The notes under the pieces are model-generated. The model ran no database searches, was not told the DNA's origin, and saw nothing but the letters and a program-made list of their open reading frames with translations. The position numbers and the translations under genes are program-made. Below are positions 1 through 55,979 of a stretch of DNA of 55,979 nucleotides, in pieces. The first letter of the stretch is position 1. Each line of letters opens with the position of its first letter. This DNA is from Burkholderiales bacterium (GTDB lineage Bacteria; Pseudomonadota; Gammaproteobacteria; Burkholderiales; Ga0077523): positions 2,461-58,439 of the forward strand of contig JALHMS010000003.1 in the NCBI GenBank assembly GCA_022843925.1. The letters are read 5' to 3'.

Positions 1-490
1 TGGAAACAACCCCCGTGGGTCGGGCTCCGCCCGACGCCCGTGTTCCTGGACTCGTTGCTGTGCCCAAGCCGACGCGGTGTCGAGCTGCAGCTCGACCCAC
101 GAGGAGCCTCGCAACGGGATTCGTCGGCGCTGGAAACAACCCCCCGTGGGTCGGGCTCCGCCCGACGCCCGTGTTCCTGGACTCGTTGCTGTGCCCAAGC
201 CGACGCGGTGTCGAGCTGCAGCTCGACCCACGAGGAGCCTCGCAACGGGATTCGTCGGCGCTGGAAACAACCCCCCGTGGGTCGGGCTCCGCCCGACGCC
301 CGTGTTCCTGGACTCGTTGCTGTGCCCAAGCCGTCGCGGTGTCGAGCTGCAGCTCGACCCACGAGGAGCCTCGCAACGGGACTCTTCGACGCTGGAAACA
401 ACCCCCGTGGGTCGGGCTCCGCCCGACGCCCGTGTTCCTGGACTCGTTGCGTGCCCAAGCCGTCGCGGTGTCGAGCTGTCGCCCGACCTA
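1..490. repeat. 131-bp tandem repeat array with internal palindromes
   Basis: Four successive units start at about 1, 131, 262 and 393, nearly identical over their length; the fourth diverges after about position 478. Each unit holds a 7-bp hairpin (GTCGGGC, 3-nt loop, GCCCGAC; 19-35 in unit 1), a perfect 18-bp palindrome GTCGAGCTGCAGCTCGAC (79-96), and outer arms CGTGGGTCG (14-22) and CGACCCACG (93-101) that pair across the unit. The array may extend beyond the left edge. The period is not a multiple of three and all frames stay open, so the ORFs here are a by-product. It ends about 40 bp past the mtnA stop. Function unknown; a REP/BIME-like element is possible. Confidence 0.85.
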
Positions 491-530
491 CTCGCCCATG
501 GCAAGCGTCGGATGGGACTGATCCGATCCA

Positions 531-1574
531 CTAGGCCGGGCGGTTCAGCATGGCCAGGGAATCGGTCGATGGCGCATGAACGACGCCCCTTTCAGTCACG
601 ACGGCGGTGACCAATTCGGCGGGCGTGACGTCGAATGCCGGGTTGAACACGGGCACGTCCGGTGCCCAGACCTCCGTCCCGTAGCCCCGGACCTCTGCCG
701 CGTCGCGTTCCTCGATCGGGATCGCCGCGCCCGTCGCCAGCGTGAAGTCGAAAGTGGCGAGCGGCGCCGCGACGAAGAACGGCACGCCGTGGCGGCGCGC
801 CAGGACGGCCAGCGGGTAGGTTCCGATCTTGTTGGCGACGTCGCCGTTGGCGGCGATGCGGTCTGCGCCGACGATCACGATGTCGACCAGGCCACGGGCC
901 AGAAGGCTCGCGGCGGCGACGTCCGGGAGCAGCGTGACCGGGATGCCGTCGCGATGCAGCTCCCAGGCGGTCAGGCGTGCGCCCTGCAGGACGGGGCGGG
1001 TCTCGTCGGCATAGACGTGCACGCGGCGACCCGCCGCCACGGCCGAACGAATCACGCCGAGCGCCGTACCGTGGCCTGCCGTCGCGAGGGCACCGGCGTT
1101 GCAGTGCGTGAGGATCCGGGCGCCATCCGGAACGAGAGCGGCGCCGTGGGCGCCCATGCGTCGATTCGCCTCGACGTCCTCCGCGAACACTGCCTGCGCC
1201 TCACGAGCGAGCGCGGAAACGATCGCATCGATGTCCGCGTGCGCCACGTTCTCCCAGGCGGCCCGCATCCTGCCGAGCGCCCAGAAGAGGTTGACCGCGG
1301 TCGGGCGGCTCGCGCCGAGGACTTCGAATCCCGCCTCGAGCGCGGCGGCGAACGCGGTGTGCGCATGATCCCGGAGGCGGTACGCCTCGACCGCGATGCC
1401 GAACGCGGCGGCGCATCCGATGGCGGGTGCACCGCGGACGGCGAGGTCGCGGATGGCTTCCGCCGCCGCGGCGGCGGAGTGCAGGCGAAGGTAGGTCTCG
1501 CGCAGGGGCAGGGCGCGCTGGTCGAGGATTTCGAAGGACGCAGGCGGCTGCCAGCGGAGGGTGTCGAATTTCAT
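531..1574 (-). CDS. mtnA: S-methyl-5-thioribose-1-phosphate isomerase MtnA
   Basis: 347 aa, the usual length for MtnA, which converts 5-methylthioribose-1-phosphate to methylthioribulose-1-phosphate in salvage of methylthioadenosine. Family hallmarks are visible: VRGAPAIG near residue 47, the THCNAG motif with the catalytic-type Cys158, and VGADRIAANGD with the acid/base Asp238, followed by NKIGTYPLA. The start is the ATG at 1574, in an ATGA overlap with the stop of the upstream aldolase gene, so the two are translationally coupled. No mtnK, mtnB, mtnC or mtnD is in the window, so the phosphate source (MtnK or MtnP) must lie elsewhere. Confidence 0.95.
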   Translation of the reverse strand: MKFDTLRWQPPASFEILDQRALPLRETYLRLHSAAAAAEAIRDLAVRGAPAIGCAAAFGIAVEAYRLRDHAHTAFAAALEAGFEVLGASRPTAVNLFWALGRMRAAWENVAHADIDAIVSALAREAQAVFAEDVEANRRMGAHGAALVPDGARILTHCNAGALATAGHGTALGVIRSAVAAGRRVHVYADETRPVLQGARLTAWELHRDGIPVTLLPDVAAASLLARGLVDIVIVGADRIAANGDVANKIGTYPLAVLARRHGVPFFVAAPLATFDFTLATGAAIPIEERDAAEVRGYGTEVWAPDVPVFNPAFDVTPAELVTAVVTERGVVHAPSTDSLAMLNRPA

Positions 1575-3118
1575 GAAGTGGCGAGGCTCCGTTGCCAGTG
1601 ATCGACGATGCGGTCGACGACGATGTCGTCCTGCCCCGGCGTGCACGCGAGGCCACCGGCAGGGGAATGGGCCAGCACGTGTTCGAGCAACCCGGCGCAC
1701 TCCGCCTGCGCGGCGATCACGACATCGACGCCGCCGTGGTCGTACACGGCATCGACGAGCACGGCATCCGTGACGTCCGCGGCGATGATGACATCCGCCC
1801 CGAGGTCGGTCAGCCGCTGCAGTGCCACGGCATCCACGGTCCCCGCGGTGAGCACGATGCACCCCAGGAGCGGGAGGTCGGTTGCGCGACGCGCCAGCTT
1901 TCGACGCTCGTGACCGCCGTAGTGCACCTCGGCGGCGAGGATGTCGGCTGGCGGCAGCGCGCGATACCGATCGTGGCCGGCGGCCCGGGTTGCGATCGCG
2001 ATGTCGTGCACGACGACCTCCGCGACGATGCGGGCCTGACGGGCGTCGGTGCTGGTGGAGATCACCCCGAACGCGGGATCGATCAGGACGCGTGGCGCGG
2101 GGTCCGGCAGGTCCGTCGCGGCGTATGGCGCACCGTGCGCGGCGAGATACGTTCGATACGCTGCCGCATAGCCCGCGACGTCGAATCCGAGGGCAGGGAT
2201 GCGCTTCGTGAAAATGGCGTGCTGCGGCGTCGGCGGCCCCTGCAGGCCAACGGTTTCGATGTCCGCGCGCCGCGCGAAGGCAGACGCCTCCGGGTGGGCA
2301 TCGACGATCATCGCGACGGGAAAACCCGCGACGCGGGAGAGCGTGAGACGCAACGCGGCCAGCCGTTTCGCGCCGTCCGGATTGCGTCGGGGCGCCGCCG
2401 CGCGGGGCAGCGTCCAGGCGCCGCGACCGGCGAGCCAGTCCTCGGCGCGCGTGACGAGTGCCCCCATGCGTTCGTAGGCGCTGCGGGCATCGTCTCCGAA
2501 GGCCACGACACCGTGGGACGCGAGGAGCAGGCCCGTGGTGTTGCCGGTGCCCTGCCGGGCGAAGGTGTCGCGACACGCGAGCGCCAGCTCGAACCCGGAG
2601 TGACGGAAGGGCACGAGCGGCGCCGTGTCGCCGAAGATCTGCGCCGCGATGGCCTCGGCGGACTCCGTGTCGAGGAGGGCGAGCACGCTGTCCGCGTGCG
2701 TGTGCTCGACGAAGCGGCCGGGGAGGAAGGCGTGCATCAACGTCTCGATGGACGGTCTGGGCGTCGACGGGTCCAGCGCGAGCGGCAGGAGGGCGGCCGC
2801 CAGTCCGGCGTTGTCGAGGAGAGGTCCGTCGAGCAGCTCGCAGGCGGCAGTCCGGTCGATCGGGGTGAAGTGCTCCGGGCCCACGAACGCGAGATCCGCA
2901 CCGGTCCCCTTGACCCACACGCACGGTCGCCCGTCTGCCCATGCCCCCTTGATCGACGTGTTCCCGCCGCCCTGCATGACGAGCGATGCGTCGGCACCGA
3001 GCAGGCGCGAAGTCCAGGCGCGGAGGTCGAGTTCGCTGCGCGGCTTCGATGCTTCCACGTCGTCCCAGGCGGATCGGTAGCGTGTCCGCACCGCAGTCCA
3101 GCTAGACTCGAGCGCCAT
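1571..3118 (-). CDS. class II aldolase/adducin-type protein with C-terminal Rossmann-like domain
   Basis: 515 aa. Residues ~30-250 are a class II (fuculose-phosphate type) aldolase fold: GGGNTSIK near 50-57, Glu125, and HTH at 139-141 as likely metal ligands. Residues ~390-515 read like part of a Rossmann domain (LTAGTVDAVALQRLTDLGADVII), as in bifunctional aldolase/short-chain dehydrogenase proteins, but shorter. Start ATG 3118 has a strong AGGAGG four bases upstream. It overlaps mtnA by 4 nt. A class II aldolase next to mtnA suggests cleavage of methylthioribulose-1-phosphate to DHAP and an aldehyde (the DHAP shunt), but known shunt aldolases are much shorter, so the substrate is inference. 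Confidence 0.8.
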   Translation of the reverse strand: MALESSWTAVRTRYRSAWDDVEASKPRSELDLRAWTSRLLGADASLVMQGGGNTSIKGAWADGRPCVWVKGTGADLAFVGPEHFTPIDRTAACELLDGPLLDNAGLAAALLPLALDPSTPRPSIETLMHAFLPGRFVEHTHADSVLALLDTESAEAIAAQIFGDTAPLVPFRHSGFELALACRDTFARQGTGNTTGLLLASHGVVAFGDDARSAYERMGALVTRAEDWLAGRGAWTLPRAAAPRRNPDGAKRLAALRLTLSRVAGFPVAMIVDAHPEASAFARRADIETVGLQGPPTPQHAIFTKRIPALGFDVAGYAAAYRTYLAAHGAPYAATDLPDPAPRVLIDPAFGVISTSTDARQARIVAEVVVHDIAIATRAAGHDRYRALPPADILAAEVHYGGHERRKLARRATDLPLLGCIVLTAGTVDAVALQRLTDLGADVIIAADVTDAVLVDAVYDHGGVDVVIAAQAECAGLLEHVLAHSPAGGLACTPGQDDIVVDRIVDHWQRSLATS

Positions 3119-3563
3119 GCACCCTCCTGCTCCCGTCGACATCCGTCTGATGACCTGGGCGACCGGCGCCCAGCGACTGTCGGCCGTGCGCCGCGCCGTC
3201 TTCATCGTCGAGCAGCACGTCCCCGAAGCGCTCGAATGGGACGACGACGACGCCCGGAGCATCCATGCGCTTGCCGAATCGCGCACCGGGTTGCCGGTCG
3301 GCACGGCGCGACTCCTGCCGGACGGCCACATCGGTCGGATGGCCGTGCTGCGTGAATGGCGCCGGTCGGGCGTGGGGGCGGCACTGCTGCGCAGCCTCCT
3401 GGGCGAGGCCGCCTCGCGCGGGCACCGGATCGTCCGGTTGAACGCGCAGGTCCGGGCGATCGGGTTCTACGAACGCTTCGGGTTCGAGGCGCACGGTCCG
3501 CTCTTCGACGATGCGGGCATCCCGCATCGGGCAATGCGCCTCAACCCGGCTGCGCATCGATAG
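3117..3563 (+). CDS. GNAT family N-acetyltransferase
   Basis: 148 aa, the size of a single GNAT domain. It opens with an RAVFIVEQHVP segment typical of ElaA/YjcF-like members. The acetyl-CoA pyrophosphate loop is seen in GRMAVLREWRRSGVGAALL (Q/RxxGxG/A pattern), and the C-terminal AIGFYERFGF motif is present. The acceptor substrate cannot be predicted. The ATG at 3117 shares the CATG tetramer with the divergent aldolase start at 3118; no clear Shine-Dalgarno precedes it, so a later start is possible. The 3' end overlaps the convergent NRDE gene by 23 bp. Confidence 0.88.
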   Translation: MHPPAPVDIRLMTWATGAQRLSAVRRAVFIVEQHVPEALEWDDDDARSIHALAESRTGLPVGTARLLPDGHIGRMAVLREWRRSGVGAALLRSLLGEAASRGHRIVRLNAQVRAIGFYERFGFEAHGPLFDDAGIPHRAMRLNPAAHR

Positions 3564-4335
3564 GGTGTGACAGCGACACTTCGATCACCACGCGTCCGGT
3601 TTCCGCGCCCCGCGCATCGAAGGTGCGCTCCTCGAACCTCAGCAGCCCGTCGCGGTCCGCCGTGACCACCGACGAACTGCGCGTCCCGTACTCCGGCGAC
3701 ACGATGAACGCCGTGGCGAGGCGTCGCTCCCAATCGACGGGCACACCGGTGCTGGGCAGATCGACGTCGGCCACGGGTGTCCGATCGGCGAGCGCGTCGA
3801 ACAGTCTGTCGGCGAGAGCGCCTCCGGTTGCGTCGAGCGCGCGCGCCGCATCGCGCCGTAGCCGCTCCGCTTTCGGCCAGGGTGTGTCGACAAGGTGGTT
3901 GCTCAGGGTATGAAGCCCGTTCCGAAGACGGCGCACGCCGCCGCGATTGGAGCCATACCACACTCCGGAGGCATCGGCTGCGATGAGGTTGAATCCATCG
4001 TGACGATCCCCCTCCGCGACGCGGCGGGCCACGTAGTGGTCGGCGCCTGGAGGGTCGGCGTCGTCGAGAAAATCACTCACGAGCAGACCGCGGGATCGGG
4101 CGTCCGGCACGCGTCGGGCCGGATCGCGGTAGTTGGTCACGGTGGCCAACGCGCCGCGAGCCGAGACGCCCAGCCATGTTCCGCCCTTCTCGACATCCCG
4201 CCCGGCAATGATTCCGGGGCGATCGACCCAGCGATGGGCGGCGAGCGTCGGACGTGCATGGAACTCGTCGCGATTGCCGGCCAGTACGAATGGGAAGTCA
4301 GGATGCCGATCGAGGGCGACGACGATCAGGCACAT
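3541..4335 (-). CDS. NRDE family protein
   Basis: 264 aa. It begins MCLIVVALDRHPDFPFVLAGNRDEF, with the Asn-Arg-Asp-Glu signature that names the family; the initiator is followed directly by Cys2, as in Ntn-hydrolase-like proteins. Later motifs GGTWLGVS and TNYRDP are also family-typical. The cellular role of NRDE proteins is not established. The ATG at 4335 overlaps the end of the upstream DUF4936 gene by 10 nt, so it is the last gene of a ygfZ-DUF4936-NRDE transcription unit. The longer frame reaching 4473 belongs to the shadow of the preceding gene. Confidence 0.88.
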   Translation of the reverse strand: MCLIVVALDRHPDFPFVLAGNRDEFHARPTLAAHRWVDRPGIIAGRDVEKGGTWLGVSARGALATVTNYRDPARRVPDARSRGLLVSDFLDDADPPGADHYVARRVAEGDRHDGFNLIAADASGVWYGSNRGGVRRLRNGLHTLSNHLVDTPWPKAERLRRDAARALDATGGALADRLFDALADRTPVADVDLPSTGVPVDWERRLATAFIVSPEYGTRSSSVVTADRDGLLRFEERTFDARGAETGRVVIEVSLSHPIDAQPG

Positions 4336-4619
4336 GGTGCTGGCTCCACGAATCGCTCCACGTGGCGCACGCCATCCATGGCCAGGGTGCCGAGTCCTTC
4401 TGCGGCAGCGATCCCTGCCAGCTTTTCGCAGAACGCGGCGGTGTCGCCGACGGCCTCGTAGACCTCCATCCACGTTCCGGGATCGTCCTGACGACGCATG
4501 GCGCGACCCTTCACGCCGGTCGCCCTCGTGACGGCCTCCAGGAGGCGGCGGACGCCGTCTGTGGCTGCGTCCTCGTCGGCCGCCGCAACGCGGTAGTACA
4601 CATACACGTGAACCCTCAA
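4326..4619 (-). CDS. DUF4936 family protein
   Basis: 97 aa small protein recognised as DUF4936: begins RVHVYVYYRV and has a conserved MEVYEAV segment near the middle. Function unknown. No ATG is available in the right place; the best start is a TTG at 4619 in a TTGA overlap with the ygfZ stop, implying translation coupled to ygfZ. An internal GTG at 4607 is an alternative. It ends inside the start of the NRDE gene. Position directly after ygfZ is a pattern I associate with betaproteobacteria. Confidence 0.75.
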   Translation of the reverse strand: MRVHVYVYYRVAAADEDAATDGVRRLLEAVTRATGVKGRAMRRQDDPGTWMEVYEAVGDTAAFCEKLAGIAAAEGLGTLAMDGVRHVERFVEPAPCA

Positions 4620-5548
4620 GCGACAGGATCCGGATGGACGCGTTGAAGGTCGGACGTTCTGCCGCCGGCGGTGTGGAGGTTGTCCGATCCTGCCGCCGTG
4701 CCGTCGATCACCGCCAGCGCCTCCACCGCCTGACCGGGAACGGCGACGGCGCGGAGCACTGTACCCACCTGCTGTTCGTCGGCGAGAACGGGGTCTCCAG
4801 GCGCCGCGGGGCCTGCAAGCACGAGGCGGTAGAGGTGCCGCTTCACCGTCCCGAGGTAGCGAGTTCTCGCGACGATCTCCTGTCCCGGATAGCAACCCTT
4901 CGTGAAGCTCACTCCGTCAATGCGATCCAGCCCGACCATCTGCGGCACGAAGGCATCTTCGAGGGCCGGCAGGATCCAGGGGAGACCCGCGCGGACATCG
5001 ACAAGATCGGCGAGGCGCGGGTCGATGGGGGACATCGCCAGCGTTGTGGCCAGGGCGGAGCCGCCCTCGCCCGACAGGTGCGCGACCAAACCCTCCGTCG
5101 TCCCGAAGACCGCCGCGCTGGCGGTCCGCCGGAAATCGCCGGCACCGATCGCTCCGATCTGCAGCGCATCGTGCGCTGTCGCGGTTGGCTTCGTTCCCGT
5201 CACCGCAACTGCGACCGTCAGCGTGTCCAGAGGCGCCAGTGTCACCTTGGATCGCAGCACGAACTTGCGGAGCCGGTTCGCGAGGCCCGCGGCGCTTCCC
5301 GCCGGGAGCTGCAGCACGTAGCCGGTTTCCGATCGGCCGGCCCGGAACGTCGCGATGAGGCGACCCTTCGGGGTGCAATAGCCGGCCCACGTCCAGCGCC
5401 CGACGGGCAATCCTTCGACGTCGGCCGTGCACTGACCCTGCAGGAACTTCGGCGCGTCCGTGCCGGCGACCTCGAGCAGTTCGAGGTCGGTGCGCAGGGC
5501 GAGCGAATCCGGGGGGGGCGAGGGTGGAACGGTGGCGGAAGGCGGCAT
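4616..5548 (-). CDS. ygfZ: YgfZ/GcvT-domain folate-binding protein
   Basis: 310 aa, normal length. The diagnostic KGCYPGQE motif is at residues 217-224 with the functional Cys219, followed by IVARTRYLG. The N-terminal part has the GcvT-like fold (FLQGQCTADV, GYCTPKGRLIATF). YgfZ proteins bind tetrahydrofolate and support assembly or repair of certain iron-sulfur enzymes, including the tRNA methylthiotransferase MiaB. It is the first gene of the unit with DUF4936 and NRDE and is divergent from the YgfX-like gene, so a promoter lies in 5549-5633. Confidence 0.93.
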   Translation of the reverse strand: MPPSATVPPSPPPDSLALRTDLELLEVAGTDAPKFLQGQCTADVEGLPVGRWTWAGYCTPKGRLIATFRAGRSETGYVLQLPAGSAAGLANRLRKFVLRSKVTLAPLDTLTVAVAVTGTKPTATAHDALQIGAIGAGDFRRTASAAVFGTTEGLVAHLSGEGGSALATTLAMSPIDPRLADLVDVRAGLPWILPALEDAFVPQMVGLDRIDGVSFTKGCYPGQEIVARTRYLGTVKRHLYRLVLAGPAAPGDPVLADEQQVGTVLRAVAVPGQAVEALAVIDGTAAGSDNLHTAGGRTSDLQRVHPDPVA

Positions 5549-5633
5549 CTATGGGGTCTGGGACGAGAGGGTGACTGGCGGAAGATCGCGGTCGATTATA
5601 GTGGCCCACCTTCCCGTCCAGCAGAGCAGGTCC

Positions 5634-6119
5634 ATGATCCGGACGATCATCGTCGATGCGGAACTCCGAGCCTCGCGTGAGCTTGCCGCGCTCATTGCGT
5701 CGACGCATGCCCTGGCGGCTGCGTGTCCGTGGCTCGCGGGTCTGCCCCTCTGGGCTTCCATTCCCATCGCGGCCTTGGTGCTGGGCTGGGGTGGGCGACA
5801 GGTCCGGTCGGTCGCGGGCCAGCGGCAGCCGGACGGGGTCACGCGGCTCCGGCTCCATGGCGACGGCCGGATCCTGCTCGTGGGGCGCTCCGCGGAGGCT
5901 GTCGATGGTCAGTGCGTCGGCATCGAGGTGCTCGGGCCCTGGGGTGCCGTCGTTTCGTGGCGTGGTGTCGATGGGCGGGTGTCCCGCCTGGTCGTCTGGC
6001 GGGACCAGTGCGATGCGCGAACGCTGCGCAGGCTGCGGATCGCTGCGCGATGGAGCACCGGTGTCTCCGCCGGCCAGGCCTCTCGCGGCGCATTCGGAGA
6101 ATCCCGTGAACTCGCGTGA
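5634..6119 (+). CDS. YgfX-like small membrane protein
   Basis: 161 aa. A hydrophobic stretch at about residues 29-51 (LAAACPWLAGLPLWASIPIA, then ALVLGWG) could form two short membrane helices, followed by a beta-rich soluble part and the terminal RDQCDARTLRRLRIAARW, which resembles the end of YgfX/CptA proteins. In many proteobacteria a ygfX-type gene sits just upstream of nadB or rpoE, as here. Assignment rests on topology, the C-terminal motif and position; overall similarity looks low. The ATG at 5634 has a GAGCAGG purine run ahead of it. Confidence 0.6.
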   Translation: MIRTIIVDAELRASRELAALIASTHALAAACPWLAGLPLWASIPIAALVLGWGGRQVRSVAGQRQPDGVTRLRLHGDGRILLVGRSAEAVDGQCVGIEVLGPWGAVVSWRGVDGRVSRLVVWRDQCDARTLRRLRIAARWSTGVSAGQASRGAFGESRELA

Positions 6120-6145
6120 ACCTTTCGGTGAAACCCACGGTCTGT
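6118..6145 (+). promoter_or_regulatory. candidate sigma-E-type promoter upstream of rpoE
   Basis: GAACCT (6118-6123) is followed after 17 bases by TCTGT (6141-6145), close to the sigma-E pattern GAACTT-N16/17-TCTGA. It lies about 120 bp before the rpoE start, overlapping the end of the YgfX-like gene. Autoregulation of rpoE from such a promoter is well known in other proteobacteria. A second, sigma-70-like -10 (TATACT) occurs near 6192 without a convincing -35. Confidence 0.4.
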
Positions 6146-6265
6146 GCGCGCTGGTAACAAGACGAAGCCGAAACGGCGCCGGGGCAGGCCGCTATACTCC
6201 AGGCGCTTTTTTTGGACAGGCGCACCGGGCGTCCCGGGAGACGAGGCGGTTCTGGAACATGGTTC

Positions 6266-6865
6266 ATGAGTGATCGGGAAATCGACCAGCAGTTGGTCGA
6301 GCGGGCGCAGAAGGGCGACAAGCGCGCGTTCGACATGCTCGTGGTCAAGTATCAGCGCAAGCTGGGCAGGCTCCTGTCCCGATTCATCCGCGATGCGGCC
6401 GAGGTCGAAGACGTCGCCCAGGAAGCCTTCATCAAGGCCTATCGCGCGCTGCCCTCCTTCCGAGGGGACAGCGCCTTCTACACGTGGCTGTACCGGATCG
6501 GCATCAACACCGCGAAGAATTACCTTGTCGCGCGCGGTCGGCGGGCACCGACGAGCACGGGCTTCGACAGTGAAGAGGCCGAAGGCTTCGAGGACGCCGA
6601 GCTGCTCCGGGACGTGAACACGCCCGAAGCGGAACTGATGAGCAAGCAGATCGGCAACGTCGTGAACGAAACCATGGCGGAGTTGCCAGAGGAACTGCGC
6701 ATGGCGATCACCCTGCGCGAGATCGAGGGGCTGTCCTACGAGGACATCTCCACGATCATGAACTGCCCCATCGGGACCGTACGGTCGAGGATCTTCCGGG
6801 CCCGCGAGACGATTGCCGAGCGGCTCAGGCCACTCCTCGGAACGAGCAAGGACAAGCGATGGTAG
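6266..6865 (+). CDS. rpoE: RNA polymerase sigma factor RpoE (sigma-E, ECF family)
   Basis: 199 aa. Region 2 is clear (DVAQEAFIKAYRALPSFRG, FYTWLYRIGINTAKNYL) and region 4 carries the DNA-binding helix-turn-helix (LREIEGLSYEDISTIMNCP, then GTVRSRIFRARE). It directs transcription of envelope-stress genes and is held by the anti-sigma factor encoded next. ATG 6266 gives the canonical MSDREIDQQLVERAQKGD N-terminus; the upstream in-frame ATG at 6212 would add an unlikely 18 residues. It overlaps rseA by 7 nt, so sigma and anti-sigma are co-translated. Confidence 0.96.
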   Translation: MSDREIDQQLVERAQKGDKRAFDMLVVKYQRKLGRLLSRFIRDAAEVEDVAQEAFIKAYRALPSFRGDSAFYTWLYRIGINTAKNYLVARGRRAPTSTGFDSEEAEGFEDAELLRDVNTPEAELMSKQIGNVVNETMAELPEELRMAITLREIEGLSYEDISTIMNCPIGTVRSRIFRARETIAERLRPLLGTSKDKRW

Positions 6866-7392
6866 AACGCGAACGCATTTCCGCCCTCATGGACGGCGAA
6901 CTGACCGACGACGAGTTCGCCGGCCGTATCCAACAACTCAGAACCGAGGAGGGCGCCGAGGACTGGCGTACATACCACCTCATCGGTGATGTTCTCCGGG
7001 GGGATTCGATGTTCTCCTCGGGCTTCGCGCAGAAGGTCCAGGCCGCACTCGCCTCGGAGCCGACGGTCCTCGCGCCCGCCCCCCTTCGGAAGCCGGGCCA
7101 CGCTTTCCAGCGCTATGCGATGGCAGCCGCAGCGTCGGTGGCCGGAATCGCCGTGGTGGGTTGGTTTGCACTGGTGAATCACGAAGCGGGGAAGGTGGAC
7201 GTTGCGGATGGCAATCCTCCTGCGACCGTCGCCCCCCCGGTGGCGTCCAGCCGGGCGGCGATTGCGCAAGGCGATGGTGCGGTTGGCGAATACCTCCGGG
7301 CGCATCAAGAGGTGTCCCCGACGGCGGAACTGCACGGCTTGGCGGCGTACATCCGGACGGTCTCCACTCAAGACGACGCCGACGGACAATGA
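6859..7392 (+). CDS. rseA: sigma-E anti-sigma factor RseA/MucA
   Basis: 177 aa. The N-terminal cytoplasmic domain has the RseA signature: ERISALMDGEL, WRTYHLIGDVLRGD. One transmembrane helix is predicted at ~87-106 (YAMAAAASVAGIAVVGWFAL), then a periplasmic tail of ~70 residues. It binds RpoE at the membrane and is destroyed by regulated proteolysis (DegS then RseP in the known system). It overlaps rpoE upstream and rseB downstream (ATGA), which fixes both ends. Confidence 0.93.
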   Translation: MVERERISALMDGELTDDEFAGRIQQLRTEEGAEDWRTYHLIGDVLRGDSMFSSGFAQKVQAALASEPTVLAPAPLRKPGHAFQRYAMAAAASVAGIAVVGWFALVNHEAGKVDVADGNPPATVAPPVASSRAAIAQGDGAVGEYLRAHQEVSPTAELHGLAAYIRTVSTQDDADGQ

Positions 7393-8387
7393 GCATCGCT
7401 CGATCGTTCGGGTTGCCGAGGGTGGTGGCTGCGGTGGTGGGCGGTGTGATGTGCGGCGTGGGCTGCGTTGCTTCCGCGCAGTCGCTTTCTCCGCCCGAAG
7501 CCATGGCGTGGCTCCAGCGCATTGCAAGCGCGGCCCGGCAACTGAACTACGCCGGCACGTTCGTCTACCAGCACGGCGAGACGGTCGAGACCTCCAGGAT
7601 CGTGCATCTGGTCGACGGCGCGGGAGAGATCGAAAAGCTGGAGACGCTCGACGGACCGCGGCGGGAGGTGGTCCGCACGCAGGACATCGTCTACACGTAT
7701 CACCCCGACGACAAATCGCTGAGGGTCGAACGACGACGGGCCGGACGCAGCTTCCCGCAACTTCTGCCCGACCAGCTCACTTCCATCACCGAGCACTACG
7801 ATGTCCGGAAGGCCGAGGTCGAGCGCGTCGGCGGGCTCGAAGCGCAGGCGCTGATCCTCGAACCGCGGGACGGTCTGCGGTACGGGCACAAGTTCTGGGC
7901 CGATACGAATACCGGGCTGCTTCTCAAGGCGAAGATGATCGGCGAGCGGAACCACACGATGGAGCTCTTCGCCTTCACCCAGCTGCAGATCGGCGGAAGC
8001 ATTCCGAGGGATCTGTTGAAGCCGAGTTTCGCGATTCCGGCGACAGCGCCTGCGCAGGTCGCGGCGGCGGAGGTCGCCGACACGGCATGGCTCATCGGCA
8101 ACCAACCTTCCGGTTTCCATCGCGTCCTCGAGGTCCGTCGGATGCGGGAGGGCTCGTCGAGCGGGCCTCTCACCCACATCGTGTTGTCGGATGGTCTTGC
8201 AGCGATATCGGTGTTCATCGAGCCAGTTTCCCGCACCAAGGGCATGCCTGACGGGCGGCTCATCCAGCAGGGCGCCATCCATATCTTCACGCGGGTGGTC
8301 GGGGATCAGCGCGTCACGGTTCTCGGCGAGACGCCAGCCCACACCGTCATGCAGATTGCGAATTCGCTCAGTCCCAAGTCCAAGTGA
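7389..8387 (+). CDS. rseB: RseB/MucB periplasmic regulator of sigma-E
   Basis: 332 aa with a Sec-type signal peptide in the first ~31 residues (VVAAVVGGVMCGVGCVASAQ). The MucB/RseB fold follows: AMAWLQRIASAARQLNYAGTF, FVYQHGE, YHPDDKSLRVERRR, and YGHKFWADTNTGLLLK in the large domain, with a small C-terminal domain from about 225. It binds the periplasmic part of RseA and protects it from cleavage until outer-membrane or lipid signals release it. The ATG at 7389 overlaps the rseA stop. The longer open frame upstream is the shadow of rseA. Confidence 0.93.
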   Translation: MSIARSFGLPRVVAAVVGGVMCGVGCVASAQSLSPPEAMAWLQRIASAARQLNYAGTFVYQHGETVETSRIVHLVDGAGEIEKLETLDGPRREVVRTQDIVYTYHPDDKSLRVERRRAGRSFPQLLPDQLTSITEHYDVRKAEVERVGGLEAQALILEPRDGLRYGHKFWADTNTGLLLKAKMIGERNHTMELFAFTQLQIGGSIPRDLLKPSFAIPATAPAQVAAAEVADTAWLIGNQPSGFHRVLEVRRMREGSSSGPLTHIVLSDGLAAISVFIEPVSRTKGMPDGRLIQQGAIHIFTRVVGDQRVTVLGETPAHTVMQIANSLSPKSK

Positions 8388-8442
8388 CGCCGTTCGCCTG
8401 GCGTTCCACCCCCACCTGTCCACCTTTGGGATCCCCCACGTC

Positions 8443-9816
8443 ATGACCCGAATTCTTCAAGCGTTTGCGCTGTTCTGCCTGCTCGCCACCAGTGCGATCG
8501 CCCGGGAACTGCCGGATTTCACGGATCTCGTCGACGAGCAGGGCCCCACCGTCGTCAACATCAGCACGACGTCCACGAAGAGCGGGCCTCCGAACGCGGA
8601 GGAGGATCCCTACGATCTGTTCCGGCGTCCGCCCGGTCAGACACCACGCGACAACGATGCGCGGTCCCTGGGCTCGGGTTTCGTCATCAGCCCCGATGGC
8701 TATATCCTGACCAATGCCCATGTGGTGGAGGCTGGCGACGACATCACTGTGAAGCTGAGCGACAAGCGCGAGTACACCGCCCGCGTGATCGGCAGCGATC
8801 GGCGGACCGACGTGGCGCTCATCAAGATCGACGCGACGGGCCTGCCGGTCGTGACGATCGGCGACACGAAGAAGCTTCGGGTGGGCGAATGGGTGCTGGC
8901 AATCGGGTCGCCCTTCGGGTTCGAGAGCACGGTCACCGCGGGCATCGTGAGCGCCAAGGGGCGTTCCCTGCCGCAGGAGAGTTTCGTCCCGTTCATCCAG
9001 ACCGATGTCGCGATCAATCCGGGCAATTCCGGTGGTCCGCTGTTCAACCTGCGCGGCGAGGTGGTCGGCATCAACTCGCAGATCTACAGCCGCACGGGCG
9101 GTTTCATGGGGCTGTCCTTCGCCATCCCGATCGACGTCGCGATGGACATCGCGAACCAGCTTCGCACCACCGGTCGCATCAGCCGGGGGCGGATCGGCGT
9201 CAGCATCCAGGAAGTGACGAAGGAACTCGCCGAATCCTTCGGCCTCGCCAAGCCGAGAGGTGCACTCGTCAGCGCCGTCGAGAAGGGCGAGGCTGCGGAC
9301 AAGGCCGGGGTCGAAGCGTCCGACGTGATCCTGGAGTTCGACGGCAAGCCCGTGGAAGCGTCGGCGGATCTGCCCCGGATCGTGGCAGGCACCCGTCCTG
9401 GTTCCGAGGTCACGATGCAGGTCTGGCGGAAGGGTGCATCACGGACCTTGAAGGTGGTGGTCGGAGAGATGCCTGACGACAAGAAGGTCGCCGCCGCCGA
9501 GAAGGGTCGCAAGACGCCCCCGAAAGCGTCCGAGGCGGCCACCAAGCTGGGGATGGTGCTCTCGGAACTGACGGCGGAACAGCGCAAGGAACTCGACGTC
9601 ACGGGCGGTCTTCTCGTCGAGAACGCCACGGGTAACGCCGCCAAGGCCGGGATCCGCCGGGGCGATGTGCTGCTCGCCATCAACAACCAGGACGTCAAGT
9701 CGCTCGAACAACTCGGGCAGGTCCTCGGACAGTACGAGAAGTCCCGCAGCGTGGCCCTCCTGATCCGGCGCGGAGACTCGTCCATCTACATTCCGCTCCG
9801 TCTCGGCGCCCAGTAA
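8443..9816 (+). CDS. mucD: periplasmic serine endoprotease MucD (DegP/HtrA family)
   Basis: 457 aa. A signal peptide spans residues 1-20 (ending TSAIA). The trypsin-like domain carries the triad His93 (LTNAHVV), Asp123 (DRRTDVALIKID) and Ser196 (NPGNSGGPL). Two PDZ domains follow, starting near 255 and 370. HtrA proteases degrade misfolded envelope proteins and are sigma-E targets; placement as the last gene of the rpoE-rseA-rseB cluster matches the mucD arrangement of Pseudomonas and betaproteobacteria. The 55-nt gap after rseB has no obvious terminator. The start is the ATG giving a proper signal peptide. Confidence 0.94.
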   Translation: MTRILQAFALFCLLATSAIARELPDFTDLVDEQGPTVVNISTTSTKSGPPNAEEDPYDLFRRPPGQTPRDNDARSLGSGFVISPDGYILTNAHVVEAGDDITVKLSDKREYTARVIGSDRRTDVALIKIDATGLPVVTIGDTKKLRVGEWVLAIGSPFGFESTVTAGIVSAKGRSLPQESFVPFIQTDVAINPGNSGGPLFNLRGEVVGINSQIYSRTGGFMGLSFAIPIDVAMDIANQLRTTGRISRGRIGVSIQEVTKELAESFGLAKPRGALVSAVEKGEAADKAGVEASDVILEFDGKPVEASADLPRIVAGTRPGSEVTMQVWRKGASRTLKVVVGEMPDDKKVAAAEKGRKTPPKASEAATKLGMVLSELTAEQRKELDVTGGLLVENATGNAAKAGIRRGDVLLAINNQDVKSLEQLGQVLGQYEKSRSVALLIRRGDSSIYIPLRLGAQ

Positions 9817-9872
9817 GCGGGGCAACCGCGTCCGATTCCGATAGAATCGCGAGTTCCTGACGACCTCCTCCC

Positions 9873-9897
9873 AAAGGGGCACTGCGGTGCCCCTTTT
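9873..9897 (+). terminator. hairpin with T run immediately before lepA
   Basis: A perfect 10-bp stem AAAGGGGCAC (9873-9882), 4-nt loop, GTGCCCCTTT (9887-9896), followed by T. It looks like an intrinsic terminator of the mucD transcript, yet ends only 8 bases before the lepA ATG at 9905. If lepA is transcribed through or from just upstream (a TAGAAT -10-like box lies at 9842-9847), the hairpin would sit in the lepA leader and could control it. Confidence 0.65.
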
Positions 9898-9904
9898 CGT
9901 ATTC

Positions 9905-11698
9905 ATGCGTCACATCCGCAACTTCTCCATCATTGCCCACATCGACCATGGCAAATCGACCCTTGCGGATCGATTCATCCAGTTCTGCGGGGGCCTCAGC
10001 GATCGCGAGATGGAGGCGCAGGTCCTGGATTCGATGGACCTCGAACGGGAGCGCGGCATCACGATCAAGGCGCAGACCGCCGCCCTTCGATACACCGCTC
10101 TCGATGGCCAGAAGTACCAGCTGAATCTGATCGACACCCCGGGGCACGTCGACTTCTCGTACGAAGTCTCCCGGTCGCTCTCCGCCTGCGAAGGCGCGCT
10201 GCTCGTGGTGGATGCTTCCCAGGGCGTGGAGGCGCAGACGGTGGCCAACTGCTACACGGCGATCGAGCAGGGTGTGGAGGTCGTCCCCGTCCTCAACAAG
10301 ATCGATCTCCCGTCCGCCGAGCCGGAGCGTGTGATCACCGAGATCGAGGACATCGTCGGCATTCCCGCGGACGATGCCATCCGTTGCAGTGCCAAGACCG
10401 GTGTGGGCATCCAAGACATCCTGGAAGCGGTCATCACCCGCATCCCGCCACCCAAGGGTGACCCGACCGGGCCGCTGAAGGCGCTCGTGATCGACTCGTG
10501 GTTCGACAACTACGTCGGCGTGGTGATGCTGGTCCGCGTGGTGGATGGGCGGCTCGCCCCGAAGGACCGCATCAAGTTCATGGCGAACGGCGTGGTCCAC
10601 TTGTGCGAGCAGGTCGGCGTGTTCACGCCGAAGTCGGTGGGCCGCGACGCCCTCGAGGCCGGCGAGGTCGGGTTCGTCATCGCCGGCATCAAGGAACTGG
10701 GGAACGCCCGTGTCGGCGACACGATCACGACGGTCGATCGTCCGGCCACCGAGCCCCTTCCCGGCTTCAAGGAGATCAAGCCGCAGGTGTTCGCCGGGCT
10801 GTACCCGGTCGAGTCCAACGAATACGAAGCGCTGCGCGACGCGCTCGAGAAGCTGAAGCTGAACGATTCCTCCCTCCAGTACGAGCCCGAGACCTCCCAG
10901 GCGCTGGGATTCGGATTCCGCTGCGGGTTCCTGGGCCTCCTGCACATGGACATCGTGCAGGAGCGCCTCGAGCGGGAGTACGACATGAACCTCATCACCA
11001 CGGCGCCCACGGTGGTGTACGAGGTGGTGATGCGGGATGGCACCGTGCTCAAGGTCGAGAATCCGTCGCGCCTGCCCGATGCCTCGAAGATCGAGGAGAT
11101 CCGCGAGCCCATCATCAGCGCGACCATTCTCGTACCCCAGGACTACGTCGGGTCCGTCATCACGCTCTGCAACCAGAAGCGCGGTTCCCAGAAGAATCTG
11201 CAGTACCTCGGGCGCCAGGTCATGCTGACCTACGACATGCCGCTCAACGAAGTCGTGATGGATTTCTTCGACAAGCTGAAGTCCACGAGCCGGGGCTACG
11301 CCTCGCTCGACTACGAGTTCAAGGAGTTCCGTGCCGGCGACCTCGTGAAACTGGATGTGCTCATCAACACCGAGAAAGTGGATGCGCTGTCGCTCATCGT
11401 CCATCGCGCCACGGCCCAGTATCGCGGGCGCGAGCTTGCGGCGAAGATGCGCGAGTTGATCCCCCGTCAGATGTTCGACGTCGCCGTCCAGGCGGCGATC
11501 GGTGCCCACATCATCGCGCGCGAGAACGTCAAGGCCCTACGCAAGAACGTGCTGGCGAAGTGCTACGGGGGCGACATCTCGCGGAAGAAGAAGCTCCTCG
11601 AGAAACAGAAGGCCGGCAAACGCCGCATGAAGCAGGTGGGGAACGTCGAGATTCCCCAGGAAGCCTTTCTCGCCATCCTGCAGGTCGACAACAAGTAG
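9905..11698 (+). CDS. lepA: elongation factor 4 (LepA/EF-4 GTPase)
   Basis: 597 aa, full length. GTPase motifs: AHIDHGKST (G1), RGITIKAQT (switch I), DTPGHVDF (G3), NKIDLP (G4). The LepA-specific C-terminal domain is present ([15 protein letters not shown]-like tail, ending VDNK). LepA is a ribosome-associated GTPase involved in initiation/assembly and translation under stress. ATG 9905 gives the family-standard [19 protein letters not shown]; a GTG at 9887 lies inside the hairpin and is rejected. No Shine-Dalgarno is visible, which is unusual for such a gene. Confidence 0.96.
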
Positions 11699-11721
11699 TC
11701 ACCGGAGAACCGGTTCCGATC

Positions 11722-12528
11722 ATGAATTTCGCACTCATCATGTTGGTGCTGCTCGTCATCACGGGCAGTGTCTGGCTGCTGGATGTCCTGGTGTTCCGCA
11801 AGGGGCGATCCCCGGAGGCGAGGGTGCCGTGGTGGATCGAGTATCCGGTGAGCTTCTTCCCCGTGATCCTCGTCGTGTTCTTCCTGCGCTCCTTCCTGGT
11901 GGAGCCGTTCAAGATCCCATCCGGGTCGATGATCCCGACGCTGCTCGTGGGCGACTACATCCTGGTCAACAAGTACACCTACGGCGTGCGACTGCCCGTG
12001 GTGAACAAGAAGATCGTGTCGCTGAACGATCCGAAGCGCGGGGACGTCATGGTGTTCCGCTATCCGCAGAACCCGTCGCTCGACTACATCAAGCGCGTCG
12101 TGGGCACGCCGGGCGACACCGTCGAGTATCGCAACAAGCGGCTCACGGTGAACGGACAGCTCGTGGATGCCCAGAGCGAAGCCGACTACAGCTATCTCGA
12201 GGCGGGCGGCCTCAACTTCATCACCACGAAGCGCTTCCGCGAGAAGCTGTCCGAGACCGGGCACTCGACCATCGTCAACCTCGACGCCCCGCCCGTGCAG
12301 TTGGCGACGGTCCAGGCTTTTCCCTATCGCGAAAACTGCGAATACAATGAGGAAGGGTTCACGTGCAAGGTTCCGCCGGGGCACTACTTCATGATGGGCG
12401 ACAACCGGGATTCCAGCAGCGACAGCCGCTACTGGGGCTTCGTTCCGGACGAGAACATCGTGGGCCGGGCCTTTCTGATCTGGTGGAACTTCGGTCAGTT
12501 CGGGCGGATAGGCACGCCCATCGAATAG
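11722..12528 (+). CDS. lepB: signal peptidase I LepB
   Basis: 268 aa. Two N-terminal membrane helices (about 2-22 and 42-60) precede the periplasmic catalytic domain. Catalytic Ser69 lies in IPSGSMIPTLL and the general base Lys124 in YIKRVVGTPGD; the box-E motif MGDNRDSSSDSR is near the C-terminus. It removes signal peptides of Sec and Tat substrates at the inner membrane. It follows lepA after 23 nt, the usual lepA-lepB order. The longer frame beginning at 10498 is a shadow of lepA. Confidence 0.96.
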   Translation: MNFALIMLVLLVITGSVWLLDVLVFRKGRSPEARVPWWIEYPVSFFPVILVVFFLRSFLVEPFKIPSGSMIPTLLVGDYILVNKYTYGVRLPVVNKKIVSLNDPKRGDVMVFRYPQNPSLDYIKRVVGTPGDTVEYRNKRLTVNGQLVDAQSEADYSYLEAGGLNFITTKRFREKLSETGHSTIVNLDAPPVQLATVQAFPYRENCEYNEEGFTCKVPPGHYFMMGDNRDSSSDSRYWGFVPDENIVGRAFLIWWNFGQFGRIGTPIE

Positions 12529-12539
12529 GCGGGAATTGC

Positions 12540-12899
12540 ATGAACTTGAAACGTCGGCAGCACGGCCTGAGCCTCGTCGGCCTCATATTCTGGGGTGGCA
12601 TCCTCTTCTTCGTGGCGCTCGTGGGCATGAAGATGGTCCCCACCTATCTCGAGTACTTCACCATCAAGCGTCATCTGAACGAGATCGCCCACAACAGCTC
12701 CGGCAGTTCGCCCGCCGAGATGAAGGGCACGTTCGGCAAGCGCGCCACCATCGACGACATCACCTCGGTCGATGGCAGCGAGCTCGAGTTCTCGAAGAAC
12801 GGCGATGGTTACGACATTGCCTTGAACTACACGAAGAAGGTGCCCCTGATGGGTCATGTCAGCCTGCTCTTCGACTTCGAGATCTCGGCGAGCCGGTAG
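12540..12899 (+). CDS. DUF4845 small membrane protein
   Basis: 119 aa. The N-terminus (RQHGLSLVGLIFWGGILFFV) looks like a type IV pilin-like or single-pass segment, and GMKMVPTYLEYFTIK is the DUF4845 hallmark. The remainder is a small soluble beta-rich domain (DGYDIALNYTKKVPL). Function unknown; it sits between lepB and rnc as in many beta- and gammaproteobacteria, suggesting a link to secretion or the membrane. ATG 12540 is 11 nt past lepB, and rnc begins 2 nt after its stop. Confidence 0.88.
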   Translation: MNLKRRQHGLSLVGLIFWGGILFFVALVGMKMVPTYLEYFTIKRHLNEIAHNSSGSSPAEMKGTFGKRATIDDITSVDGSELEFSKNGDGYDIALNYTKKVPLMGHVSLLFDFEISASR

Positions 12900-12901
12900 C
12901 G

Positions 12902-13579
12902 ATGATCGACGCGGGCTCCGCCCACGCGCTGGGCCACGGATTCCGCAACACGGCTCTGCTCCAGCAGGCGCTCACCCATCGCAGCTTCGGCCAGCCGCAC
13001 AACGAACGGCTGGAGTTCGTGGGGGATGCCGTCCTCAACTGTGTCATCGCTGTCGAATTGTTCAGTCGCTTCGGGGGTGTGCCCGAAGGTGATCTTTCGC
13101 GGTTGCGGGCGGCGCTAGTGAACCAGGCGAGCCTTGCCGAGCGCGCGCAGTCCATCTCTCTCAGCACCCACATCCGGCTCGGGGCCGGCGAGATCAACAG
13201 CGGTGGCGCTCAACGCCCGTCCATGCTGGCCGATGCGCTGGAAGCATTGGTAGGCGCCGTCTTCCTCGACGGCGGGTATGGCGAGGCAAGGGCGGCGATC
13301 CTGAGACTCTTCGGGGAAGCCCTCGACACCATCGATCCGGTGACCTTCGGCAAGGATCCCAAGACGGCCCTGCAGGAATGGCTTCAGGGGCGTCGCCGAC
13401 CGCTCCCGGAGTACCGTCTGCTGGGCACCAGCGGCGCGGCACACAGGCAGCAGTTTCTCGTGGAGTGCATCGTGGACGGACTCGACATCAACACCACCGG
13501 CACGGGCGGCAGCCGACGCATCGCGGAGCAGTCGGCCGCGCGGGCCGCGCTGGACATCCTCGAATCGCGAGGGGCATAG
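12902..13579 (+). CDS. rnc: ribonuclease III
   Basis: 225 aa. The signature NERLEFVGDAVLN carries the catalytic acidic residues of the RNase III domain, and DALEALVGAVFLDGG carries the second metal-binding Glu. A double-stranded RNA-binding domain follows from about residue 152 (DPKTALQEWLQGRR ... AARAALDIL). It cleaves double-stranded RNA, including the 30S rRNA precursor. It lies 2 nt after DUF4845 and 2 nt before era, the rnc-era-recO order known from E. coli. Confidence 0.96.
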   Translation: MIDAGSAHALGHGFRNTALLQQALTHRSFGQPHNERLEFVGDAVLNCVIAVELFSRFGGVPEGDLSRLRAALVNQASLAERAQSISLSTHIRLGAGEINSGGAQRPSMLADALEALVGAVFLDGGYGEARAAILRLFGEALDTIDPVTFGKDPKTALQEWLQGRRRPLPEYRLLGTSGAAHRQQFLVECIVDGLDINTTGTGGSRRIAEQSAARAALDILESRGA

Positions 13580-13581
13580 GC

Positions 13582-14463
13582 ATGTCGCATCGCTGCGGAT
13601 TCGTGGCCGTGGTCGGACGGCCCAACGTGGGCAAGTCGACGCTGCTCAATCGACTGGTCGGCCAGAAGGTCAGCATCACGTCGCGCAAGGCCCAGACCAC
13701 GCGGCATGCCGTCCTCGGGATCATCTCGACCGAGGCGGCGCAGGTGGTGCTCGTCGACACGCCCGGCTTCCAGACGAAGCATGGCGGGCAGCTCAACAAG
13801 GCGCTCAACCGCGCCGTGACCGACAGCCTCGCGGACGTCGATGTGGTCCTCTTCGTGGTCGAGGCCACGCGACTCGGCGACCGCGATCGCCAGGTGCTCG
13901 ATCTCATCCCCTTGGCGGTGCCGGTCATCGCGGTGGTCAACAAGGTGGATCTGTTGGCCAGGCGGGATCTCATCCTGCCGTTCATCGATGGTCTTCGTCA
14001 GTGGCGCGACTTCGCGGCGGTCGTGCCCGTGAGCGCGGAGAAGGGCGTCCAGGTCGACGATCTGCTCGCGGCCATCGTGCCGATGCTGCCCGAAGGCCCG
14101 GCGCTGTACGACGAGGAGCAGGTGACCGATCGCAGCGAGCGCTTCATCGCCTCCGAACTGGTGCGCGAGAAGCTCTTCCGTTTCACCGGCGACGAGCTCC
14201 CTTACGGCATCAACGTCGTGGTGGACCAGTTCGAGACCGAGGGCAACCTCCGCCGCATCCGCTGCAACGTGATCGTCTCGCGGGACAGTCACAAGGGCAT
14301 GGTGATCGGCGCCGGCGGCGAGAACCTCAAGCGGGTGGCCACCGAGGCGCGACTCGACATGGAGCGGACCTTCGGCGGCACGGTGTTCCTCGAACTGCAC
14401 GTCCGCGTGGACGCGAACTGGATCGAGGATCCGCGGCGGTTGCGCAAATACGGGTATGTCTGA
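13582..14463 (+). CDS. era: GTPase Era
   Basis: 293 aa. G1 GRPNVGKSTLLNRL, switch KAQTTRH, G3 VDTPGF, G4 NKVDLL and the C-terminal KH domain with VIGAGGENLKRV. Era binds the 3' end of 16S rRNA during 30S subunit maturation. Stop at 14463 overlaps the recO start by 8 nt. Coupled with rnc and recO; regulation appears to be operon-wide with no internal promoter seen. Confidence 0.96.
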   Translation: MSHRCGFVAVVGRPNVGKSTLLNRLVGQKVSITSRKAQTTRHAVLGIISTEAAQVVLVDTPGFQTKHGGQLNKALNRAVTDSLADVDVVLFVVEATRLGDRDRQVLDLIPLAVPVIAVVNKVDLLARRDLILPFIDGLRQWRDFAAVVPVSAEKGVQVDDLLAAIVPMLPEGPALYDEEQVTDRSERFIASELVREKLFRFTGDELPYGINVVVDQFETEGNLRRIRCNVIVSRDSHKGMVIGAGGENLKRVATEARLDMERTFGGTVFLELHVRVDANWIEDPRRLRKYGYV

Positions 14464-15217
14464 CGGCGGCAGCGCGCCCGGCACAGTCGGGGTCGGTGGC
14501 CGTCAGCGGGTCCAGAACGAAGCCTCGTTCGTGCTGCACACCCTCCCCTGGAAGGAGACCAGCCTGGTGCTGGATCTTTTCACACGGACCCACGGACGCA
14601 TCTCCGCCGTGGCCAAGGGCGCCCGTCGCCCGCATTCGCAACTGCGGGCGCTTCTGCTGCCGTTCCAGCCTGTCCTCGCCACCTGGTCCGGACGCTCTGA
14701 GTTGCGGGTGATCCACTCGGTGGAGTGGCGCGGCGGCATCCCGCAGCTGAGCGGGGTCGCGCTCATGTGCGGCTTCTACCTGAACGAACTCCTGCGGGCC
14801 GCGCTCGCGCGGGAGGACCCCCACGAGAGGCTGTTCGATGCCTATGCCCGCGCGGTTGGCCAACTGGCTGGCGCGCAGTCCCACTCGACGGTGCTCAGGG
14901 TCTTCGAGCGCGCGCTTCTTTCCGAACTCGGCTACGCGCTGCAGTTCGAAACGGACGCCGACACGGGCGAAGCCTTGATGGCGGAGGCGCGATACCGCTA
15001 TCTTCCCGATCGGGGGCCGCAACGGCTCGTCGACGACCAGGAGGCCGAGGCCTTCGCGGTGCGAGGCAAGACGCTGCTCGACATGGGTCGCGACGACTAT
15101 GGCGATCCGGTCACCGCCGCGGAGAGCAAGCGTCTGATGCGCAGCCTGCTGGGGGCGTATCTGGGTCACGCCGAACTCCACACCCGCCAGCTTCTGAAGG
15201 ATCTCCAGCAGCTCTGA
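14456..15217 (+). CDS. recO: DNA repair protein RecO
   Basis: 253 aa. N-terminal OB fold: EASFVLHTLPWKETSLVLDLF, then GRISAVAKGARRP and LLPFQPV; the helical C-terminal part includes CGFYLNELL and FERALLSELGY. RecO works with RecR to load RecA on SSB-coated DNA. The ATG at 14456 overlaps era by 8 nt; the first ~18 residues are rich in Gly and variable, so the true start may be a little further in. The cysteine zinc motif of some homologues is absent, as is common in proteobacteria. Confidence 0.93.
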   Translation: MSDGGSAPGTVGVGGRQRVQNEASFVLHTLPWKETSLVLDLFTRTHGRISAVAKGARRPHSQLRALLLPFQPVLATWSGRSELRVIHSVEWRGGIPQLSGVALMCGFYLNELLRAALAREDPHERLFDAYARAVGQLAGAQSHSTVLRVFERALLSELGYALQFETDADTGEALMAEARYRYLPDRGPQRLVDDQEAEAFAVRGKTLLDMGRDDYGDPVTAAESKRLMRSLLGAYLGHAELHTRQLLKDLQQL

Positions 15218-15221
15218 CGCC

Positions 15222-15971
15222 ATGACACGACTCTCGGTGAACCTCAACAAGATTGCGCTGGTGCGCAACGCCCGGCCGCTCGACATTCCGAGCGTCACTC
15301 GCATGGCGACGATCGCGCTCGATTCAGGTGCCCACGGCATCACGGTGCATCCCCGACCGGACAGTCGACACATCCGCACGGACGATGTACTCGCCCTGTC
15401 GAAGCTGCTGGCGGCGCGACCGGACCGCGAGTTCAACATCGAGGGGAATCCGTTCCACAACATGATGGAACTCGTGCACACCGTCCGGCCCCATCAGTGC
15501 ACGCTCGTGCCCGACGAACCCGGCGCATCGACGTCCGATCACGGCTGGAATCTCGAGCGCGACGCCGATCGCTTGCGGCCCGTGATCGCCGATCTGCATG
15601 CGTGGGGCGTGCGCGTCAGCCTCTTCATGGATCCTGATCCGGACGCCATGGCAACGGCGGCCGCAGTGGGCGCGGATCGCGTCGAGCTGTATACCGAACC
15701 CTATGCCAACGCCTGGCTAGCCGGGGCAGCGGAGACATCGCTCACGGCGTACACCGCGACTGCGCGTGCCGCCACGGCAGCCGGTCTGGGAATCAATGCG
15801 GGCCACGACCTCAGTCTCGACAACCTGCCGCCTTTCCTCGAAGCCGTTCCCGGGGTCCTGGAGGTGTCGATCGGTCACGCGCTCACGGCCGATGCCCTCG
15901 AACTCGGGATGGCCGGTTCGGTGCGCGCCTACCTGGATGCCATCGCGCGCGGCAACGGGGCGGTCGGGTGA
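15222..15971 (+). CDS. pdxJ: pyridoxine 5'-phosphate synthase PdxJ
   Basis: 249 aa, standard length. N-terminus LSVNLNKIALVRNAR, then GAHGITVHPRPDSRHI with substrate-binding His/Arg residues, FNIEGNP, and ELYTEPYA with INAGHDLSLDNL near the C-terminus. It condenses 1-deoxyxylulose-5-phosphate with amino-acetone phosphate to make pyridoxine 5'-phosphate (vitamin B6). It starts 4 nt after recO and overlaps acpS by 4 nt, the conserved recO-pdxJ-acpS order. Confidence 0.96.
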   Translation: MTRLSVNLNKIALVRNARPLDIPSVTRMATIALDSGAHGITVHPRPDSRHIRTDDVLALSKLLAARPDREFNIEGNPFHNMMELVHTVRPHQCTLVPDEPGASTSDHGWNLERDADRLRPVIADLHAWGVRVSLFMDPDPDAMATAAAVGADRVELYTEPYANAWLAGAAETSLTAYTATARAATAAGLGINAGHDLSLDNLPPFLEAVPGVLEVSIGHALTADALELGMAGSVRAYLDAIARGNGAVG

Positions 15972-16351
15972 TCACAGGGATCGGGGTCGACATGGTCGAG
16001 ATCGCTCGCGTCGAGCAGGGGCTGTCCGCCCACGGAGAGAAGTTCGCCCGACGCATCCTTGCGGACGGCGAATGGGACGGATTCCGCGCCGCGCCGCTTC
16101 CCGCCGCCTTCCTTGCGAAGCGGTTCGCGGCCAAGGAGGCGTTCGGGAAGGCGCTTGGCACCGGCGTCCGCGCCCCTGCAACGCTGCGGGCGATGTGGGT
16201 GGAGCACGACGCACTCGGTCGACCGGGTTTCGGCTTCGACACCGCCCTCGCACAGTGGCTCGACACGCGCGGCGTGGCCCGGCATCACCTCTCGCTTTCG
16301 GACGAACGCGACGCGGCCATCGCGTTCGTCGTGCTCGAGGGCAGGGCATGA
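15968..16351 (+). CDS. acpS: holo-[acyl-carrier-protein] synthase AcpS
   Basis: 127 aa. The GIGVDMVEIARVEQGL motif carries the metal-binding Asp, and LAKRFAAKEAFGKALGTG the catalytic Glu and Lys. It transfers 4'-phosphopantetheine from CoA to a serine of acyl carrier protein; the ACP partner, with its modified Ser37, is encoded at 54768-55004 in this same window. It begins with a GTG in a GTGA overlap with pdxJ and ends in an ATGA overlap with nagZ. Confidence 0.95.
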   Translation: MITGIGVDMVEIARVEQGLSAHGEKFARRILADGEWDGFRAAPLPAAFLAKRFAAKEAFGKALGTGVRAPATLRAMWVEHDALGRPGFGFDTALAQWLDTRGVARHHLSLSDERDAAIAFVVLEGRA

Positions 16352-17421
16352 CCAACCCGCTCGCCCGACCGATACCGCTAGGCCCAGTGATGCTCGATGT
16401 CGCGGGGACGGCCCTCACCGACGAGGACCGTGACCTGCTGCTGCATCCAGCCGTCGGTGGCGTGATCCTGTTCGCGCGCAACTACGAGTCGCCGGCGCAG
16501 GTGTCGGCGCTCGTGTCGGACATCCACGCACTCCGGACGCCGCCCTTGCTGGTGGGGGTCGACCACGAAGGCGGACGCGTTCAACGTTTCCGAGACGGCT
16601 TCACGCGTATTCCGCCGATGGGGGCACTCGGGGCCCTCCACGACACCGATCCTGCAGCCGCGGTCCGCGCGGCGCGGGCGGTCGGGGAAGTGCTGGCCCT
16701 CGAACTTCGCGCCCACGGCATCGACTTCACGTTCGCACCGGTGCTCGATCTCGATCATGGGCGCAGCGGCGTGATCGGGGACCGCGCGTTCCATCGTGAG
16801 CCCGCCGTGGTCGCAGCCCTGGCGTCCGCTTTCGTGGAGGGCCTGGCGCAGGGCGGCATGGGTGCGGTGGGCAAGCATTTCCCGGGGCACGGGTTCGCGG
16901 AGGCGGACACCCACACGGCGATGGCCATCGACGATCGCAGCCTCGATGAGATCTCGGCCACCGATCTGGTTCCGTTCGCACGGCTGGTGTCGGAGGGTTT
17001 GACAGGCATCATGCCCGCGCACGTGATCTACCCGGCGGTCGATCCGAACCCTGCGGGTTTTTCGCGGCGGTGGCTGCGCCAGGAACTACGCGAACGTCTG
17101 GGCTTCCCGGGCGTGATCTTCAGCGACGATCTGTCGATGGCGGGGGCGCACGGTGTCGGCGGCATCCGCGAACGGGCCCGGGCCGCGCTGGACGCGGGCT
17201 GCGATATGGTTCTGGTTTGCAACGATTCTCGCGCCGCGCGAACCTTGGTGGACGGCCTCGATCGCCCGTGCTCCGCCGCGACGCTCGCCGCGCTGGCGCG
17301 CTTGCACGGGCATCCGCGGCCTGTCGGATTCACCGCGTTGCGCGAGGATCCGGCATACGCGGCGGCGCTGCATCGCGTGTCGCACCTCGCGACACCGTCT
17401 GCGGATCTTCCTTTGGCTTGA
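16348..17421 (+). CDS. nagZ: beta-N-acetylhexosaminidase NagZ
   Basis: 357 aa, single glycoside hydrolase family 3 domain. Key motifs: GVDHEGGRVQRFRDGF, KHFPGHGFAEADTHTAM (the His/Asp loop supplying the acid/base dyad) and the nucleophile Asp in IFSDDLSMAGA. It is a cytoplasmic enzyme that removes N-acetylglucosamine from anhydro-muropeptides in peptidoglycan recycling. ATG 16348 overlaps acpS (ATGA). It is the last gene of the lepA-nagZ run; a 70-nt gap follows. Confidence 0.95.
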   Translation: MTNPLARPIPLGPVMLDVAGTALTDEDRDLLLHPAVGGVILFARNYESPAQVSALVSDIHALRTPPLLVGVDHEGGRVQRFRDGFTRIPPMGALGALHDTDPAAAVRAARAVGEVLALELRAHGIDFTFAPVLDLDHGRSGVIGDRAFHREPAVVAALASAFVEGLAQGGMGAVGKHFPGHGFAEADTHTAMAIDDRSLDEISATDLVPFARLVSEGLTGIMPAHVIYPAVDPNPAGFSRRWLRQELRERLGFPGVIFSDDLSMAGAHGVGGIRERARAALDAGCDMVLVCNDSRAARTLVDGLDRPCSAATLAALARLHGHPRPVGFTALREDPAYAAALHRVSHLATPSADLPLA

Positions 17422-17491
17422 TCCTCGCTAAGTATCCCGCGGGATGCCGAACGACCTCTGTCGCGGATGTCCCGGGACCTCTGGAGCGATC

Positions 17492-17830
17492 ATGGAATTC
17501 GATTTTCAGGAATGGGCCGGCCTGGCCAAGGACGATCCCGATGCCTTCGAGCGCAAGCGGCGCGAGGCGATCGATGCCTACATCGCGCGGGCGCCCGAAG
17601 CCGAGCAGCAGCGGCTCCGCGGGCTGCAGTTCCGCATCGACATGGAACGCCAGCGCGCCTCCAATCCGCTGTCGGCCTGCATCCGCATCAACAAGATGAT
17701 GATGGACCAGTTCACCACGCTCCGCGGTGCGCTCGATGACTTGAAGAGCGAGGTCGAAGGGCATCGGGCGGGCTATCCGCGACCGGCCCCGGTGTCTGCC
17801 GAGGTGCTGCCGTTCCGCTCGTCCCAGTGA
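17492..17830 (+). CDS. DUF3135 domain protein
   Basis: 112 aa hydrophilic, mostly helical protein. The DUF3135 signature is visible: FDFQEWAGLAKDDPDAFE near the N-terminus and NPLSACIRINKMMMDQF in the middle. Function unknown. ATG 17492 is preceded by CTGGAGCGATC, a good ribosome site; an in-frame ATG at 17444 is less likely. The stop overlaps the downstream glycosylase start (GTGA), so the two genes are co-translated. Confidence 0.85.
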   Translation: MEFDFQEWAGLAKDDPDAFERKRREAIDAYIARAPEAEQQRLRGLQFRIDMERQRASNPLSACIRINKMMMDQFTTLRGALDDLKSEVEGHRAGYPRPAPVSAEVLPFRSSQ

Positions 17831-18483
17831 CGGGTGGCGTCCAGCCCGAGTTTCCTGCGCTCGCCTCGTGCGAGCAGTGCCCGCGGCTCGCTGCCGCTCT
17901 CGCGGATGTGCGTGCGACTCATCCCGGCTATCACGCCCGTGCAGTGCCTGCGTTCGGTGATGCCTCGCCCCGGCTCCTCATCGTCGGTCTGGCCCCCGGC
18001 ATGCACGGGGCCAACCGCTCGGGGCGTCCGTTCACCGGGGACTACGCGGGCGAACTCCTTTACGCCACCCTGCACAAGTTCCGCTGGTCCACGGCGCCGG
18101 TGTCGATCTCGGTCGATGACGGGCTGCGGTTGACGGGTTGCCGCATCACCAACGCCGTGAAGTGCTGGCCACCCGCGAACAAGCCGGAACCCGCCGAGAT
18201 CCGCACCTGCAACGACTACCTCCGGCGCGAGGTCGGTGCGATGCAGGCCGGCACGGCGATCCTCGCACTGGGCCTCGTCGCCCATGGTGCGGTGCTGCGC
18301 GCCCTCGGACTTCCCGCAGCGGATCACAAGTTCGAACACGCCGCGCAGCACGCATTGCCCGACGACCGCACGCTCTTCGATAGCTACCACTGCTCCCGAT
18401 ACAATACCCAGACGAGGCGTCTTACGCCCTCGATGTTCGAGGCGGTGTTCACCGCCATCGATTCCTGCCTCGCGCGACGCTGA
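17827..18483 (+). CDS. uracil-DNA glycosylase, family 5 (UDGb type)
   Basis: 218 aa. The family 5 active-site region is clear: IVGLAPGMHGANRSGRPFTG followed by DYAGELLY. Four cysteines for a 4Fe-4S cluster are in place (CEQC at 15-18, KCWPP and RTCNDYL later). The second motif, usually His-Pro-Ser-x-x-Asn, reads YHCSRYNTQTRRLT. These enzymes excise uracil and some other deaminated bases from DNA. Start GTG 17827 overlaps DUF3135. The Pro-to-Cys change next to the motif His is unusual and may affect activity. Confidence 0.88.
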   Translation: MTGGVQPEFPALASCEQCPRLAAALADVRATHPGYHARAVPAFGDASPRLLIVGLAPGMHGANRSGRPFTGDYAGELLYATLHKFRWSTAPVSISVDDGLRLTGCRITNAVKCWPPANKPEPAEIRTCNDYLRREVGAMQAGTAILALGLVAHGAVLRALGLPAADHKFEHAAQHALPDDRTLFDSYHCSRYNTQTRRLTPSMFEAVFTAIDSCLARR

Positions 18484-18525
18484 TCCGATCGCGCGGGGGG
18501 CCCAGCCTGGTGTTGCTGCCCACCC

Positions 18526-20367
18526 ATGATCGAGGACGATCCCGGCGTCGCTGATCCGACGCGCGCCCGCATCGACGAGCTGCTCGCGAACCTCCCGCAT
18601 CGACCGGGCGTGTACCGGATGCTGGGTGCACAGGGCGATGTCTTGTACGTCGGCAAGGCGCTCGATCTGCGCAAGCGCGTCTCGTCGTACTTCCAGAAGA
18701 CCGCGGGACACTCGCCGCGCATCCGCCACATGGTCTCGCAGGTGGCGAACATCGAGACCACCGTCACCCGTTCCGAGAGCGAGGCGCTGCTGCTCGAGAA
18801 CAATCTCATCAAGTCGCTCTCGCCGCGCTACAACATCCTCTTTCGCGACGACAAGTCGTATCCGTATCTCGTCGTCACGGGTCAGCGCTTTCCGCGGCTC
18901 GCGTTCCATCGCGGCAGCCTGGAACGTCAGCATCGCTACTTCGGGCCGTTTCCGAATGCCTCCGCGGTGCGTGACAGCATCCAGCAGCTTCAGAAGGTGT
19001 TCCGACTGCGCACCTGCCGGGACACCGTGTTCGCGAACCGTTCCCGCCCCTGCCTCCTGCACCAGATCCACCGCTGCACGGCACCGTGCGTCGGCCTGAT
19101 CGACGAAGCAGCCTATGCGGCCGATGTGCGGGAGGCGTCCCTCTTTCTGGACGGTCGCGAGGACGAGGTGCTCGAGACGCTCGAGACGCGGATGGCCGAG
19201 GCGGCGGCGGCCACCGAGTACGAGCAGGCAGCGCAGTACCGTGACCGCATCCGCTCGCTCAAGGCGATCCGCAGCCAGCAATTCGTATCGAGTAACACGG
19301 CGCGCGATGCCGACGTGGTGGCCGTCGCGCGAGATGGCGGCCTGACCGCCGTGAACCTCGTGATGATCCGAGGCGGCATGCACCGCGGCGACCGCACGTT
19401 CTTCCCGCAGAACGCGCGCGAGGACGACGAAGGCGAGGCCGTGGAGGCGTTCCTCGTGCAGCACTATCTCGAGAACACGGCGCCTCCGCTGGTGATCGTC
19501 AACCGCGAGGCGGACTGGGAGACGCTCGGTGCGATGCTCTCGGAACAATCCGGCGGGCGTCGCTTCCAGATCCAGAGCCGAGCGAACACCGAGAAGCGTG
19601 CATGGCTGCAGATGGCGGAACAGAACGCGCGCCTCGCCATCACCCAGCGCCTCGCCACCCAGGCGGCGCAGGAGGCGCGGCTCACCGCGCTGCAGCAGGC
19701 CCTGGGTCTGCCGGAGAGCACGCAGCGCATCGAGTGCTTCGACATCAGTCACACGATGGGCGAGGCGACGGTGGCCTCGTGCGTGGTCTACGATCAGGGT
19801 CAGATGCGCAGTGGGGAGTATCGTCGGTTCAACATAGAGGGCATCACCCCCGGAGACGACTTCGCAGCGATGGCGCAGGTGCTCGAGCGTCGCTACCGAC
19901 GCGTGGTGGAAGGGGAGGGGCGTCTGCCGGATCTCATCCTCATCGACGGCGGCAAGGGTCAGCTCTCGCGCGCGATGCCGGTCTTCGAGGCCCTCGGCAT
20001 GGATGGGGTCGCCGTGATCGGTGTGGCCAAGGGCGAGGAGAGGAAGGCGGGCATGGAGCAGCTCATCGTGGCCGAGACCGGCGAGATCGTCCGCCTGGCT
20101 CCCGATTCGCCCGCATTGCATCTCATCCAGCAGGTCCGGGACGAGGCGCATCGCTTCGCCATCACCGGGCACCGTGCGCGACGCGCCAGGACGCGCAACA
20201 CTTCGAGCCTCGAGACCATCGACGGCATCGGCGCGAAGCGGCGGCAGCGCCTTCTGGCCCGCTTCGGTGGGTTGAAGGGCGTCATTGCAGCGAGCGTCGA
20301 CGAACTGCAGCAGGTGGATGGCATCAGCCGCCAGCTCGCCGAACGCATCTACCAGCAGCTTCACTGA
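18526..20367 (+). CDS. uvrC: excinuclease ABC subunit C
   Basis: 613 aa, full length. N-terminal GIY-YIG nuclease (HRPGVYRMLGAQGDVLYVGK), cysteine cluster region (CRDTVFANRSRPCLLHQIHR), a UVR motif near 210-240 for UvrB binding, the C-terminal RNase H-like nuclease (RIECFDISHTMGEATVASCV) and a tandem helix-hairpin-helix end. UvrC makes both incisions in nucleotide excision repair. ATG 18526 has a weak ribosome site. The 1015-aa open frame on the opposite strand is a high-GC shadow. Confidence 0.96.
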   Translation: MIEDDPGVADPTRARIDELLANLPHRPGVYRMLGAQGDVLYVGKALDLRKRVSSYFQKTAGHSPRIRHMVSQVANIETTVTRSESEALLLENNLIKSLSPRYNILFRDDKSYPYLVVTGQRFPRLAFHRGSLERQHRYFGPFPNASAVRDSIQQLQKVFRLRTCRDTVFANRSRPCLLHQIHRCTAPCVGLIDEAAYAADVREASLFLDGREDEVLETLETRMAEAAAATEYEQAAQYRDRIRSLKAIRSQQFVSSNTARDADVVAVARDGGLTAVNLVMIRGGMHRGDRTFFPQNAREDDEGEAVEAFLVQHYLENTAPPLVIVNREADWETLGAMLSEQSGGRRFQIQSRANTEKRAWLQMAEQNARLAITQRLATQAAQEARLTALQQALGLPESTQRIECFDISHTMGEATVASCVVYDQGQMRSGEYRRFNIEGITPGDDFAAMAQVLERRYRRVVEGEGRLPDLILIDGGKGQLSRAMPVFEALGMDGVAVIGVAKGEERKAGMEQLIVAETGEIVRLAPDSPALHLIQQVRDEAHRFAITGHRARRARTRNTSSLETIDGIGAKRRQRLLARFGGLKGVIAASVDELQQVDGISRQLAERIYQQLH

Positions 20368-20376
20368 GATCCACCG

Positions 20377-20964
20377 ATGGCTATCCACTGGCCCAACCTG
20401 CTCACCTGGACACGGATCGTGCTGATACCCGTGTTCATCGCGATCTTCTATCTGCCGGATGCCTGGCTCTCCCCGGTGGCCAAGAATGGGTCGGCGGCGG
20501 CGTTGTTCCTGGTGGGCGCGATCACCGACTGGATGGACGGCTGGCTCGCCCGAAGCCTGAATCTGACGTCGGCGTTCGGCGCATTCCTCGACCCCGTGGC
20601 CGACAAGCTGATGGTGTCGGCGGCGCTGATCGTGCTGGTGTCGCTGAACCGGGTGGACGTGATAGTGGCGGTGGTCATCATCGGTCGGGAGATCACGATC
20701 TCGGCGCTTCGCGAGTGGATGGCGAAGATCGGGCAGAGTCGTTCGGTGGCCGTCTCGTTCGTCGGCAAGCTGAAGACCGGATTCCAGATGGCAGCGATCC
20801 TTCTTCTGCTGCTGTTCCACGATCCGCTGTTCGGGGTCGTCCCAGTGGCAGTGATCGGCACGTTGCTCATCTACGCGGCGGCGTTCCTGACACTCTGGTC
20901 GATGGTCTTCTACCTGCGCCGCGCGCTCCCGATTGCTGCAGCTGGCGATCCGTCAGATCGGTGA
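20377..20964 (+). CDS. pgsA: CDP-diacylglycerol-glycerol-3-phosphate 3-phosphatidyltransferase PgsA
   Basis: 195 aa integral membrane enzyme of the CDP-alcohol phosphotransferase family. The signature DG-x2-AR-x8-G-x3-D-x3-D is read in DWMDGWLARSLNLTSAFGAF then LDPVADK. At least four hydrophobic helices follow. It makes phosphatidylglycerol-phosphate, the precursor of phosphatidylglycerol. It starts 9 nt after uvrC, the conserved uvrC-pgsA pair, and is followed by the tRNA-Gly promoter. Confidence 0.95.
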   Translation: MAIHWPNLLTWTRIVLIPVFIAIFYLPDAWLSPVAKNGSAAALFLVGAITDWMDGWLARSLNLTSAFGAFLDPVADKLMVSAALIVLVSLNRVDVIVAVVIIGREITISALREWMAKIGQSRSVAVSFVGKLKTGFQMAAILLLLLFHDPLFGVVPVAVIGTLLIYAAAFLTLWSMVFYLRRALPIAAAGDPSDR

Positions 20965-20989
20965 GCACCCTCCCGAACGTGCGTGAGCC

Positions 20990-21017
20990 TTGACATGGTT
21001 TTTCGGCTTCCTATAAT
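20990..21017 (+). promoter_or_regulatory. consensus sigma-70 promoter of tRNA-Gly
   Basis: TTGACA (20990-20995) and TATAAT (21012-21017), both perfect consensus hexamers with a 16-bp spacer, end 14 bases before the tRNA-Gly gene. This is the strongest promoter visible in the window. Confidence 0.92.
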
Positions 21018-21031
21018 GCCGGTCTTCCCAA

Positions 21032-21107
21032 GCGGGAGTAGCTCAGTTGGTAGAGCGCAACCTTGCCAAGGTTGAGGTCGCGAGTTCGAGACTCGTCTCC
21101 CGCTCCA
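21032..21107 (+). tRNA. tRNA-Gly (anticodon GCC)
   Basis: 76 nt with encoded CCA. Acceptor GCGGGAG pairs with CTCCCGC; D-loop AGCTCAGTTGGTAGAGC; anticodon arm ACCTT-GCC-AAGGT; T-arm CGAGTTCGAGACTCG. Discriminator base U. Confidence 0.98.
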
Positions 21108-21117
21108 AATTTTCGAG

Positions 21118-21153
21118 AAGGGAAAACGTCACCAGTGGTCGTTTTCCCTTTTT
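21118..21153 (+). terminator. intrinsic terminator after tRNA-Gly
   Basis: Perfect 11-bp stem AAGGGAAAACG / CGTTTTCCCTT with an 11-nt loop (21129-21139), followed by TTT. It lies 10 nt past tRNA-Gly and before tRNA-Cys, so the two tRNAs may be separately transcribed or read through. Confidence 0.85.
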
Positions 21154-21204
21154 CGTTTCGTAGTGCGCAATTGGTACGCTATCGGTACGCAATGCGTCGC
21201 AGTG

Positions 21205-21223
21205 CCCCGGCGGGCGGGGTGGC
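21205..21223 (+). repeat. 19-bp direct repeat, copy 1 (spans the tRNA-Cys 5' end)
   Basis: CCCCGGCGGGCGGGGTGGC is found at 21205-21223, where its last 11 bases are the first 11 of tRNA-Cys, and again exactly at 21461-21479, 256 bp downstream. Confidence 0.8.
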
Positions 21224-21286
21224 AGAGTGGTCATGCAGCGGCCTGCAAAGCCGTGTACGCCGGTTCGATTCCGACCCCCGCCTCCA
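21213..21286 (+). tRNA. tRNA-Cys (anticodon GCA)
   Basis: 74 nt with encoded CCA. Acceptor GGCGGGG pairs with CCCCGCC; D-arm TGGCAGAGTGGTCATGCA; anticodon arm CGGCCT-GCA-AAGCCG; T-arm GCCGGTTCGATTCCGAC. Discriminator U. No strong promoter is seen between it and the preceding terminator. Confidence 0.97.
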
Positions 21287-21600
21287 ACAATCAACAGGGT
21301 GGCCTCCCGGCTGTTCCTGCGCACTGGCGCAAAAGCCGCAACCTCTAGAGCTCTGCCTCCCGGCAACTTGGCCTGACCACCCCGTCAACGACTAGATGGG
21401 CCGTCTGCGCAAGTTGCACGACTGGGCGTGGCCCCGAGAAATCGCGGTGCCAAGAACCACCCCCGGCGGGCGGGGTGGCGCGCGTAGTTTTGCTAAGTGA
21501 GACGTCACTGCACCCGGCCGAATACAAAATCCACGGGCCCGCGACCGGCTCCGTCCGTCGCACACGTGAGCCACTGATTCACGTCAGTCGCCCATGGGGG
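21287..21600. other. 314-bp stretch without a gene
   Basis: Between tRNA-Cys and the end of the PEP-CTERM gene. It contains the second copy of the 19-bp repeat (21461-21479). I see no convincing coding frame, RNA gene or terminator otherwise. Confidence 0.6.
21461..21479 (+). repeat. 19-bp direct repeat, copy 2
   Basis: Exact second copy of the 19-bp sequence at 21205-21223, not followed by the rest of a tRNA. It marks the left part of the accessory region, just before the 3' end of the PEP-CTERM gene. Confidence 0.8.
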
Positions 21601-23892
21601 TTAGATCGCATTGGCGGGCTGCAACCGAGGCTGGCTTGTGCGCACTCCAAATCCAGGATGTGCGGTTCGACGCCTCCTGCGAAGAACGGTGCCGGCCACA
21701 AGCGCCCCCCCGACGCCGATCGTGCAGACCGTGGACGGCTCCGGAACGGCAACGACTTCGACAGTGACAGCACGCTCACCGTAACGCACATCGAACTTGA
21801 CGCTCTGCCCGAAACCCTCGGTCAGCACATGCGCGAACTGGCCACGAATCCCAGCTTCCGGCGACGACAGGATGCTGAAGGATTGCCCGAGGATCGGTGC
21901 GTATCCAGCGCTTCTGATCAGCAAGGTTCCGCGAATCTCCGAGTCCGACACTGGCAAGGAATCGAAGCGGTCACTGCTTTCGATGTCAATCGCCAGCGTG
22001 CCGGCTGCACCAAGCACCAACTCGCCAAGCCAGTCCCCCAAGTAGACGACCTTCCCGACACTCAGCAGTCCTTCATTGGTGACAGAACCACGCAAAGTGC
22101 CGCTGATCGACAGTCGCCCGAGGTTCGTCATGGACCCGACATCGACGGTTGCTCCTTCGTCGACGACGATATCCCCGAAATTCTCCAAGGTACCCGCCTG
22201 GCTGGGCGAGCCCAGTACCAGCATGCCCCCCCTCGATACCCTGATCTGCCCCCGGTTCTCACGATAGTCGAGCGTGTAGGGAAGCCCTTCTATCTCGCGA
22301 GAACCATACAGGGACAGATCAACCTCTCCCGATAGGACTTCGATCCTTCCCGTAGTCCGATTCTCGATCTGCCGTCCCGCGATTCCGAAGGGGAAGACGC
22401 CGCTATTGGTGGACTCGAATCGCATGACACCAGCGTTGGAAATTCCACGCCCACCGAACGAGGAATCGACGATTTGCAGGGGGCCTTTCACATGAATGGT
22501 CCCGTAGTTTTCGAGAACGTCCGTGAGCCGTCTATTGCCTTGGCCCGAGATGGTCCAGGTGCTTCCCTCGGCGATCTTCCAGTGGTAGTACAACGTGCCG
22601 CCGGTCCAGTGAACGTCGCCCTGAACGAGAAACGGCGCCCTATCGGGAAGCCATGTACCTCCTCCGATTTCCAGTGTCCCCCCGGCAATGCTGAGGCCTT
22701 CGCGAACGAAAACCTCTCCGGTCGTGGCCATCCGAACCTGGCCCGGTCCGACCACGTGTAGGTTGTTGAGATTCAACCATCCGGAGCCTTCGATGTTGAT
22801 GCGTCCGGAATCGACGCGAAGTGCTTGTTCTTGGATACCAGGCCGTGGAGAGACGCCGTAACTTGCGCCCCCGTCGACCAGTATCGTGGTGTCTCCGTCG
22901 CCGGAAGCTTTGTGAAGGCTACTGCCGGACACCCCGAATACCGCGCCGGGTTCCACCCGGATCGTGGTGTCGTCATGCACCATGACTTCGGGTGTCGAGA
23001 TGCCGGCGAAGCTGGAGAAGAACGCAGCGCCGTTCTTGATCCGCAAAGTACCGCTCATCAGGTCGAATCGCGCCCCGTTCTCGAACGTCGCTCCTTTCAT
23101 CAAGATCTTCTCGTTGGCGGAGTCGGCCTTGAATTCTCGGGTATTGATCCAATGGCCGGCGATCTGCCCTCCACTCCAAACAAACCTCTGCTCAGTCGTG
23201 AAGCCGGACGGGTGTGTGGAGACAAAGGTCCCGCCCGCCAGTTCGACAACACCTTCTCCCGGCCGTGTGTACGGGAGATCGAAGGTCACGATTCCGGGCT
23301 TGTTGATCTTGTGGATGCCTACTCTGTGTGGCCATGCGGAAGAGTCCGACTGGAACACGGTGTCCTCATTGAAGGTCAGTGTGCCGTCTCCGGTGTACTC
23401 AATGATTCCGCTGGTCGACAGTACTCCCGTATTGACAAGAGAGACGCCAGAGAGCTTCCAATAGGGAACATGGCTAGGCAGTGGGGGCCATGATTCCGGG
23501 AACGGGGAAGCCCAGACGAGTGCCCCGCTGTTGTTGATCGTTCCCGATGACGACGTTGCAATCCCTGCACCTTCACGGATGTGCACACTTGCCTTATTGG
23601 TCAGGACCTTTCCTTGCGGGATCTCGAGGGACCCTTCTTTCAGATGGATCCGTCCATAGTTCAAGATCGAGGTGTCGAGCCTCTTGATTCCAGGTCCGGT
23701 GATGTCGAGATCGATATCCGACCACGGAAACGTTCCGATGACTGTCGGCAAGCCTTTCGTCGTGTAGTCCCCCTCGGCCCAGATGAGGTCCATCCCTGAA
23801 GCGGGCTTGCCTGCTATTGCCAAAACGGTCGCGAGGACCAGGTGGTACCTGGCAGAACTGGCCATCGACAGCAGCCGTGCCCTCTGGTGCAT
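21601..23892 (-). CDS. PEP-CTERM sorting-signal surface protein
   Basis: 763 aa. A signal peptide covers about residues 1-40 (YHLVLATVLAIAGKPASG core). The long middle has irregular beta-solenoid-like repeats (NYGRIHLKEG, NYGTIHVKGP, NFGDIVVDEG, NLGRLSISG, NEGLLSVGK). Near the C-terminus is a PEP-CTERM signal: VPEPSTVCTIGVGGALVAG, then TVLRRRRR. Such proteins are processed by an exosortase and placed on the surface or in extracellular matrix; no exosortase is in this window. Start ATG 23892 has a GAGGAG ribosome site. Oddly, 21 residues follow the Arg cluster, where the family normally ends. Composition is less GC-rich than neighbouring genes. Confidence 0.85.
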   Translation of the reverse strand: MHQRARLLSMASSARYHLVLATVLAIAGKPASGMDLIWAEGDYTTKGLPTVIGTFPWSDIDLDITGPGIKRLDTSILNYGRIHLKEGSLEIPQGKVLTNKASVHIREGAGIATSSSGTINNSGALVWASPFPESWPPLPSHVPYWKLSGVSLVNTGVLSTSGIIEYTGDGTLTFNEDTVFQSDSSAWPHRVGIHKINKPGIVTFDLPYTRPGEGVVELAGGTFVSTHPSGFTTEQRFVWSGGQIAGHWINTREFKADSANEKILMKGATFENGARFDLMSGTLRIKNGAAFFSSFAGISTPEVMVHDDTTIRVEPGAVFGVSGSSLHKASGDGDTTILVDGGASYGVSPRPGIQEQALRVDSGRINIEGSGWLNLNNLHVVGPGQVRMATTGEVFVREGLSIAGGTLEIGGGTWLPDRAPFLVQGDVHWTGGTLYYHWKIAEGSTWTISGQGNRRLTDVLENYGTIHVKGPLQIVDSSFGGRGISNAGVMRFESTNSGVFPFGIAGRQIENRTTGRIEVLSGEVDLSLYGSREIEGLPYTLDYRENRGQIRVSRGGMLVLGSPSQAGTLENFGDIVVDEGATVDVGSMTNLGRLSISGTLRGSVTNEGLLSVGKVVYLGDWLGELVLGAAGTLAIDIESSDRFDSLPVSDSEIRGTLLIRSAGYAPILGQSFSILSSPEAGIRGQFAHVLTEGFGQSVKFDVRYGERAVTVEVVAVPEPSTVCTIGVGGALVAGTVLRRRRRTAHPGFGVRTSQPRLQPANAI

Positions 23893-24365
23893 CCGTGTAC
23901 TCCTCGTCTTCTTCAAGGTGATGTCCTCCCATGCATGAGCTTTCTTCGGATGCGGATCGAATTGGCCGCAGGCTATCACCATCAATAAGGCCGTGTACTT
24001 GCCGACGGTCTGTACTACGCATCTGGCGTATCTCAGGCAGATGGTGTCAAGACCCAATGCATTGGGCGCCAGGTAGTCATGACGCGGGATTCCCTCACGT
24101 CGGTGGTTCCGGGATGCGTGAGCGGGTCCCTATGTCTTCGTGGAAGGTGTTCTTCCGGCGATGTCGAGCGGCAGCTGCCCCATGCGGCTCTGCACCCTCA
24201 CGGATGGATCAGGCTGTTCATGCCGACCGAGATTTGACCCGCTGGAGTGGGCTTTGCCGATTCCATACTGACCCGGGTGTTCAACGCAGCCTGCAGCATT
24301 GCTGAGCAGTTGCCGCTGGGACAGACGCTGTGAACTGGCTTGGGTCAAGCTGCGGGCGGCGCAAG

Positions 24366-24392
24366 TGGGTCAATAATCTGTCGGCGCCAACA
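24366..24392 (+). repeat. 27-bp direct repeat, left copy, flanking the ParDE-like module
   Basis: TGGGTCAATAATCTGTCGGC then GCCAACA. The same sequence with one change (T to G) is at 25246-25272, 880 bp away. The right half TGTCGGCGCCAACA is nearly palindromic about GGCGCC. Confidence 0.75.
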
Positions 24393-24536
24393 GAGTTCGC
24401 GAAGCTGGGCGTCGTGGTCCACGACGAGGGCACTCAGTGCTTCGGGTAGATGAGCGTCTTGGAGAGTCCCTTCGCTTTTGTACGGCGAGAACACAACCCG
24501 AACAATCCGCAGACCCGTCAGTGCCGCCAGTCGTCA

Positions 24537-24562
24537 GTACGGCGTATATACTACGTTCGTAC
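24537..24562 (+). promoter_or_regulatory. candidate promoter/operator of the ParDE-like module
   Basis: A GTATATAC palindrome (24544-24551) containing a TATACT -10-like box lies between GTACG (24537-24541) and CGTAC (24558-24562) arms, 20 bp before the antitoxin start. Ribbon-helix-helix antitoxins usually bind such sites to repress their own operon. Confidence 0.4.
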
Positions 24563-24582
24563 ATTCGATGCGGGAGGACGCC

Positions 24583-24861
24583 ATGTCCAAAGAAGCCGTT
24601 TTCACGATGAAGCTTGAACCTGAACTTCGCGAGCAATTCATGGCCGAGGCCGAAGCCAGCCACCGTCCAGCCTCGCAGGTGATGCGCGAGCTGATGCGCG
24701 AGTTCATCGAACGGCAAAGGAAGGCGCGCGCTTACGACAGCTACTTGGCCGGCAAGGTCGAAGCCGGCAGGGTGTCCATGCACGCTGGCGTCGGTCGCTC
24801 CAACGATGATGTCGAAGCCGAGTTCGCGGCCCGTCGTGCCAGTGCTGACGGCACTCCGTGA
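24583..24861 (+). CDS. ribbon-helix-helix antitoxin of a ParDE/RelBE-type module
   Basis: 92 aa. N-terminal MSKEAVFTMKLEPELREQF gives the beta strand and first helix of a ribbon-helix-helix domain, and HRPASQVMRELMREFIERQR the second helix; the C-terminal half would wrap the toxin. ATG 24583 follows a GGGAGGA ribosome site. The GTGA overlap with the toxin gene is typical of toxin-antitoxin pairs and ensures antitoxin is made first. Probably autorepressed through the palindromic site upstream. Confidence 0.85.
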   Translation: MSKEAVFTMKLEPELREQFMAEAEASHRPASQVMRELMREFIERQRKARAYDSYLAGKVEAGRVSMHAGVGRSNDDVEAEFAARRASADGTP

Positions 24862-25145
24862 AAGTTGTCTGGACGCCCGAAGCCGAACACGACCGCGACG
24901 ACATTTGGTTCTACATCGCGGCAGAGAACCTGAGCGTGGCTGCGCGGATGGACGAACTGTTCAGCGCCGCAGCGGCACGGCTTGCGAGTCATCCCGATCT
25001 TGGTCACCCAGGCAAGATTGCCGGCACTCGTGAGCTGATCCCGCATGAAAGCTATCGCCTCGTCTACGAGGTCCATGACAACACCGTTTGGTTGCTGGCG
25101 CTCGTCCACACAGCACGGCAATGGCCGCCGCTGAGGAAAAGATAG
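24858..25145 (+). CDS. ParE/RelE superfamily toxin
   Basis: 95 aa. Begins VVWTPEAEHDRDDIWFYIA, the ParE-type N-terminus, and ends with YRLVYEVHDNTVWLLALVHTARQWP, the RelE/ParE fold core strand and C-terminal motif. ParE toxins poison DNA gyrase while RelE cleaves mRNA; the sequence resembles ParE more, but the target is not certain. Starts at a GTG overlapping the antitoxin stop. The pair is bracketed by the 27-bp direct repeats. Confidence 0.88.
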   Translation: MKVVWTPEAEHDRDDIWFYIAAENLSVAARMDELFSAAAARLASHPDLGHPGKIAGTRELIPHESYRLVYEVHDNTVWLLALVHTARQWPPLRKR

Positions 25146-25245
25146 ACGGCGTCGTACGCTGCTGGTGTCGGGGAGGCGGGGTGATCGGGCGAATTCTGGC
25201 AGGCCGTTGACGTCGGGACGGGTGGCAAGCCGGTAGCACCCCCAT

Positions 25246-25272
25246 TGGGTCAAGAATCTGTCGGCGCCAACA
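25246..25272 (+). repeat. 27-bp direct repeat, right copy, flanking the ParDE-like module
   Basis: Matches 24366-24392 at 26 of 27 positions in the same orientation. The two copies bracket the antitoxin and toxin genes at 24583-25145. Confidence 0.75.
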
Positions 25273-25317
25273 CCGTGAGTCTCACGCTTCGATGCTCCCG
25301 CCTTCTCACACACCCGG

Positions 25318-25740
25318 TCAGTTGGCGGAGGTCCAGGGGTCAATCACGGTGAGGCCCGCGGCCGAAAGCGCACTCGAGTCACGGGTCGCCACAGCGAACC
25401 CATGCGAAGCGGCGATCGCGGCCATATAGCCGTCGGGCGTCGGAAATCCTCTTCCAGCCGCACGCGCGTTGACGGCCAAATGGGCATAGCGGCGCGCCGC
25501 ATCGGTATCGAACGGCAGAATCCGATCGGCGAACATCTTCAGCACGCCGTTGAGCGCAGTCGTCAATCTGTCCTTGCGCTTGCCCCTGGGCAGCGCAGCG
25601 ATGCCGAACATCAGTTCGGCGATCGTGACGGTGCAGAGGAAGAGCGTCTCCGCCGCTTGTTCGTCGAGCCAATCCCGGACCGCCGGATCCGGATCTGGCT
25701 TCATCGCCTCGGAGACGACGTTGGTGTCGAGCAGAATCAT
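25318..25740 (-). CDS. vapC: PIN-domain toxin VapC/FitB
   Basis: 140 aa. MILLDTNVVSEAMKP carries the first catalytic Asp (residue 5) in the FitB-like variant; TIAELMFGIAALPRGKRK supplies the acidic residue of the second site; TPDGYMAAIAASHGFAVAT and RDSSAL supply the C-terminal acidic residues. VapC toxins are Mg-dependent RNases that cut tRNA or rRNA. The start codon overlaps the antitoxin stop by 1 nt. Confidence 0.92.
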   Translation of the reverse strand: MILLDTNVVSEAMKPDPDPAVRDWLDEQAAETLFLCTVTIAELMFGIAALPRGKRKDRLTTALNGVLKMFADRILPFDTDAARRYAHLAVNARAAGRGFPTPDGYMAAIAASHGFAVATRDSSALSAAGLTVIDPWTSAN

Positions 25741-25991
25741 CAGAAGCTGACCGGCTCGGCGGGCGTCCTGTCGCGGGTTTGGCCAAGGGCTTCGACGTCG
25801 GCGTTCGTGAGCCCGATCTTCCGGCTCATGTCGGCGAGCATCGTGCCCATGCGCAGCCGCCCGGCCGGTCTAACGGCATCCTCCAGAATGGTGCGCATCT
25901 CCGCCTCGGTGCTTCGATTGTGCTGGGCAGCGCGGACCTTCAGGGCGCGGTGCGTTTCCTCCGGGAGGTTGCGAATGGTGACGGCGGCCAT
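25740..25991 (-). CDS. vapB: FitA/VapB-type antitoxin
   Basis: 83 aa. AAVTIRNLPEETHRALKVRA is the ribbon-helix-helix beginning typical of FitA, and NRSTEAEMRTILEDAV the second helix. The C-terminal tail would neutralise the adjacent PIN toxin. A GGAG ribosome site (reverse of ctcc at 25999-26002) precedes the ATG. First gene of a two-gene operon. Confidence 0.9.
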   Translation of the reverse strand: MAAVTIRNLPEETHRALKVRAAQHNRSTEAEMRTILEDAVRPAGRLRMGTMLADMSRKIGLTNADVEALGQTRDRTPAEPVSF

Positions 25992-26166
25992 GATGGCGAT
26001 CCTCCATGATTAGATGGCAATGATAGCGCGAGCGAGACAATGCCATCAATCGGCAACGACGCCTCGCAAGCAGCATTCCGCAGGCCCATCGACCGCTCCG
26101 ACCGGCGCCTGTGGCTCTGCGTGGAGCTCGAGGCGATTCATTGCCACGGGGTGGCCAGCAGGCTGA

Positions 26167-27987
26167 TCATCCTCCGTCAGCGCTCGGCATTGCATCGACC
26201 GAGCGCGGAGGTCGATTCATGAAGGCGTGCAGTGACAGCAAGAGCACCGAGGCGTCGAGGCTGTTCCACTCCGTGACATCAAAGTACATCTTGTCTTGTC
26301 GGCCATCGGGCAGGGCGAACTCCATGCAGTTCAGATGCCGATCCCCCGAGACCACCGAAATCGCCTTCACCAGATTCCAGCCGCTTTCGAAGGGGACGCC
26401 GGCAGCCTCGGCATGCTTCGTCCAGCGCGGGCCGAACTTCTCGTCGAGATACTGGTAGACGAAAGTGATCCCCCAGCCGACATCGGCTGCATGGACCACG
26501 ATGGCATGCTCGGGCGAACTGCCGTCGCCGCCCGACGAGAGATTGAGGCCTGCTTCCCTCGCACGGCGGATCCGCTCGGGAGCCTTGGCGATGCTCTTCT
26601 CCAGGTAGGCCATCGATCGGTCCATGTCTTCGGCGGTGACTTTGTGTGGGACTGCGTTCCTGCTGAGCTCAGCGACGGCGGCGATGGTCTGCGGATGCCC
26701 CGAGGTCTCGGCAAACTTCACAAGCGTATTGCCGCTGACGTCCTCGGCGGAAACATCGGCCCCGTGTTCCACCAGCAGCTTCACGACTTCCGTCTGACCC
26801 TTGGCCGCGGCGCGATGCAGCGGCGTATAGCCACCTTCGCTGGACGCGTTCGGATTCGCGCCGGCCTCGAGCAGAAGGCGGGTCATTTCCGGTCCGTACG
26901 CCACCGCCTCATGCAGCGCGGTCCATCCGTCCTCGGTCGTCGCCTCCAGCGACACCTGGCCACGCACCAGCAAGCGCTGGACTGCACGCAGATCGCCATG
27001 GGCGGCGGCCAGGATCAAGGCATTGGGCGGGTCGAGGTCTGGTGGCGATTCCACCGAGGGATCGGTCTGGACGGATCCGGCCGATGGCATCTCGTTAGCG
27101 CCCGCGTCGCGCAGCGCCATCAGCAGGTCCTTGTCCTGAAGTGCGGTCGCGAGGGCGAGAGGCGTGTAGCCCTCGTTGTCCTTCGTGTCCGGGTCGGCAT
27201 GGGCCGCAAGCAGTCGGCGAGCGATCGAGGCGGACGCCCTGGCGCATGCCCAGTGAAGCGGGGTCGAACCGCGTTTGTCTGCGCGGTTGGGGTCTGCGCC
27301 GAGTTCCAGCAAGGCGGCCACCGTGTCCTGAAGGCCGAGGGTGGTGGCCGTCATCAGAGGGGTGGAGCCCGTCGGTGTTGCGGCGTTCACGTCGGCGCCC
27401 CGCTGCAGCAACAGTCTCAGGTGTTCGACCTTGCCACCCACCGAGCATGCCCGTTGCAGCGGGGTCTGCCCCAGCCCGTCCGCCGCATTCGGATCGGCGC
27501 CGTGTTCCAGCAAGATGCGCGTCGTCTGGAGCGATGCCGCTTGGTCGTCACTGCCGATTTCGCCGATGAGTGGTTGCGGCATTTTGTTGGCAGCCGCTTC
27601 CTTGCACAGCACTTCGTGGTTGTTGAGCAACCTCGAATCCGGGTCGCCCAGAATTGCCCAGTGGAGGGGTGTTCGACCATACGCGCACCTGACGTCCAAG
27701 CGCGCGCCGTGCTTCACGAGCAAACGTGCTCGATCCGGCTTGTGCAGCATGGCCGCGAGAATCAGCGGGAACGTGCCGTGGTTGATCATCATCATGCCCT
27801 CGCCGACCAGCAGGATCGGAAACACGGTGTCTCCCTGGTGGGTGTTCAGATCGACTGGTTGCTTCAACAGCGGTTCGAGCACACCGGTCTGGTCTCCATC
27901 AGCGCTGATGGCTTCCCGGATGGCGTTCATGCGAAGCGCGGACGTCTCGGGCTTGGAAGCGCCGAAGAGGCGGCGGAACCAGGACAT
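26167..27987 (-). CDS. ankyrin-repeat protein with unknown C-terminal domain
   Basis: 606 aa, no signal peptide or membrane helix. Residues ~70-450 are about nine or ten ankyrin repeats (GRTPLHWAI, LLEHGADPNAADGLGQTPLQ, LLELGADPNRADKRGSTPLH, LLEAGANPNASSEGGYTPLH, LLVEHGADVSAEDVSGNTLV). Residues ~470-606 form a separate domain I do not recognise (GWGITFVYQYLDEKFGPRW, DRHLNCMEFALPDGRQDKMY). The start is the second of two in-frame ATGs, at 27987, seven bases after GGAGA. Ankyrin arrays bind proteins; partner unknown. It lies in the accessory region beside the vapBC pair. Confidence 0.85.
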   Translation of the reverse strand: MSWFRRLFGASKPETSALRMNAIREAISADGDQTGVLEPLLKQPVDLNTHQGDTVFPILLVGEGMMMINHGTFPLILAAMLHKPDRARLLVKHGARLDVRCAYGRTPLHWAILGDPDSRLLNNHEVLCKEAAANKMPQPLIGEIGSDDQAASLQTTRILLEHGADPNAADGLGQTPLQRACSVGGKVEHLRLLLQRGADVNAATPTGSTPLMTATTLGLQDTVAALLELGADPNRADKRGSTPLHWACARASASIARRLLAAHADPDTKDNEGYTPLALATALQDKDLLMALRDAGANEMPSAGSVQTDPSVESPPDLDPPNALILAAAHGDLRAVQRLLVRGQVSLEATTEDGWTALHEAVAYGPEMTRLLLEAGANPNASSEGGYTPLHRAAAKGQTEVVKLLVEHGADVSAEDVSGNTLVKFAETSGHPQTIAAVAELSRNAVPHKVTAEDMDRSMAYLEKSIAKAPERIRRAREAGLNLSSGGDGSSPEHAIVVHAADVGWGITFVYQYLDEKFGPRWTKHAEAAGVPFESGWNLVKAISVVSGDRHLNCMEFALPDGRQDKMYFDVTEWNSLDASVLLLSLHAFMNRPPRSVDAMPSADGG

Positions 27988-28695
27988 GGGCATTCTCCGT
28001 GATCGATTGTCCTCTGGATGAGAGGAGGTCAGGTGTACTTGGTCACGCCACGATTGCGTGTAGCTATTGCCTAGGGTCTTTTCACACTATGGACGCCCGC
28101 GGTTGTCCATATTGCGAAAAGGCCCTGGGTTGAAGATCGCAGTGTGCTTCAGCCGTGTAGACGATGGAACCGTGAAAGGTCAGTGTCTGGAACTCTTCCA
28201 CCCATGCAATTCGAATTCAGAATAGGCGATCGCGGCCCGTTTCTCCGAATGAACGGCTAGGGCTGATGCGCCGACGGTTGCGGGACCCAGCCCTGCGAAT
28301 GGTGTTGCCCAACCTTCGTGGACAGGCGTCATTCCGGTGCCCGGTTGGCGAGTATGTCGCTCACGATCATGGAGAACGCGATCATCGGGGACTAGAGCCC
28401 TGTCTCATCCGGAGTGCCGGGCGGGATTCTGAACGCGAAGGACGAGGAATGCAGTGCGTGCGACTGGGAGGAGTGTTGAAGCACTACTCGCGGACAACCG
28501 CACAGACGTTCGCTCGACTTTTGGCGTCTGGCGGGGACGCGTTCAACTTTCCGATCCCCGGTGCGGTGCGCAACGGATTCGCGCCCGGGCAGGCGCGCTC
28601 ACTGTGTGCGCTTTCCCAGCCGGCTCGCAACAAGGTCCACGAATGGCATTGGTTGCCGGGGCGGTGGCGGGGCTTTGGCTCCACCCGCGCCGCGT
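27988..28695. other. 708-bp stretch without a convincing gene
   Basis: Between the ankyrin gene and the 3' end of the 925-aa gene. Apart from the large inverted repeat at 28070-28129, I see no coding frame with a recognisable product. The plus-strand frames near 28266-28876 run into the antisense of the 925-aa gene and look spurious. Confidence 0.55.
28070..28129. repeat. large imperfect inverted repeat (25-bp arms, 10-bp loop)
   Basis: Left arm 28070-28094 (CCTAGGGTCTTTTCACACTA...) and right arm 28105-28129 (...GCGAAAAGGCCCTGGG) are reverse complements at 21 of 25 positions, with a 10-bp loop GCCCGCGGTT. It could be a strong bidirectional RNA hairpin or a small non-autonomous element. Confidence 0.75.
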
Positions 28696-31473
28696 TCACC
28701 GTTCGGGAAACAGGCGGGCGAGGCGCCCGAGCCGTTCCGACCACTCGCCCTGGAACTCGCGCTGCTGGTTCAGATTGAAGGTGTTGTTCGGGCCGAGTTC
28801 CTCGTTCGGCCGCGGCAGCGGCGCCTTGTCGAGCGGCAGGTGGCGTCGATCGTGGACGATCTTCATGGTGACGTGATCGGCGAGGGCGGCGGGAATCGAC
28901 GGAAAGGCGCTGGCGATGTGCGCGGCGATCACGGTGTGGTCGCGCGTGATGAAGTCGACGCCTTCTGCGATGGTCTGCGGCACCTGCTCCTGCCGCGCCT
29001 CGACCGTGGCTCGGGAAGTGGTGAGCTGGTCGCTCAGCACCACGTTCTGCGGCAGCGAGAGCGGCGCGCCGCCCATGTGCGTCGAAGCGAGATTGCCGTA
29101 GCGGTCGTTCTCGACGGCGTGCCGGAACTCGTCCATCTGCTCGAAGAGCTGGTGCATCCAGTTGCGCAGGCCGGTCACGCCGCGGTCGAGTTCCGCCGCC
29201 TCGGCGGGGGCGTTGCGTTGCTGCGCCTGATGCGCGATGGCGAACTGCATCCGCCGGATCGCGCCCTCGATGTCCTCGCGCAGACCGAGGAGGTCGCGCA
29301 GCTTGTCGAGGACCTCCGCCGACTTCCCGCCTTCCAGCGACTCCGCCAGCGCCTTGCCCTCGACCGCGAGCTTGTACAAGCCGCTCCTCGCCGCCTCGGC
29401 ATGCTCCACGGCCTCTTCGAAGTTCGCCTGCTTCGCGAGCGCCTCCGTCTTCCGGTCGAGGGATGCCAGGTCGGTGCCGACCACCGCGGCGAACTGTTTC
29501 GAGAGGTACTGGTAGCGGGGCTTCAGACTCGAATGCTGCGCGAGCCGGAATGCTGCGCCGCTGGTGAATTCCAGAGAGGTCGGATCCGCCTCGTCGGTCT
29601 TCGTGGCCTTGAGGCCGATCACGCCGGGCAGCGTGGACGGCATCGGCTCGTGCAGCACGCCTCGATCGATCGGCTCGAGATCGCCGAGGATCTGCACAAC
29701 GGCCTGAAGGACGGTTTCGGCCTTGCTGCCGGTGGCCTTCCGGATCGCTTCCTCGATCGAGATCCGGTCATCCGTGTTGCGCGCCGTGAAGTGCAGGCCG
29801 GTGTCGTACACGGGCTCCACGTCGGCCTCCTTGCGGATGTCCTTGAACGTCTCGAGCAGCCCGCCCACGTCCGGACCGGTGCCGTAGACCAGGATGGAAC
29901 CCGCCTGCTTGCCGTACTGCTCCTGCGGAACCTCCGGCTTGGCGCGCTTGTCCGCGCGCTTGCCGTACTCGACCTCCACGCCCTCCGCGTTCGCCTGCGC
30001 ATTCAGCAGGTCGCCCTGGATGATGCTGAAGTCGCCGTCCCGGAAGCGCACATCCTTGCCGTTGTGCTGCCCTTCGGGACGATCCTTCGCGGCGCCGTAG
30101 GTCTTCTTCACGAACTCGTTGTCCGTGCCGTCGAGGAAGAACGGGTCCTTCTGCACGCCGGTGAGCCAGAAAAGCGGCTTGAACGACTTGCGCAGGCTGG
30201 TGGACATCACGTCGATGGCGGCATTCGGGCCGACCACGATCACGCCGTTGGGCGCATCGGCCGGTGTCAGCCGCCCCTCGGCCACGGCCACCTGGAACAC
30301 GTCCATGTCCATGATGCGCGGCACCTCGCCCGTGGTCTTGTACTCGTCCAGTTGCTTGGGCAGTCCCTCGGGCTTGGCGTGCTTGCCGATACCCACTGCG
30401 GCGATCACGCGCTGGGCGACCACGAGGTGGTTTCCGGCGATGATGCGGTAACGCGCCGCGGCGCCGCTGCCTTCCTTCTTCACGGAGGTGACCTTCGCGT
30501 TCAGCGGTGGTTGCGCCAGTCGCTTGAAGATCGCATCCACCCGGTTGGAGAACTCCTGTCGGCTCGCGAGTCCGTCGTCGAGGATGTCGCCGTCGCCGTG
30601 TTCGGGATCGATCATGCCGTGCGGGTGGTTGATCACCCCGTCCTTGCCGCGTTCACCGCGCCAGGGCTGCTCCTCGCCGATGACGAGGGTGCTCTCGTCG
30701 AGCGGCACGCCGCCGTTCGCGACGACATAGGCGGCGCTGGCGCCGCGGCCGATCAACACGGTGCGGTACACGCGCTCCGGGTCCACCCCGGCCTCCGCCG
30801 CGACGGTCTTCCGATACAGCGTCCACGCATCCTGCGAGGCCCTGGTCTCCTTCTCGGCGGTCTCGTGCTCCTCGGTCACCTGATTGCCGCCGCCCAGTTC
30901 CAGTTTGAGGCGGTAGTAGAACTGCAGCAGCAGCATCTCGTTGTCGAGGTCGATGCGGCCGTGATCGGTGGCGGCGACGTACATCTTCGCGACAGTCAGG
31001 CCGAGTCGGTGGTCGGTCAGTACCGCGGCGGCGGCGGCGTCCTGCGCCACGAGCCATTCGCGGTGCAGCCGCAGCGCGGTCAGCACGGACCCGACCACCT
31101 GCTCCGCGGCCTCTTCCTCACCTGGCCGGGGCGGCGTGTCCTGTTCCCCCCCGGGCGTTTCCTTCTCGTGGCGGCGGGCGGGGGCCAGTTCGAATCGGCC
31201 CTGCAGCGGCGCCATGCGGCGATCGCTGGTGGCCTGGAAGGCGCGCGCCCGGCGCACGCGCGGGCTGCCGTCGGCCATCGCCTGGAGGGCCGCGAATCGG
31301 CCATCGCGAGGTGGTGAAGGGCGGGGCGGTGATCCCGTCATGATGCCGCCCGCGACCAATGGCGAGGGCTCCTGCGACGAAGGCTCCCGGATGCCCTCGT
31401 GCGTCCGGTCGATCCCGGAAGGACGCTCGGCCGCCGGGCCACGCTCCGATGTCGACTGCGCTCTGGTCTTCAT
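28696..31473 (-). CDS. large protein with eCIS-cargo-like leader and FAD/NAD(P)-binding-like folds
   Basis: 925 aa, no signal peptide. Residues 58-98 (GRFAALQAMADGSPRVRRAR, then AFQATSDRRMAPLQGRFELA) resemble the leader, with SPRV and LQ-x-MA motifs, of proteins linked to extracellular contractile injection systems. Two nucleotide-binding-like motifs follow: TVLIGRGASAAYVVANGG at 238-255 and NGVIVVGPNAAIDVMSTS at 409-426, with QRVIAAVGIGKHAKPEGLP between them, a layout like flavin-dependent oxidoreductases. A third Gly-rich strand (SILVYGTGPDVGGLL) is near 526-540. The rest is helical. Not assigned to a named family. No contractile-system genes are in the window. Start ATG 31473 is upstream of an alternative at residue 45. 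Confidence 0.7.
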   Translation of the reverse strand: MKTRAQSTSERGPAAERPSGIDRTHEGIREPSSQEPSPLVAGGIMTGSPPRPSPPRDGRFAALQAMADGSPRVRRARAFQATSDRRMAPLQGRFELAPARRHEKETPGGEQDTPPRPGEEEAAEQVVGSVLTALRLHREWLVAQDAAAAAVLTDHRLGLTVAKMYVAATDHGRIDLDNEMLLLQFYYRLKLELGGGNQVTEEHETAEKETRASQDAWTLYRKTVAAEAGVDPERVYRTVLIGRGASAAYVVANGGVPLDESTLVIGEEQPWRGERGKDGVINHPHGMIDPEHGDGDILDDGLASRQEFSNRVDAIFKRLAQPPLNAKVTSVKKEGSGAAARYRIIAGNHLVVAQRVIAAVGIGKHAKPEGLPKQLDEYKTTGEVPRIMDMDVFQVAVAEGRLTPADAPNGVIVVGPNAAIDVMSTSLRKSFKPLFWLTGVQKDPFFLDGTDNEFVKKTYGAAKDRPEGQHNGKDVRFRDGDFSIIQGDLLNAQANAEGVEVEYGKRADKRAKPEVPQEQYGKQAGSILVYGTGPDVGGLLETFKDIRKEADVEPVYDTGLHFTARNTDDRISIEEAIRKATGSKAETVLQAVVQILGDLEPIDRGVLHEPMPSTLPGVIGLKATKTDEADPTSLEFTSGAAFRLAQHSSLKPRYQYLSKQFAAVVGTDLASLDRKTEALAKQANFEEAVEHAEAARSGLYKLAVEGKALAESLEGGKSAEVLDKLRDLLGLREDIEGAIRRMQFAIAHQAQQRNAPAEAAELDRGVTGLRNWMHQLFEQMDEFRHAVENDRYGNLASTHMGGAPLSLPQNVVLSDQLTTSRATVEARQEQVPQTIAEGVDFITRDHTVIAAHIASAFPSIPAALADHVTMKIVHDRRHLPLDKAPLPRPNEELGPNNTFNLNQQREFQGEWSERLGRLARLFPER

Positions 31474-31879
31474 CCTGGCTCGTCCTCTTCTCGCGCACGG
31501 TGCGTCGGCGCTCCCTTCGGCGTCACAACTTCATCGTGCCGCAGGTTGCCGGCCGTGGGCCCAAGGGTGGAGCAGCGATGGCTGATCATATCTCCGCTCT
31601 GCCGGCGGTTGACGCGTCACTTCATGCGGTCGCGGGCCACCTCCGGGGCATGGCGTGAATCCTGGACGGAAATCCTCTGCTTCCAAGAGAGCCTGCATTT
31701 GCCGATCCGCCGCGGAACACCGGTCGAAGGCGGCTTGCCGGTGCCCCGACTGGTCTGCACGGATGCGAGGCAGGTTCGCCCGAGGCGAACGTCGAAAGCC
31801 TACCGCCACAACTTCAAGGCACAGTGGGCCGCAGCGCGCGTGAAGTCCTGGTCGGTCGTGAGCAACAGCAGTAGTTCCT
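31474..31879. other. 406-bp stretch without a gene
   Basis: Between the amidase operon and the 925-aa gene, all on the minus strand. It probably holds the operon's 3' end and the promoter of the 925-aa gene; no clear terminator hairpin or promoter pair is visible to me. Confidence 0.5.
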
Positions 31880-33286
31880 TCACCGCACGGCTGCACCAGT
31901 GGCGCCCAATCTTCCACCGAGCGCGCGATGATGCGCTGCAGAGATCGCCGCCACCCGCGTTTCCTGAAAAGGCATCCCCAGTACCGTGATTCCCTGCGGC
32001 AGTCCGTCGCCACGGAAGCCTGACGGCGTGGCGATGCCGCACATTCCCATCAGGTTGACGAAGTTGGTGTACGTGCCGAGACGCGCGTTCAGCAGGATCG
32101 GCTCGGCCTCGACCTCGGCGATCCGATAGATCGTCGGGGTCGAGGGGACGACGAATGCATCGACGTCCACGAGCAGGCGCCGCGCGTCCCGTGTGAGTTC
32201 GGCGAGACGGTGGATGGCGCGGTACGTCTCCACGGCCGTCCATTCACCGGCGCTTTCCAGGATGGTGCGGGTGGCCGGATGAAGCGCATGCTCGTGCCCC
32301 TGGATGATCGGTGCGACCGACGCGGAGCGTTCCGCGAGGAAGGGCGCTTCGTACAGCAGGCGCTGGGTCTCCATGAAGACACCGTAGTCCACCTCGACCG
32401 CGGTGCCGCCGATGCTCCCCAGACGGGCGATGGCGGCCTCGTACAGCCGGGCCGCGTCGTGGTCGCCGAAGAACAGGAGATCCCGGGGGCGCGGCACCGC
32501 GAAACGGAAACGTGCAGGCGCGGGGCGAGGTGCAAGGTCGCAGAAGCGCGCCTCGGACTTCGAGAAGAGATCGTCGGGGTCGTAGCCGGCAATCTGCCGA
32601 AGCACGTGCATGCCGTCATCGGTGGTGAGCGCGAAGACGGAGATCGTCTCCAGCGTCTTCGCCGTGCCCCCGCCCACCACGGCCGTGTTGCTGACGAGGC
32701 CCGGCGTGGGCTTGATCCCCACCACGTTGTTGAATGCCGCGGGGACCCGTCCCGAACCAGCGGCGTCGTTGCCGAGCGCGAACGACACGAGGCCCGCGCC
32801 GACGGCGACGCCGGACCCGGCGCTCGAGCCGCCCGGCACGAACGCCGCGTCGAAGGCATTGCGCGCGACGCCGTAGGGTGTCCGGACGCCCACGAGGCCG
32901 ACGCCGAACTGGTCCATGTTGGTCTTGCCGATCACGATGGCGCCCGCGTCCAGAAGGCGCTGCACTGCCGGACCCGTCGACCCGGCGATGCGCCGCGAGG
33001 GCGGGAAGGCGTTGGTCGACGGCAGGCCGGGGACATCGATGTTGTCCTTGATCCCGCACGGCAGGCCGTACAGCGCAGCCGACCGATCCGACGTCGCTTC
33101 CACTGCGGCTGCGCGCGCCAGCGCTTCGTCCTCCGGGACGAGGTGGATCCAGACGTGGTCATCGCCCCGGGCAGCGATGCGGCGGTACACGGCGCGGATC
33201 ACATCCGCCGGGCGCAGCGTTCCGTCGGCGTAGTGTGTGCGAAGCGTGGAGAAATCCAGGCTGCCGGTCAGTTCGTCCCAGGACAT
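31880..33286 (-). CDS. allophanate-hydrolase-like amidase (amidase domain only)
   Basis: 468 aa. The amidase-signature domain matches the allophanate hydrolase (AtzF) branch: VWIHLVPEDEAL, GLPCGIKDNIDVPGLPST, TNMDQFGVGLVGVRTPYG and NDAAGSGRVPAAFNNVVGIK. The Ser-cisSer-Lys triad is intact: Lys in GIKDNID, the cis-Ser in PGGSSAGSG, the nucleophile in AAGSGR. It ends at LGATG, where the amidase domain of AtzF usually ends, so the ~130-residue C-terminal domain is absent. True AtzF hydrolyses allophanate to ammonia and CO2; here the real substrate may differ. Last gene of the transporter-amidase operon. Confidence 0.82.
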   Translation of the reverse strand: MSWDELTGSLDFSTLRTHYADGTLRPADVIRAVYRRIAARGDDHVWIHLVPEDEALARAAAVEATSDRSAALYGLPCGIKDNIDVPGLPSTNAFPPSRRIAGSTGPAVQRLLDAGAIVIGKTNMDQFGVGLVGVRTPYGVARNAFDAAFVPGGSSAGSGVAVGAGLVSFALGNDAAGSGRVPAAFNNVVGIKPTPGLVSNTAVVGGGTAKTLETISVFALTTDDGMHVLRQIAGYDPDDLFSKSEARFCDLAPRPAPARFRFAVPRPRDLLFFGDHDAARLYEAAIARLGSIGGTAVEVDYGVFMETQRLLYEAPFLAERSASVAPIIQGHEHALHPATRTILESAGEWTAVETYRAIHRLAELTRDARRLLVDVDAFVVPSTPTIYRIAEVEAEPILLNARLGTYTNFVNLMGMCGIATPSGFRGDGLPQGITVLGMPFQETRVAAISAAHHRALGGRLGATGAAVR

Positions 33287-33326
33287 GCAGGTCTCGATGT
33301 CGGAAGTGAGAAGGCGGTGCAGGCCG

Positions 33327-33824
33327 TCAGCGGGCGGACTGCGCCGGTGAGGTGCCGCGAATGATGCCGGTGTCTTCCGCCCCCATCGGGACGAACGAGT
33401 CGTACATGTCGGCGCCGGCGATGGCCGCTGCTCCGGCGCGAGCGACGGCGAGATCCTGCGAACCGCTGCCCGAGCCGGCCGCCACCGCGCCGACCACGCA
33501 TCCGTCGACCCGGATCGGCAGCCCGCCGATCAGATTCGTCCACCGGCACTCGTGGGCCAGCGCGATCTGCATCTCGACGTCCGCGTGGGCGCCGCCGGTC
33601 GGTTCGCCCGACAGCGCGGCGGTGCGGGCCTTGTTGGTGGACGACGTCACGCTCATGGCCTTGGAGCCGTCCATGCGCGCGAACGCGAGGAGGTTGCCAC
33701 CGGCGTCGACGACGGCGATGCACATGGGCTGCCCGATGGTCCCGGCGTGATCGATGGCGGCATCCAGCACGCGGCGAGCGCCGGTCAAGGTGAGGATGCT
33801 GGTGGAGCGGACGTCCGCGCTCAT
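33327..33824 (-). CDS. GlcG/HbpS family (DUF336) protein
   Basis: 165 aa, one GlcG/HbpS domain: LTGARRVLDAAIDHA, MCIAVVDAGGNLLAFARMDG, SVTSSTNKARTAA and the Gly-rich GCVVGAVAAGSGSGSQDLAVA. Members bind haem or small ligands, or are found beside catabolic genes; the function is mostly unknown. No signal peptide is evident. ATG 33824 overlaps the upstream amidase stop (ATGA); the allophanate-hydrolase-like gene follows 40 nt later. Confidence 0.85.
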   Translation of the reverse strand: MSADVRSTSILTLTGARRVLDAAIDHAGTIGQPMCIAVVDAGGNLLAFARMDGSKAMSVTSSTNKARTAALSGEPTGGAHADVEMQIALAHECRWTNLIGGLPIRVDGCVVGAVAAGSGSGSQDLAVARAGAAAIAGADMYDSFVPMGAEDTGIIRGTSPAQSAR

Positions 33825-34996
33825 CGTGCGCTTTCCATCGCTTTCGCGACGGCGAGCAGCGTGGTGTCGGCGCCACGCCATCCGATGAGCGACAGCCCGA
33901 CCGGGATGCCCTCGAAGTTGCCGAGCGGCAGGTTCACCTGGGGAAGCCCCGTGAGGCCGGCGATGCACGTGAGGTCGATGATCCGGGACACCGCCTCGCG
34001 CATTTCGGAGAGTCGCGCATCGCGGCGGATCGGCAGGATCGGTGACGTCGGCAGACAGAGCACCCGTCGCCCGTCGAGCAGCGCATCCACGCGGGATCGG
34101 ACGTCGGTGCGGAAAGCGCGTGGGCCGGCGACATCCTCCTCGGTGATGCGCGCTGCGTTGGCGAGGGCGCCTGCGACTTCGAAGGAGAAGCACGGGTTCG
34201 TGGCGTCGATCCATTCCGCGAACGTGCGTCCGAACTCGTAACTCTGCAGCGTGCGCTGGTTCGCGGACCACACGGCGATGCCTTCCCTGGCCAGCACCAT
34301 CTCGCTCGCACGAGGCATGACCGCGGTGATGCGCGCGAGGACCGACTGCAGCGCCTCACGGACCGGCGCATCGGCGATCGCGAAGGTGTCGGTGGCGATC
34401 AACACCTCGTCCGGGAGTGCATCGCCGACGGGCGCGCCAAGAAGCGCCTCGCCGACCTTGGCGAACGTTTCGGCATCGCGGGCGAAGAAGCCGGCGGTGT
34501 CGAACGACGGAGACTGGGTCGCCATGCCGTCGACGGGGATGCGGCCATGGGTGGGTCGCAGTCCGTGGATGCCGGTGAAGCTGGCGGGCGTGCGGACCGA
34601 CCCGCCGGAGTCCGTCCCGAGGGCGAGGTCGACAAGGTTCCCGGCCACCGCCGAGGCGGATCCGCTCGACGATCCGCCAGGAACCCTGTCCGGAGCCGCA
34701 GGGTTCAGCGGCGTGCCGTGGAATCGGTTGATGCCGAGAAGCCCGAGCGAGATCTCGTCCGTGATCGTCTTGCCCACCAGTGACGCCCCAGCCGCCAGCA
34801 GGCGATCCACCACCCATGCCGACTGGGCCGCCGGCGCGTGCGTGCGCTCCCAGTCCGGATTGCCGGAACCGGTGATCGTTCCGCGCACGTCGAAGAGATC
34901 CTTGGCGGCGAACGTGAGTCCGGCGAGCGGACCGGACGTCGCGCCCGGCAGGACGATGTCGACGTTCGGTACGAATGCGCCCAGTCGATCATGCAT
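33821..34996 (-). CDS. amidase-signature family amidase
   Basis: 391 aa, short for the family (usually 450-500). Catalytic residues are present: Lys in FAAKDLFDVRG, the cis-Ser in PGGSSSGSAS, the nucleophile Ser in GTDSGGSVRTPAS. It contains NPDWERTHAPA, seen in small plant- and bacterial-type amidases. ATG 34996 follows a GGGAGG ribosome site. It overlaps the GlcG-like gene by 4 nt and lies 149 nt after the substrate-binding protein gene, behind two RNA hairpins. Substrate unknown. Confidence 0.88.
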   Translation of the reverse strand: MHDRLGAFVPNVDIVLPGATSGPLAGLTFAAKDLFDVRGTITGSGNPDWERTHAPAAQSAWVVDRLLAAGASLVGKTITDEISLGLLGINRFHGTPLNPAAPDRVPGGSSSGSASAVAGNLVDLALGTDSGGSVRTPASFTGIHGLRPTHGRIPVDGMATQSPSFDTAGFFARDAETFAKVGEALLGAPVGDALPDEVLIATDTFAIADAPVREALQSVLARITAVMPRASEMVLAREGIAVWSANQRTLQSYEFGRTFAEWIDATNPCFSFEVAGALANAARITEEDVAGPRAFRTDVRSRVDALLDGRRVLCLPTSPILPIRRDARLSEMREAVSRIIDLTCIAGLTGLPQVNLPLGNFEGIPVGLSLIGWRGADTTLLAVAKAMESAR

Positions 34997-35072
34997 GGAG
35001 CCTCCCGATGTGAGTCCGATGTGGCGGGGTGATCCGGCGGAGCGAAGTCCGCGGGATTGCAATGCACGCGAA

Positions 35073-35137
35073 GGTCCACGGATGCACCGCGCACGACGCA
35101 TCCGTGGACCGAAGCCCCGATCCGCACGGGGCTTCGG
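35073..35137 (-). promoter_or_regulatory. tandem hairpins between the binding-protein gene and the next amidase
   Basis: Two perfect stems lie just after the binding-protein stop: an 11-bp stem (CCGAAGCCCCG / CGGGGCTTCGG, 35109-35137) and a 13-bp stem (GCATCCGTGGACC / GGTCCACGGATGC, 35073-35110), sharing two bases. No T run follows. Such structures after a binding-protein gene usually stabilise the upstream mRNA or partly terminate, giving more binding protein than downstream products. Confidence 0.65.
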
Positions 35138-35145
35138 CGCAGCGG

Positions 35146-36756
35146 TCAGTCCTTGTACATCTTGCGGAAGTCGGGATGCGTGTGGAACCAGTACTCGAAG
35201 CCCTTCACGTTGGGCTGTACCGCGTAGTCGGCGAACTTGCGATACAGCGGGATGCGCGGGACCTCGGTCATCACGATGTTGACCATGTTCTGCAGGCTGT
35301 CCTTGTAGACCTTGTCGTTCGTCGCGAAACGCGCCGAGTCGATCCATTTGTCCAGCGTCGGGTTCACGTAGTTGGCCGTGTTGAACACCGAGTTGTTGCC
35401 CCCGTGGAAGGTCCAGAAGAAGTGGTACTCGGGGTAGTCGAGCCAGCCGTAGAACTCGGCGATCACGAAGGGCATCGACTTGGACGCCATCTGCGCGAAC
35501 CAGTTGGAACCCGGAACCTTCTCGATCGTGATCTCCACGCCGATCTTCTTCAGGGATTCTTGGATCAGCACCGCCGTGGGTTCACGGACGGTCGCTTCGC
35601 TCAGGTCGAAGGAGAGCGTCGTCTTGAAGCCATTCGGGAAACCCGCTTCGGCGAGTAGCGCCTTCGCCTTCGCGAGATCGGTGCCGTGCTTGATCGGGAC
35701 GGGCCACGTCGGATCGTAGGGCTTGGAAGCATCGCCATCGAACATTGGGACGGCCCGACCGTACAGCGCCGTGGCGAGGATCTCCTTGTAGGGAATCGCG
35801 TACGAGATCGCTTCGCGCACCTTCGGATTGTCGAAGGGCGGCATCTTCACGTTCATGTCGAGGAACACGAGGTCGTTCTGCACCGGTACGCCGATGACCT
35901 TCACCTTCCCGGTCTTCGCCAGTTCCGCGTAGTCCTTCGGCGGCAGGCCGACCGACATGTCGACGTCGCCCTTCTCGATCAGTGCGCGGCGGGTGCCGGG
36001 CGAAGCGATCTGCTTGTAGACCACCTTCTTCAGCTTCGGCATCGCGCCCGACTTCCATGCGTCGAAGCGCGTGAAGACGAGCTGCTGACCGGGCGTCCAG
36101 GACTCCACCTTGTACGCACCGCCGCCGGCGTCGTTGCGCGAGACCCATTCCAGGGCCCACGGGTCGGCGGCCGTCGCGTGCTTCTTCGCCAGCTCGGAGT
36201 TCACGATCACGGGCACCGGCACGGCGAGGTCGGGCATCGTGAGCTTGTTGGGCTGATCGAAGGTCGCCTTGAACGTGTAAGCGTCGACGACCGTAAACTG
36301 CTCCGGCTTCACGAGCGAACCGGCAGCCATCTGCACGGCCGGGAAGCCGCCGGCGGCGATGGCGCGATCGAACGACCACTTCACGTCCTTCGCGGTGACG
36401 GGCGTGCCGTCGTGGAACGTGGCGTTCTTGCGGAGGTAGAAGGTGTAGGTCTTCTTGTCCGCGCTGATCTCCCAACGTTCCGCGAGTTCGGGGACGATGA
36501 CCGAGGCGTCGTACGACATCGTGCCGTCGGCGAGCACCTTGCTGCCGTGGCTCACGAGTCGGTCGTACGTCTGCCACACCACCATCCGGCTGTGGTCGTT
36601 GGCGGTCGGCACCATCGTGTCGAGGCTGTTCGGCCCCATCTCGGACACGATGACGAGCGTGTCCTTCGGGACGCCCTGGGCGACGGCGGCGTTGCCGGCG
36701 ACCATGGCGAAGGCGGCGAGCAGTGCTGCGGCCAGGCGGGTGTGTCTGTGGTTCAT
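35146..36756 (-). CDS. ABC transporter substrate-binding protein, family 5 (peptide/nickel/opine type)
   Basis: 536 aa. A signal peptide spans ~1-26 (RLAAALLAAFAMVAGNAAVA, Q). SBP_bac_5 hallmarks: PELAERWEISADKKTYTFYL, RKNATFHDGTPVTAKDVKWS and FDNPKVREAISYAIPYKEIL. It binds the transported ligand in the periplasm for the permease encoded upstream in the same operon. ATG 36756 follows GGAGCGCCAC. Unusually it lies after, not before, the permease and ATPase genes, between two amidase genes. Ligand unknown; amidase neighbours suggest an amide or peptide-like compound. Confidence 0.93.
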   Translation of the reverse strand: MNHRHTRLAAALLAAFAMVAGNAAVAQGVPKDTLVIVSEMGPNSLDTMVPTANDHSRMVVWQTYDRLVSHGSKVLADGTMSYDASVIVPELAERWEISADKKTYTFYLRKNATFHDGTPVTAKDVKWSFDRAIAAGGFPAVQMAAGSLVKPEQFTVVDAYTFKATFDQPNKLTMPDLAVPVPVIVNSELAKKHATAADPWALEWVSRNDAGGGAYKVESWTPGQQLVFTRFDAWKSGAMPKLKKVVYKQIASPGTRRALIEKGDVDMSVGLPPKDYAELAKTGKVKVIGVPVQNDLVFLDMNVKMPPFDNPKVREAISYAIPYKEILATALYGRAVPMFDGDASKPYDPTWPVPIKHGTDLAKAKALLAEAGFPNGFKTTLSFDLSEATVREPTAVLIQESLKKIGVEITIEKVPGSNWFAQMASKSMPFVIAEFYGWLDYPEYHFFWTFHGGNNSVFNTANYVNPTLDKWIDSARFATNDKVYKDSLQNMVNIVMTEVPRIPLYRKFADYAVQPNVKGFEYWFHTHPDFRKMYKD

Positions 36757-36826
36757 GTGGCGCTCCATGGGATCTGGGACGGTGGCTGCGGGAGGACGAA
36801 CGGAAGGTGGATCGAGGACATCGTGT

Positions 36827-38281
36827 TCAGAGGCCGAGCTGGTCCAGCAGGGTCGGCCACTGGTGTGCCCACGGACGGGCACGTTCGAAGGCGCCGGAGG
36901 CCGCGAGGACCGTGCGATCGGCAAGATGGCGCCCGACGATCTGCATGCCCACGGGCAGACCGTCGCGGGTGAAGCCCGCGGGAACGCTGGCGGCCGGTTG
37001 GCCGGTCATGTTCATCGGATAGGTGAACGCGAGCCACGACGTGGAGCGCACCATGCGGCCTTCGATGCGTTCGGGGCCCTGGATGTCCACGGGGAACGGC
37101 GGAATGGCGAGCGTGGGCGTGATCAGCAGGTCGTACTTCGCCATGAAGCGCCACATGATGTTGCAGATCTTCTGGCGGCCGATGCGCGCATCGCTGATCT
37201 CCTCGGCAGTCCACGAGCGCTGCAGGAGGTCCACCAAGTGCGGCGACATCTCGTGCTCGTGACCCTTCATCATCCGTCGCATGCCCGTCAGGTCGGAGTC
37301 ACCCACGACGAGGCCCCAGAAGATCCCCGAGGCGTCCTCCCATCCGGGGTTCGCGCGCTCGACGGTGCATCCGAGTTCCTTCTCGAAGACGCTCACCGCT
37401 TCCGACACCACGCGTCGTACTTCCGGATCGACGGCGGCGTAGCCCCAGTCCTCGCTGTAGGCGATCCGCAGGCCGCGGATGCTCTCCTTCGTCGCGGCCA
37501 TGTAGTCGAAATCCGCGGCCGGGATGGAGTAGCGGTCCCGCGGATCGGGGCCGGTGATCACGCTGAGCATCAGCGCCGAATCGGCCACGGTTCGGCTCAT
37601 CGGGCCGATGTGCTCCAGGGACTCCCAGCTCGACACGCCCGGATACCGCTCGTCGCGGCAGCCGGGATAGAGGGCGACGCGTCCCATCGAGGCTTTCATG
37701 CCGAAGAGGCCGCAGTGCGCGGCCGGGATGCGCACCGAGCCGCCGCCGTCGCTGCCGATCGCGAACGGCGCGACGCCTGCCGCCACCGACGCTCCCGATC
37801 CGGCGCTGGACCCGCCGGGCGTGAGTGCCGTGTTCCACGGATTGCGCGTGGTCTCGAAGACCGGGTTGTGCCCGACGCCGCTGTAGCCGAATTCAGGCAC
37901 GTTGGTCTTGCCGATGATCACGGCGCCGGCGGCCTTCAGGCGCTCGACGCAGATGTCGTCCTCGTCGGGCACGAAGTCCTTGTAAAGAGGTGACCCCATC
38001 ACCGTGAGGATGTCCTTCGTCGCGACGAGATCCTTGATGCCGATCGGGACGCCTGCCAGCGGGCCGGGGTCCTCGCCGGCGGCGATCTTCGCATCGACCG
38101 CCTTCGCGGCGGCTCGTGCCACCTCGGGCGTGGGCGTGCAGAAGGCGTGCAGGTGCGGCTCGAGGACATCCATGCGGCGCAGGACGGCCTCGGTGACCTC
38201 CTTCGCGGACAGCGCCTTGCTGCGCACCTTCGCGGCGAGGCTGACGGCGTCCATCCGGCAGATCTCGTTGTCTGTGCTCAT
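36827..38281 (-). CDS. amidase-signature family amidase
   Basis: 484 aa, standard length. Lys in GVPIGIKDLVATKD, cis-Ser in TPGGSSAGSGAS, nucleophile Ser in GSDGGGSVRIPAA complete the triad; the C-terminal PAASVPAGFTRDGLPVGMQI is family-typical. It hydrolyses a carboxamide; the fold is shared with GatA, but no gatB or gatC is near, so a catabolic amidase is more likely. It begins 18 nt after the second ATPase gene and precedes the binding-protein gene by 70 nt. Confidence 0.9.
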   Translation of the reverse strand: MSTDNEICRMDAVSLAAKVRSKALSAKEVTEAVLRRMDVLEPHLHAFCTPTPEVARAAAKAVDAKIAAGEDPGPLAGVPIGIKDLVATKDILTVMGSPLYKDFVPDEDDICVERLKAAGAVIIGKTNVPEFGYSGVGHNPVFETTRNPWNTALTPGGSSAGSGASVAAGVAPFAIGSDGGGSVRIPAAHCGLFGMKASMGRVALYPGCRDERYPGVSSWESLEHIGPMSRTVADSALMLSVITGPDPRDRYSIPAADFDYMAATKESIRGLRIAYSEDWGYAAVDPEVRRVVSEAVSVFEKELGCTVERANPGWEDASGIFWGLVVGDSDLTGMRRMMKGHEHEMSPHLVDLLQRSWTAEEISDARIGRQKICNIMWRFMAKYDLLITPTLAIPPFPVDIQGPERIEGRMVRSTSWLAFTYPMNMTGQPAASVPAGFTRDGLPVGMQIVGRHLADRTVLAASGAFERARPWAHQWPTLLDQLGL

Positions 38282-38299
38282 CGTTTCCGGTCTCCTCGG

Positions 38300-39262
38300 T
38301 CAAGCGAAATGGCAGGCGGCGACGTGGTCGTCGCCCATGGTCCTCAGCACGGGGGCCTCCTGGGTGCAGCGCTCCGCGCCGATGGGGCACCGGCCGTGGA
38401 AGCGGCAGGTGTTCGGATCCGGATCGATGGGGCTGCGGGGACTTCCATCGAGGCGCGGGCGCTGCTCGTCGCGGCGCGCCGGGTCGGGTATCGCGGCCAC
38501 GAGTGCCTGCGTGTACGGATGCCGAGGCGCCGTGAAGAGCTGCTCCGTCGGCGCGACCTCGACGACACGGCCGAGGTACATCACGACGATGCGCGTGCAG
38601 AGCAGCCGCACGACGTTCAGGTCGTGCGATACGAACAGGTAGCTCATGCCCAGGCGCTCGCGCAAATCGGCGAGCAGGCGGAGGATCACCGCCTGCACCG
38701 ACACGTCGAGCGCCGACGTGGGCTCGTCGAGGATGAGCAGCGACGGCTCGACCGCGATCGCGCGCGCGATGCCCACGCGTGCACGCTGCCCGCCCGAGAG
38801 CTGATGCGGATACCGCTGGATCAGCTCCCGCGGCAGGCCCACGAGATCGGCCGCGCGGTGGACGCGGTCGAAGAGCTCACCGGTGTCTTCCACGCCGAGC
38901 AGCCTGGTGATCGGATCGGAAATCGAGCGGTACACGCGGAACGACGGGTTCAGGCTTTCCGTCGGATCCTGGAAGACGACCTGGATGCGGGCCCGGTCGG
39001 GGGACTTCACGAACGCCGCCTGCGACAGGGCGGTCGTGTCGTGTCCGTCGAGATGGATCGTGCCTTCGCTCGGATCGATGAGCCGCGCGAGAAGCCGGGC
39101 GAGCGTGGACTTGCCGCAGCCGGACTCACCCACGAGACCGACGCATTCGCCCGGCTGGATGACGAGATCGACGTCGTCGACGGCGTGCAGCAGTGAGCCC
39201 TTGCGGCCACCCACCGGGTAGCGTTTGGTGAGATGTCTCGCTTCGAGTCGGGGTGTGTTCAT
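38300..39262 (-). CDS. peptide-type ABC transporter ATP-binding protein (DppF/OppF-like)
   Basis: 320 aa. Walker A GESGCGKSTLARLL, Q-loop VFQDPTESLNP, signature HQLSGGQRARVGIARA, Walker B LLILDEPTSALDVSVQ and switch His in VSHDLNVVR. The C-terminal oligopeptide/dipeptide extension HPYTQALVAAIPDP and the Cys pattern CRFHGRCPIGAERC are typical of DppF/OppF. It pairs with the preceding ATPase to power the two permeases. ATG 39262 overlaps that gene by 4 nt. Confidence 0.94.
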   Translation of the reverse strand: MNTPRLEARHLTKRYPVGGRKGSLLHAVDDVDLVIQPGECVGLVGESGCGKSTLARLLARLIDPSEGTIHLDGHDTTALSQAAFVKSPDRARIQVVFQDPTESLNPSFRVYRSISDPITRLLGVEDTGELFDRVHRAADLVGLPRELIQRYPHQLSGGQRARVGIARAIAVEPSLLILDEPTSALDVSVQAVILRLLADLRERLGMSYLFVSHDLNVVRLLCTRIVVMYLGRVVEVAPTEQLFTAPRHPYTQALVAAIPDPARRDEQRPRLDGSPRSPIDPDPNTCRFHGRCPIGAERCTQEAPVLRTMGDDHVAACHFA

Positions 39263-40221
39263 AGGGGTACCCTGCACCGCACCGCATGCCCGGGGGCAAC
39301 CACGGTCCAGGGAAGCGGGCGCTCGTCGCACAGCGGAATGTGCCGCTCGCAGCGGGCACTGAAGCGGCAGGCCGGCAGCTCCTGGCGGAGATCGGGCAAC
39401 TGGCCCGGGATGGAGACGAGATCCGCGATGGTCGTGCGCGGCGTCGGCGTCGATGCCAGCAGCTGCCGCGTGTAGGGGTGCGCCGGCCGGGCGAGGAGCT
39501 CGACCGTCGGGGCGATCTCGACGATGTGCCCCGCGTGCATCACCGCGATCCGATCGCAGTATTCGCCGGCGAGACCGAGATCGTGCGTGATGAGCAGCGT
39601 CGACATGCGGGAGGTGCGACTCATCTCGCGCACGAGGTCCATGATCACCGCCTGGGTGGTGACGTCGAGACCGGTGGTCGGCTCGTCGGCGATGAGCAGT
39701 GCGGGTGAGCAGGCCAGCGCCATGGCGATCATCACGCGCTGGCACATGCCGCCGGAGAGCTCGAACGGATAAGCCTCGGCGCGACGCTCGGGGTCGGGGA
39801 TGCGGACCCGCGACAGCGCCTCGATCACCTGCGCGCGCAGCGCGGCACCCCGGAAGGTGGTGTGCTCCAGCAGCACATCGGCGATCTGCTGGCCCACCTT
39901 GCGGATGGGATTCAACGCGGTGCGCGGGCTCTGGAAGATCATGGCCACCTCGCGCCCTCGCGTCGCTGCCAGCACATCCGGGGCGGCGTTCAGCATGTCG
40001 AGACCACCGAAGAGAATGCGACCGCCCAGCACCTGCGCCGCGGCATCCTGGAGGCCAAGGGCTGCGTAGGCCATCACCGACTTTCCCGAACCGCTCTCGC
40101 CCACGACGCCGACGATCTCGCCGCGGTCGACCGTGAGCGAGACGTCCTCGAGTGCCCGGACCGTGCCGTGACGCGTACGGAACACGAGGGAGAGCTCCTC
40201 GATGGCGAGCAGCGCGCTCAT
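39259..40221 (-). CDS. peptide-type ABC transporter ATP-binding protein (DppD/OppD-like)
   Basis: 320 aa. Walker A GESGSGKSVMAYAALG, Q-loop IFQSPRTALNP, signature FELSGGMCQRVMIAMAL, Walker B LLIADEPTTGLDVTTQ, switch His in ITHDLGLAGEYCD. The C-terminal HPYTRQLLASTPTP and CRFSARCERHIPLC (Cys cluster seen in DppD/OppD) are present. It forms the ATPase heterodimer with the next gene. Overlaps the permease gene upstream by 4 nt. Confidence 0.94.
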   Translation of the reverse strand: MSALLAIEELSLVFRTRHGTVRALEDVSLTVDRGEIVGVVGESGSGKSVMAYAALGLQDAAAQVLGGRILFGGLDMLNAAPDVLAATRGREVAMIFQSPRTALNPIRKVGQQIADVLLEHTTFRGAALRAQVIEALSRVRIPDPERRAEAYPFELSGGMCQRVMIAMALACSPALLIADEPTTGLDVTTQAVIMDLVREMSRTSRMSTLLITHDLGLAGEYCDRIAVMHAGHIVEIAPTVELLARPAHPYTRQLLASTPTPRTTIADLVSIPGQLPDLRQELPACRFSARCERHIPLCDERPLPWTVVAPGHAVRCRVPL

Positions 40222-41063
40222 GTGCGCCTCTTCGGGTCGAGCAGATCCCGCAGACCGTCCCCCAGCAGGTTGAAGCAGAAGACAGCGAGCACGAGCGCGG
40301 CACCCGGAAACACGAACGTCCACCACTCGCCCGAGATGATGAAGCTCGCGCCCTCGGAGACCATGATTCCCCACTCGGGGGTGGGCGGCCGCACGCCGAG
40401 ACCGATGAAGGACAGGCCGGCTGCGTTGAGGATCGCCCAGCCCATGTTGAGGGAGACCTGCACCATCATCGGCGGCAGGATGTTCGGGACGATGTACGTG
40501 ACCAGCACCGGCAGCGCCGTGTTGCCGCCCATGCGGGCCGCCTCGACGTAGCCCATCTCGCGGCGCACGTTCACCTCGGAGCGCGCGAACCGGCAGTAGA
40601 AGGGGAGGTTGATGATCACCGTGGCGACGATGACGTTCAGCACGCTGTTGCCGAGGGCCGCGACGATGCCCATCGCGAGCACGAAGAGCGGGAAGGCCAT
40701 GATGGTGTCCATCACGCGGCTGATGATGCGGTCGGGCCAGCCGCCGAAATAGCCGGCGATCGCACCGAGCGCCAGGCCGCCGACGAACGAGAGCAGTGCG
40801 GCCGCGACTGCCATGCCCAGATCGAGGCGGGCGGCCACGATGACCCGACTCAGGATGTCGCGCCCCAGCGCATCGGTGCCGAACGGATGCGCCGCCGACG
40901 GGGGCACCAGACGCGCGGCACCGTCGGTCATCAGCGGGTCGTAAGGGGCGAGGCTGGGCCCGAAGATCGCGCACAGCACCAGCAACGCGAGGATGACCAC
41001 CGCGACCAGCGTGAGCCGGTTCTCGCCGAAGGCGTGGGCCGCGTTTCTTGCGAGCGTGTTCAT
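40218..41063 (-). CDS. ABC transporter permease (DppC/OppC-like)
   Basis: 281 aa with about six membrane helices; N-terminal HPFGTDALGRDILSRVIVAA is diagnostic of the DppC/OppC group, and the EAA-type coupling loop reads YVEAARMGGNTALPVLVTYI. It forms the membrane channel with the DppB-like subunit. Begins 9 nt after the DppB-like gene. Confidence 0.94.
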   Translation of the reverse strand: MNTLARNAAHAFGENRLTLVAVVILALLVLCAIFGPSLAPYDPLMTDGAARLVPPSAAHPFGTDALGRDILSRVIVAARLDLGMAVAAALLSFVGGLALGAIAGYFGGWPDRIISRVMDTIMAFPLFVLAMGIVAALGNSVLNVIVATVIINLPFYCRFARSEVNVRREMGYVEAARMGGNTALPVLVTYIVPNILPPMMVQVSLNMGWAILNAAGLSFIGLGVRPPTPEWGIMVSEGASFIISGEWWTFVFPGAALVLAVFCFNLLGDGLRDLLDPKRRT

Positions 41064-41072
41064 GACCGCACG

Positions 41073-42086
41073 TCAGGACTCGAACCGCACGCGGGGGTCG
41101 ATCGCGGTGGCGAGCAGGTCGATCACGAGATTGAGCATCACGTAGAGGAACGCCATCGTGAGCACGAAGCCCTGGACCGCGGCGTAGTCGGACGAGATCA
41201 CAGCGGTCACGGCGTAGGCACCGACACCCTGCCATCCGTACACCTGTTCGATGAGGACGCTGCCGCCGAGCAGGAACGAGAACACCATGCCGAGGACGTT
41301 CGTCACCGGCAGCAGCGCGTTGCGGAACGCGTAGTTGATGAGGATCTTCCGCGTCGGCAGTCCGCTCGCCCGCGCGGTTCGGATGAAGTCGCTGCCGAGC
41401 GCCTGGAGCATGGCGGCGCGCGTGATCCGCGCGATCGGTGCGAGGGCGAACATGCCGAGCGACACCGAGGGCAGGATCAGCTGCGCCAGGGACGCCCGCA
41501 ACACGCCCCATTCACCGGCGAGAATGCTGTCGATCGTGTACGCGCCGGTGATGCGCGGCGGGGCGGTGTAGAGGATCTCGTTGAGGCGCCCGAGGGGCTG
41601 CGGAGCGATGTCGAACAGGAAGTAGAAGAGGTACACGAAGAGCAGCCCGATGAAGAACGTCGGGAAGGCGGCGCCGATGCTCACGAGTGCGCGGCAGGAA
41701 TGGTCGACGATGGAGTCGGGCCGTGTGGCCGCCCAGACACCCAGCGGGAGCGCCGCGACGACGGCGAACGCCAGCGCGAAGAAGGTGAGTTCGATCGACG
41801 CGGGAAGACGCTCGATCAGATCGGAAAGAACGGGCTGGCCCGTCGTGAGGGAGTTGCCGAGGTTGCCCTGGCGGAGATCGTCCGCGTAGTGGAGAAACTG
41901 CACGGGGAGGCTCCGGTCGAGACCGAGCTTCGCGCGGACTTCCGCGATGGAGGTCGCGTTGGCCGCGGGGCCTGCGAAGTAGGCCGCCGGATCACCGGGC
42001 AGCGCGTGCGACAGGAGAAAGGTCACCAGCACCACGCCGATGAGGCTGGGGATGGTGCCGAGCAATCGCTTCCAGAAGAAGTGCAT
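41073..42086 (-). CDS. ABC transporter permease (DppB/OppB-like)
   Basis: 337 aa. N-terminal LLGTIPSLIGVVLVTFLLSH followed by LPGDPA is the DppB/OppB signature; about six helices; coupling loop FIRTARASGLPTRKILINYA. It is the first gene of the nine-gene minus-strand operon. ATG 42086 gives the usual short N-terminus; an in-frame ATG at 42131 would add 15 unlikely residues. The ribosome site is weak. Confidence 0.93.
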   Translation of the reverse strand: MHFFWKRLLGTIPSLIGVVLVTFLLSHALPGDPAAYFAGPAANATSIAEVRAKLGLDRSLPVQFLHYADDLRQGNLGNSLTTGQPVLSDLIERLPASIELTFFALAFAVVAALPLGVWAATRPDSIVDHSCRALVSIGAAFPTFFIGLLFVYLFYFLFDIAPQPLGRLNEILYTAPPRITGAYTIDSILAGEWGVLRASLAQLILPSVSLGMFALAPIARITRAAMLQALGSDFIRTARASGLPTRKILINYAFRNALLPVTNVLGMVFSFLLGGSVLIEQVYGWQGVGAYAVTAVISSDYAAVQGFVLTMAFLYVMLNLVIDLLATAIDPRVRFES

Positions 42087-42464
42087 GCGAGGCGCTTCGA
42101 GTCCGTGGATGTTCGATGAACACGTCCGCATGGAGAGGGCCCCACGCCGAGCCGCCTGGTGATGTCATCCCACATGGAGGGCACTCTCCGCGGCATGGTC
42201 CGTTTCGCACACGGCATGCCATGCGGAGGATCTGCAGGCAGACGCACGCGGGACAGGAGTGTTTCCCGAGGGAAACGAGCGGTCGCCCGTGCGGTGCGCG
42301 CCATGCAGGGCGGCGTCCGTTTCCGTGCGCACCTTCGGGCGGATGCACCACCTTGGGCTGCCGTGCACCGAGCGATGCCCCGATTCGAATCGCCGCTGCA
42401 GTCGTCGGGCTGCAGGTCGGTGCGCTCGCGCATAATCGGCGTCTTTCCGATAGGAGCGCTGCGC
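42087..42464. other. 378-bp divergent intergenic region
   Basis: Between the transporter operon (minus) and the crotonase gene (plus), so it should hold both promoters. A perfect 12-bp palindrome CGATTCGAATCG is at 42381-42392 and CTGCAG boxes repeat at 42396-42401 and 42410-42415; these could be operator sites. A CATAAT -10-like box is at 42431-42436. No regulator gene is nearby and no coding frame is convincing. Confidence 0.5.
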
Positions 42465-43277
42465 ATGCATTTCGAAACGCTCGATGTCCGCCTGGATGGC
42501 GCGGTCGCGACCATCGCCCTGAATCGACCCGACAAGGCGAACGCGATGAATCGCACCATGTGGGACGAACTGCGGACGGCAATGCAGTGGGCGGACGACA
42601 CCCCCGCGATCCGCGTTGCCGTCCTCGCGGCGCACGGCAAGCTCTTCACGGCGGGGATCGACCTCGCGATGCTCGACGAATTGCGCCACGCGGTGGCGAC
42701 GGGATGCGCGGGACGCGCCCGCGAGCAGCTCCGCCGCGACATCCTTCAGCTCCAAGCCACGATCACCGCGGTGGAGCGCTGCAGGAAACCGGTGCTCGCG
42801 GCGATCCACGGCGCATGCATCGGCGGCGGTGTCGATCTGGTGACCGCTTGCGACATGCGGTACTGCTGCGATGGTGCGTGGTTCGCGATCCGCGAGATCG
42901 ACGTGGGTCTCACGGCCGATGTCGGCACGCTCCAGCGGCTTCCCGGTTTGATCGGTGAGGGCATGGCGCGGGAACTGGCCTACACGGGTCGCACGGTGCA
43001 AGGCAGGGAAGCGGCAGGGATCCGCCTCGTGAACCGGTGCTACGACGACGCGGATTCGCTTCGTGCAGGGGTGCAGGACTTCGCACGATCCATGGCGGCG
43101 AAGTCACCCCTCGCGCTGCGGGGGTGCAAGCAGATGATCACCTACGCGCGGGATCACACCGTGGCCGACGCGCTCGACTACGTGGCGACGTGGAACGCGT
43201 CGATGCTCGTATCGGACGATCTCGAGGAGGCCCTGCTCGCAGGCCGGGAGAAGCGGGCGCCGCGGTTCGCCGACTGA
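42465..43277 (+). CDS. crotonase; delta(3,5)-delta(2,4)-dienoyl-CoA isomerase-like
   Basis: 270 aa. Crotonase fold with oxyanion-hole segments GKLFTAGIDLAML and HGACIGGGVDLVTACDMRYC. The three acidic residues characteristic of dienoyl-CoA isomerase (ECH1) are matched: Asp in GGGVDL, Glu in IREIDVG, Asp in LTADVGTLQRLP. These enzymes shift double bases of polyunsaturated fatty acyl-CoA during beta-oxidation by moving double bonds. A TAGGAG site lies 8 bases before ATG 42465. An ordinary enoyl-CoA hydratase annotation is the likely database label. No beta-oxidation partner genes are adjacent. Confidence 0.85.
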   Translation: MHFETLDVRLDGAVATIALNRPDKANAMNRTMWDELRTAMQWADDTPAIRVAVLAAHGKLFTAGIDLAMLDELRHAVATGCAGRAREQLRRDILQLQATITAVERCRKPVLAAIHGACIGGGVDLVTACDMRYCCDGAWFAIREIDVGLTADVGTLQRLPGLIGEGMARELAYTGRTVQGREAAGIRLVNRCYDDADSLRAGVQDFARSMAAKSPLALRGCKQMITYARDHTVADALDYVATWNASMLVSDDLEEALLAGREKRAPRFAD

Positions 43278-43321
43278 CGTCGGCGTCCTGCCGCGACCAG
43301 GGGGACGAGGGGACCGGGAGA

Positions 43322-43649
43322 TGGTGCGCCCAGCCGGGATCGAACCGGCACGACCGAAGTCGAGGGATTTTCCTGCCACTTCGGCTTTCGCCGCCATCGA
43401 TCCGGGCGCCGATGGCGGGCTCCCGGGAGGATGTTCGTGGTCTGGACTTTGTCTTGACCATGGCCGCGAGGCGTTAGGCCGGCGCCGTCAAGTCTCTGCA
43501 CGTTCCCCGTTGGACCGGGGCTTCGCTCAGCGTTGCCTCGCCCGAAGGCAGGGGGTTCGCTGAATTTGACGCCATTCACGCGGGCGCTTTCGCTGCCCGG
43601 TGCTCAGTTTTCTCAAGTCCCTTGCGTCTACCAGTTTCGCCATGGGCGC
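43322..43649 (-). tRNA. tRNA-Leu (anticodon UAA) split by a group I intron
   Basis: 5' exon 43615-43649 (35 nt) and 3' exon 43322-43371 (50 nt) join to an 85-nt tRNA with encoded CCA. Acceptor GCGCCCA pairs with TGGGCGC; D-arm TGGCGAAACTGGTAGACGC; anticodon arm AGGGA-CTTAAAA-TCCCT after splicing; long variable arm CGACTTCGGTCG; T-arm GCCGGTTCGATCCCGGC. The unspliced gene is interrupted exactly between U34 and A35. The upstream promoter is not obvious. Confidence 0.95.
43372..43614 (-). ncRNA. group I intron (IC3-like) in tRNA-Leu(UAA)
   Basis: 243 nt, no ORF. P1: exon CUU pairs with guide GAG (43605-43603), with the U.G pair at the splice site. P4: UCAGCG (43563-43558) with CGCUGA (43532-43527). 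P6: CCCCG (43520-43516) with CGGGG (43509-43505). P7: GACUU (43494-43490) within GUGCAGAGACUUGACGG pairs with AAGUC (43449-43445) within AAGACAAAGUCCAGACC. The last intron base is G. These are the P, Q, R and S elements of a self-splicing group I intron, and the sequence GUCAAAUUCAGCGAA is like the cyanobacterial tRNA-Leu intron. Confidence 0.93.
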
Positions 43650-43778
43650 GCGGCCCGATTCTCTCACGCGGTGCCTGTGCCGTCTCCCCACGGGCGGGGA
43701 CTGCTCCGACCATGCCGGGCGGATCGCCGGCGCCCGGTTCTCCTAGGGAATGCGTGGTCCCGCGGAGGGCGGCCCACC

Positions 43779-43806
43779 TAAAGTCAACCCACGCGGCATC
43801 CGATAA
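43779..43806 (+). promoter_or_regulatory. candidate sigma-28 (FliA) promoter of motA
   Basis: TAAA (43779-43782) is followed after 16 bases by TCCGATAA (43799-43806), against the consensus TAAA-N15-GCCGATAA. It lies 95 bases before the motA ATG. Flagellar stator genes are class 3 genes under FliA in known systems. Confidence 0.6.
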
Positions 43807-43900
43807 GTCTCGGAGCGGCGGCACGGAGAGCGGACGCGCTGGAGACCATCCGGCCGTCATCCGACCCTCGCGCCCCGACCCCTCTCCGGACTTGCATGAC

Positions 43901-44761
43901 ATGACCGTAATCGTCGGCTACATCCTCATCCTGGGCTCCGTGATCGGCGGCTTCGTCATGGCCGGAGGCCACGTGGGCTCCCTCGTGCAACCCCTCGAAG
44001 TGCTGATGATCGGCGGCGCCGCGCTGGGTGCCTTCGTCGTCGCCAACTCGGGCAAGGTGATCAAGGCCACGACCGGCGCCCTGCCGACGGTCTTCAAGGG
44101 ATCCAAGTTCACCAAGGGCCTGTACATCGAACTGCTCTCGTTGCTCTACGACATCCTGGCGAAGGTGCGCAAGGAAGGCCTGATGTCCATCGAGTCGGAC
44201 GTCGAGTCGCCCGAACAGAGCCCGATCTTCTCGAAGTACCCGATCATCCTGTCCGATCACCACGCCATGGAGTTCCTGACGGACTACCTGCGGATCATGG
44301 TGGGCGGCAACCTCAACGCCTTCGAGATCGAGAACCTCATGGACGTCGAGATCGAGACCCACCACCACGAGGGCGAGACGCCGGTGCAGGCGGTGAACCG
44401 CCTGGCCGACGGCCTCCCGGCCTTCGGGATCGTGGCGGCGGTGATGGGCGTGGTCCACACGATGGAGTCGGTGGGCCTGCCGCCCGCCGAATTGGGGAAA
44501 CTGATCGCGGCGGCGCTGGTGGGTACGTTCCTGGGGATTCTGCTGGCGTACGGTTTCGTCGGCCCGCTCGCCACGCTGCTCGAACACAAGCTGACCGAGT
44601 CCACCAAGATGTTCCAGTGCATGAAGGTCACGCTGCTCGCGAGCCTCAACGGCTACGCGCCCCAGGTGGCGGTGGAGTTCGGTCGAAAGGTCCTCTACTC
44701 GACGGAAAGGCCGTCGTTCAAGGAATTGGAGGAGGAGGTGAAGAACCGCAAGGGCAAGTGA
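43901..44761 (+). CDS. motA: flagellar motor stator protein MotA
   Basis: 286 aa with four membrane helices (first: VIVGYILILGSVIGGFVMAG). The cytoplasmic loop has KVRKEGLMSIESDVESP, carrying the Arg/Glu charges that touch the rotor, and LPAFGIVAAVMGVVHTM carries the proline important for proton flow. With MotB it forms the proton-driven stator. It starts 95 nt after the candidate sigma-28 promoter and is followed by motB after 28 nt. Confidence 0.96.
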   Translation: MTVIVGYILILGSVIGGFVMAGGHVGSLVQPLEVLMIGGAALGAFVVANSGKVIKATTGALPTVFKGSKFTKGLYIELLSLLYDILAKVRKEGLMSIESDVESPEQSPIFSKYPIILSDHHAMEFLTDYLRIMVGGNLNAFEIENLMDVEIETHHHEGETPVQAVNRLADGLPAFGIVAAVMGVVHTMESVGLPPAELGKLIAAALVGTFLGILLAYGFVGPLATLLEHKLTESTKMFQCMKVTLLASLNGYAPQVAVEFGRKVLYSTERPSFKELEEEVKNRKGK

Positions 44762-44789
44762 CCCGGGCGGCCCCTCTTCCGGAGATTTC

Positions 44790-45779
44790 ATGAGCGACGA
44801 TTCCCAGCAGCCGATCATCGTCAAGCGCATCAAGAAGGGCGGCCACGGGCATCACGGTGGCGCCTGGAAGATCGCGTACGCCGACTTCGTGACTGCCATG
44901 ATGGCGTTCTTCCTGTTGATGTGGCTGCTCGGGTCCACGACCAAGGGCGACCTGAGCGGCATCTCCGACTACTTCAAGACGCCTCTGAAGGTGGCGCTGA
45001 TGGGCGGGTCGGGCGCCGGAGACGCGACCAGCCTGATCAAGGGCGGTGGCACCGACCTCACGCGCAAGACCGGGCAGGTGAACAAGCGCTTGGAGGGGCA
45101 GAAGAAGGCTGGTGTCGTCGTGAACGAGGAGGAGGTCGAGAAGATGCTCATGCTCCAGGAGGGCGAGCGTCTCAAGGTGCTGAAGCAGGAGATCGAGGAG
45201 GTCATCGACAAGAACCAGACCCTGGCGCAGTTCCGGAACCAGCTGCTGATCGACATCACCACCGAAGGCCTGCGCATCCAGATGGTGGACGAGAAGAATC
45301 GCCCGATGTTCGCCATCGGCAGCACCAATCTTCAACCGTACACGCGGGAGATCCTCCGGGAGATCGGCAAGGTGCTGAACGATGTCGAGAACCGGATCAC
45401 GATCTCCGGCCATACCGACGCATCTCCGTACTCCGGGGGCGAGCGCGGCTACAGCAACTGGGAACTGGCCGCGGACCGCGCCAACACCGCACGCCGCGAA
45501 CTTCTTTCGGGCGGCATGGAGGAGCACCGGATCGCACGCGTGATCGGACTGGGGTCCGCGGTACTGCTCGACCCGAGCGATCCGTTCAACCCGATCAATC
45601 GCCGCGTCAGCATCATCGTGATGAATCGTCGCGCCGAGAAAGCGGCCCTGAACGATGGCGGGACCATCGAAGTCGAGGATCTCGCCCCAGCGGCCAGGCC
45701 GGAGGAGGGCGCCTCGGCACCCACGGAAACGTCCCGATCCGCTTCGGAGAAGAAGGCTGGTGGCGCAGAGCGTCATTGA
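44790..45779 (+). CDS. motB: flagellar motor stator protein MotB
   Basis: 329 aa. A single membrane helix, AYADFVTAMMAFFLLMWLLG, holds the proton-binding Asp32, matching E. coli numbering. The plug/linker follows, then an OmpA-like peptidoglycan-binding domain (TISGHTDASPYSGG, NWELAADRANTARREL, NRRVSIIV). It anchors the stator to the wall. ATG 44790 follows a CCGGAG ribosome site. The C-terminal ~45 residues are low-complexity, and the end overlaps the next gene by 20 nt. Confidence 0.96.
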   Translation: MSDDSQQPIIVKRIKKGGHGHHGGAWKIAYADFVTAMMAFFLLMWLLGSTTKGDLSGISDYFKTPLKVALMGGSGAGDATSLIKGGGTDLTRKTGQVNKRLEGQKKAGVVVNEEEVEKMLMLQEGERLKVLKQEIEEVIDKNQTLAQFRNQLLIDITTEGLRIQMVDEKNRPMFAIGSTNLQPYTREILREIGKVLNDVENRITISGHTDASPYSGGERGYSNWELAADRANTARRELLSGGMEEHRIARVIGLGSAVLLDPSDPFNPINRRVSIIVMNRRAEKAALNDGGTIEVEDLAPAARPEEGASAPTETSRSASEKKAGGAERH

Positions 45780-46533
45780 TCTTCCGCGCGCCCGGCGCGC
45801 TGTGGTGCCACCCCTGGCGAAGGCAGCGGGTGCCCAGGCACTCGCGTGGACGGCTGTCCAGTTTCTCGTGGCGGTTCATCCCGTCGGGGGCTGGATCTCT
45901 CTGGCGCTGCAGTGTGCGATCGCGGCAGGCATCGGAAGGGTGCTCGGGCTCGCGCCGTGGTGGATGGTCCTCAATGGTGGCTTTCCGCTGCTGGTCGTGG
46001 GCGCGATCGCCGTCTCGCTGAACCCGCTCTGGTACCTCGCTGCGTTCCTGTTGATGGTGGCCTTCTACTGGAGCACGTTCCGCACGCAGATTCCGTTGTT
46101 CCTGTCGAACCGGTCGGCGATCGAGGCACTGGCTGGGATGCTCCCGGAAGGTCGCGGGGTCCGGCTCCTCGATGTGGGCTGCGGTACGGGAACAGTGCTC
46201 GCCGGTCTTGCCGCCATGCGCACGAAGGACCAGCTCGAAGGCGTCGAGATCGCGCCGTTGCCGTATGCGATTGCGCGTCTGCGCGCGCGAGTCGCGGACG
46301 GCAGGTTCCAGGTATCCCGACGCGATCTCTGGAGCGAGGACCTCGCGAACTACGACGTGGTGTACGCGTTTCTCTCTCCTGTACCGATGCCGGCGCTGTG
46401 GCAGAAGGTGAGGGCGGAGATGCGCCCCGGCACCCTGTTCGTCAGCAACACGTTCGACGTCCCCGGCGTACCGCCGGACCGTGTCATCACTCTGGGCGAA
46501 GGGCGCCGGGCCTTGCTCGTCTGGCGACTCTGA
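45760..46533 (+). CDS. membrane-anchored class I SAM methyltransferase
   Basis: 257 aa. Two to three hydrophobic helices fill residues ~20-105 (LALQCAIAAGIGRVLGLAPW, GGFPLLVVGAIAVSL, LAAFLLMVAFYWSTF), then a Rossmann methyltransferase domain with LLDVGCGTGTVLAGLA and LEGVEIAPLPYAIARLRA. The substrate is unknown. A GTG at 45760 with an AAGAAGG ribosome site is the best start; it overlaps motB by 20 nt, so it is probably expressed with the motor genes. Confidence 0.8.
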   Translation: MAQSVIDLPRARRAVVPPLAKAAGAQALAWTAVQFLVAVHPVGGWISLALQCAIAAGIGRVLGLAPWWMVLNGGFPLLVVGAIAVSLNPLWYLAAFLLMVAFYWSTFRTQIPLFLSNRSAIEALAGMLPEGRGVRLLDVGCGTGTVLAGLAAMRTKDQLEGVEIAPLPYAIARLRARVADGRFQVSRRDLWSEDLANYDVVYAFLSPVPMPALWQKVRAEMRPGTLFVSNTFDVPGVPPDRVITLGEGRRALLVWRL

Positions 46534-46549
46534 CCGGGACGCGTCGCTC

Positions 46550-47971
46550 ATGGACATGAACGCGGTCGTCCAGGCCCTGGGCGGACGAGACGTCCCGGTC
46601 CTCGGGAGCACCGTCGAGGCGCTGCGCAACATGCGGCGCGAGGAGGACCGCGTCACGGCACGCGAGATCTCCCGCGTGGTGCTGCGGGACCCACTGATGA
46701 CCCTGAAGGCACTGCGCTTCGCGGAAGCGAATCGAGGCAATCGGCAGTCGGCGGACATCACGACCGTCGAGCACGTCGTGATGATGCATGGCATCCACAA
46801 CTTCCTGCGTGCATTCATGAACGTGGTGCCGCTGGAGGACGTGCTCGCGCACGACCCCGTGGCTCTGGAAGGAGCGCGCGCCGTCGTGAGCCGTGCCCAG
46901 CACTCGGCTGCATTCGCCCGCAGCATCGCCTTCCAGCGGCACGACAGCGAATCGGACGAGGTCGTGATCGGAGCGCTCCTGCACGATCTGGCGGAACTGA
47001 TGCTCTGGTTGCACGCACCGCGCGAGGAGTCCGAGATCCGGCACCTGCTGGAGCAGGCGCGCGGGCTTCGCAGCGCACCGACGCAGCAGCTTGTACTCGG
47101 ATTCACCCACATGGAACTCCAGTTGGCGCTGGCAAAGGCGTGGCGCCTTCCGGATCTGCTGCAGCGCTTGATGGACGACGACCATGCGGACCATCCACGA
47201 GTGGTGAACGTGGCCCTGGCCAGTCGGCTTGCCCGACACCTCGCGCACGGCTGGTTCGATCCCGCGCTCCCGGACGACTACACGGACATCCAGAAACTGC
47301 TGAACAGCACAGTCGACTCGGTCAGGCGCCTGGTACGAAGCGCCAGTCTCAAGGCGGCGAAACTCTGGGAGGACACTGGCGTGCGGCCGGTGGCAGCCTG
47401 GATACCGATGCTGGAGGGCGAGATGCCGCGGGAGGCCGGTCGCTTGAAGCCTCCACCGAGCATCGATGTCCCGTTCTTCAAGGCCGCGATGATCAAGCTC
47501 TCCACGGCCCGGATGACGCCGGACACGGACCCGTCGATCGCGTGGGCCATGTACGCGCTGCAATTCGGGATGGGCATGCGCCGCGTCGCGTTCGCCAAAC
47601 CGGTCGCAGGGGACCCGACCCGACTGCAGGTGCAATTCGCGATGGACCTCGATGCGACCCCTGCGGCGTGGCAGCATCTCGCCATTCCGCTCGGAGGTGA
47701 CGACCTGTTCGCACGGCTCGCACAGCGGATGCAAGGTGTGTGGGCAGGGGGTGCCAACCGGGCCAAGCTGGCCGGTCACTTGTTGCCGGACCAAGCGGAT
47801 AGAATCGGGGCCGGTGACTTTCTCGCCATGTCGATCTACGGCGGAGAGACGCTGCGTGGGCTGATGATCGCCGACCGTGGCGTGGGCGGTGACGCGGTTC
47901 CGGACAGCCTCTACGCACCGTTCAAGGCACTGTGTCTCGCGATCTCGAGGCGCTTCCCTCCGGACGCCTGA
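46550..47971 (+). CDS. HDOD domain protein
   Basis: 473 aa, soluble. N-terminal ~220 residues are an HDOD (HD-related output) domain: VPVLGSTVEALRNM, VVLRDPLMTLKALRFAEANR, IGALLHDLAELMLWLHAPRE. The remainder is an unassigned region, possibly GAF-like. HDOD proteins act in signalling, often with cyclic-di-GMP or chemotaxis pathways; the catalytic HD metal site is usually incomplete. ATG 46550 is 16 nt past the methyltransferase gene. A regulatory role in motility is suggested only by its position after motAB. Confidence 0.82.
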   Translation: MDMNAVVQALGGRDVPVLGSTVEALRNMRREEDRVTAREISRVVLRDPLMTLKALRFAEANRGNRQSADITTVEHVVMMHGIHNFLRAFMNVVPLEDVLAHDPVALEGARAVVSRAQHSAAFARSIAFQRHDSESDEVVIGALLHDLAELMLWLHAPREESEIRHLLEQARGLRSAPTQQLVLGFTHMELQLALAKAWRLPDLLQRLMDDDHADHPRVVNVALASRLARHLAHGWFDPALPDDYTDIQKLLNSTVDSVRRLVRSASLKAAKLWEDTGVRPVAAWIPMLEGEMPREAGRLKPPPSIDVPFFKAAMIKLSTARMTPDTDPSIAWAMYALQFGMGMRRVAFAKPVAGDPTRLQVQFAMDLDATPAAWQHLAIPLGGDDLFARLAQRMQGVWAGGANRAKLAGHLLPDQADRIGAGDFLAMSIYGGETLRGLMIADRGVGGDAVPDSLYAPFKALCLAISRRFPPDA

Positions 47972-48017
47972 GCTGCGCCGGGCGCCCGCGCCACACCTCA
48001 ACCTCCTGGCGAATCCG

Positions 48018-48563
48018 GTGGCTGCAAGCTATCTTCTGCGACGTGGTGGCGAGATCAGCGGTCCGTATCCCCGGGGGCTGCTGCATCGACATCGCGCGTT
48101 GGGTCGGGTGGCACCGACCGATGAGGTCAGTGTGGATGGGGTCGAATGGGCGACAGTGGCAGACACCCCGGATCTCGCGGACGAGCACTACATGCCCGAC
48201 ATGCCGGGTGCCGCCGACGACCCGCGGTGGATCGAGGAAAGAAGGCTTGCGCGCCTGCGATGGCTGGATGAACGCACACAGCCGGACCGGCGTGAGGGAT
48301 CGAAGGCTCCGCCGAACGATTCCCGCCGCGGGACGGATCGACGGGCTGACCCGAAACCGCCGCGCAAGCTGTTCGGTCCGGGTGACGAAAGTGCCCGGTC
48401 AACCGGCACCAGCCTGCGGTTGGCGCTCGTGGTCGTGCTCGTGGTGGCAATCGCCGCCGCGCTTCTGCTCTGGTTCGTCCCCCAGTACGCGCCGACGGTC
48501 CGCCTGCTGAATCGCACCGCCAACGCTCAACTCGTTCCCACGTCTTTGGAGTCTGGTGCATGA
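48018..48563 (+). CDS. membrane protein with GYF-like N-terminal domain
   Basis: 181 aa. The first ~50 residues (YLLRRGGEISGPYPRGLLHR, VAPTDEVSVDGVEWATV) resemble the GYF_2/DUF4339 fold. A polar, charged linker (~50-130) leads to one C-terminal membrane helix (LRLALVVVLVVAIAAALLLW) and a short tail. The start is uncertain: the GTG at 48018 gives the domain a sensible beginning, but no ribosome site is clear. It overlaps the TrmH gene by 4 nt. Function not recognised. Confidence 0.6.
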   Translation: MAASYLLRRGGEISGPYPRGLLHRHRALGRVAPTDEVSVDGVEWATVADTPDLADEHYMPDMPGAADDPRWIEERRLARLRWLDERTQPDRREGSKAPPNDSRRGTDRRADPKPPRKLFGPGDESARSTGTSLRLALVVVLVVAIAAALLLWFVPQYAPTVRLLNRTANAQLVPTSLESGA

Positions 48564-49363
48564 CCACGGTGATCCGATCCCGGGACAACGCGCTCGTGAA
48601 GCGCATCGTTCGCCTTTCGGAACATGGCCGGTTCCGGCGGGACGAGGGAACCGGAATCGCCGAAGGCTGGCATCTGATTCGCGCCCTCATCGATGCCCCC
48701 GGATTCGGTCGGGAGGCCCTTCAGGCGGTGGCCATCTCGGAAGCGGCAGTGGAGCATCGTGACGTCATCGGGATGTGGAGCCGTCTGGACGGCGTCCCGA
48801 TCCACGTGATCGACGCCCGGGTTTTCGAGCGGTTCGGGGAGCGCGAGGGCCCCAACGCTGCTGTCGGGCTCTTCGCGCTCCCAGCCCATTCCGACGGCCC
48901 CGAACTGGTGTCGCGAGGCGGCCTGCAACTCTGGCTCGATGCGGTCCAGGACCCAGGCAATGTCGGTACGTTGATCAGGACAGCCGCAGCAGCGGGCGCC
49001 TCGGGGGTTGTCCTGGGCGCGGGGTGCGCGGACGCGTGGTCCCCTCGGGTCCTGCGGGCTGGCATGGGCGGGCATTTCGCGTTACGGGTCGTCGCAACAG
49101 ATCTGGAGGCTGGGCTCTTCGAGCGTTTTCCCGGGCACGTGATGGCCATGGAGCGGGATGGCGGAGAGTCGCTCTTCGTCGTCCGGTTTCCCGAGAACGT
49201 CGCCTTCCTGCTAGGCAACGAGGGAGCCGGTCTGGCGCCGGCACTGGCGGCCCTTGCGCATTCGCGGGTCACGATTCCGATGGTGGGTCGGGTCGAGTCC
49301 TTGAATGTCGCCGCGGCTGGCGCAGTGATCTGTTTCGAGGTGCTGCGCCGGAAGCTCGGGTGA
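48560..49363 (+). CDS. TrmH/SpoU-family RNA 2'-O-methyltransferase
   Basis: 267 aa. An N-terminal substrate-binding domain (IRSRDNALVKRIVRLSEHGR) precedes the SPOUT knot with motif 1 LDAVQDPGNVGTLIRTAAAA, motif 2 FLLGNEGAGLAPAL and motif 3 IPMVGRVESLNVAAAGAV. It probably methylates ribose in 23S rRNA or tRNA; the exact nucleotide is not known. ATG 48560 overlaps the preceding gene (ATGA). Confidence 0.92.
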   Translation: MTTVIRSRDNALVKRIVRLSEHGRFRRDEGTGIAEGWHLIRALIDAPGFGREALQAVAISEAAVEHRDVIGMWSRLDGVPIHVIDARVFERFGEREGPNAAVGLFALPAHSDGPELVSRGGLQLWLDAVQDPGNVGTLIRTAAAAGASGVVLGAGCADAWSPRVLRAGMGGHFALRVVATDLEAGLFERFPGHVMAMERDGGESLFVVRFPENVAFLLGNEGAGLAPALAALAHSRVTIPMVGRVESLNVAAAGAVICFEVLRRKLG

Positions 49364-49523
49364 GAGGCTCAGCCAAGCTTACGATTCTTCCTGGTCCGGG
49401 AAGGAACGCCGCCAGCTCGCATCATTCGGGCGGTGGTCCGTCGGATCGTCACCGTTTCCAAGAATAGACATAATAGGCATTATGCCATCCGACAGTGCGC
49501 GGCCGGGAGGCTGAAGGGACGTC

Positions 49524-50309
49524 TCATCCTGGCGAAGCGGTCTTGAAAAGTTCGAAGAAATTGCGTGACGTCCGCTCTGCGAATGCGTCGTTCTCCTCGC
49601 CACGCAGGTCGGCCAGGAAGCTCGCGACGTGACGGACGAACGCCGGTTCGTTCGTCTTGCCTCGGTGCGGCACCGGCGCCAGGTATGGGGAGTCGGTCTC
49701 GACGAGAATTCGGTCGACTGGCACCCGCTTGGCCACCTGCCGAAGATCCTCGGCATTCTTGAACGTGACGATGCCCGAGAACGATATGAAGAAGCCCAGG
49801 TCGAGTGCCGCCCGCGCGACTTCCCAGGATTCCGTGAAACAGTGCATCACCCCGCCTACCGCGGCGGCCCCTTCATCCCGCAGGATGGCGATCGTGTCGG
49901 CCGAAGCGCTGCGCGTGTGCACGATGAGCGGCTTGCCGGTGGTGCGGGCTGCGGAGATATGGGCACGGAACCGGGCCTGCTGGATCGCGGCACGATCCGG
50001 ACGCCGGTAGTAGTCGAGGCCGGTTTCTCCGATGGCGACCACTCGATGGCTTGCCGCTGCGAGGCGCACCAGCGTGTCAGCGTCCGGATCTGCACCGTGC
50101 TCCTCGTCCGGATGAACACCGACAGAGGCAAAAAGATGGTCGTGCGTGTCGGCGAGCGCAAGCACCCGATGCAGGTTCTCCAGATTCACGGCCACGCACA
50201 GGGCGTGGGATACACGTGCGTCCCGCATCGACGCGAGGATGTCAGGAAGGCGCGGTGCGAAATCGGGGAAATCGAGGTGGCAGTGGGAATCGACGACTGA
50301 GGCTGGCAC
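49524..50309 (-). CDS. tatD: TatD family metal-dependent hydrolase
   Basis: 261 aa. Metal-binding motifs VDSHCHLDF at the N-terminus, AIGETGLDYYR, PLIVHTRSA, GVMHCFTES and LVETDSPYLAP. TatD proteins are DNases/exonucleases with proposed roles in DNA repair and turnover. It is the last gene of the fatty-acid/holB unit, and starts with a GTG 5 nt after the PilZ gene. A 160-nt gap separates its end from the convergent TrmH gene. Confidence 0.94.
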   Translation of the reverse strand: MPASVVDSHCHLDFPDFAPRLPDILASMRDARVSHALCVAVNLENLHRVLALADTHDHLFASVGVHPDEEHGADPDADTLVRLAAASHRVVAIGETGLDYYRRPDRAAIQQARFRAHISAARTTGKPLIVHTRSASADTIAILRDEGAAAVGGVMHCFTESWEVARAALDLGFFISFSGIVTFKNAEDLRQVAKRVPVDRILVETDSPYLAPVPHRGKTNEPAFVRHVASFLADLRGEENDAFAERTSRNFFELFKTASPG

Positions 50310-50314
50310 GGCGC

Positions 50315-50686
50315 CTACATGGTGTGAGTGGGTGAGTTTGACTTGCTCAAACCGGCGAGGAGCGTCTCGATGCGATTCTTGGCCGCCTTTCCGGACTCGT
50401 CATCCTTGAACTGGACTCCGACCCCCTGCAGCTTGTTGCCCTGGGCACCGGCGGGTGTGATCCAGATGACCTTGCCGGCGACGGGCATCCGGTTGGTGTC
50501 GCCCGGAAGTACGATCAGCATGAAGAGTTCCTCTCCGAGCGCATACGACTTGCTCGTCGGGATGAACATCCCGCCACCCTTCACATAGGCCATATAGGCC
50601 GACTGCAGCACCGACACATCCTTGATGTTCAGGGAGAGCGCCGTGGCACGAGGGGCGGAAGGGTTCTTGTCGGTAGGTTCTGCCAA
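50315..50686 (-). CDS. PilZ domain protein
   Basis: 123 aa. It matches the PilZ protein encoded next to holB: SLNIKDVSVLQSAYMAYVKG, GGMFIPTSKSYALGEELFML, GKVIWITPAGAQG, QGVGVQF, ending SPTHTM. Pseudomonas PilZ of this type is required for type IV pilus biogenesis and lacks the c-di-GMP-binding RxxxR motif; that motif is also not visible here. A TTG at 50686 gives MAEPTDKNPS; CTG at 50692 is an alternative. It overlaps holB's last bases, so it is probably translationally coupled. Confidence 0.85.
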   Translation of the reverse strand: MAEPTDKNPSAPRATALSLNIKDVSVLQSAYMAYVKGGGMFIPTSKSYALGEELFMLIVLPGDTNRMPVAGKVIWITPAGAQGNKLQGVGVQFKDDESGKAAKNRIETLLAGLSKSNSPTHTM

Positions 50687-50688
50687 GT

Positions 50689-51753
50689 TCAGGACCCGTA
50701 TTCGCACGCGGCGTAGGCGAGCAGAAGTTCGCCGACCACAAGTTTCGGATTCAACGGATGATCGACCAGGCGCCGGGCCGCGCGCAAGCGTTGCTCGAAG
50801 ATCATCAAGGCATCCGGGTCCATTCGCTTCGCGGCGCCCGCGACGCTGCCGACCTGGTCGGTGTGGTATCGGATGCGGCCCGTCGTCGCCACACCGAGAC
50901 AGTCGACAACCCACGAATGAAGAATCGGCAGAAGCACCGGTAGCGGAAGCCCCTCCCCGGCGATCATCAGCGCGGCTCCGGAAGAGTCCTTACGGCCCAG
51001 CGCATTCACCAGGCGCTCGCGGGAGGACCAGAACTCCGCGTCGAACAGCGCGGCTGAAATGGGCGCCTGACCGGCGAGGTCAAGCGCCAGCGCCGCCTTT
51101 GGAATGCCCCGAGCGGTCAGCCATCGTAGGGCTTCGTCACGCCCCGGACGAGCCAACCGGATGAGCTGGCAGCGACTTCGCACGGTAGGGAGGAGTCGAC
51201 TTTCGCGCGACGACACCAGGACCAGCGTCGTCCGCGGCGGCGGCTCCTCGAGGATCTTCAGCAGTGCGTTCGCGGCGGCCGTGTTCATGCCGTCGGCCGG
51301 ACTGAGAATGACGAACCTTCCCACCTCTCCGTGGGATGGCACCTGGAGGAAGCTCGTGAGCCGTCGCACTTCGCCAACCGGGATGCTCCGCGACTTCGTC
51401 GCATCTTCCCGGGCCTCGGCAGCCTTCGATCGCCCTTCCCCTGCGTCGCCATCGGATTCCGTCCCCATGGCGACGTCCCCGCCGACTCTCAGCACATCGG
51501 GGTGATGCCCGGCGGCAAACCACTCGCATGAGCGACAGCGTCCGCAAGGCAGGCCGTTCGCCGGATCGTGACTCCCGCAGAGCCTTGCCTGGACGAGTGC
51601 CAACGCGAACAGCGGAAGCCCGCTTCCGTCGGGACCTGTGATCAGCAGGGCCTGGGGCAGTGTCGGCCATGTGCGCACTACGTCCCACATCGGGCCATGC
51701 CATGGGAGCACTTCCCCCTGGCCGGCGGCCGGTTCGCTGCCGGCCTCCTTCAC
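50689..51753 (-). CDS. holB: DNA polymerase III subunit delta' (HolB)
   Basis: 354 aa. N-terminal LPWHGPMWDVV and LPQALLITGPDGSG; zinc module CGSHDPANGLPCGRCRSCEW; sensor region AANALLKILEEPPPRTTLVL and SRESRLLPTVRSRCQLI. The P-loop lacks the Lys-Thr of active ATPases, normal for delta'. It is a stationary part of the clamp loader. A GTG at 51753 overlaps the tmk stop. Residues ~105-130 (rich in Asp, Gly, Glu) look like a species-specific insert. Confidence 0.93.
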   Translation of the reverse strand: MKEAGSEPAAGQGEVLPWHGPMWDVVRTWPTLPQALLITGPDGSGLPLFALALVQARLCGSHDPANGLPCGRCRSCEWFAAGHHPDVLRVGGDVAMGTESDGDAGEGRSKAAEAREDATKSRSIPVGEVRRLTSFLQVPSHGEVGRFVILSPADGMNTAAANALLKILEEPPPRTTLVLVSSRESRLLPTVRSRCQLIRLARPGRDEALRWLTARGIPKAALALDLAGQAPISAALFDAEFWSSRERLVNALGRKDSSGAALMIAGEGLPLPVLLPILHSWVVDCLGVATTGRIRYHTDQVGSVAGAAKRMDPDALMIFEQRLRAARRLVDHPLNPKLVVGELLLAYAACEYGS

Positions 51754-52382
51754 GTGAGCCCCGCGATGGCGGAGGCGAGGGTTGATTCGACGCGGAGCCG
51801 GACCGCCTCGGGCGTTCCGGAGCCGTCGATACGATGGACGCGGTGCGGCTCGGTCGCGGCGATCCGGAGATAGGCGTCGGAGACGCGGCGATGGAAACTG
51901 TCGGCTTCCGCCTCGAACCGATCGCGTTCCCCTCGCCCACCGATCCGTGCAGCGGCGACGTCGAGGTTCACGTGCATCAGCAGCGTGATGTCGGGTTTCA
52001 GGGTCGGATGGACCCAACGCATCAACGACGCGATGCGTTCGGCGGAGACACCCCGGCCGGCGCCCTGATAGGCCAGGGTGGCGTCGATGAATCGATCGCA
52101 AAGCACCCAGGCGCCAGTGTTCAACGCCGGGAGGATGACCCGGTGAACGTGCTCATGGCGGGCCGCGAACATCAGCATCGTCTCGGTCTCGGGCAACATC
52201 GGATGGGGCGTGTTCAGAAGAATCGCGCGTATCGCCTCACCTACCGGGGTTCCGCCGGGTTCGCGCGTCAGCGTCACGCGGATCCCGCGCTGTTGAAGCC
52301 ACCTTGCGGCGCTTTCCACACACGTCGTCTTCCCCGAGCCGTCGATGCCTTCGAACGAGATGAAGCGCCCTGGCTCGGTCAT
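51750..52382 (-). CDS. tmk: thymidylate kinase
   Basis: 210 aa. P-loop FEGIDGSGKTT, DR motif REPGGTPVGEAIR, LCDRFIDATLAYQGAGRG and the lid region RIGGRGERDRFE. It phosphorylates dTMP to dTDP. ATG 52382 starts 4 nt after the mltG stop, and the gene overlaps holB. The upstream extension to 52469 is the shadow of mltG. Confidence 0.95.
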   Translation of the reverse strand: MTEPGRFISFEGIDGSGKTTCVESAARWLQQRGIRVTLTREPGGTPVGEAIRAILLNTPHPMLPETETMLMFAARHEHVHRVILPALNTGAWVLCDRFIDATLAYQGAGRGVSAERIASLMRWVHPTLKPDITLLMHVNLDVAAARIGGRGERDRFEAEADSFHRRVSDAYLRIAATEPHRVHRIDGSGTPEAVRLRVESTLASAIAGLT

Positions 52383-52386
52383 GGGG

Positions 52387-53559
52387 TCATCGCTTCTGGT
52401 ATCGCGCGACAGCACGATTGTGGTCGTCGAGATTGCTCGAGAACTCGGACGTGCCGTCCCCTCGGGCAACGAAGTAGAGGGCCCTGTGTTCGATCGGCAT
52501 CAGGACTGCGTCCAACGCGGCCGCCCCGGGCAGCGCTATGGGCGTCGGTGGCAGACCATTGCGCACATACGTGTTGTACGGGGAGTCCGACTCGAGATCC
52601 CGGCGCCTGAGGTTCCCGTCGAATCTCTCGCCGAGTCCGTAGATCACCGTCGGATCGCTTTGCAGGCGCATGCCGATGCGGAGTCGATTGAGAAAGACGG
52701 CCGCAATGGCAGGTCTGTCTTCCGCGCGTCCGGTCTCCTTCTCCACCATGGAAGCGAGCACCAGGGCGTCGTACGGGGACGTGAACGGCAATCCGGGCTT
52801 TCGCGCCGCCCACGCCCGCTCGAGGTGCGCGCGCATGCGTCCGTGGGCAATCCTCAAGATCTGAAGATCGCTGGTGCCCATCGTGAAGTGGTAGGTGTCC
52901 GGAAAGAAGAGCCCTTCCGCGTGCCTCTCGATAGCGCCGAGACGCTCGAGAATCTCTTGTTCCCGGAGACCGACGGTGTCGTGCCGCAACGATTCCGTCC
53001 GGTCCAGGATCGCTCGGACCTGCCGGAACGTCCATCCTTCGATGAACGTGATGCGGTCCCGCAGCGAGTCTCCACGGGCCATCCGTTCGAGCAATGCGAC
53101 AGGTGTCGTACCCGGACGGATCTCGTAGACGCCCGCCTGCAGTTTCTCGCTCTGGCCCCGAAGGCGGGCAACCAGGCTGAACGTCCACGGGGACACGATG
53201 AGCCCCCGCGCGGCGAGGTCACGCGATATCGTCCTGAGGCCGGTGCCGGGGACGACAATGAAACGGGTCGCGGCCTGCCCCGTCAACAGGGGGGAAGTTG
53301 CAAACCGCCAGAGCCCGCCTCCGAATGCCAGTGCGGCCGCTCCGGCCACGAGGACGCATAGCAGCCAGATACGAATCTTCCCGGATGCGGATGGCGGGCA
53401 GCGTCCGCCTTTCGACGGAGCACCCCGACCCGGGTCGTACCTGGCGCTCCCGACCAGACGTCCGCGGAGAAAGGCCTCGACCTTCCGGGCCTCAGAGCGC
53501 CTGGAAGATGAGGGTCCCGTTCGTTCCGCCGAACCCAAATGAGTTGGAAAGCGCGACAT
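52387..53559 (-). CDS. mltG: endolytic murein transglycosylase MltG
   Basis: 390 aa. A membrane helix at ~62-82 ([20 protein letters not shown]), a LysM-like region ([20 protein letters not shown]) and the YceG catalytic domain with the active-site Glu in [15 protein letters not shown], then [10 protein letters not shown] and [20 protein letters not shown]. It cleaves nascent glycan strands. The start is doubtful: ATG 53559 gives a 60-residue cytoplasmic tail and overlaps fabF by 68 nt, but I see no closer ATG, GTG or TTG before the helix. Confidence 0.92.
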
Positions 53560-54730
53560 CGATCTTCATCCGGCGCGCCTCGTTCGGCACATAGTCGAGA
53601 TCACAGGCCGGATCCGGATCCACGAGATTGATCGTGGGCGGAGCGATCTGATCGCGAATCGCCAGCACGCTGAAAACCGCTTCCACACCTCCGGCGGCAC
53701 CTAGCAGGTGCCCGGTCATGGACTTGGTGGAACTGACCGCCACTTTGCCCGCATGATCTCCGAAGCAGCGCTTCACGGCGACCGTCTCGGCAACATCCCC
53801 GAGGGGTGTCGACGTGCCATGCGCGTTGATGTAGTCGACCTGATCCGGATTCAATCCTGCGGACCGAAGCGCATTGCGCATGCAACGGTTCGCACCGGCA
53901 CCGTCTTCGCTCGGCGCCGTCATGTGACTGGCATCCGCACTCATCCCGAAGCCCTTCAGCTCGCAATAGATCCGCGCGCCACGGGCTTTCGCATGCTCAT
54001 AGGACTCGAGCACCAGGATGCCAGCCCCTTCCCCGAGCACGAAGCCGTCCCGTCCGGTATCCCAGGGGCGGCTGGCTGACTCCGGGGCATCGTTGCGCGT
54101 CGACAGCGCACGCATGGCGGCGAACCCCCCGACCCCCAGTGGGCTCACGGTCGCCTCCGCACCACCCGCCACCACAACGTCGGCGTCGCCGTACTCGATC
54201 AGCCGCCCGGCTTCTCCGATGCAGTGGGTGGAAGTGGTGCACGCAGTGACGATGGCGAGGTTCGGACCCTGGAAACCGTGCATGATCGAAAGCGTACCCG
54301 CGATCATGTTGATGATGCTGCCCGGGACGAAGAACGGTGAGATCTTGCGTGGTCCACCAGCGGTGAGGGCGGCGTGCGTGTCCTCGATGAGAGGCAATCC
54401 GCCGATGCCGGAACCGATCACGGTGGCGATGCGCTCGGCATTCTCGGGAGTGACCACGATTCCGGCATCACGAATGGCCTCGTTGGCCGCTGCAATGCCG
54501 AAATGGATGAACGCGTCGAGGCGACGGGCCTCCTTCGCCGGCATGTGCTGCGCGGCGTCGAAGTTCTTCACCTCCCCGGCGATCTGGGAGGCGAACTGCG
54601 AGGCGTCGAATCGAGTGATGCGCGCGATGCCTGAGCGGCCCGCAACAATGTTCTCCCACGCCTGCGCAACGCCGACCCCTGTCGGGGACACGATACCGAG
54701 TCCCGTGACCACCACCCTGCGTTTCGACAC
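53492..54730 (-). CDS. fabF: beta-ketoacyl-ACP synthase II FabF
   Basis: 412 aa. Catalytic triad Cys164 ([10 protein letters not shown]), His304 ([11 protein letters not shown]) and His341 ([13 protein letters not shown]); C-terminal [13 protein letters not shown]. It condenses malonyl-ACP with acyl-ACP in elongation. It starts at a GTG (54730) behind CGGAGCTTAA. It follows acpP after 37 nt, the conserved fabD-fabG-acpP-fabF order. Confidence 0.96.
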
Positions 54731-54767
54731 TTAAGCTCCGAAATTCTGCTGATGGGCCCGGACGGGC

Positions 54768-55004
54768 TCAGTTGACGTGCGTGTTGATGTAATCGATGGC
54801 TTGCTGCACCGAGGTGATCTTCTCGGCTTCCTCGTCGGGAATGTCACACTCGAACTCTTCCTCGAGCGCCATGACCAGTTCCACCGTGTCCAGCGAATCG
54901 GCACCGAGGTCGTCGACGAAGGTCGATTCGTTCTTGATGTCCGCCTCGTTCACGCCGAGTTGTTCTGCAACGATCCGCTTGACGCGCTGATCTACGCTTT
55001 CCAT
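54768..55004 (-). CDS. acpP: acyl carrier protein
   Basis: 78 aa acidic four-helix protein. The phosphopantetheine site is Ser37 in [10 protein letters not shown]. It carries growing acyl chains for the Fab enzymes and is activated by AcpS, encoded at 15968-16351. A strong AGGGGA ribosome site precedes ATG 55004. A short GC hairpin (about 54756-54767) lies between it and fabF and might lower downstream expression. 157 nt separate it from fabG, enough for its own promoter. Confidence 0.97.
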
Positions 55005-55161
55005 TCTGTGTCCCCTTCCCTGGTTGATCCGGTATCGCCGAGACCGCGCCCTTGCCACCATCGCCGACCCGCTTGGCGCAGGTTGCCGGGGCACGCTCGA
55101 ACCGGGCGCGCATTCTACCAAAACATCCTAGGGACGATGTCCCCGGATGCATCCTTCCTCT

Positions 55162-55902
55162 TCAATCCATGAGCATCCCGCCGTTCACGTGAATCGTGGA
55201 TCCGGTGACGTAGCTCGCATTGTCCGACGCAAGGAATGCCACTGCCGCCGCCACCTCGCGAACGCTGCCGAAGCGGGCCAGCGGCACCTGCGTGAGCAGG
55301 GCATCGCGTTGTGCATCAGGAAGAGACCGGGTCATGTCCGTGTCGATGAATCCAGGAGCGACGCAATTGACTGTGATGTTACGGCTGCCGACCTCCCGGG
55401 CGAGGGACTTCGTGAACCCTGTCACACCCGCCTTCGCTGCAGCGTAGTTGGCCTGACCGGCGTTCCCCAGGTGGCCCACGACCGATGTCACGTTGACGAT
55501 GCGGCCCCAACGGGCCTTCATCATCGGGCGCAGCACCTCCTTCGAGAGTTGATACACCGACTTCAGGTTGGTGGCCATGATCTCGTCCCATTCCTCCTCG
55601 CGCATCCGGAGGAGCAGGTTGTCGCGTGTTATCCCGGCATTGTTCACCAGAATCGCGACATCGCCGTACTTCGCGCGTACAGCAGCGAGCGCTGCCTCGA
55701 TGCCCGCCGAGCTCTCGACGTTCAGCCGCAAGGCCAGGCCGTCGATTCCAGCGGCGTCGAAAGCCTGCTGCAAAGCGGCAGCTCCGTCGTCCGATGTGGC
55801 CGTGCCGGCCACGCGGGCGCCCTGCGCCCCGAGTTCCAGTGCGATGGCGTGACCGATGCCTCTCGACGCGCCAGTGACGAGTGCGATCCTGTCTTTCATC
55901 AT
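55162..55902 (-). CDS. fabG: 3-oxoacyl-ACP reductase FabG
   Basis: 246 aa short-chain dehydrogenase. Cofactor motif VTGASRGIGHAIALELG, NNAGITRDNLL, catalytic Ser in VNVTSVVGHLGNAGQ and Tyr-x3-Lys in NYAAAKAG, C-terminal YVTGSTIHVNGGMLMD. It reduces 3-ketoacyl-ACP with NADPH. It begins with two consecutive ATGs (55902, 55899) overlapping the fabD stop, behind a GAGGGGGA ribosome site. Confidence 0.96.
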   Translation of the reverse strand: MMKDRIALVTGASRGIGHAIALELGAQGARVAGTATSDDGAAALQQAFDAAGIDGLALRLNVESSAGIEAALAAVRAKYGDVAILVNNAGITRDNLLLRMREEEWDEIMATNLKSVYQLSKEVLRPMMKARWGRIVNVTSVVGHLGNAGQANYAAAKAGVTGFTKSLAREVGSRNITVNCVAPGFIDTDMTRSLPDAQRDALLTQVPLARFGSVREVAAAVAFLASDNASYVTGSTIHVNGGMLMD

Positions 55903-55979
55903 TCCCCCTCGGACTGCCGGACGGCATCGAGCGCTTCGATCAAGGCTGTTCCGGAAGACAGCGTAAGGCAGGTCGCGTC
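55899..55979 (-). CDS. fabD: malonyl-CoA:ACP transacylase FabD (C-terminal end only)
   Basis: Only the last 26 residues lie inside the window (ending SGTALIEALDAVRQSEGE), the rest running off the right edge. No catalytic motif is visible, so the call rests on the conserved fabD-fabG-acpP-fabF order and the overlap of its stop with the fabG start. Confidence 0.7.
   Translation of the reverse strand, partial: DATCLTLSSGTALIEALDAVRQSEGE

Follow-up and report, generated by a model that had tools for sequence, protein, structure and literature searches.

How can a bacterium make its tRNA-Leu(UAA) from a gene whose anticodon loop is split by a ribozyme, and where would such an intron come from? 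The window, by which we mean the whole 55,979-nt stretch of DNA that was analysed, carries at 43649-43322 on the minus strand a tRNA-Leu(UAA) gene into which a group I intron of 243 nt is inserted, U34 lying on one side of it and A35 on the other. A first-pass annotation of the letters alone had proposed two tRNA halves 243 nt apart, joined at U34/A35, in a betaproteobacterial host. ARAGORN run with introns recovered exactly this gene (an 85-nt tRNA-Leu(taa) with paired stems, an encoded CCA and a 243-nt intron), with coordinates identical to those proposed, 43322-43649, the strand having gone unstated; the assignment of the host was supported as well. Joined by the same program, the exons form a complete cloverleaf with a long variable arm.

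The interrupted gene and its intron core

The expectation that gene finders might overlook this tRNA was borne out. Default, intronless ARAGORN found nothing at 43649-43322, its window output consisting of two tRNAs at 21 kb, and an Rfam run at the gathering cut-off reported those two tRNAs alone and missed the intron. The Rfam model Intron_gpI (RF00028) matches 43624-43434 over its full length, with an E value of 1.2e-7 against 601 bases and of 2.6e-7 against the 5.57-Mb genome, but at 36.3 bits it lies below the gathering score of 50 bits; the covariance-model check suggested at first pass thus came out positive by E value and negative by cut-off. When four relatives from the same clade were scanned at the Rfam cut-off, L410 alone passed (51.8 bits), so intron-bearing genes of this kind are easily missed. 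The parts of the locus, with the basis for each, are as follows.

43615..43649, minus strand: 5' exon, acceptor 5' strand to U34 (ARAGORN with introns)
43372..43614, minus strand: group I intron, 243 nt (RF00028, 36.3 bits; covarying core)
43602..43607, minus strand: internal guide CUGAGC, P1 partner of exon CUU (sequence)
43577..43602, minus strand: hairpin with GAAA loop, presumably P2 (sequence)
43568..43573, minus strand: P3 5' strand GGCGUC, partner 43486-43481 (helix 1 of the covariation test)
43527..43563, minus strand: P4, 43563-43558 with 43532-43527, enclosing P5 at 43555-43536 (helices 2 and 3)
43502..43521, minus strand: P6 hairpin (helices 4 and 5)
43490..43494, minus strand: P7 5' strand GACUU (helix 6)
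43481..43486, minus strand: P3 3' strand GGCGCC (helix 1 of the covariation test)
43458..43480, minus strand: P8 hairpin (helices 7 and 8)
43445..43449, minus strand: P7 3' strand AAGUC (helix 6)
43372..43372, minus strand: terminal G of the intron, which we take to be omega-G (sequence)
43322..43371, minus strand: 3' exon, A35 to encoded CCA (ARAGORN with introns)
43622..44761, plus strand: motA ORF, divergent neighbour marking a conserved locus (Pfam MotA_N)

The listed start of the motA ORF is too far upstream, within the tRNA. Every group I feature named at first pass is in the sequence: P1, formed by exon CUU and guide GAG with a U.G pair at the 5' splice site, P4, P6, P7 (GACUU/AAGUC) and the terminal G, which closes a 3' end reading GGCAGG. 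The two ORFs overlapping the intron have no Pfam match, and no homing endonuclease ORF was found in it. We assume subgroup IC3 as the candidate name.

The core covaries. We tested a MAFFT alignment of 32 cores with helices from RNAalifold and an added P7 pseudoknot; most of the tested helices are the alignment's own consensus, and P7 was set from the window sequence. (Of the 34 rows first chosen for alignment A1, two were dropped: L287, and L241, whose core was unparsed.) Standard pairs fill 96.4% of 1073 pair cells versus 73.7% in shuffles, covariation is 0.590 versus a shuffled mean of 0.169, and both sides change in 23 of 34 pairs; sliding the helices by 1-3 columns lowers pairing to 33.7-47.2%. 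P3 is 100% paired across the 32 sequences, with changes on both sides in 4 of its 6 pairs, and so is P7, with 3 of 5 pairs covarying. Pairing reaches 99.0% and 96.9% in P4 and P5, 100% and 88.0% in the two helices of P6, and 97.7% and 84.3% in those of P8. The two strands of P7, the guanosine-binding helix of group I introns, change together: the window has GACUU/AAGUC, whereas GACUA/UAGUC and GAGCA/UGCUC are found in other introns. We conclude that the pseudoknotted P3-P7 core of the window intron, P7 included, is supported by covariation.

The window genome is a 99.15% complete draft in 64 contigs. ARAGORN found 37 intronless tRNAs there, among them Leu TAG, CAA, CAG and GAG; a search for a second tRNA-Leu(UAA), proposed at first pass, found none among them. 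Covariance model R1, built on an alignment that includes the window intron, has one match in the genome. Also absent among the 37 are Trp, Thr-GGU, Ile-GAU, Ala-UGC and Arg-CCG, and tRNA-Gly(TCC) sits at a contig end, so gaps may account for part of the absent tRNAs and a second tRNA-Leu(UAA) could conceivably lie hidden in one. Since no other tRNA-Leu(UAA) was detected in this 99%-complete draft, the interrupted gene must very probably splice.

Self-splicing is very probably how the intron leaves. The precursor RNA would fold into the P3-P9 core, and the guide GAG would pair with C32-U33-U34. A guanosine bound by P7 would attack the 5' site after U34; the U34 thus released would then attack the junction behind the terminal G, linking it to A35 and yielding an ordinary tRNA for the codons UUA and UUG. 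We infer both the chemistry and its occurrence in the cell. A dead tRNA with a relic intron, its UUA codons served by another gene, would fit the sub-threshold Rfam score and a draft from which other tRNAs are missing too. It is scarcely credible given that the tRNA stems and the core helices are intact, that the 37 other tRNAs include no tRNA-Leu(UAA), and that the same intron lineage occupies the same locus in a sister genome with exons 98% identical. The group I intron of the window is thus almost certainly functional, and it sits in the one gene for the essential tRNA-Leu(UAA) that was found in its genome.

U34/A35 introns in bacteria, phages and plasmids

A pattern scan over a collection of 84,980 species genomes located further cases; its pattern favours short introns, so its counts give no frequency. 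Among the at least 120 matches listed, 119 parse as tRNA-Leu(UAA) split at U34/A35. By NCBI rank, the matches listed include 41 from betaproteobacteria, 40 from gammaproteobacteria, 10 from Pseudomonadota without class, 15 from cyanobacteria, 4 each from Acidobacteriota, Vulcanimicrobiota (titled Eremiobacterota) and Clostridia, and 1 each from Chloroflexota and Desulfobulbales, both of which look mislabelled. Three MAGs labelled Tatlockia (L201), Desulfobulbus (L249) and Chloroflexi (L272) were left uncounted as further groups; their labels are suspect because the introns fall inside cyanobacterial (L201) or proteobacterial (L249 and L272) groups. L250, with a core of 104 bits and an unparsed 3' exon, was left out of exon-based counts. 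Beta- and gammaproteobacteria commonly carry introns at U34/A35 of tRNA-Leu(UAA); other members of the phylum have them too, as do MAGs of three further phyla.

Model R1 gave any match, the window's own genome included, in 62 of 399 sampled genomes of the order, 67 of 369 of the class and 41 of 398 of the phylum, counts that include its weaker matches and introns of several tRNAs. The best 30 loci of the order comprise 12 Leu(UAA), 10 Ile(CAU), 3 Arg(CCU), 3 Ser(UGA) and 2 Thr(UGU), labelled partly by hand. The 25 loci new in the phylum sample (L487-L511) are 16 Leu by exon pattern and 9 Arg, the labels having been set manually wherever ARAGORN put the junction in the wrong place; those of their genomes that lie outside the class probably belong to alphaproteobacteria.

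The survey also turned up group I introns of other kinds. Some follow the same anticodon-loop CUU in tRNA-Ser (L401, L403, L423, L463) and tRNA-Thr (L399, L402), and others lie in further tRNAs, perhaps Lys (L478, L481) and perhaps Leu-CAA (L459, L464). ARAGORN joined the intron-bearing tRNA of L042 badly; it may be a tRNA-Ile(CAU) whose intron is inserted, unusually, ahead of the anticodon. In the class sample, R1 had many weak matches of about 40-60 bits, some covering model positions 11-83 only, which may be a further intron class or remnants.

Azoarcus has an intron in tRNA-Ile(CAU) and Agrobacterium one in tRNA-Arg. Such introns resemble the window's in being small and scoring with the same model, but they occupy other tRNAs, and the Ile ones follow CAU where the window's follows CUU. 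Introns in tRNA-Ile(CAU) are also reported from Acidovorax and Burkholderia in the available text of PMC8450103. The first-pass annotation placed the known proteobacterial tRNA introns in Ile(CAU) and Arg(CCU), which many of the surveyed loci contradict, as does the Beggiatoaceae tRNA-Leu-TAA, described in the accessible part of PMC4853749 (citing MacGregor 2013) as interrupted and missing from the annotated genes. That case, likewise a putative group I intron in a proteobacterial tRNA-Leu(UAA), differs in coming from Gammaproteobacteria and in having its intron type undefined in that part of the paper, and we liken the two by description, not by sequence. Introns in tRNA-Leu(UAA) are therefore already in print for gammaproteobacterial Beggiatoaceae (PMC4853749, as far as its accessible text goes); for betaproteobacteria we found no description in the open-licence literature searched. 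Where the first-pass annotation had weighed transfer against a wider ancient distribution, wider distribution is the better guess.

Viral records hold such genes too. Two scans were made, the first with a pattern that also caught intronless tRNA-Leu whose 3' anticodon stem continues into TTGAGC, the second with a stricter one. Among the at least 211 distinct viral loci listed from both, 112 parse as tRNAs with an intron at U34/A35, part of these having D arms unlike tRNA-Leu. L288, L290, L297 and similar loci combine the anticodon loop CUUAAAA with such a D arm (GGAAGAGGC). Intron-bearing tRNAs stand among other tRNA genes at L117, L136 and L152; L048 and L117 exceed the Rfam intron cut-off, and a 735-kb uncultured phage record (L453) has an intron-bearing tRNA-Leu(UAA) at 124 bits. 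The phage tRNA-Leu introns of L153, L056 and L091 are about 680-810 nt long and contain antisense ORFs whose resemblance to HNH endonucleases is weak (best E 1e-5, 7.8e-5 and 1.7e-4). Some intron loci in viral records may be host DNA; the intron of viral locus L110 is identical to that of Achromobacter L228 in the columns compared. According to the part of a 2014 review open to us (PMC3984707), the phage introns observed by then were all in protein genes. A blastn search of 50,697 phage records with the window gene itself gave no match.

With L232 as query, 1,282 of 72,556 plasmid records match at 60-80% identity, of which pCTX-M3 and one Cupriavidus record were inspected. pCTX-M3 (NC_004464.2; L451:2495-2793) carries near aac(3)-IId an intron-bearing tRNA-Leu(UAA) that is intact and unannotated, with exons resembling those of L489, L503 and L509 from the same phylum.

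The native locus and elements that break tRNA-Leu(UAA)

We blasted the spliced tRNA against 12 genomes of the genus, with the window genome as G000, and ran ARAGORN on the resulting loci. Seven genomes (G002, G003, G005, G007, G008, G009 and G011) have an intact intronless tRNA-Leu(UAA), three (G000, G001 and G010) an intron-bearing one, and G004 and G006 gave tRNA-Leu(CAA) matches only. In G000 and G001 the intron lies in the native gene near motAB. The intronless gene of G003 is 96% identical to the window's spliced sequence and of the same sequence family as its 5' exon, and the G001 exons are 98% identical to the window's. motAB was detected in 11 of the 12 genomes, within about 260 bases of tRNA-Leu(UAA) in G000, G001 and G003, within 1.4 kb in G002, G007 and G008, and on a different contig in G010. 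A motAB tree of 10 genomes, in which only three inner branches are well supported, makes G000 and G001 sisters (98/98); since both have the intron at the same locus, it is at least as old as their ancestor.

The intron-bearing gene of G010 is of another kind, with a different intron lineage and different exons. Upstream of it an intronless tRNA-Leu(UAA) is represented by its 5' half, the break coming directly after the anticodon loop. The matching 3' half, which includes the shared core, is on contig C19, 216 bases from the contig end, where it reads GGTTCGAN without a subsequent TC. Joined, the halves give an intact tRNA-Leu(UAA), which neither gives alone; both contigs end before the insert's gene content. 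We read this arrangement as the work of an integrated element: it disrupted the anticodon arm of tRNA-Leu(UAA) and brought along a substitute gene with an intron.

The same layout recurs. A broken 5' half stands beside the intron-bearing tRNA in 18 of 125 loci examined (L232, L197, L198 and L262 are examples), or 17 distinct ones, as L044 and L283 (G010) are one place counted once. Their hosts include Variovorax, Hydrogenophaga, Ottowia, Eoetvoesiella, Uliginosibacterium, Lysobacter, Rhodanobacter and Pseudomonas jinjuensis. The CTT of the broken gene is 197-235 nt from that of the intron-bearing copy at the 17 loci. The broken 5' halves vary by host (mean pairwise identity 0.841), whereas the intron-bearing 5' exons on the elements are near-constant across hosts (0.978). 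A pattern search of eight host genomes gave one match each in four and none in the other four; the match lies on the same contig as the 5' half, some 51 kb away in Eoetvoesiella caeni, 66 kb in P. jinjuensis and 41 kb in Lysobacter concretionis, and on another contig in a Uliginosibacterium MAG. In the three named species the joined native halves give an intact tRNA-Leu(UAA), and single halves give none. At the far junction, a 400-aa ORF ends 176 bases away at L433, L434 and L435; that of L433 is a phage integrase (Pfam, E 2.4e-18), and L436 has a similar end sequence, for which the ORF picker listed a different frame.

By Pfam, the intron-bearing tRNA adjoins DUF2274 and TrbI at L197, and CagX/TrbG, VirB8/TrbF and TrbL at L171; L168, L232 and L262 have ORFs that look similar by eye. 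L187, L198 and L251 have other gene content in the stretch covered, so the word conjugative applies to part of the elements. The 9-bp core at the broken genes, CTTAAAATC, is the reverse complement of GATTTTAAG, the att core given for ICEKKS102Tn4677 and ICEbphKF708, ICEs of the Tn4371 family, in the accessible portions of PMC6563109, PMC9960961 and PMC11448139. In those portions PMC9960961 names tRNA-Leu as the element's main target, PMC11448139 has it integrated upstream of a gene for Gly-tRNA, and the word intron does not occur in any of the three. This likeness concerns elements in relatives, not the window, and is drawn from the published core, not from whole sequences. As judged from these matches, the kind of element is already known, and some of the loci belong to conjugative elements of the published type. 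An intron-bearing replacement tRNA on such elements was not described in the open-licence literature searched. A similar logic is seen in tRNA-dependent lysogeny (Guerrero-Bustamante and Hatfull 2024, PMC10865867), in which an integrase acting at a short core destroys the host tRNA and the element makes up for the loss with a tRNA of its own; that system belongs to actinobacterial phages, and the part of the paper available describes no intron in the supplied tRNAs.

We also considered whether the window gene itself sits on an integrated element and rejected the idea, as no broken tRNA-Leu(UAA) half was found within the surrounding 3.2 kb (locus L001).

Origin of the window intron and a possible role

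We built two trees. The whole-intron tree (237 parsed introns, 196 distinct, 143 used after dropping those >320 nt and near-duplicates) unites the window, G001, Uliginosibacterium L255 and a Rhodocyclaceae MAG in one clade (100), far from cyanobacteria. In the core tree (96 cores, 135 columns, aligned to a model built from Leu introns) the window clade, with L410, comprises five Leu introns (SH-aLRT 100) and falls in a starred set that also holds four introns of tRNA-Ser(UGA) and three of tRNA-Arg(CCU) (99), a value that drops to 93, unstarred, when six long-branch rows are removed. Cyanobacterial introns form their own starred clade, beside gammaproteobacterial-class tRNA-Arg introns in the core tree. 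AU tests, run without those six rows on groupings named after a tree had been seen, rejected a single clade of all Leu introns (p 0.00016), were borderline for the window with other betaproteobacterial Leu introns (p 0.043), and did not reject the window with cyanobacteria (p 0.159 on 135 columns), which is not the best tree. Introns in Leu, Ser and Thr tRNAs all come after CUU, so one guide could serve several U34 tRNAs; those in Ile come after CAU. The intron probably entered the window gene from a proteobacterial pool that uses the CUU of U34 anticodon loops, as far as these comparisons indicate. Its source was perhaps, on a weakly supported view, an intron of the tRNA-Ser(UGA) type, and that it moved between tRNAs by reverse splicing is our guess.

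One of the closest known systems is the tRNA-Leu(UAA) intron of cyanobacteria (PMC4033280, in its accessible part). At the cyanobacterial loci we examined, tRNA, U34/A35 site, length and core are the same or similar, and the first-pass annotation was right about the shared insertion site; a special tie to the cyanobacterial core was not shown, the trees placing the closest relatives of the window intron elsewhere. Direct descent from cyanobacterial or plastid introns would explain the same site in the same tRNA, and the AU test leaves it standing, but we consider it highly unlikely in view of the separate cyanobacterial clade, the grouping of the window with tRNA-Ser and tRNA-Arg introns and the rejection of a single Leu clade. 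A donor of another sort lies closer to hand in the elements that target tRNA-Leu, from whose intron-bearing gene the intron could have come by homologous recombination: one such element broke the gene of congener G010, and 5' exons 97.8% alike across hosts make a ready donor. We nevertheless judge this very unlikely, as the introns on elements fall in a different clade, the window's union with other betaproteobacterial Leu introns is borderline rejected, the window acceptor starts GCGCCCA, like G002 and G003, and not GCCCGAG, like the elements, and no broken half was found in the 3.2 kb around the window gene. As to timing, two sisters with the intron at the native locus and seven genomes without it would in principle fit an intron ancestral in the genus and lost several times. 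That history seems unlikely beside one gain on the G000/G001 branch, which would be the simplest on the motAB tree.

One tentative possibility is that a self-splicing intron at U34/A35 shields the tRNA gene from elements that integrate at CTTAAAATC in the anticodon arm. Such elements would insert at this core, destroy tRNA-Leu(UAA) and bring a replacement that is itself safe: its intron would split the core in the DNA, and splicing would restore the tRNA in the RNA. Native intron-bearing genes, the window's included, would lack the attachment site, and retention and spread of the intron would be favoured. The window gene lacks the core, joining its exons restores it, and in none of 237 parsed intron loci is it uninterrupted at the splice junction, a result nearly always expected for any insert at U34/A35.

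If this is true, selection could act on group I introns at anticodon loops through the part they would play in a contest between tRNA genes and integrating elements, and the persistence of small ORF-less introns at one site would become a testable puzzle. Intron-bearing genes of this kind can be missed by tRNA censuses, since their scores can fall under default thresholds, and the tRNA-Leu(UAA) intron site is no cyanobacterial hallmark. In the organism of the window, an essential tRNA of an ordinary proteobacterium would have been made dependent on a ribozyme.
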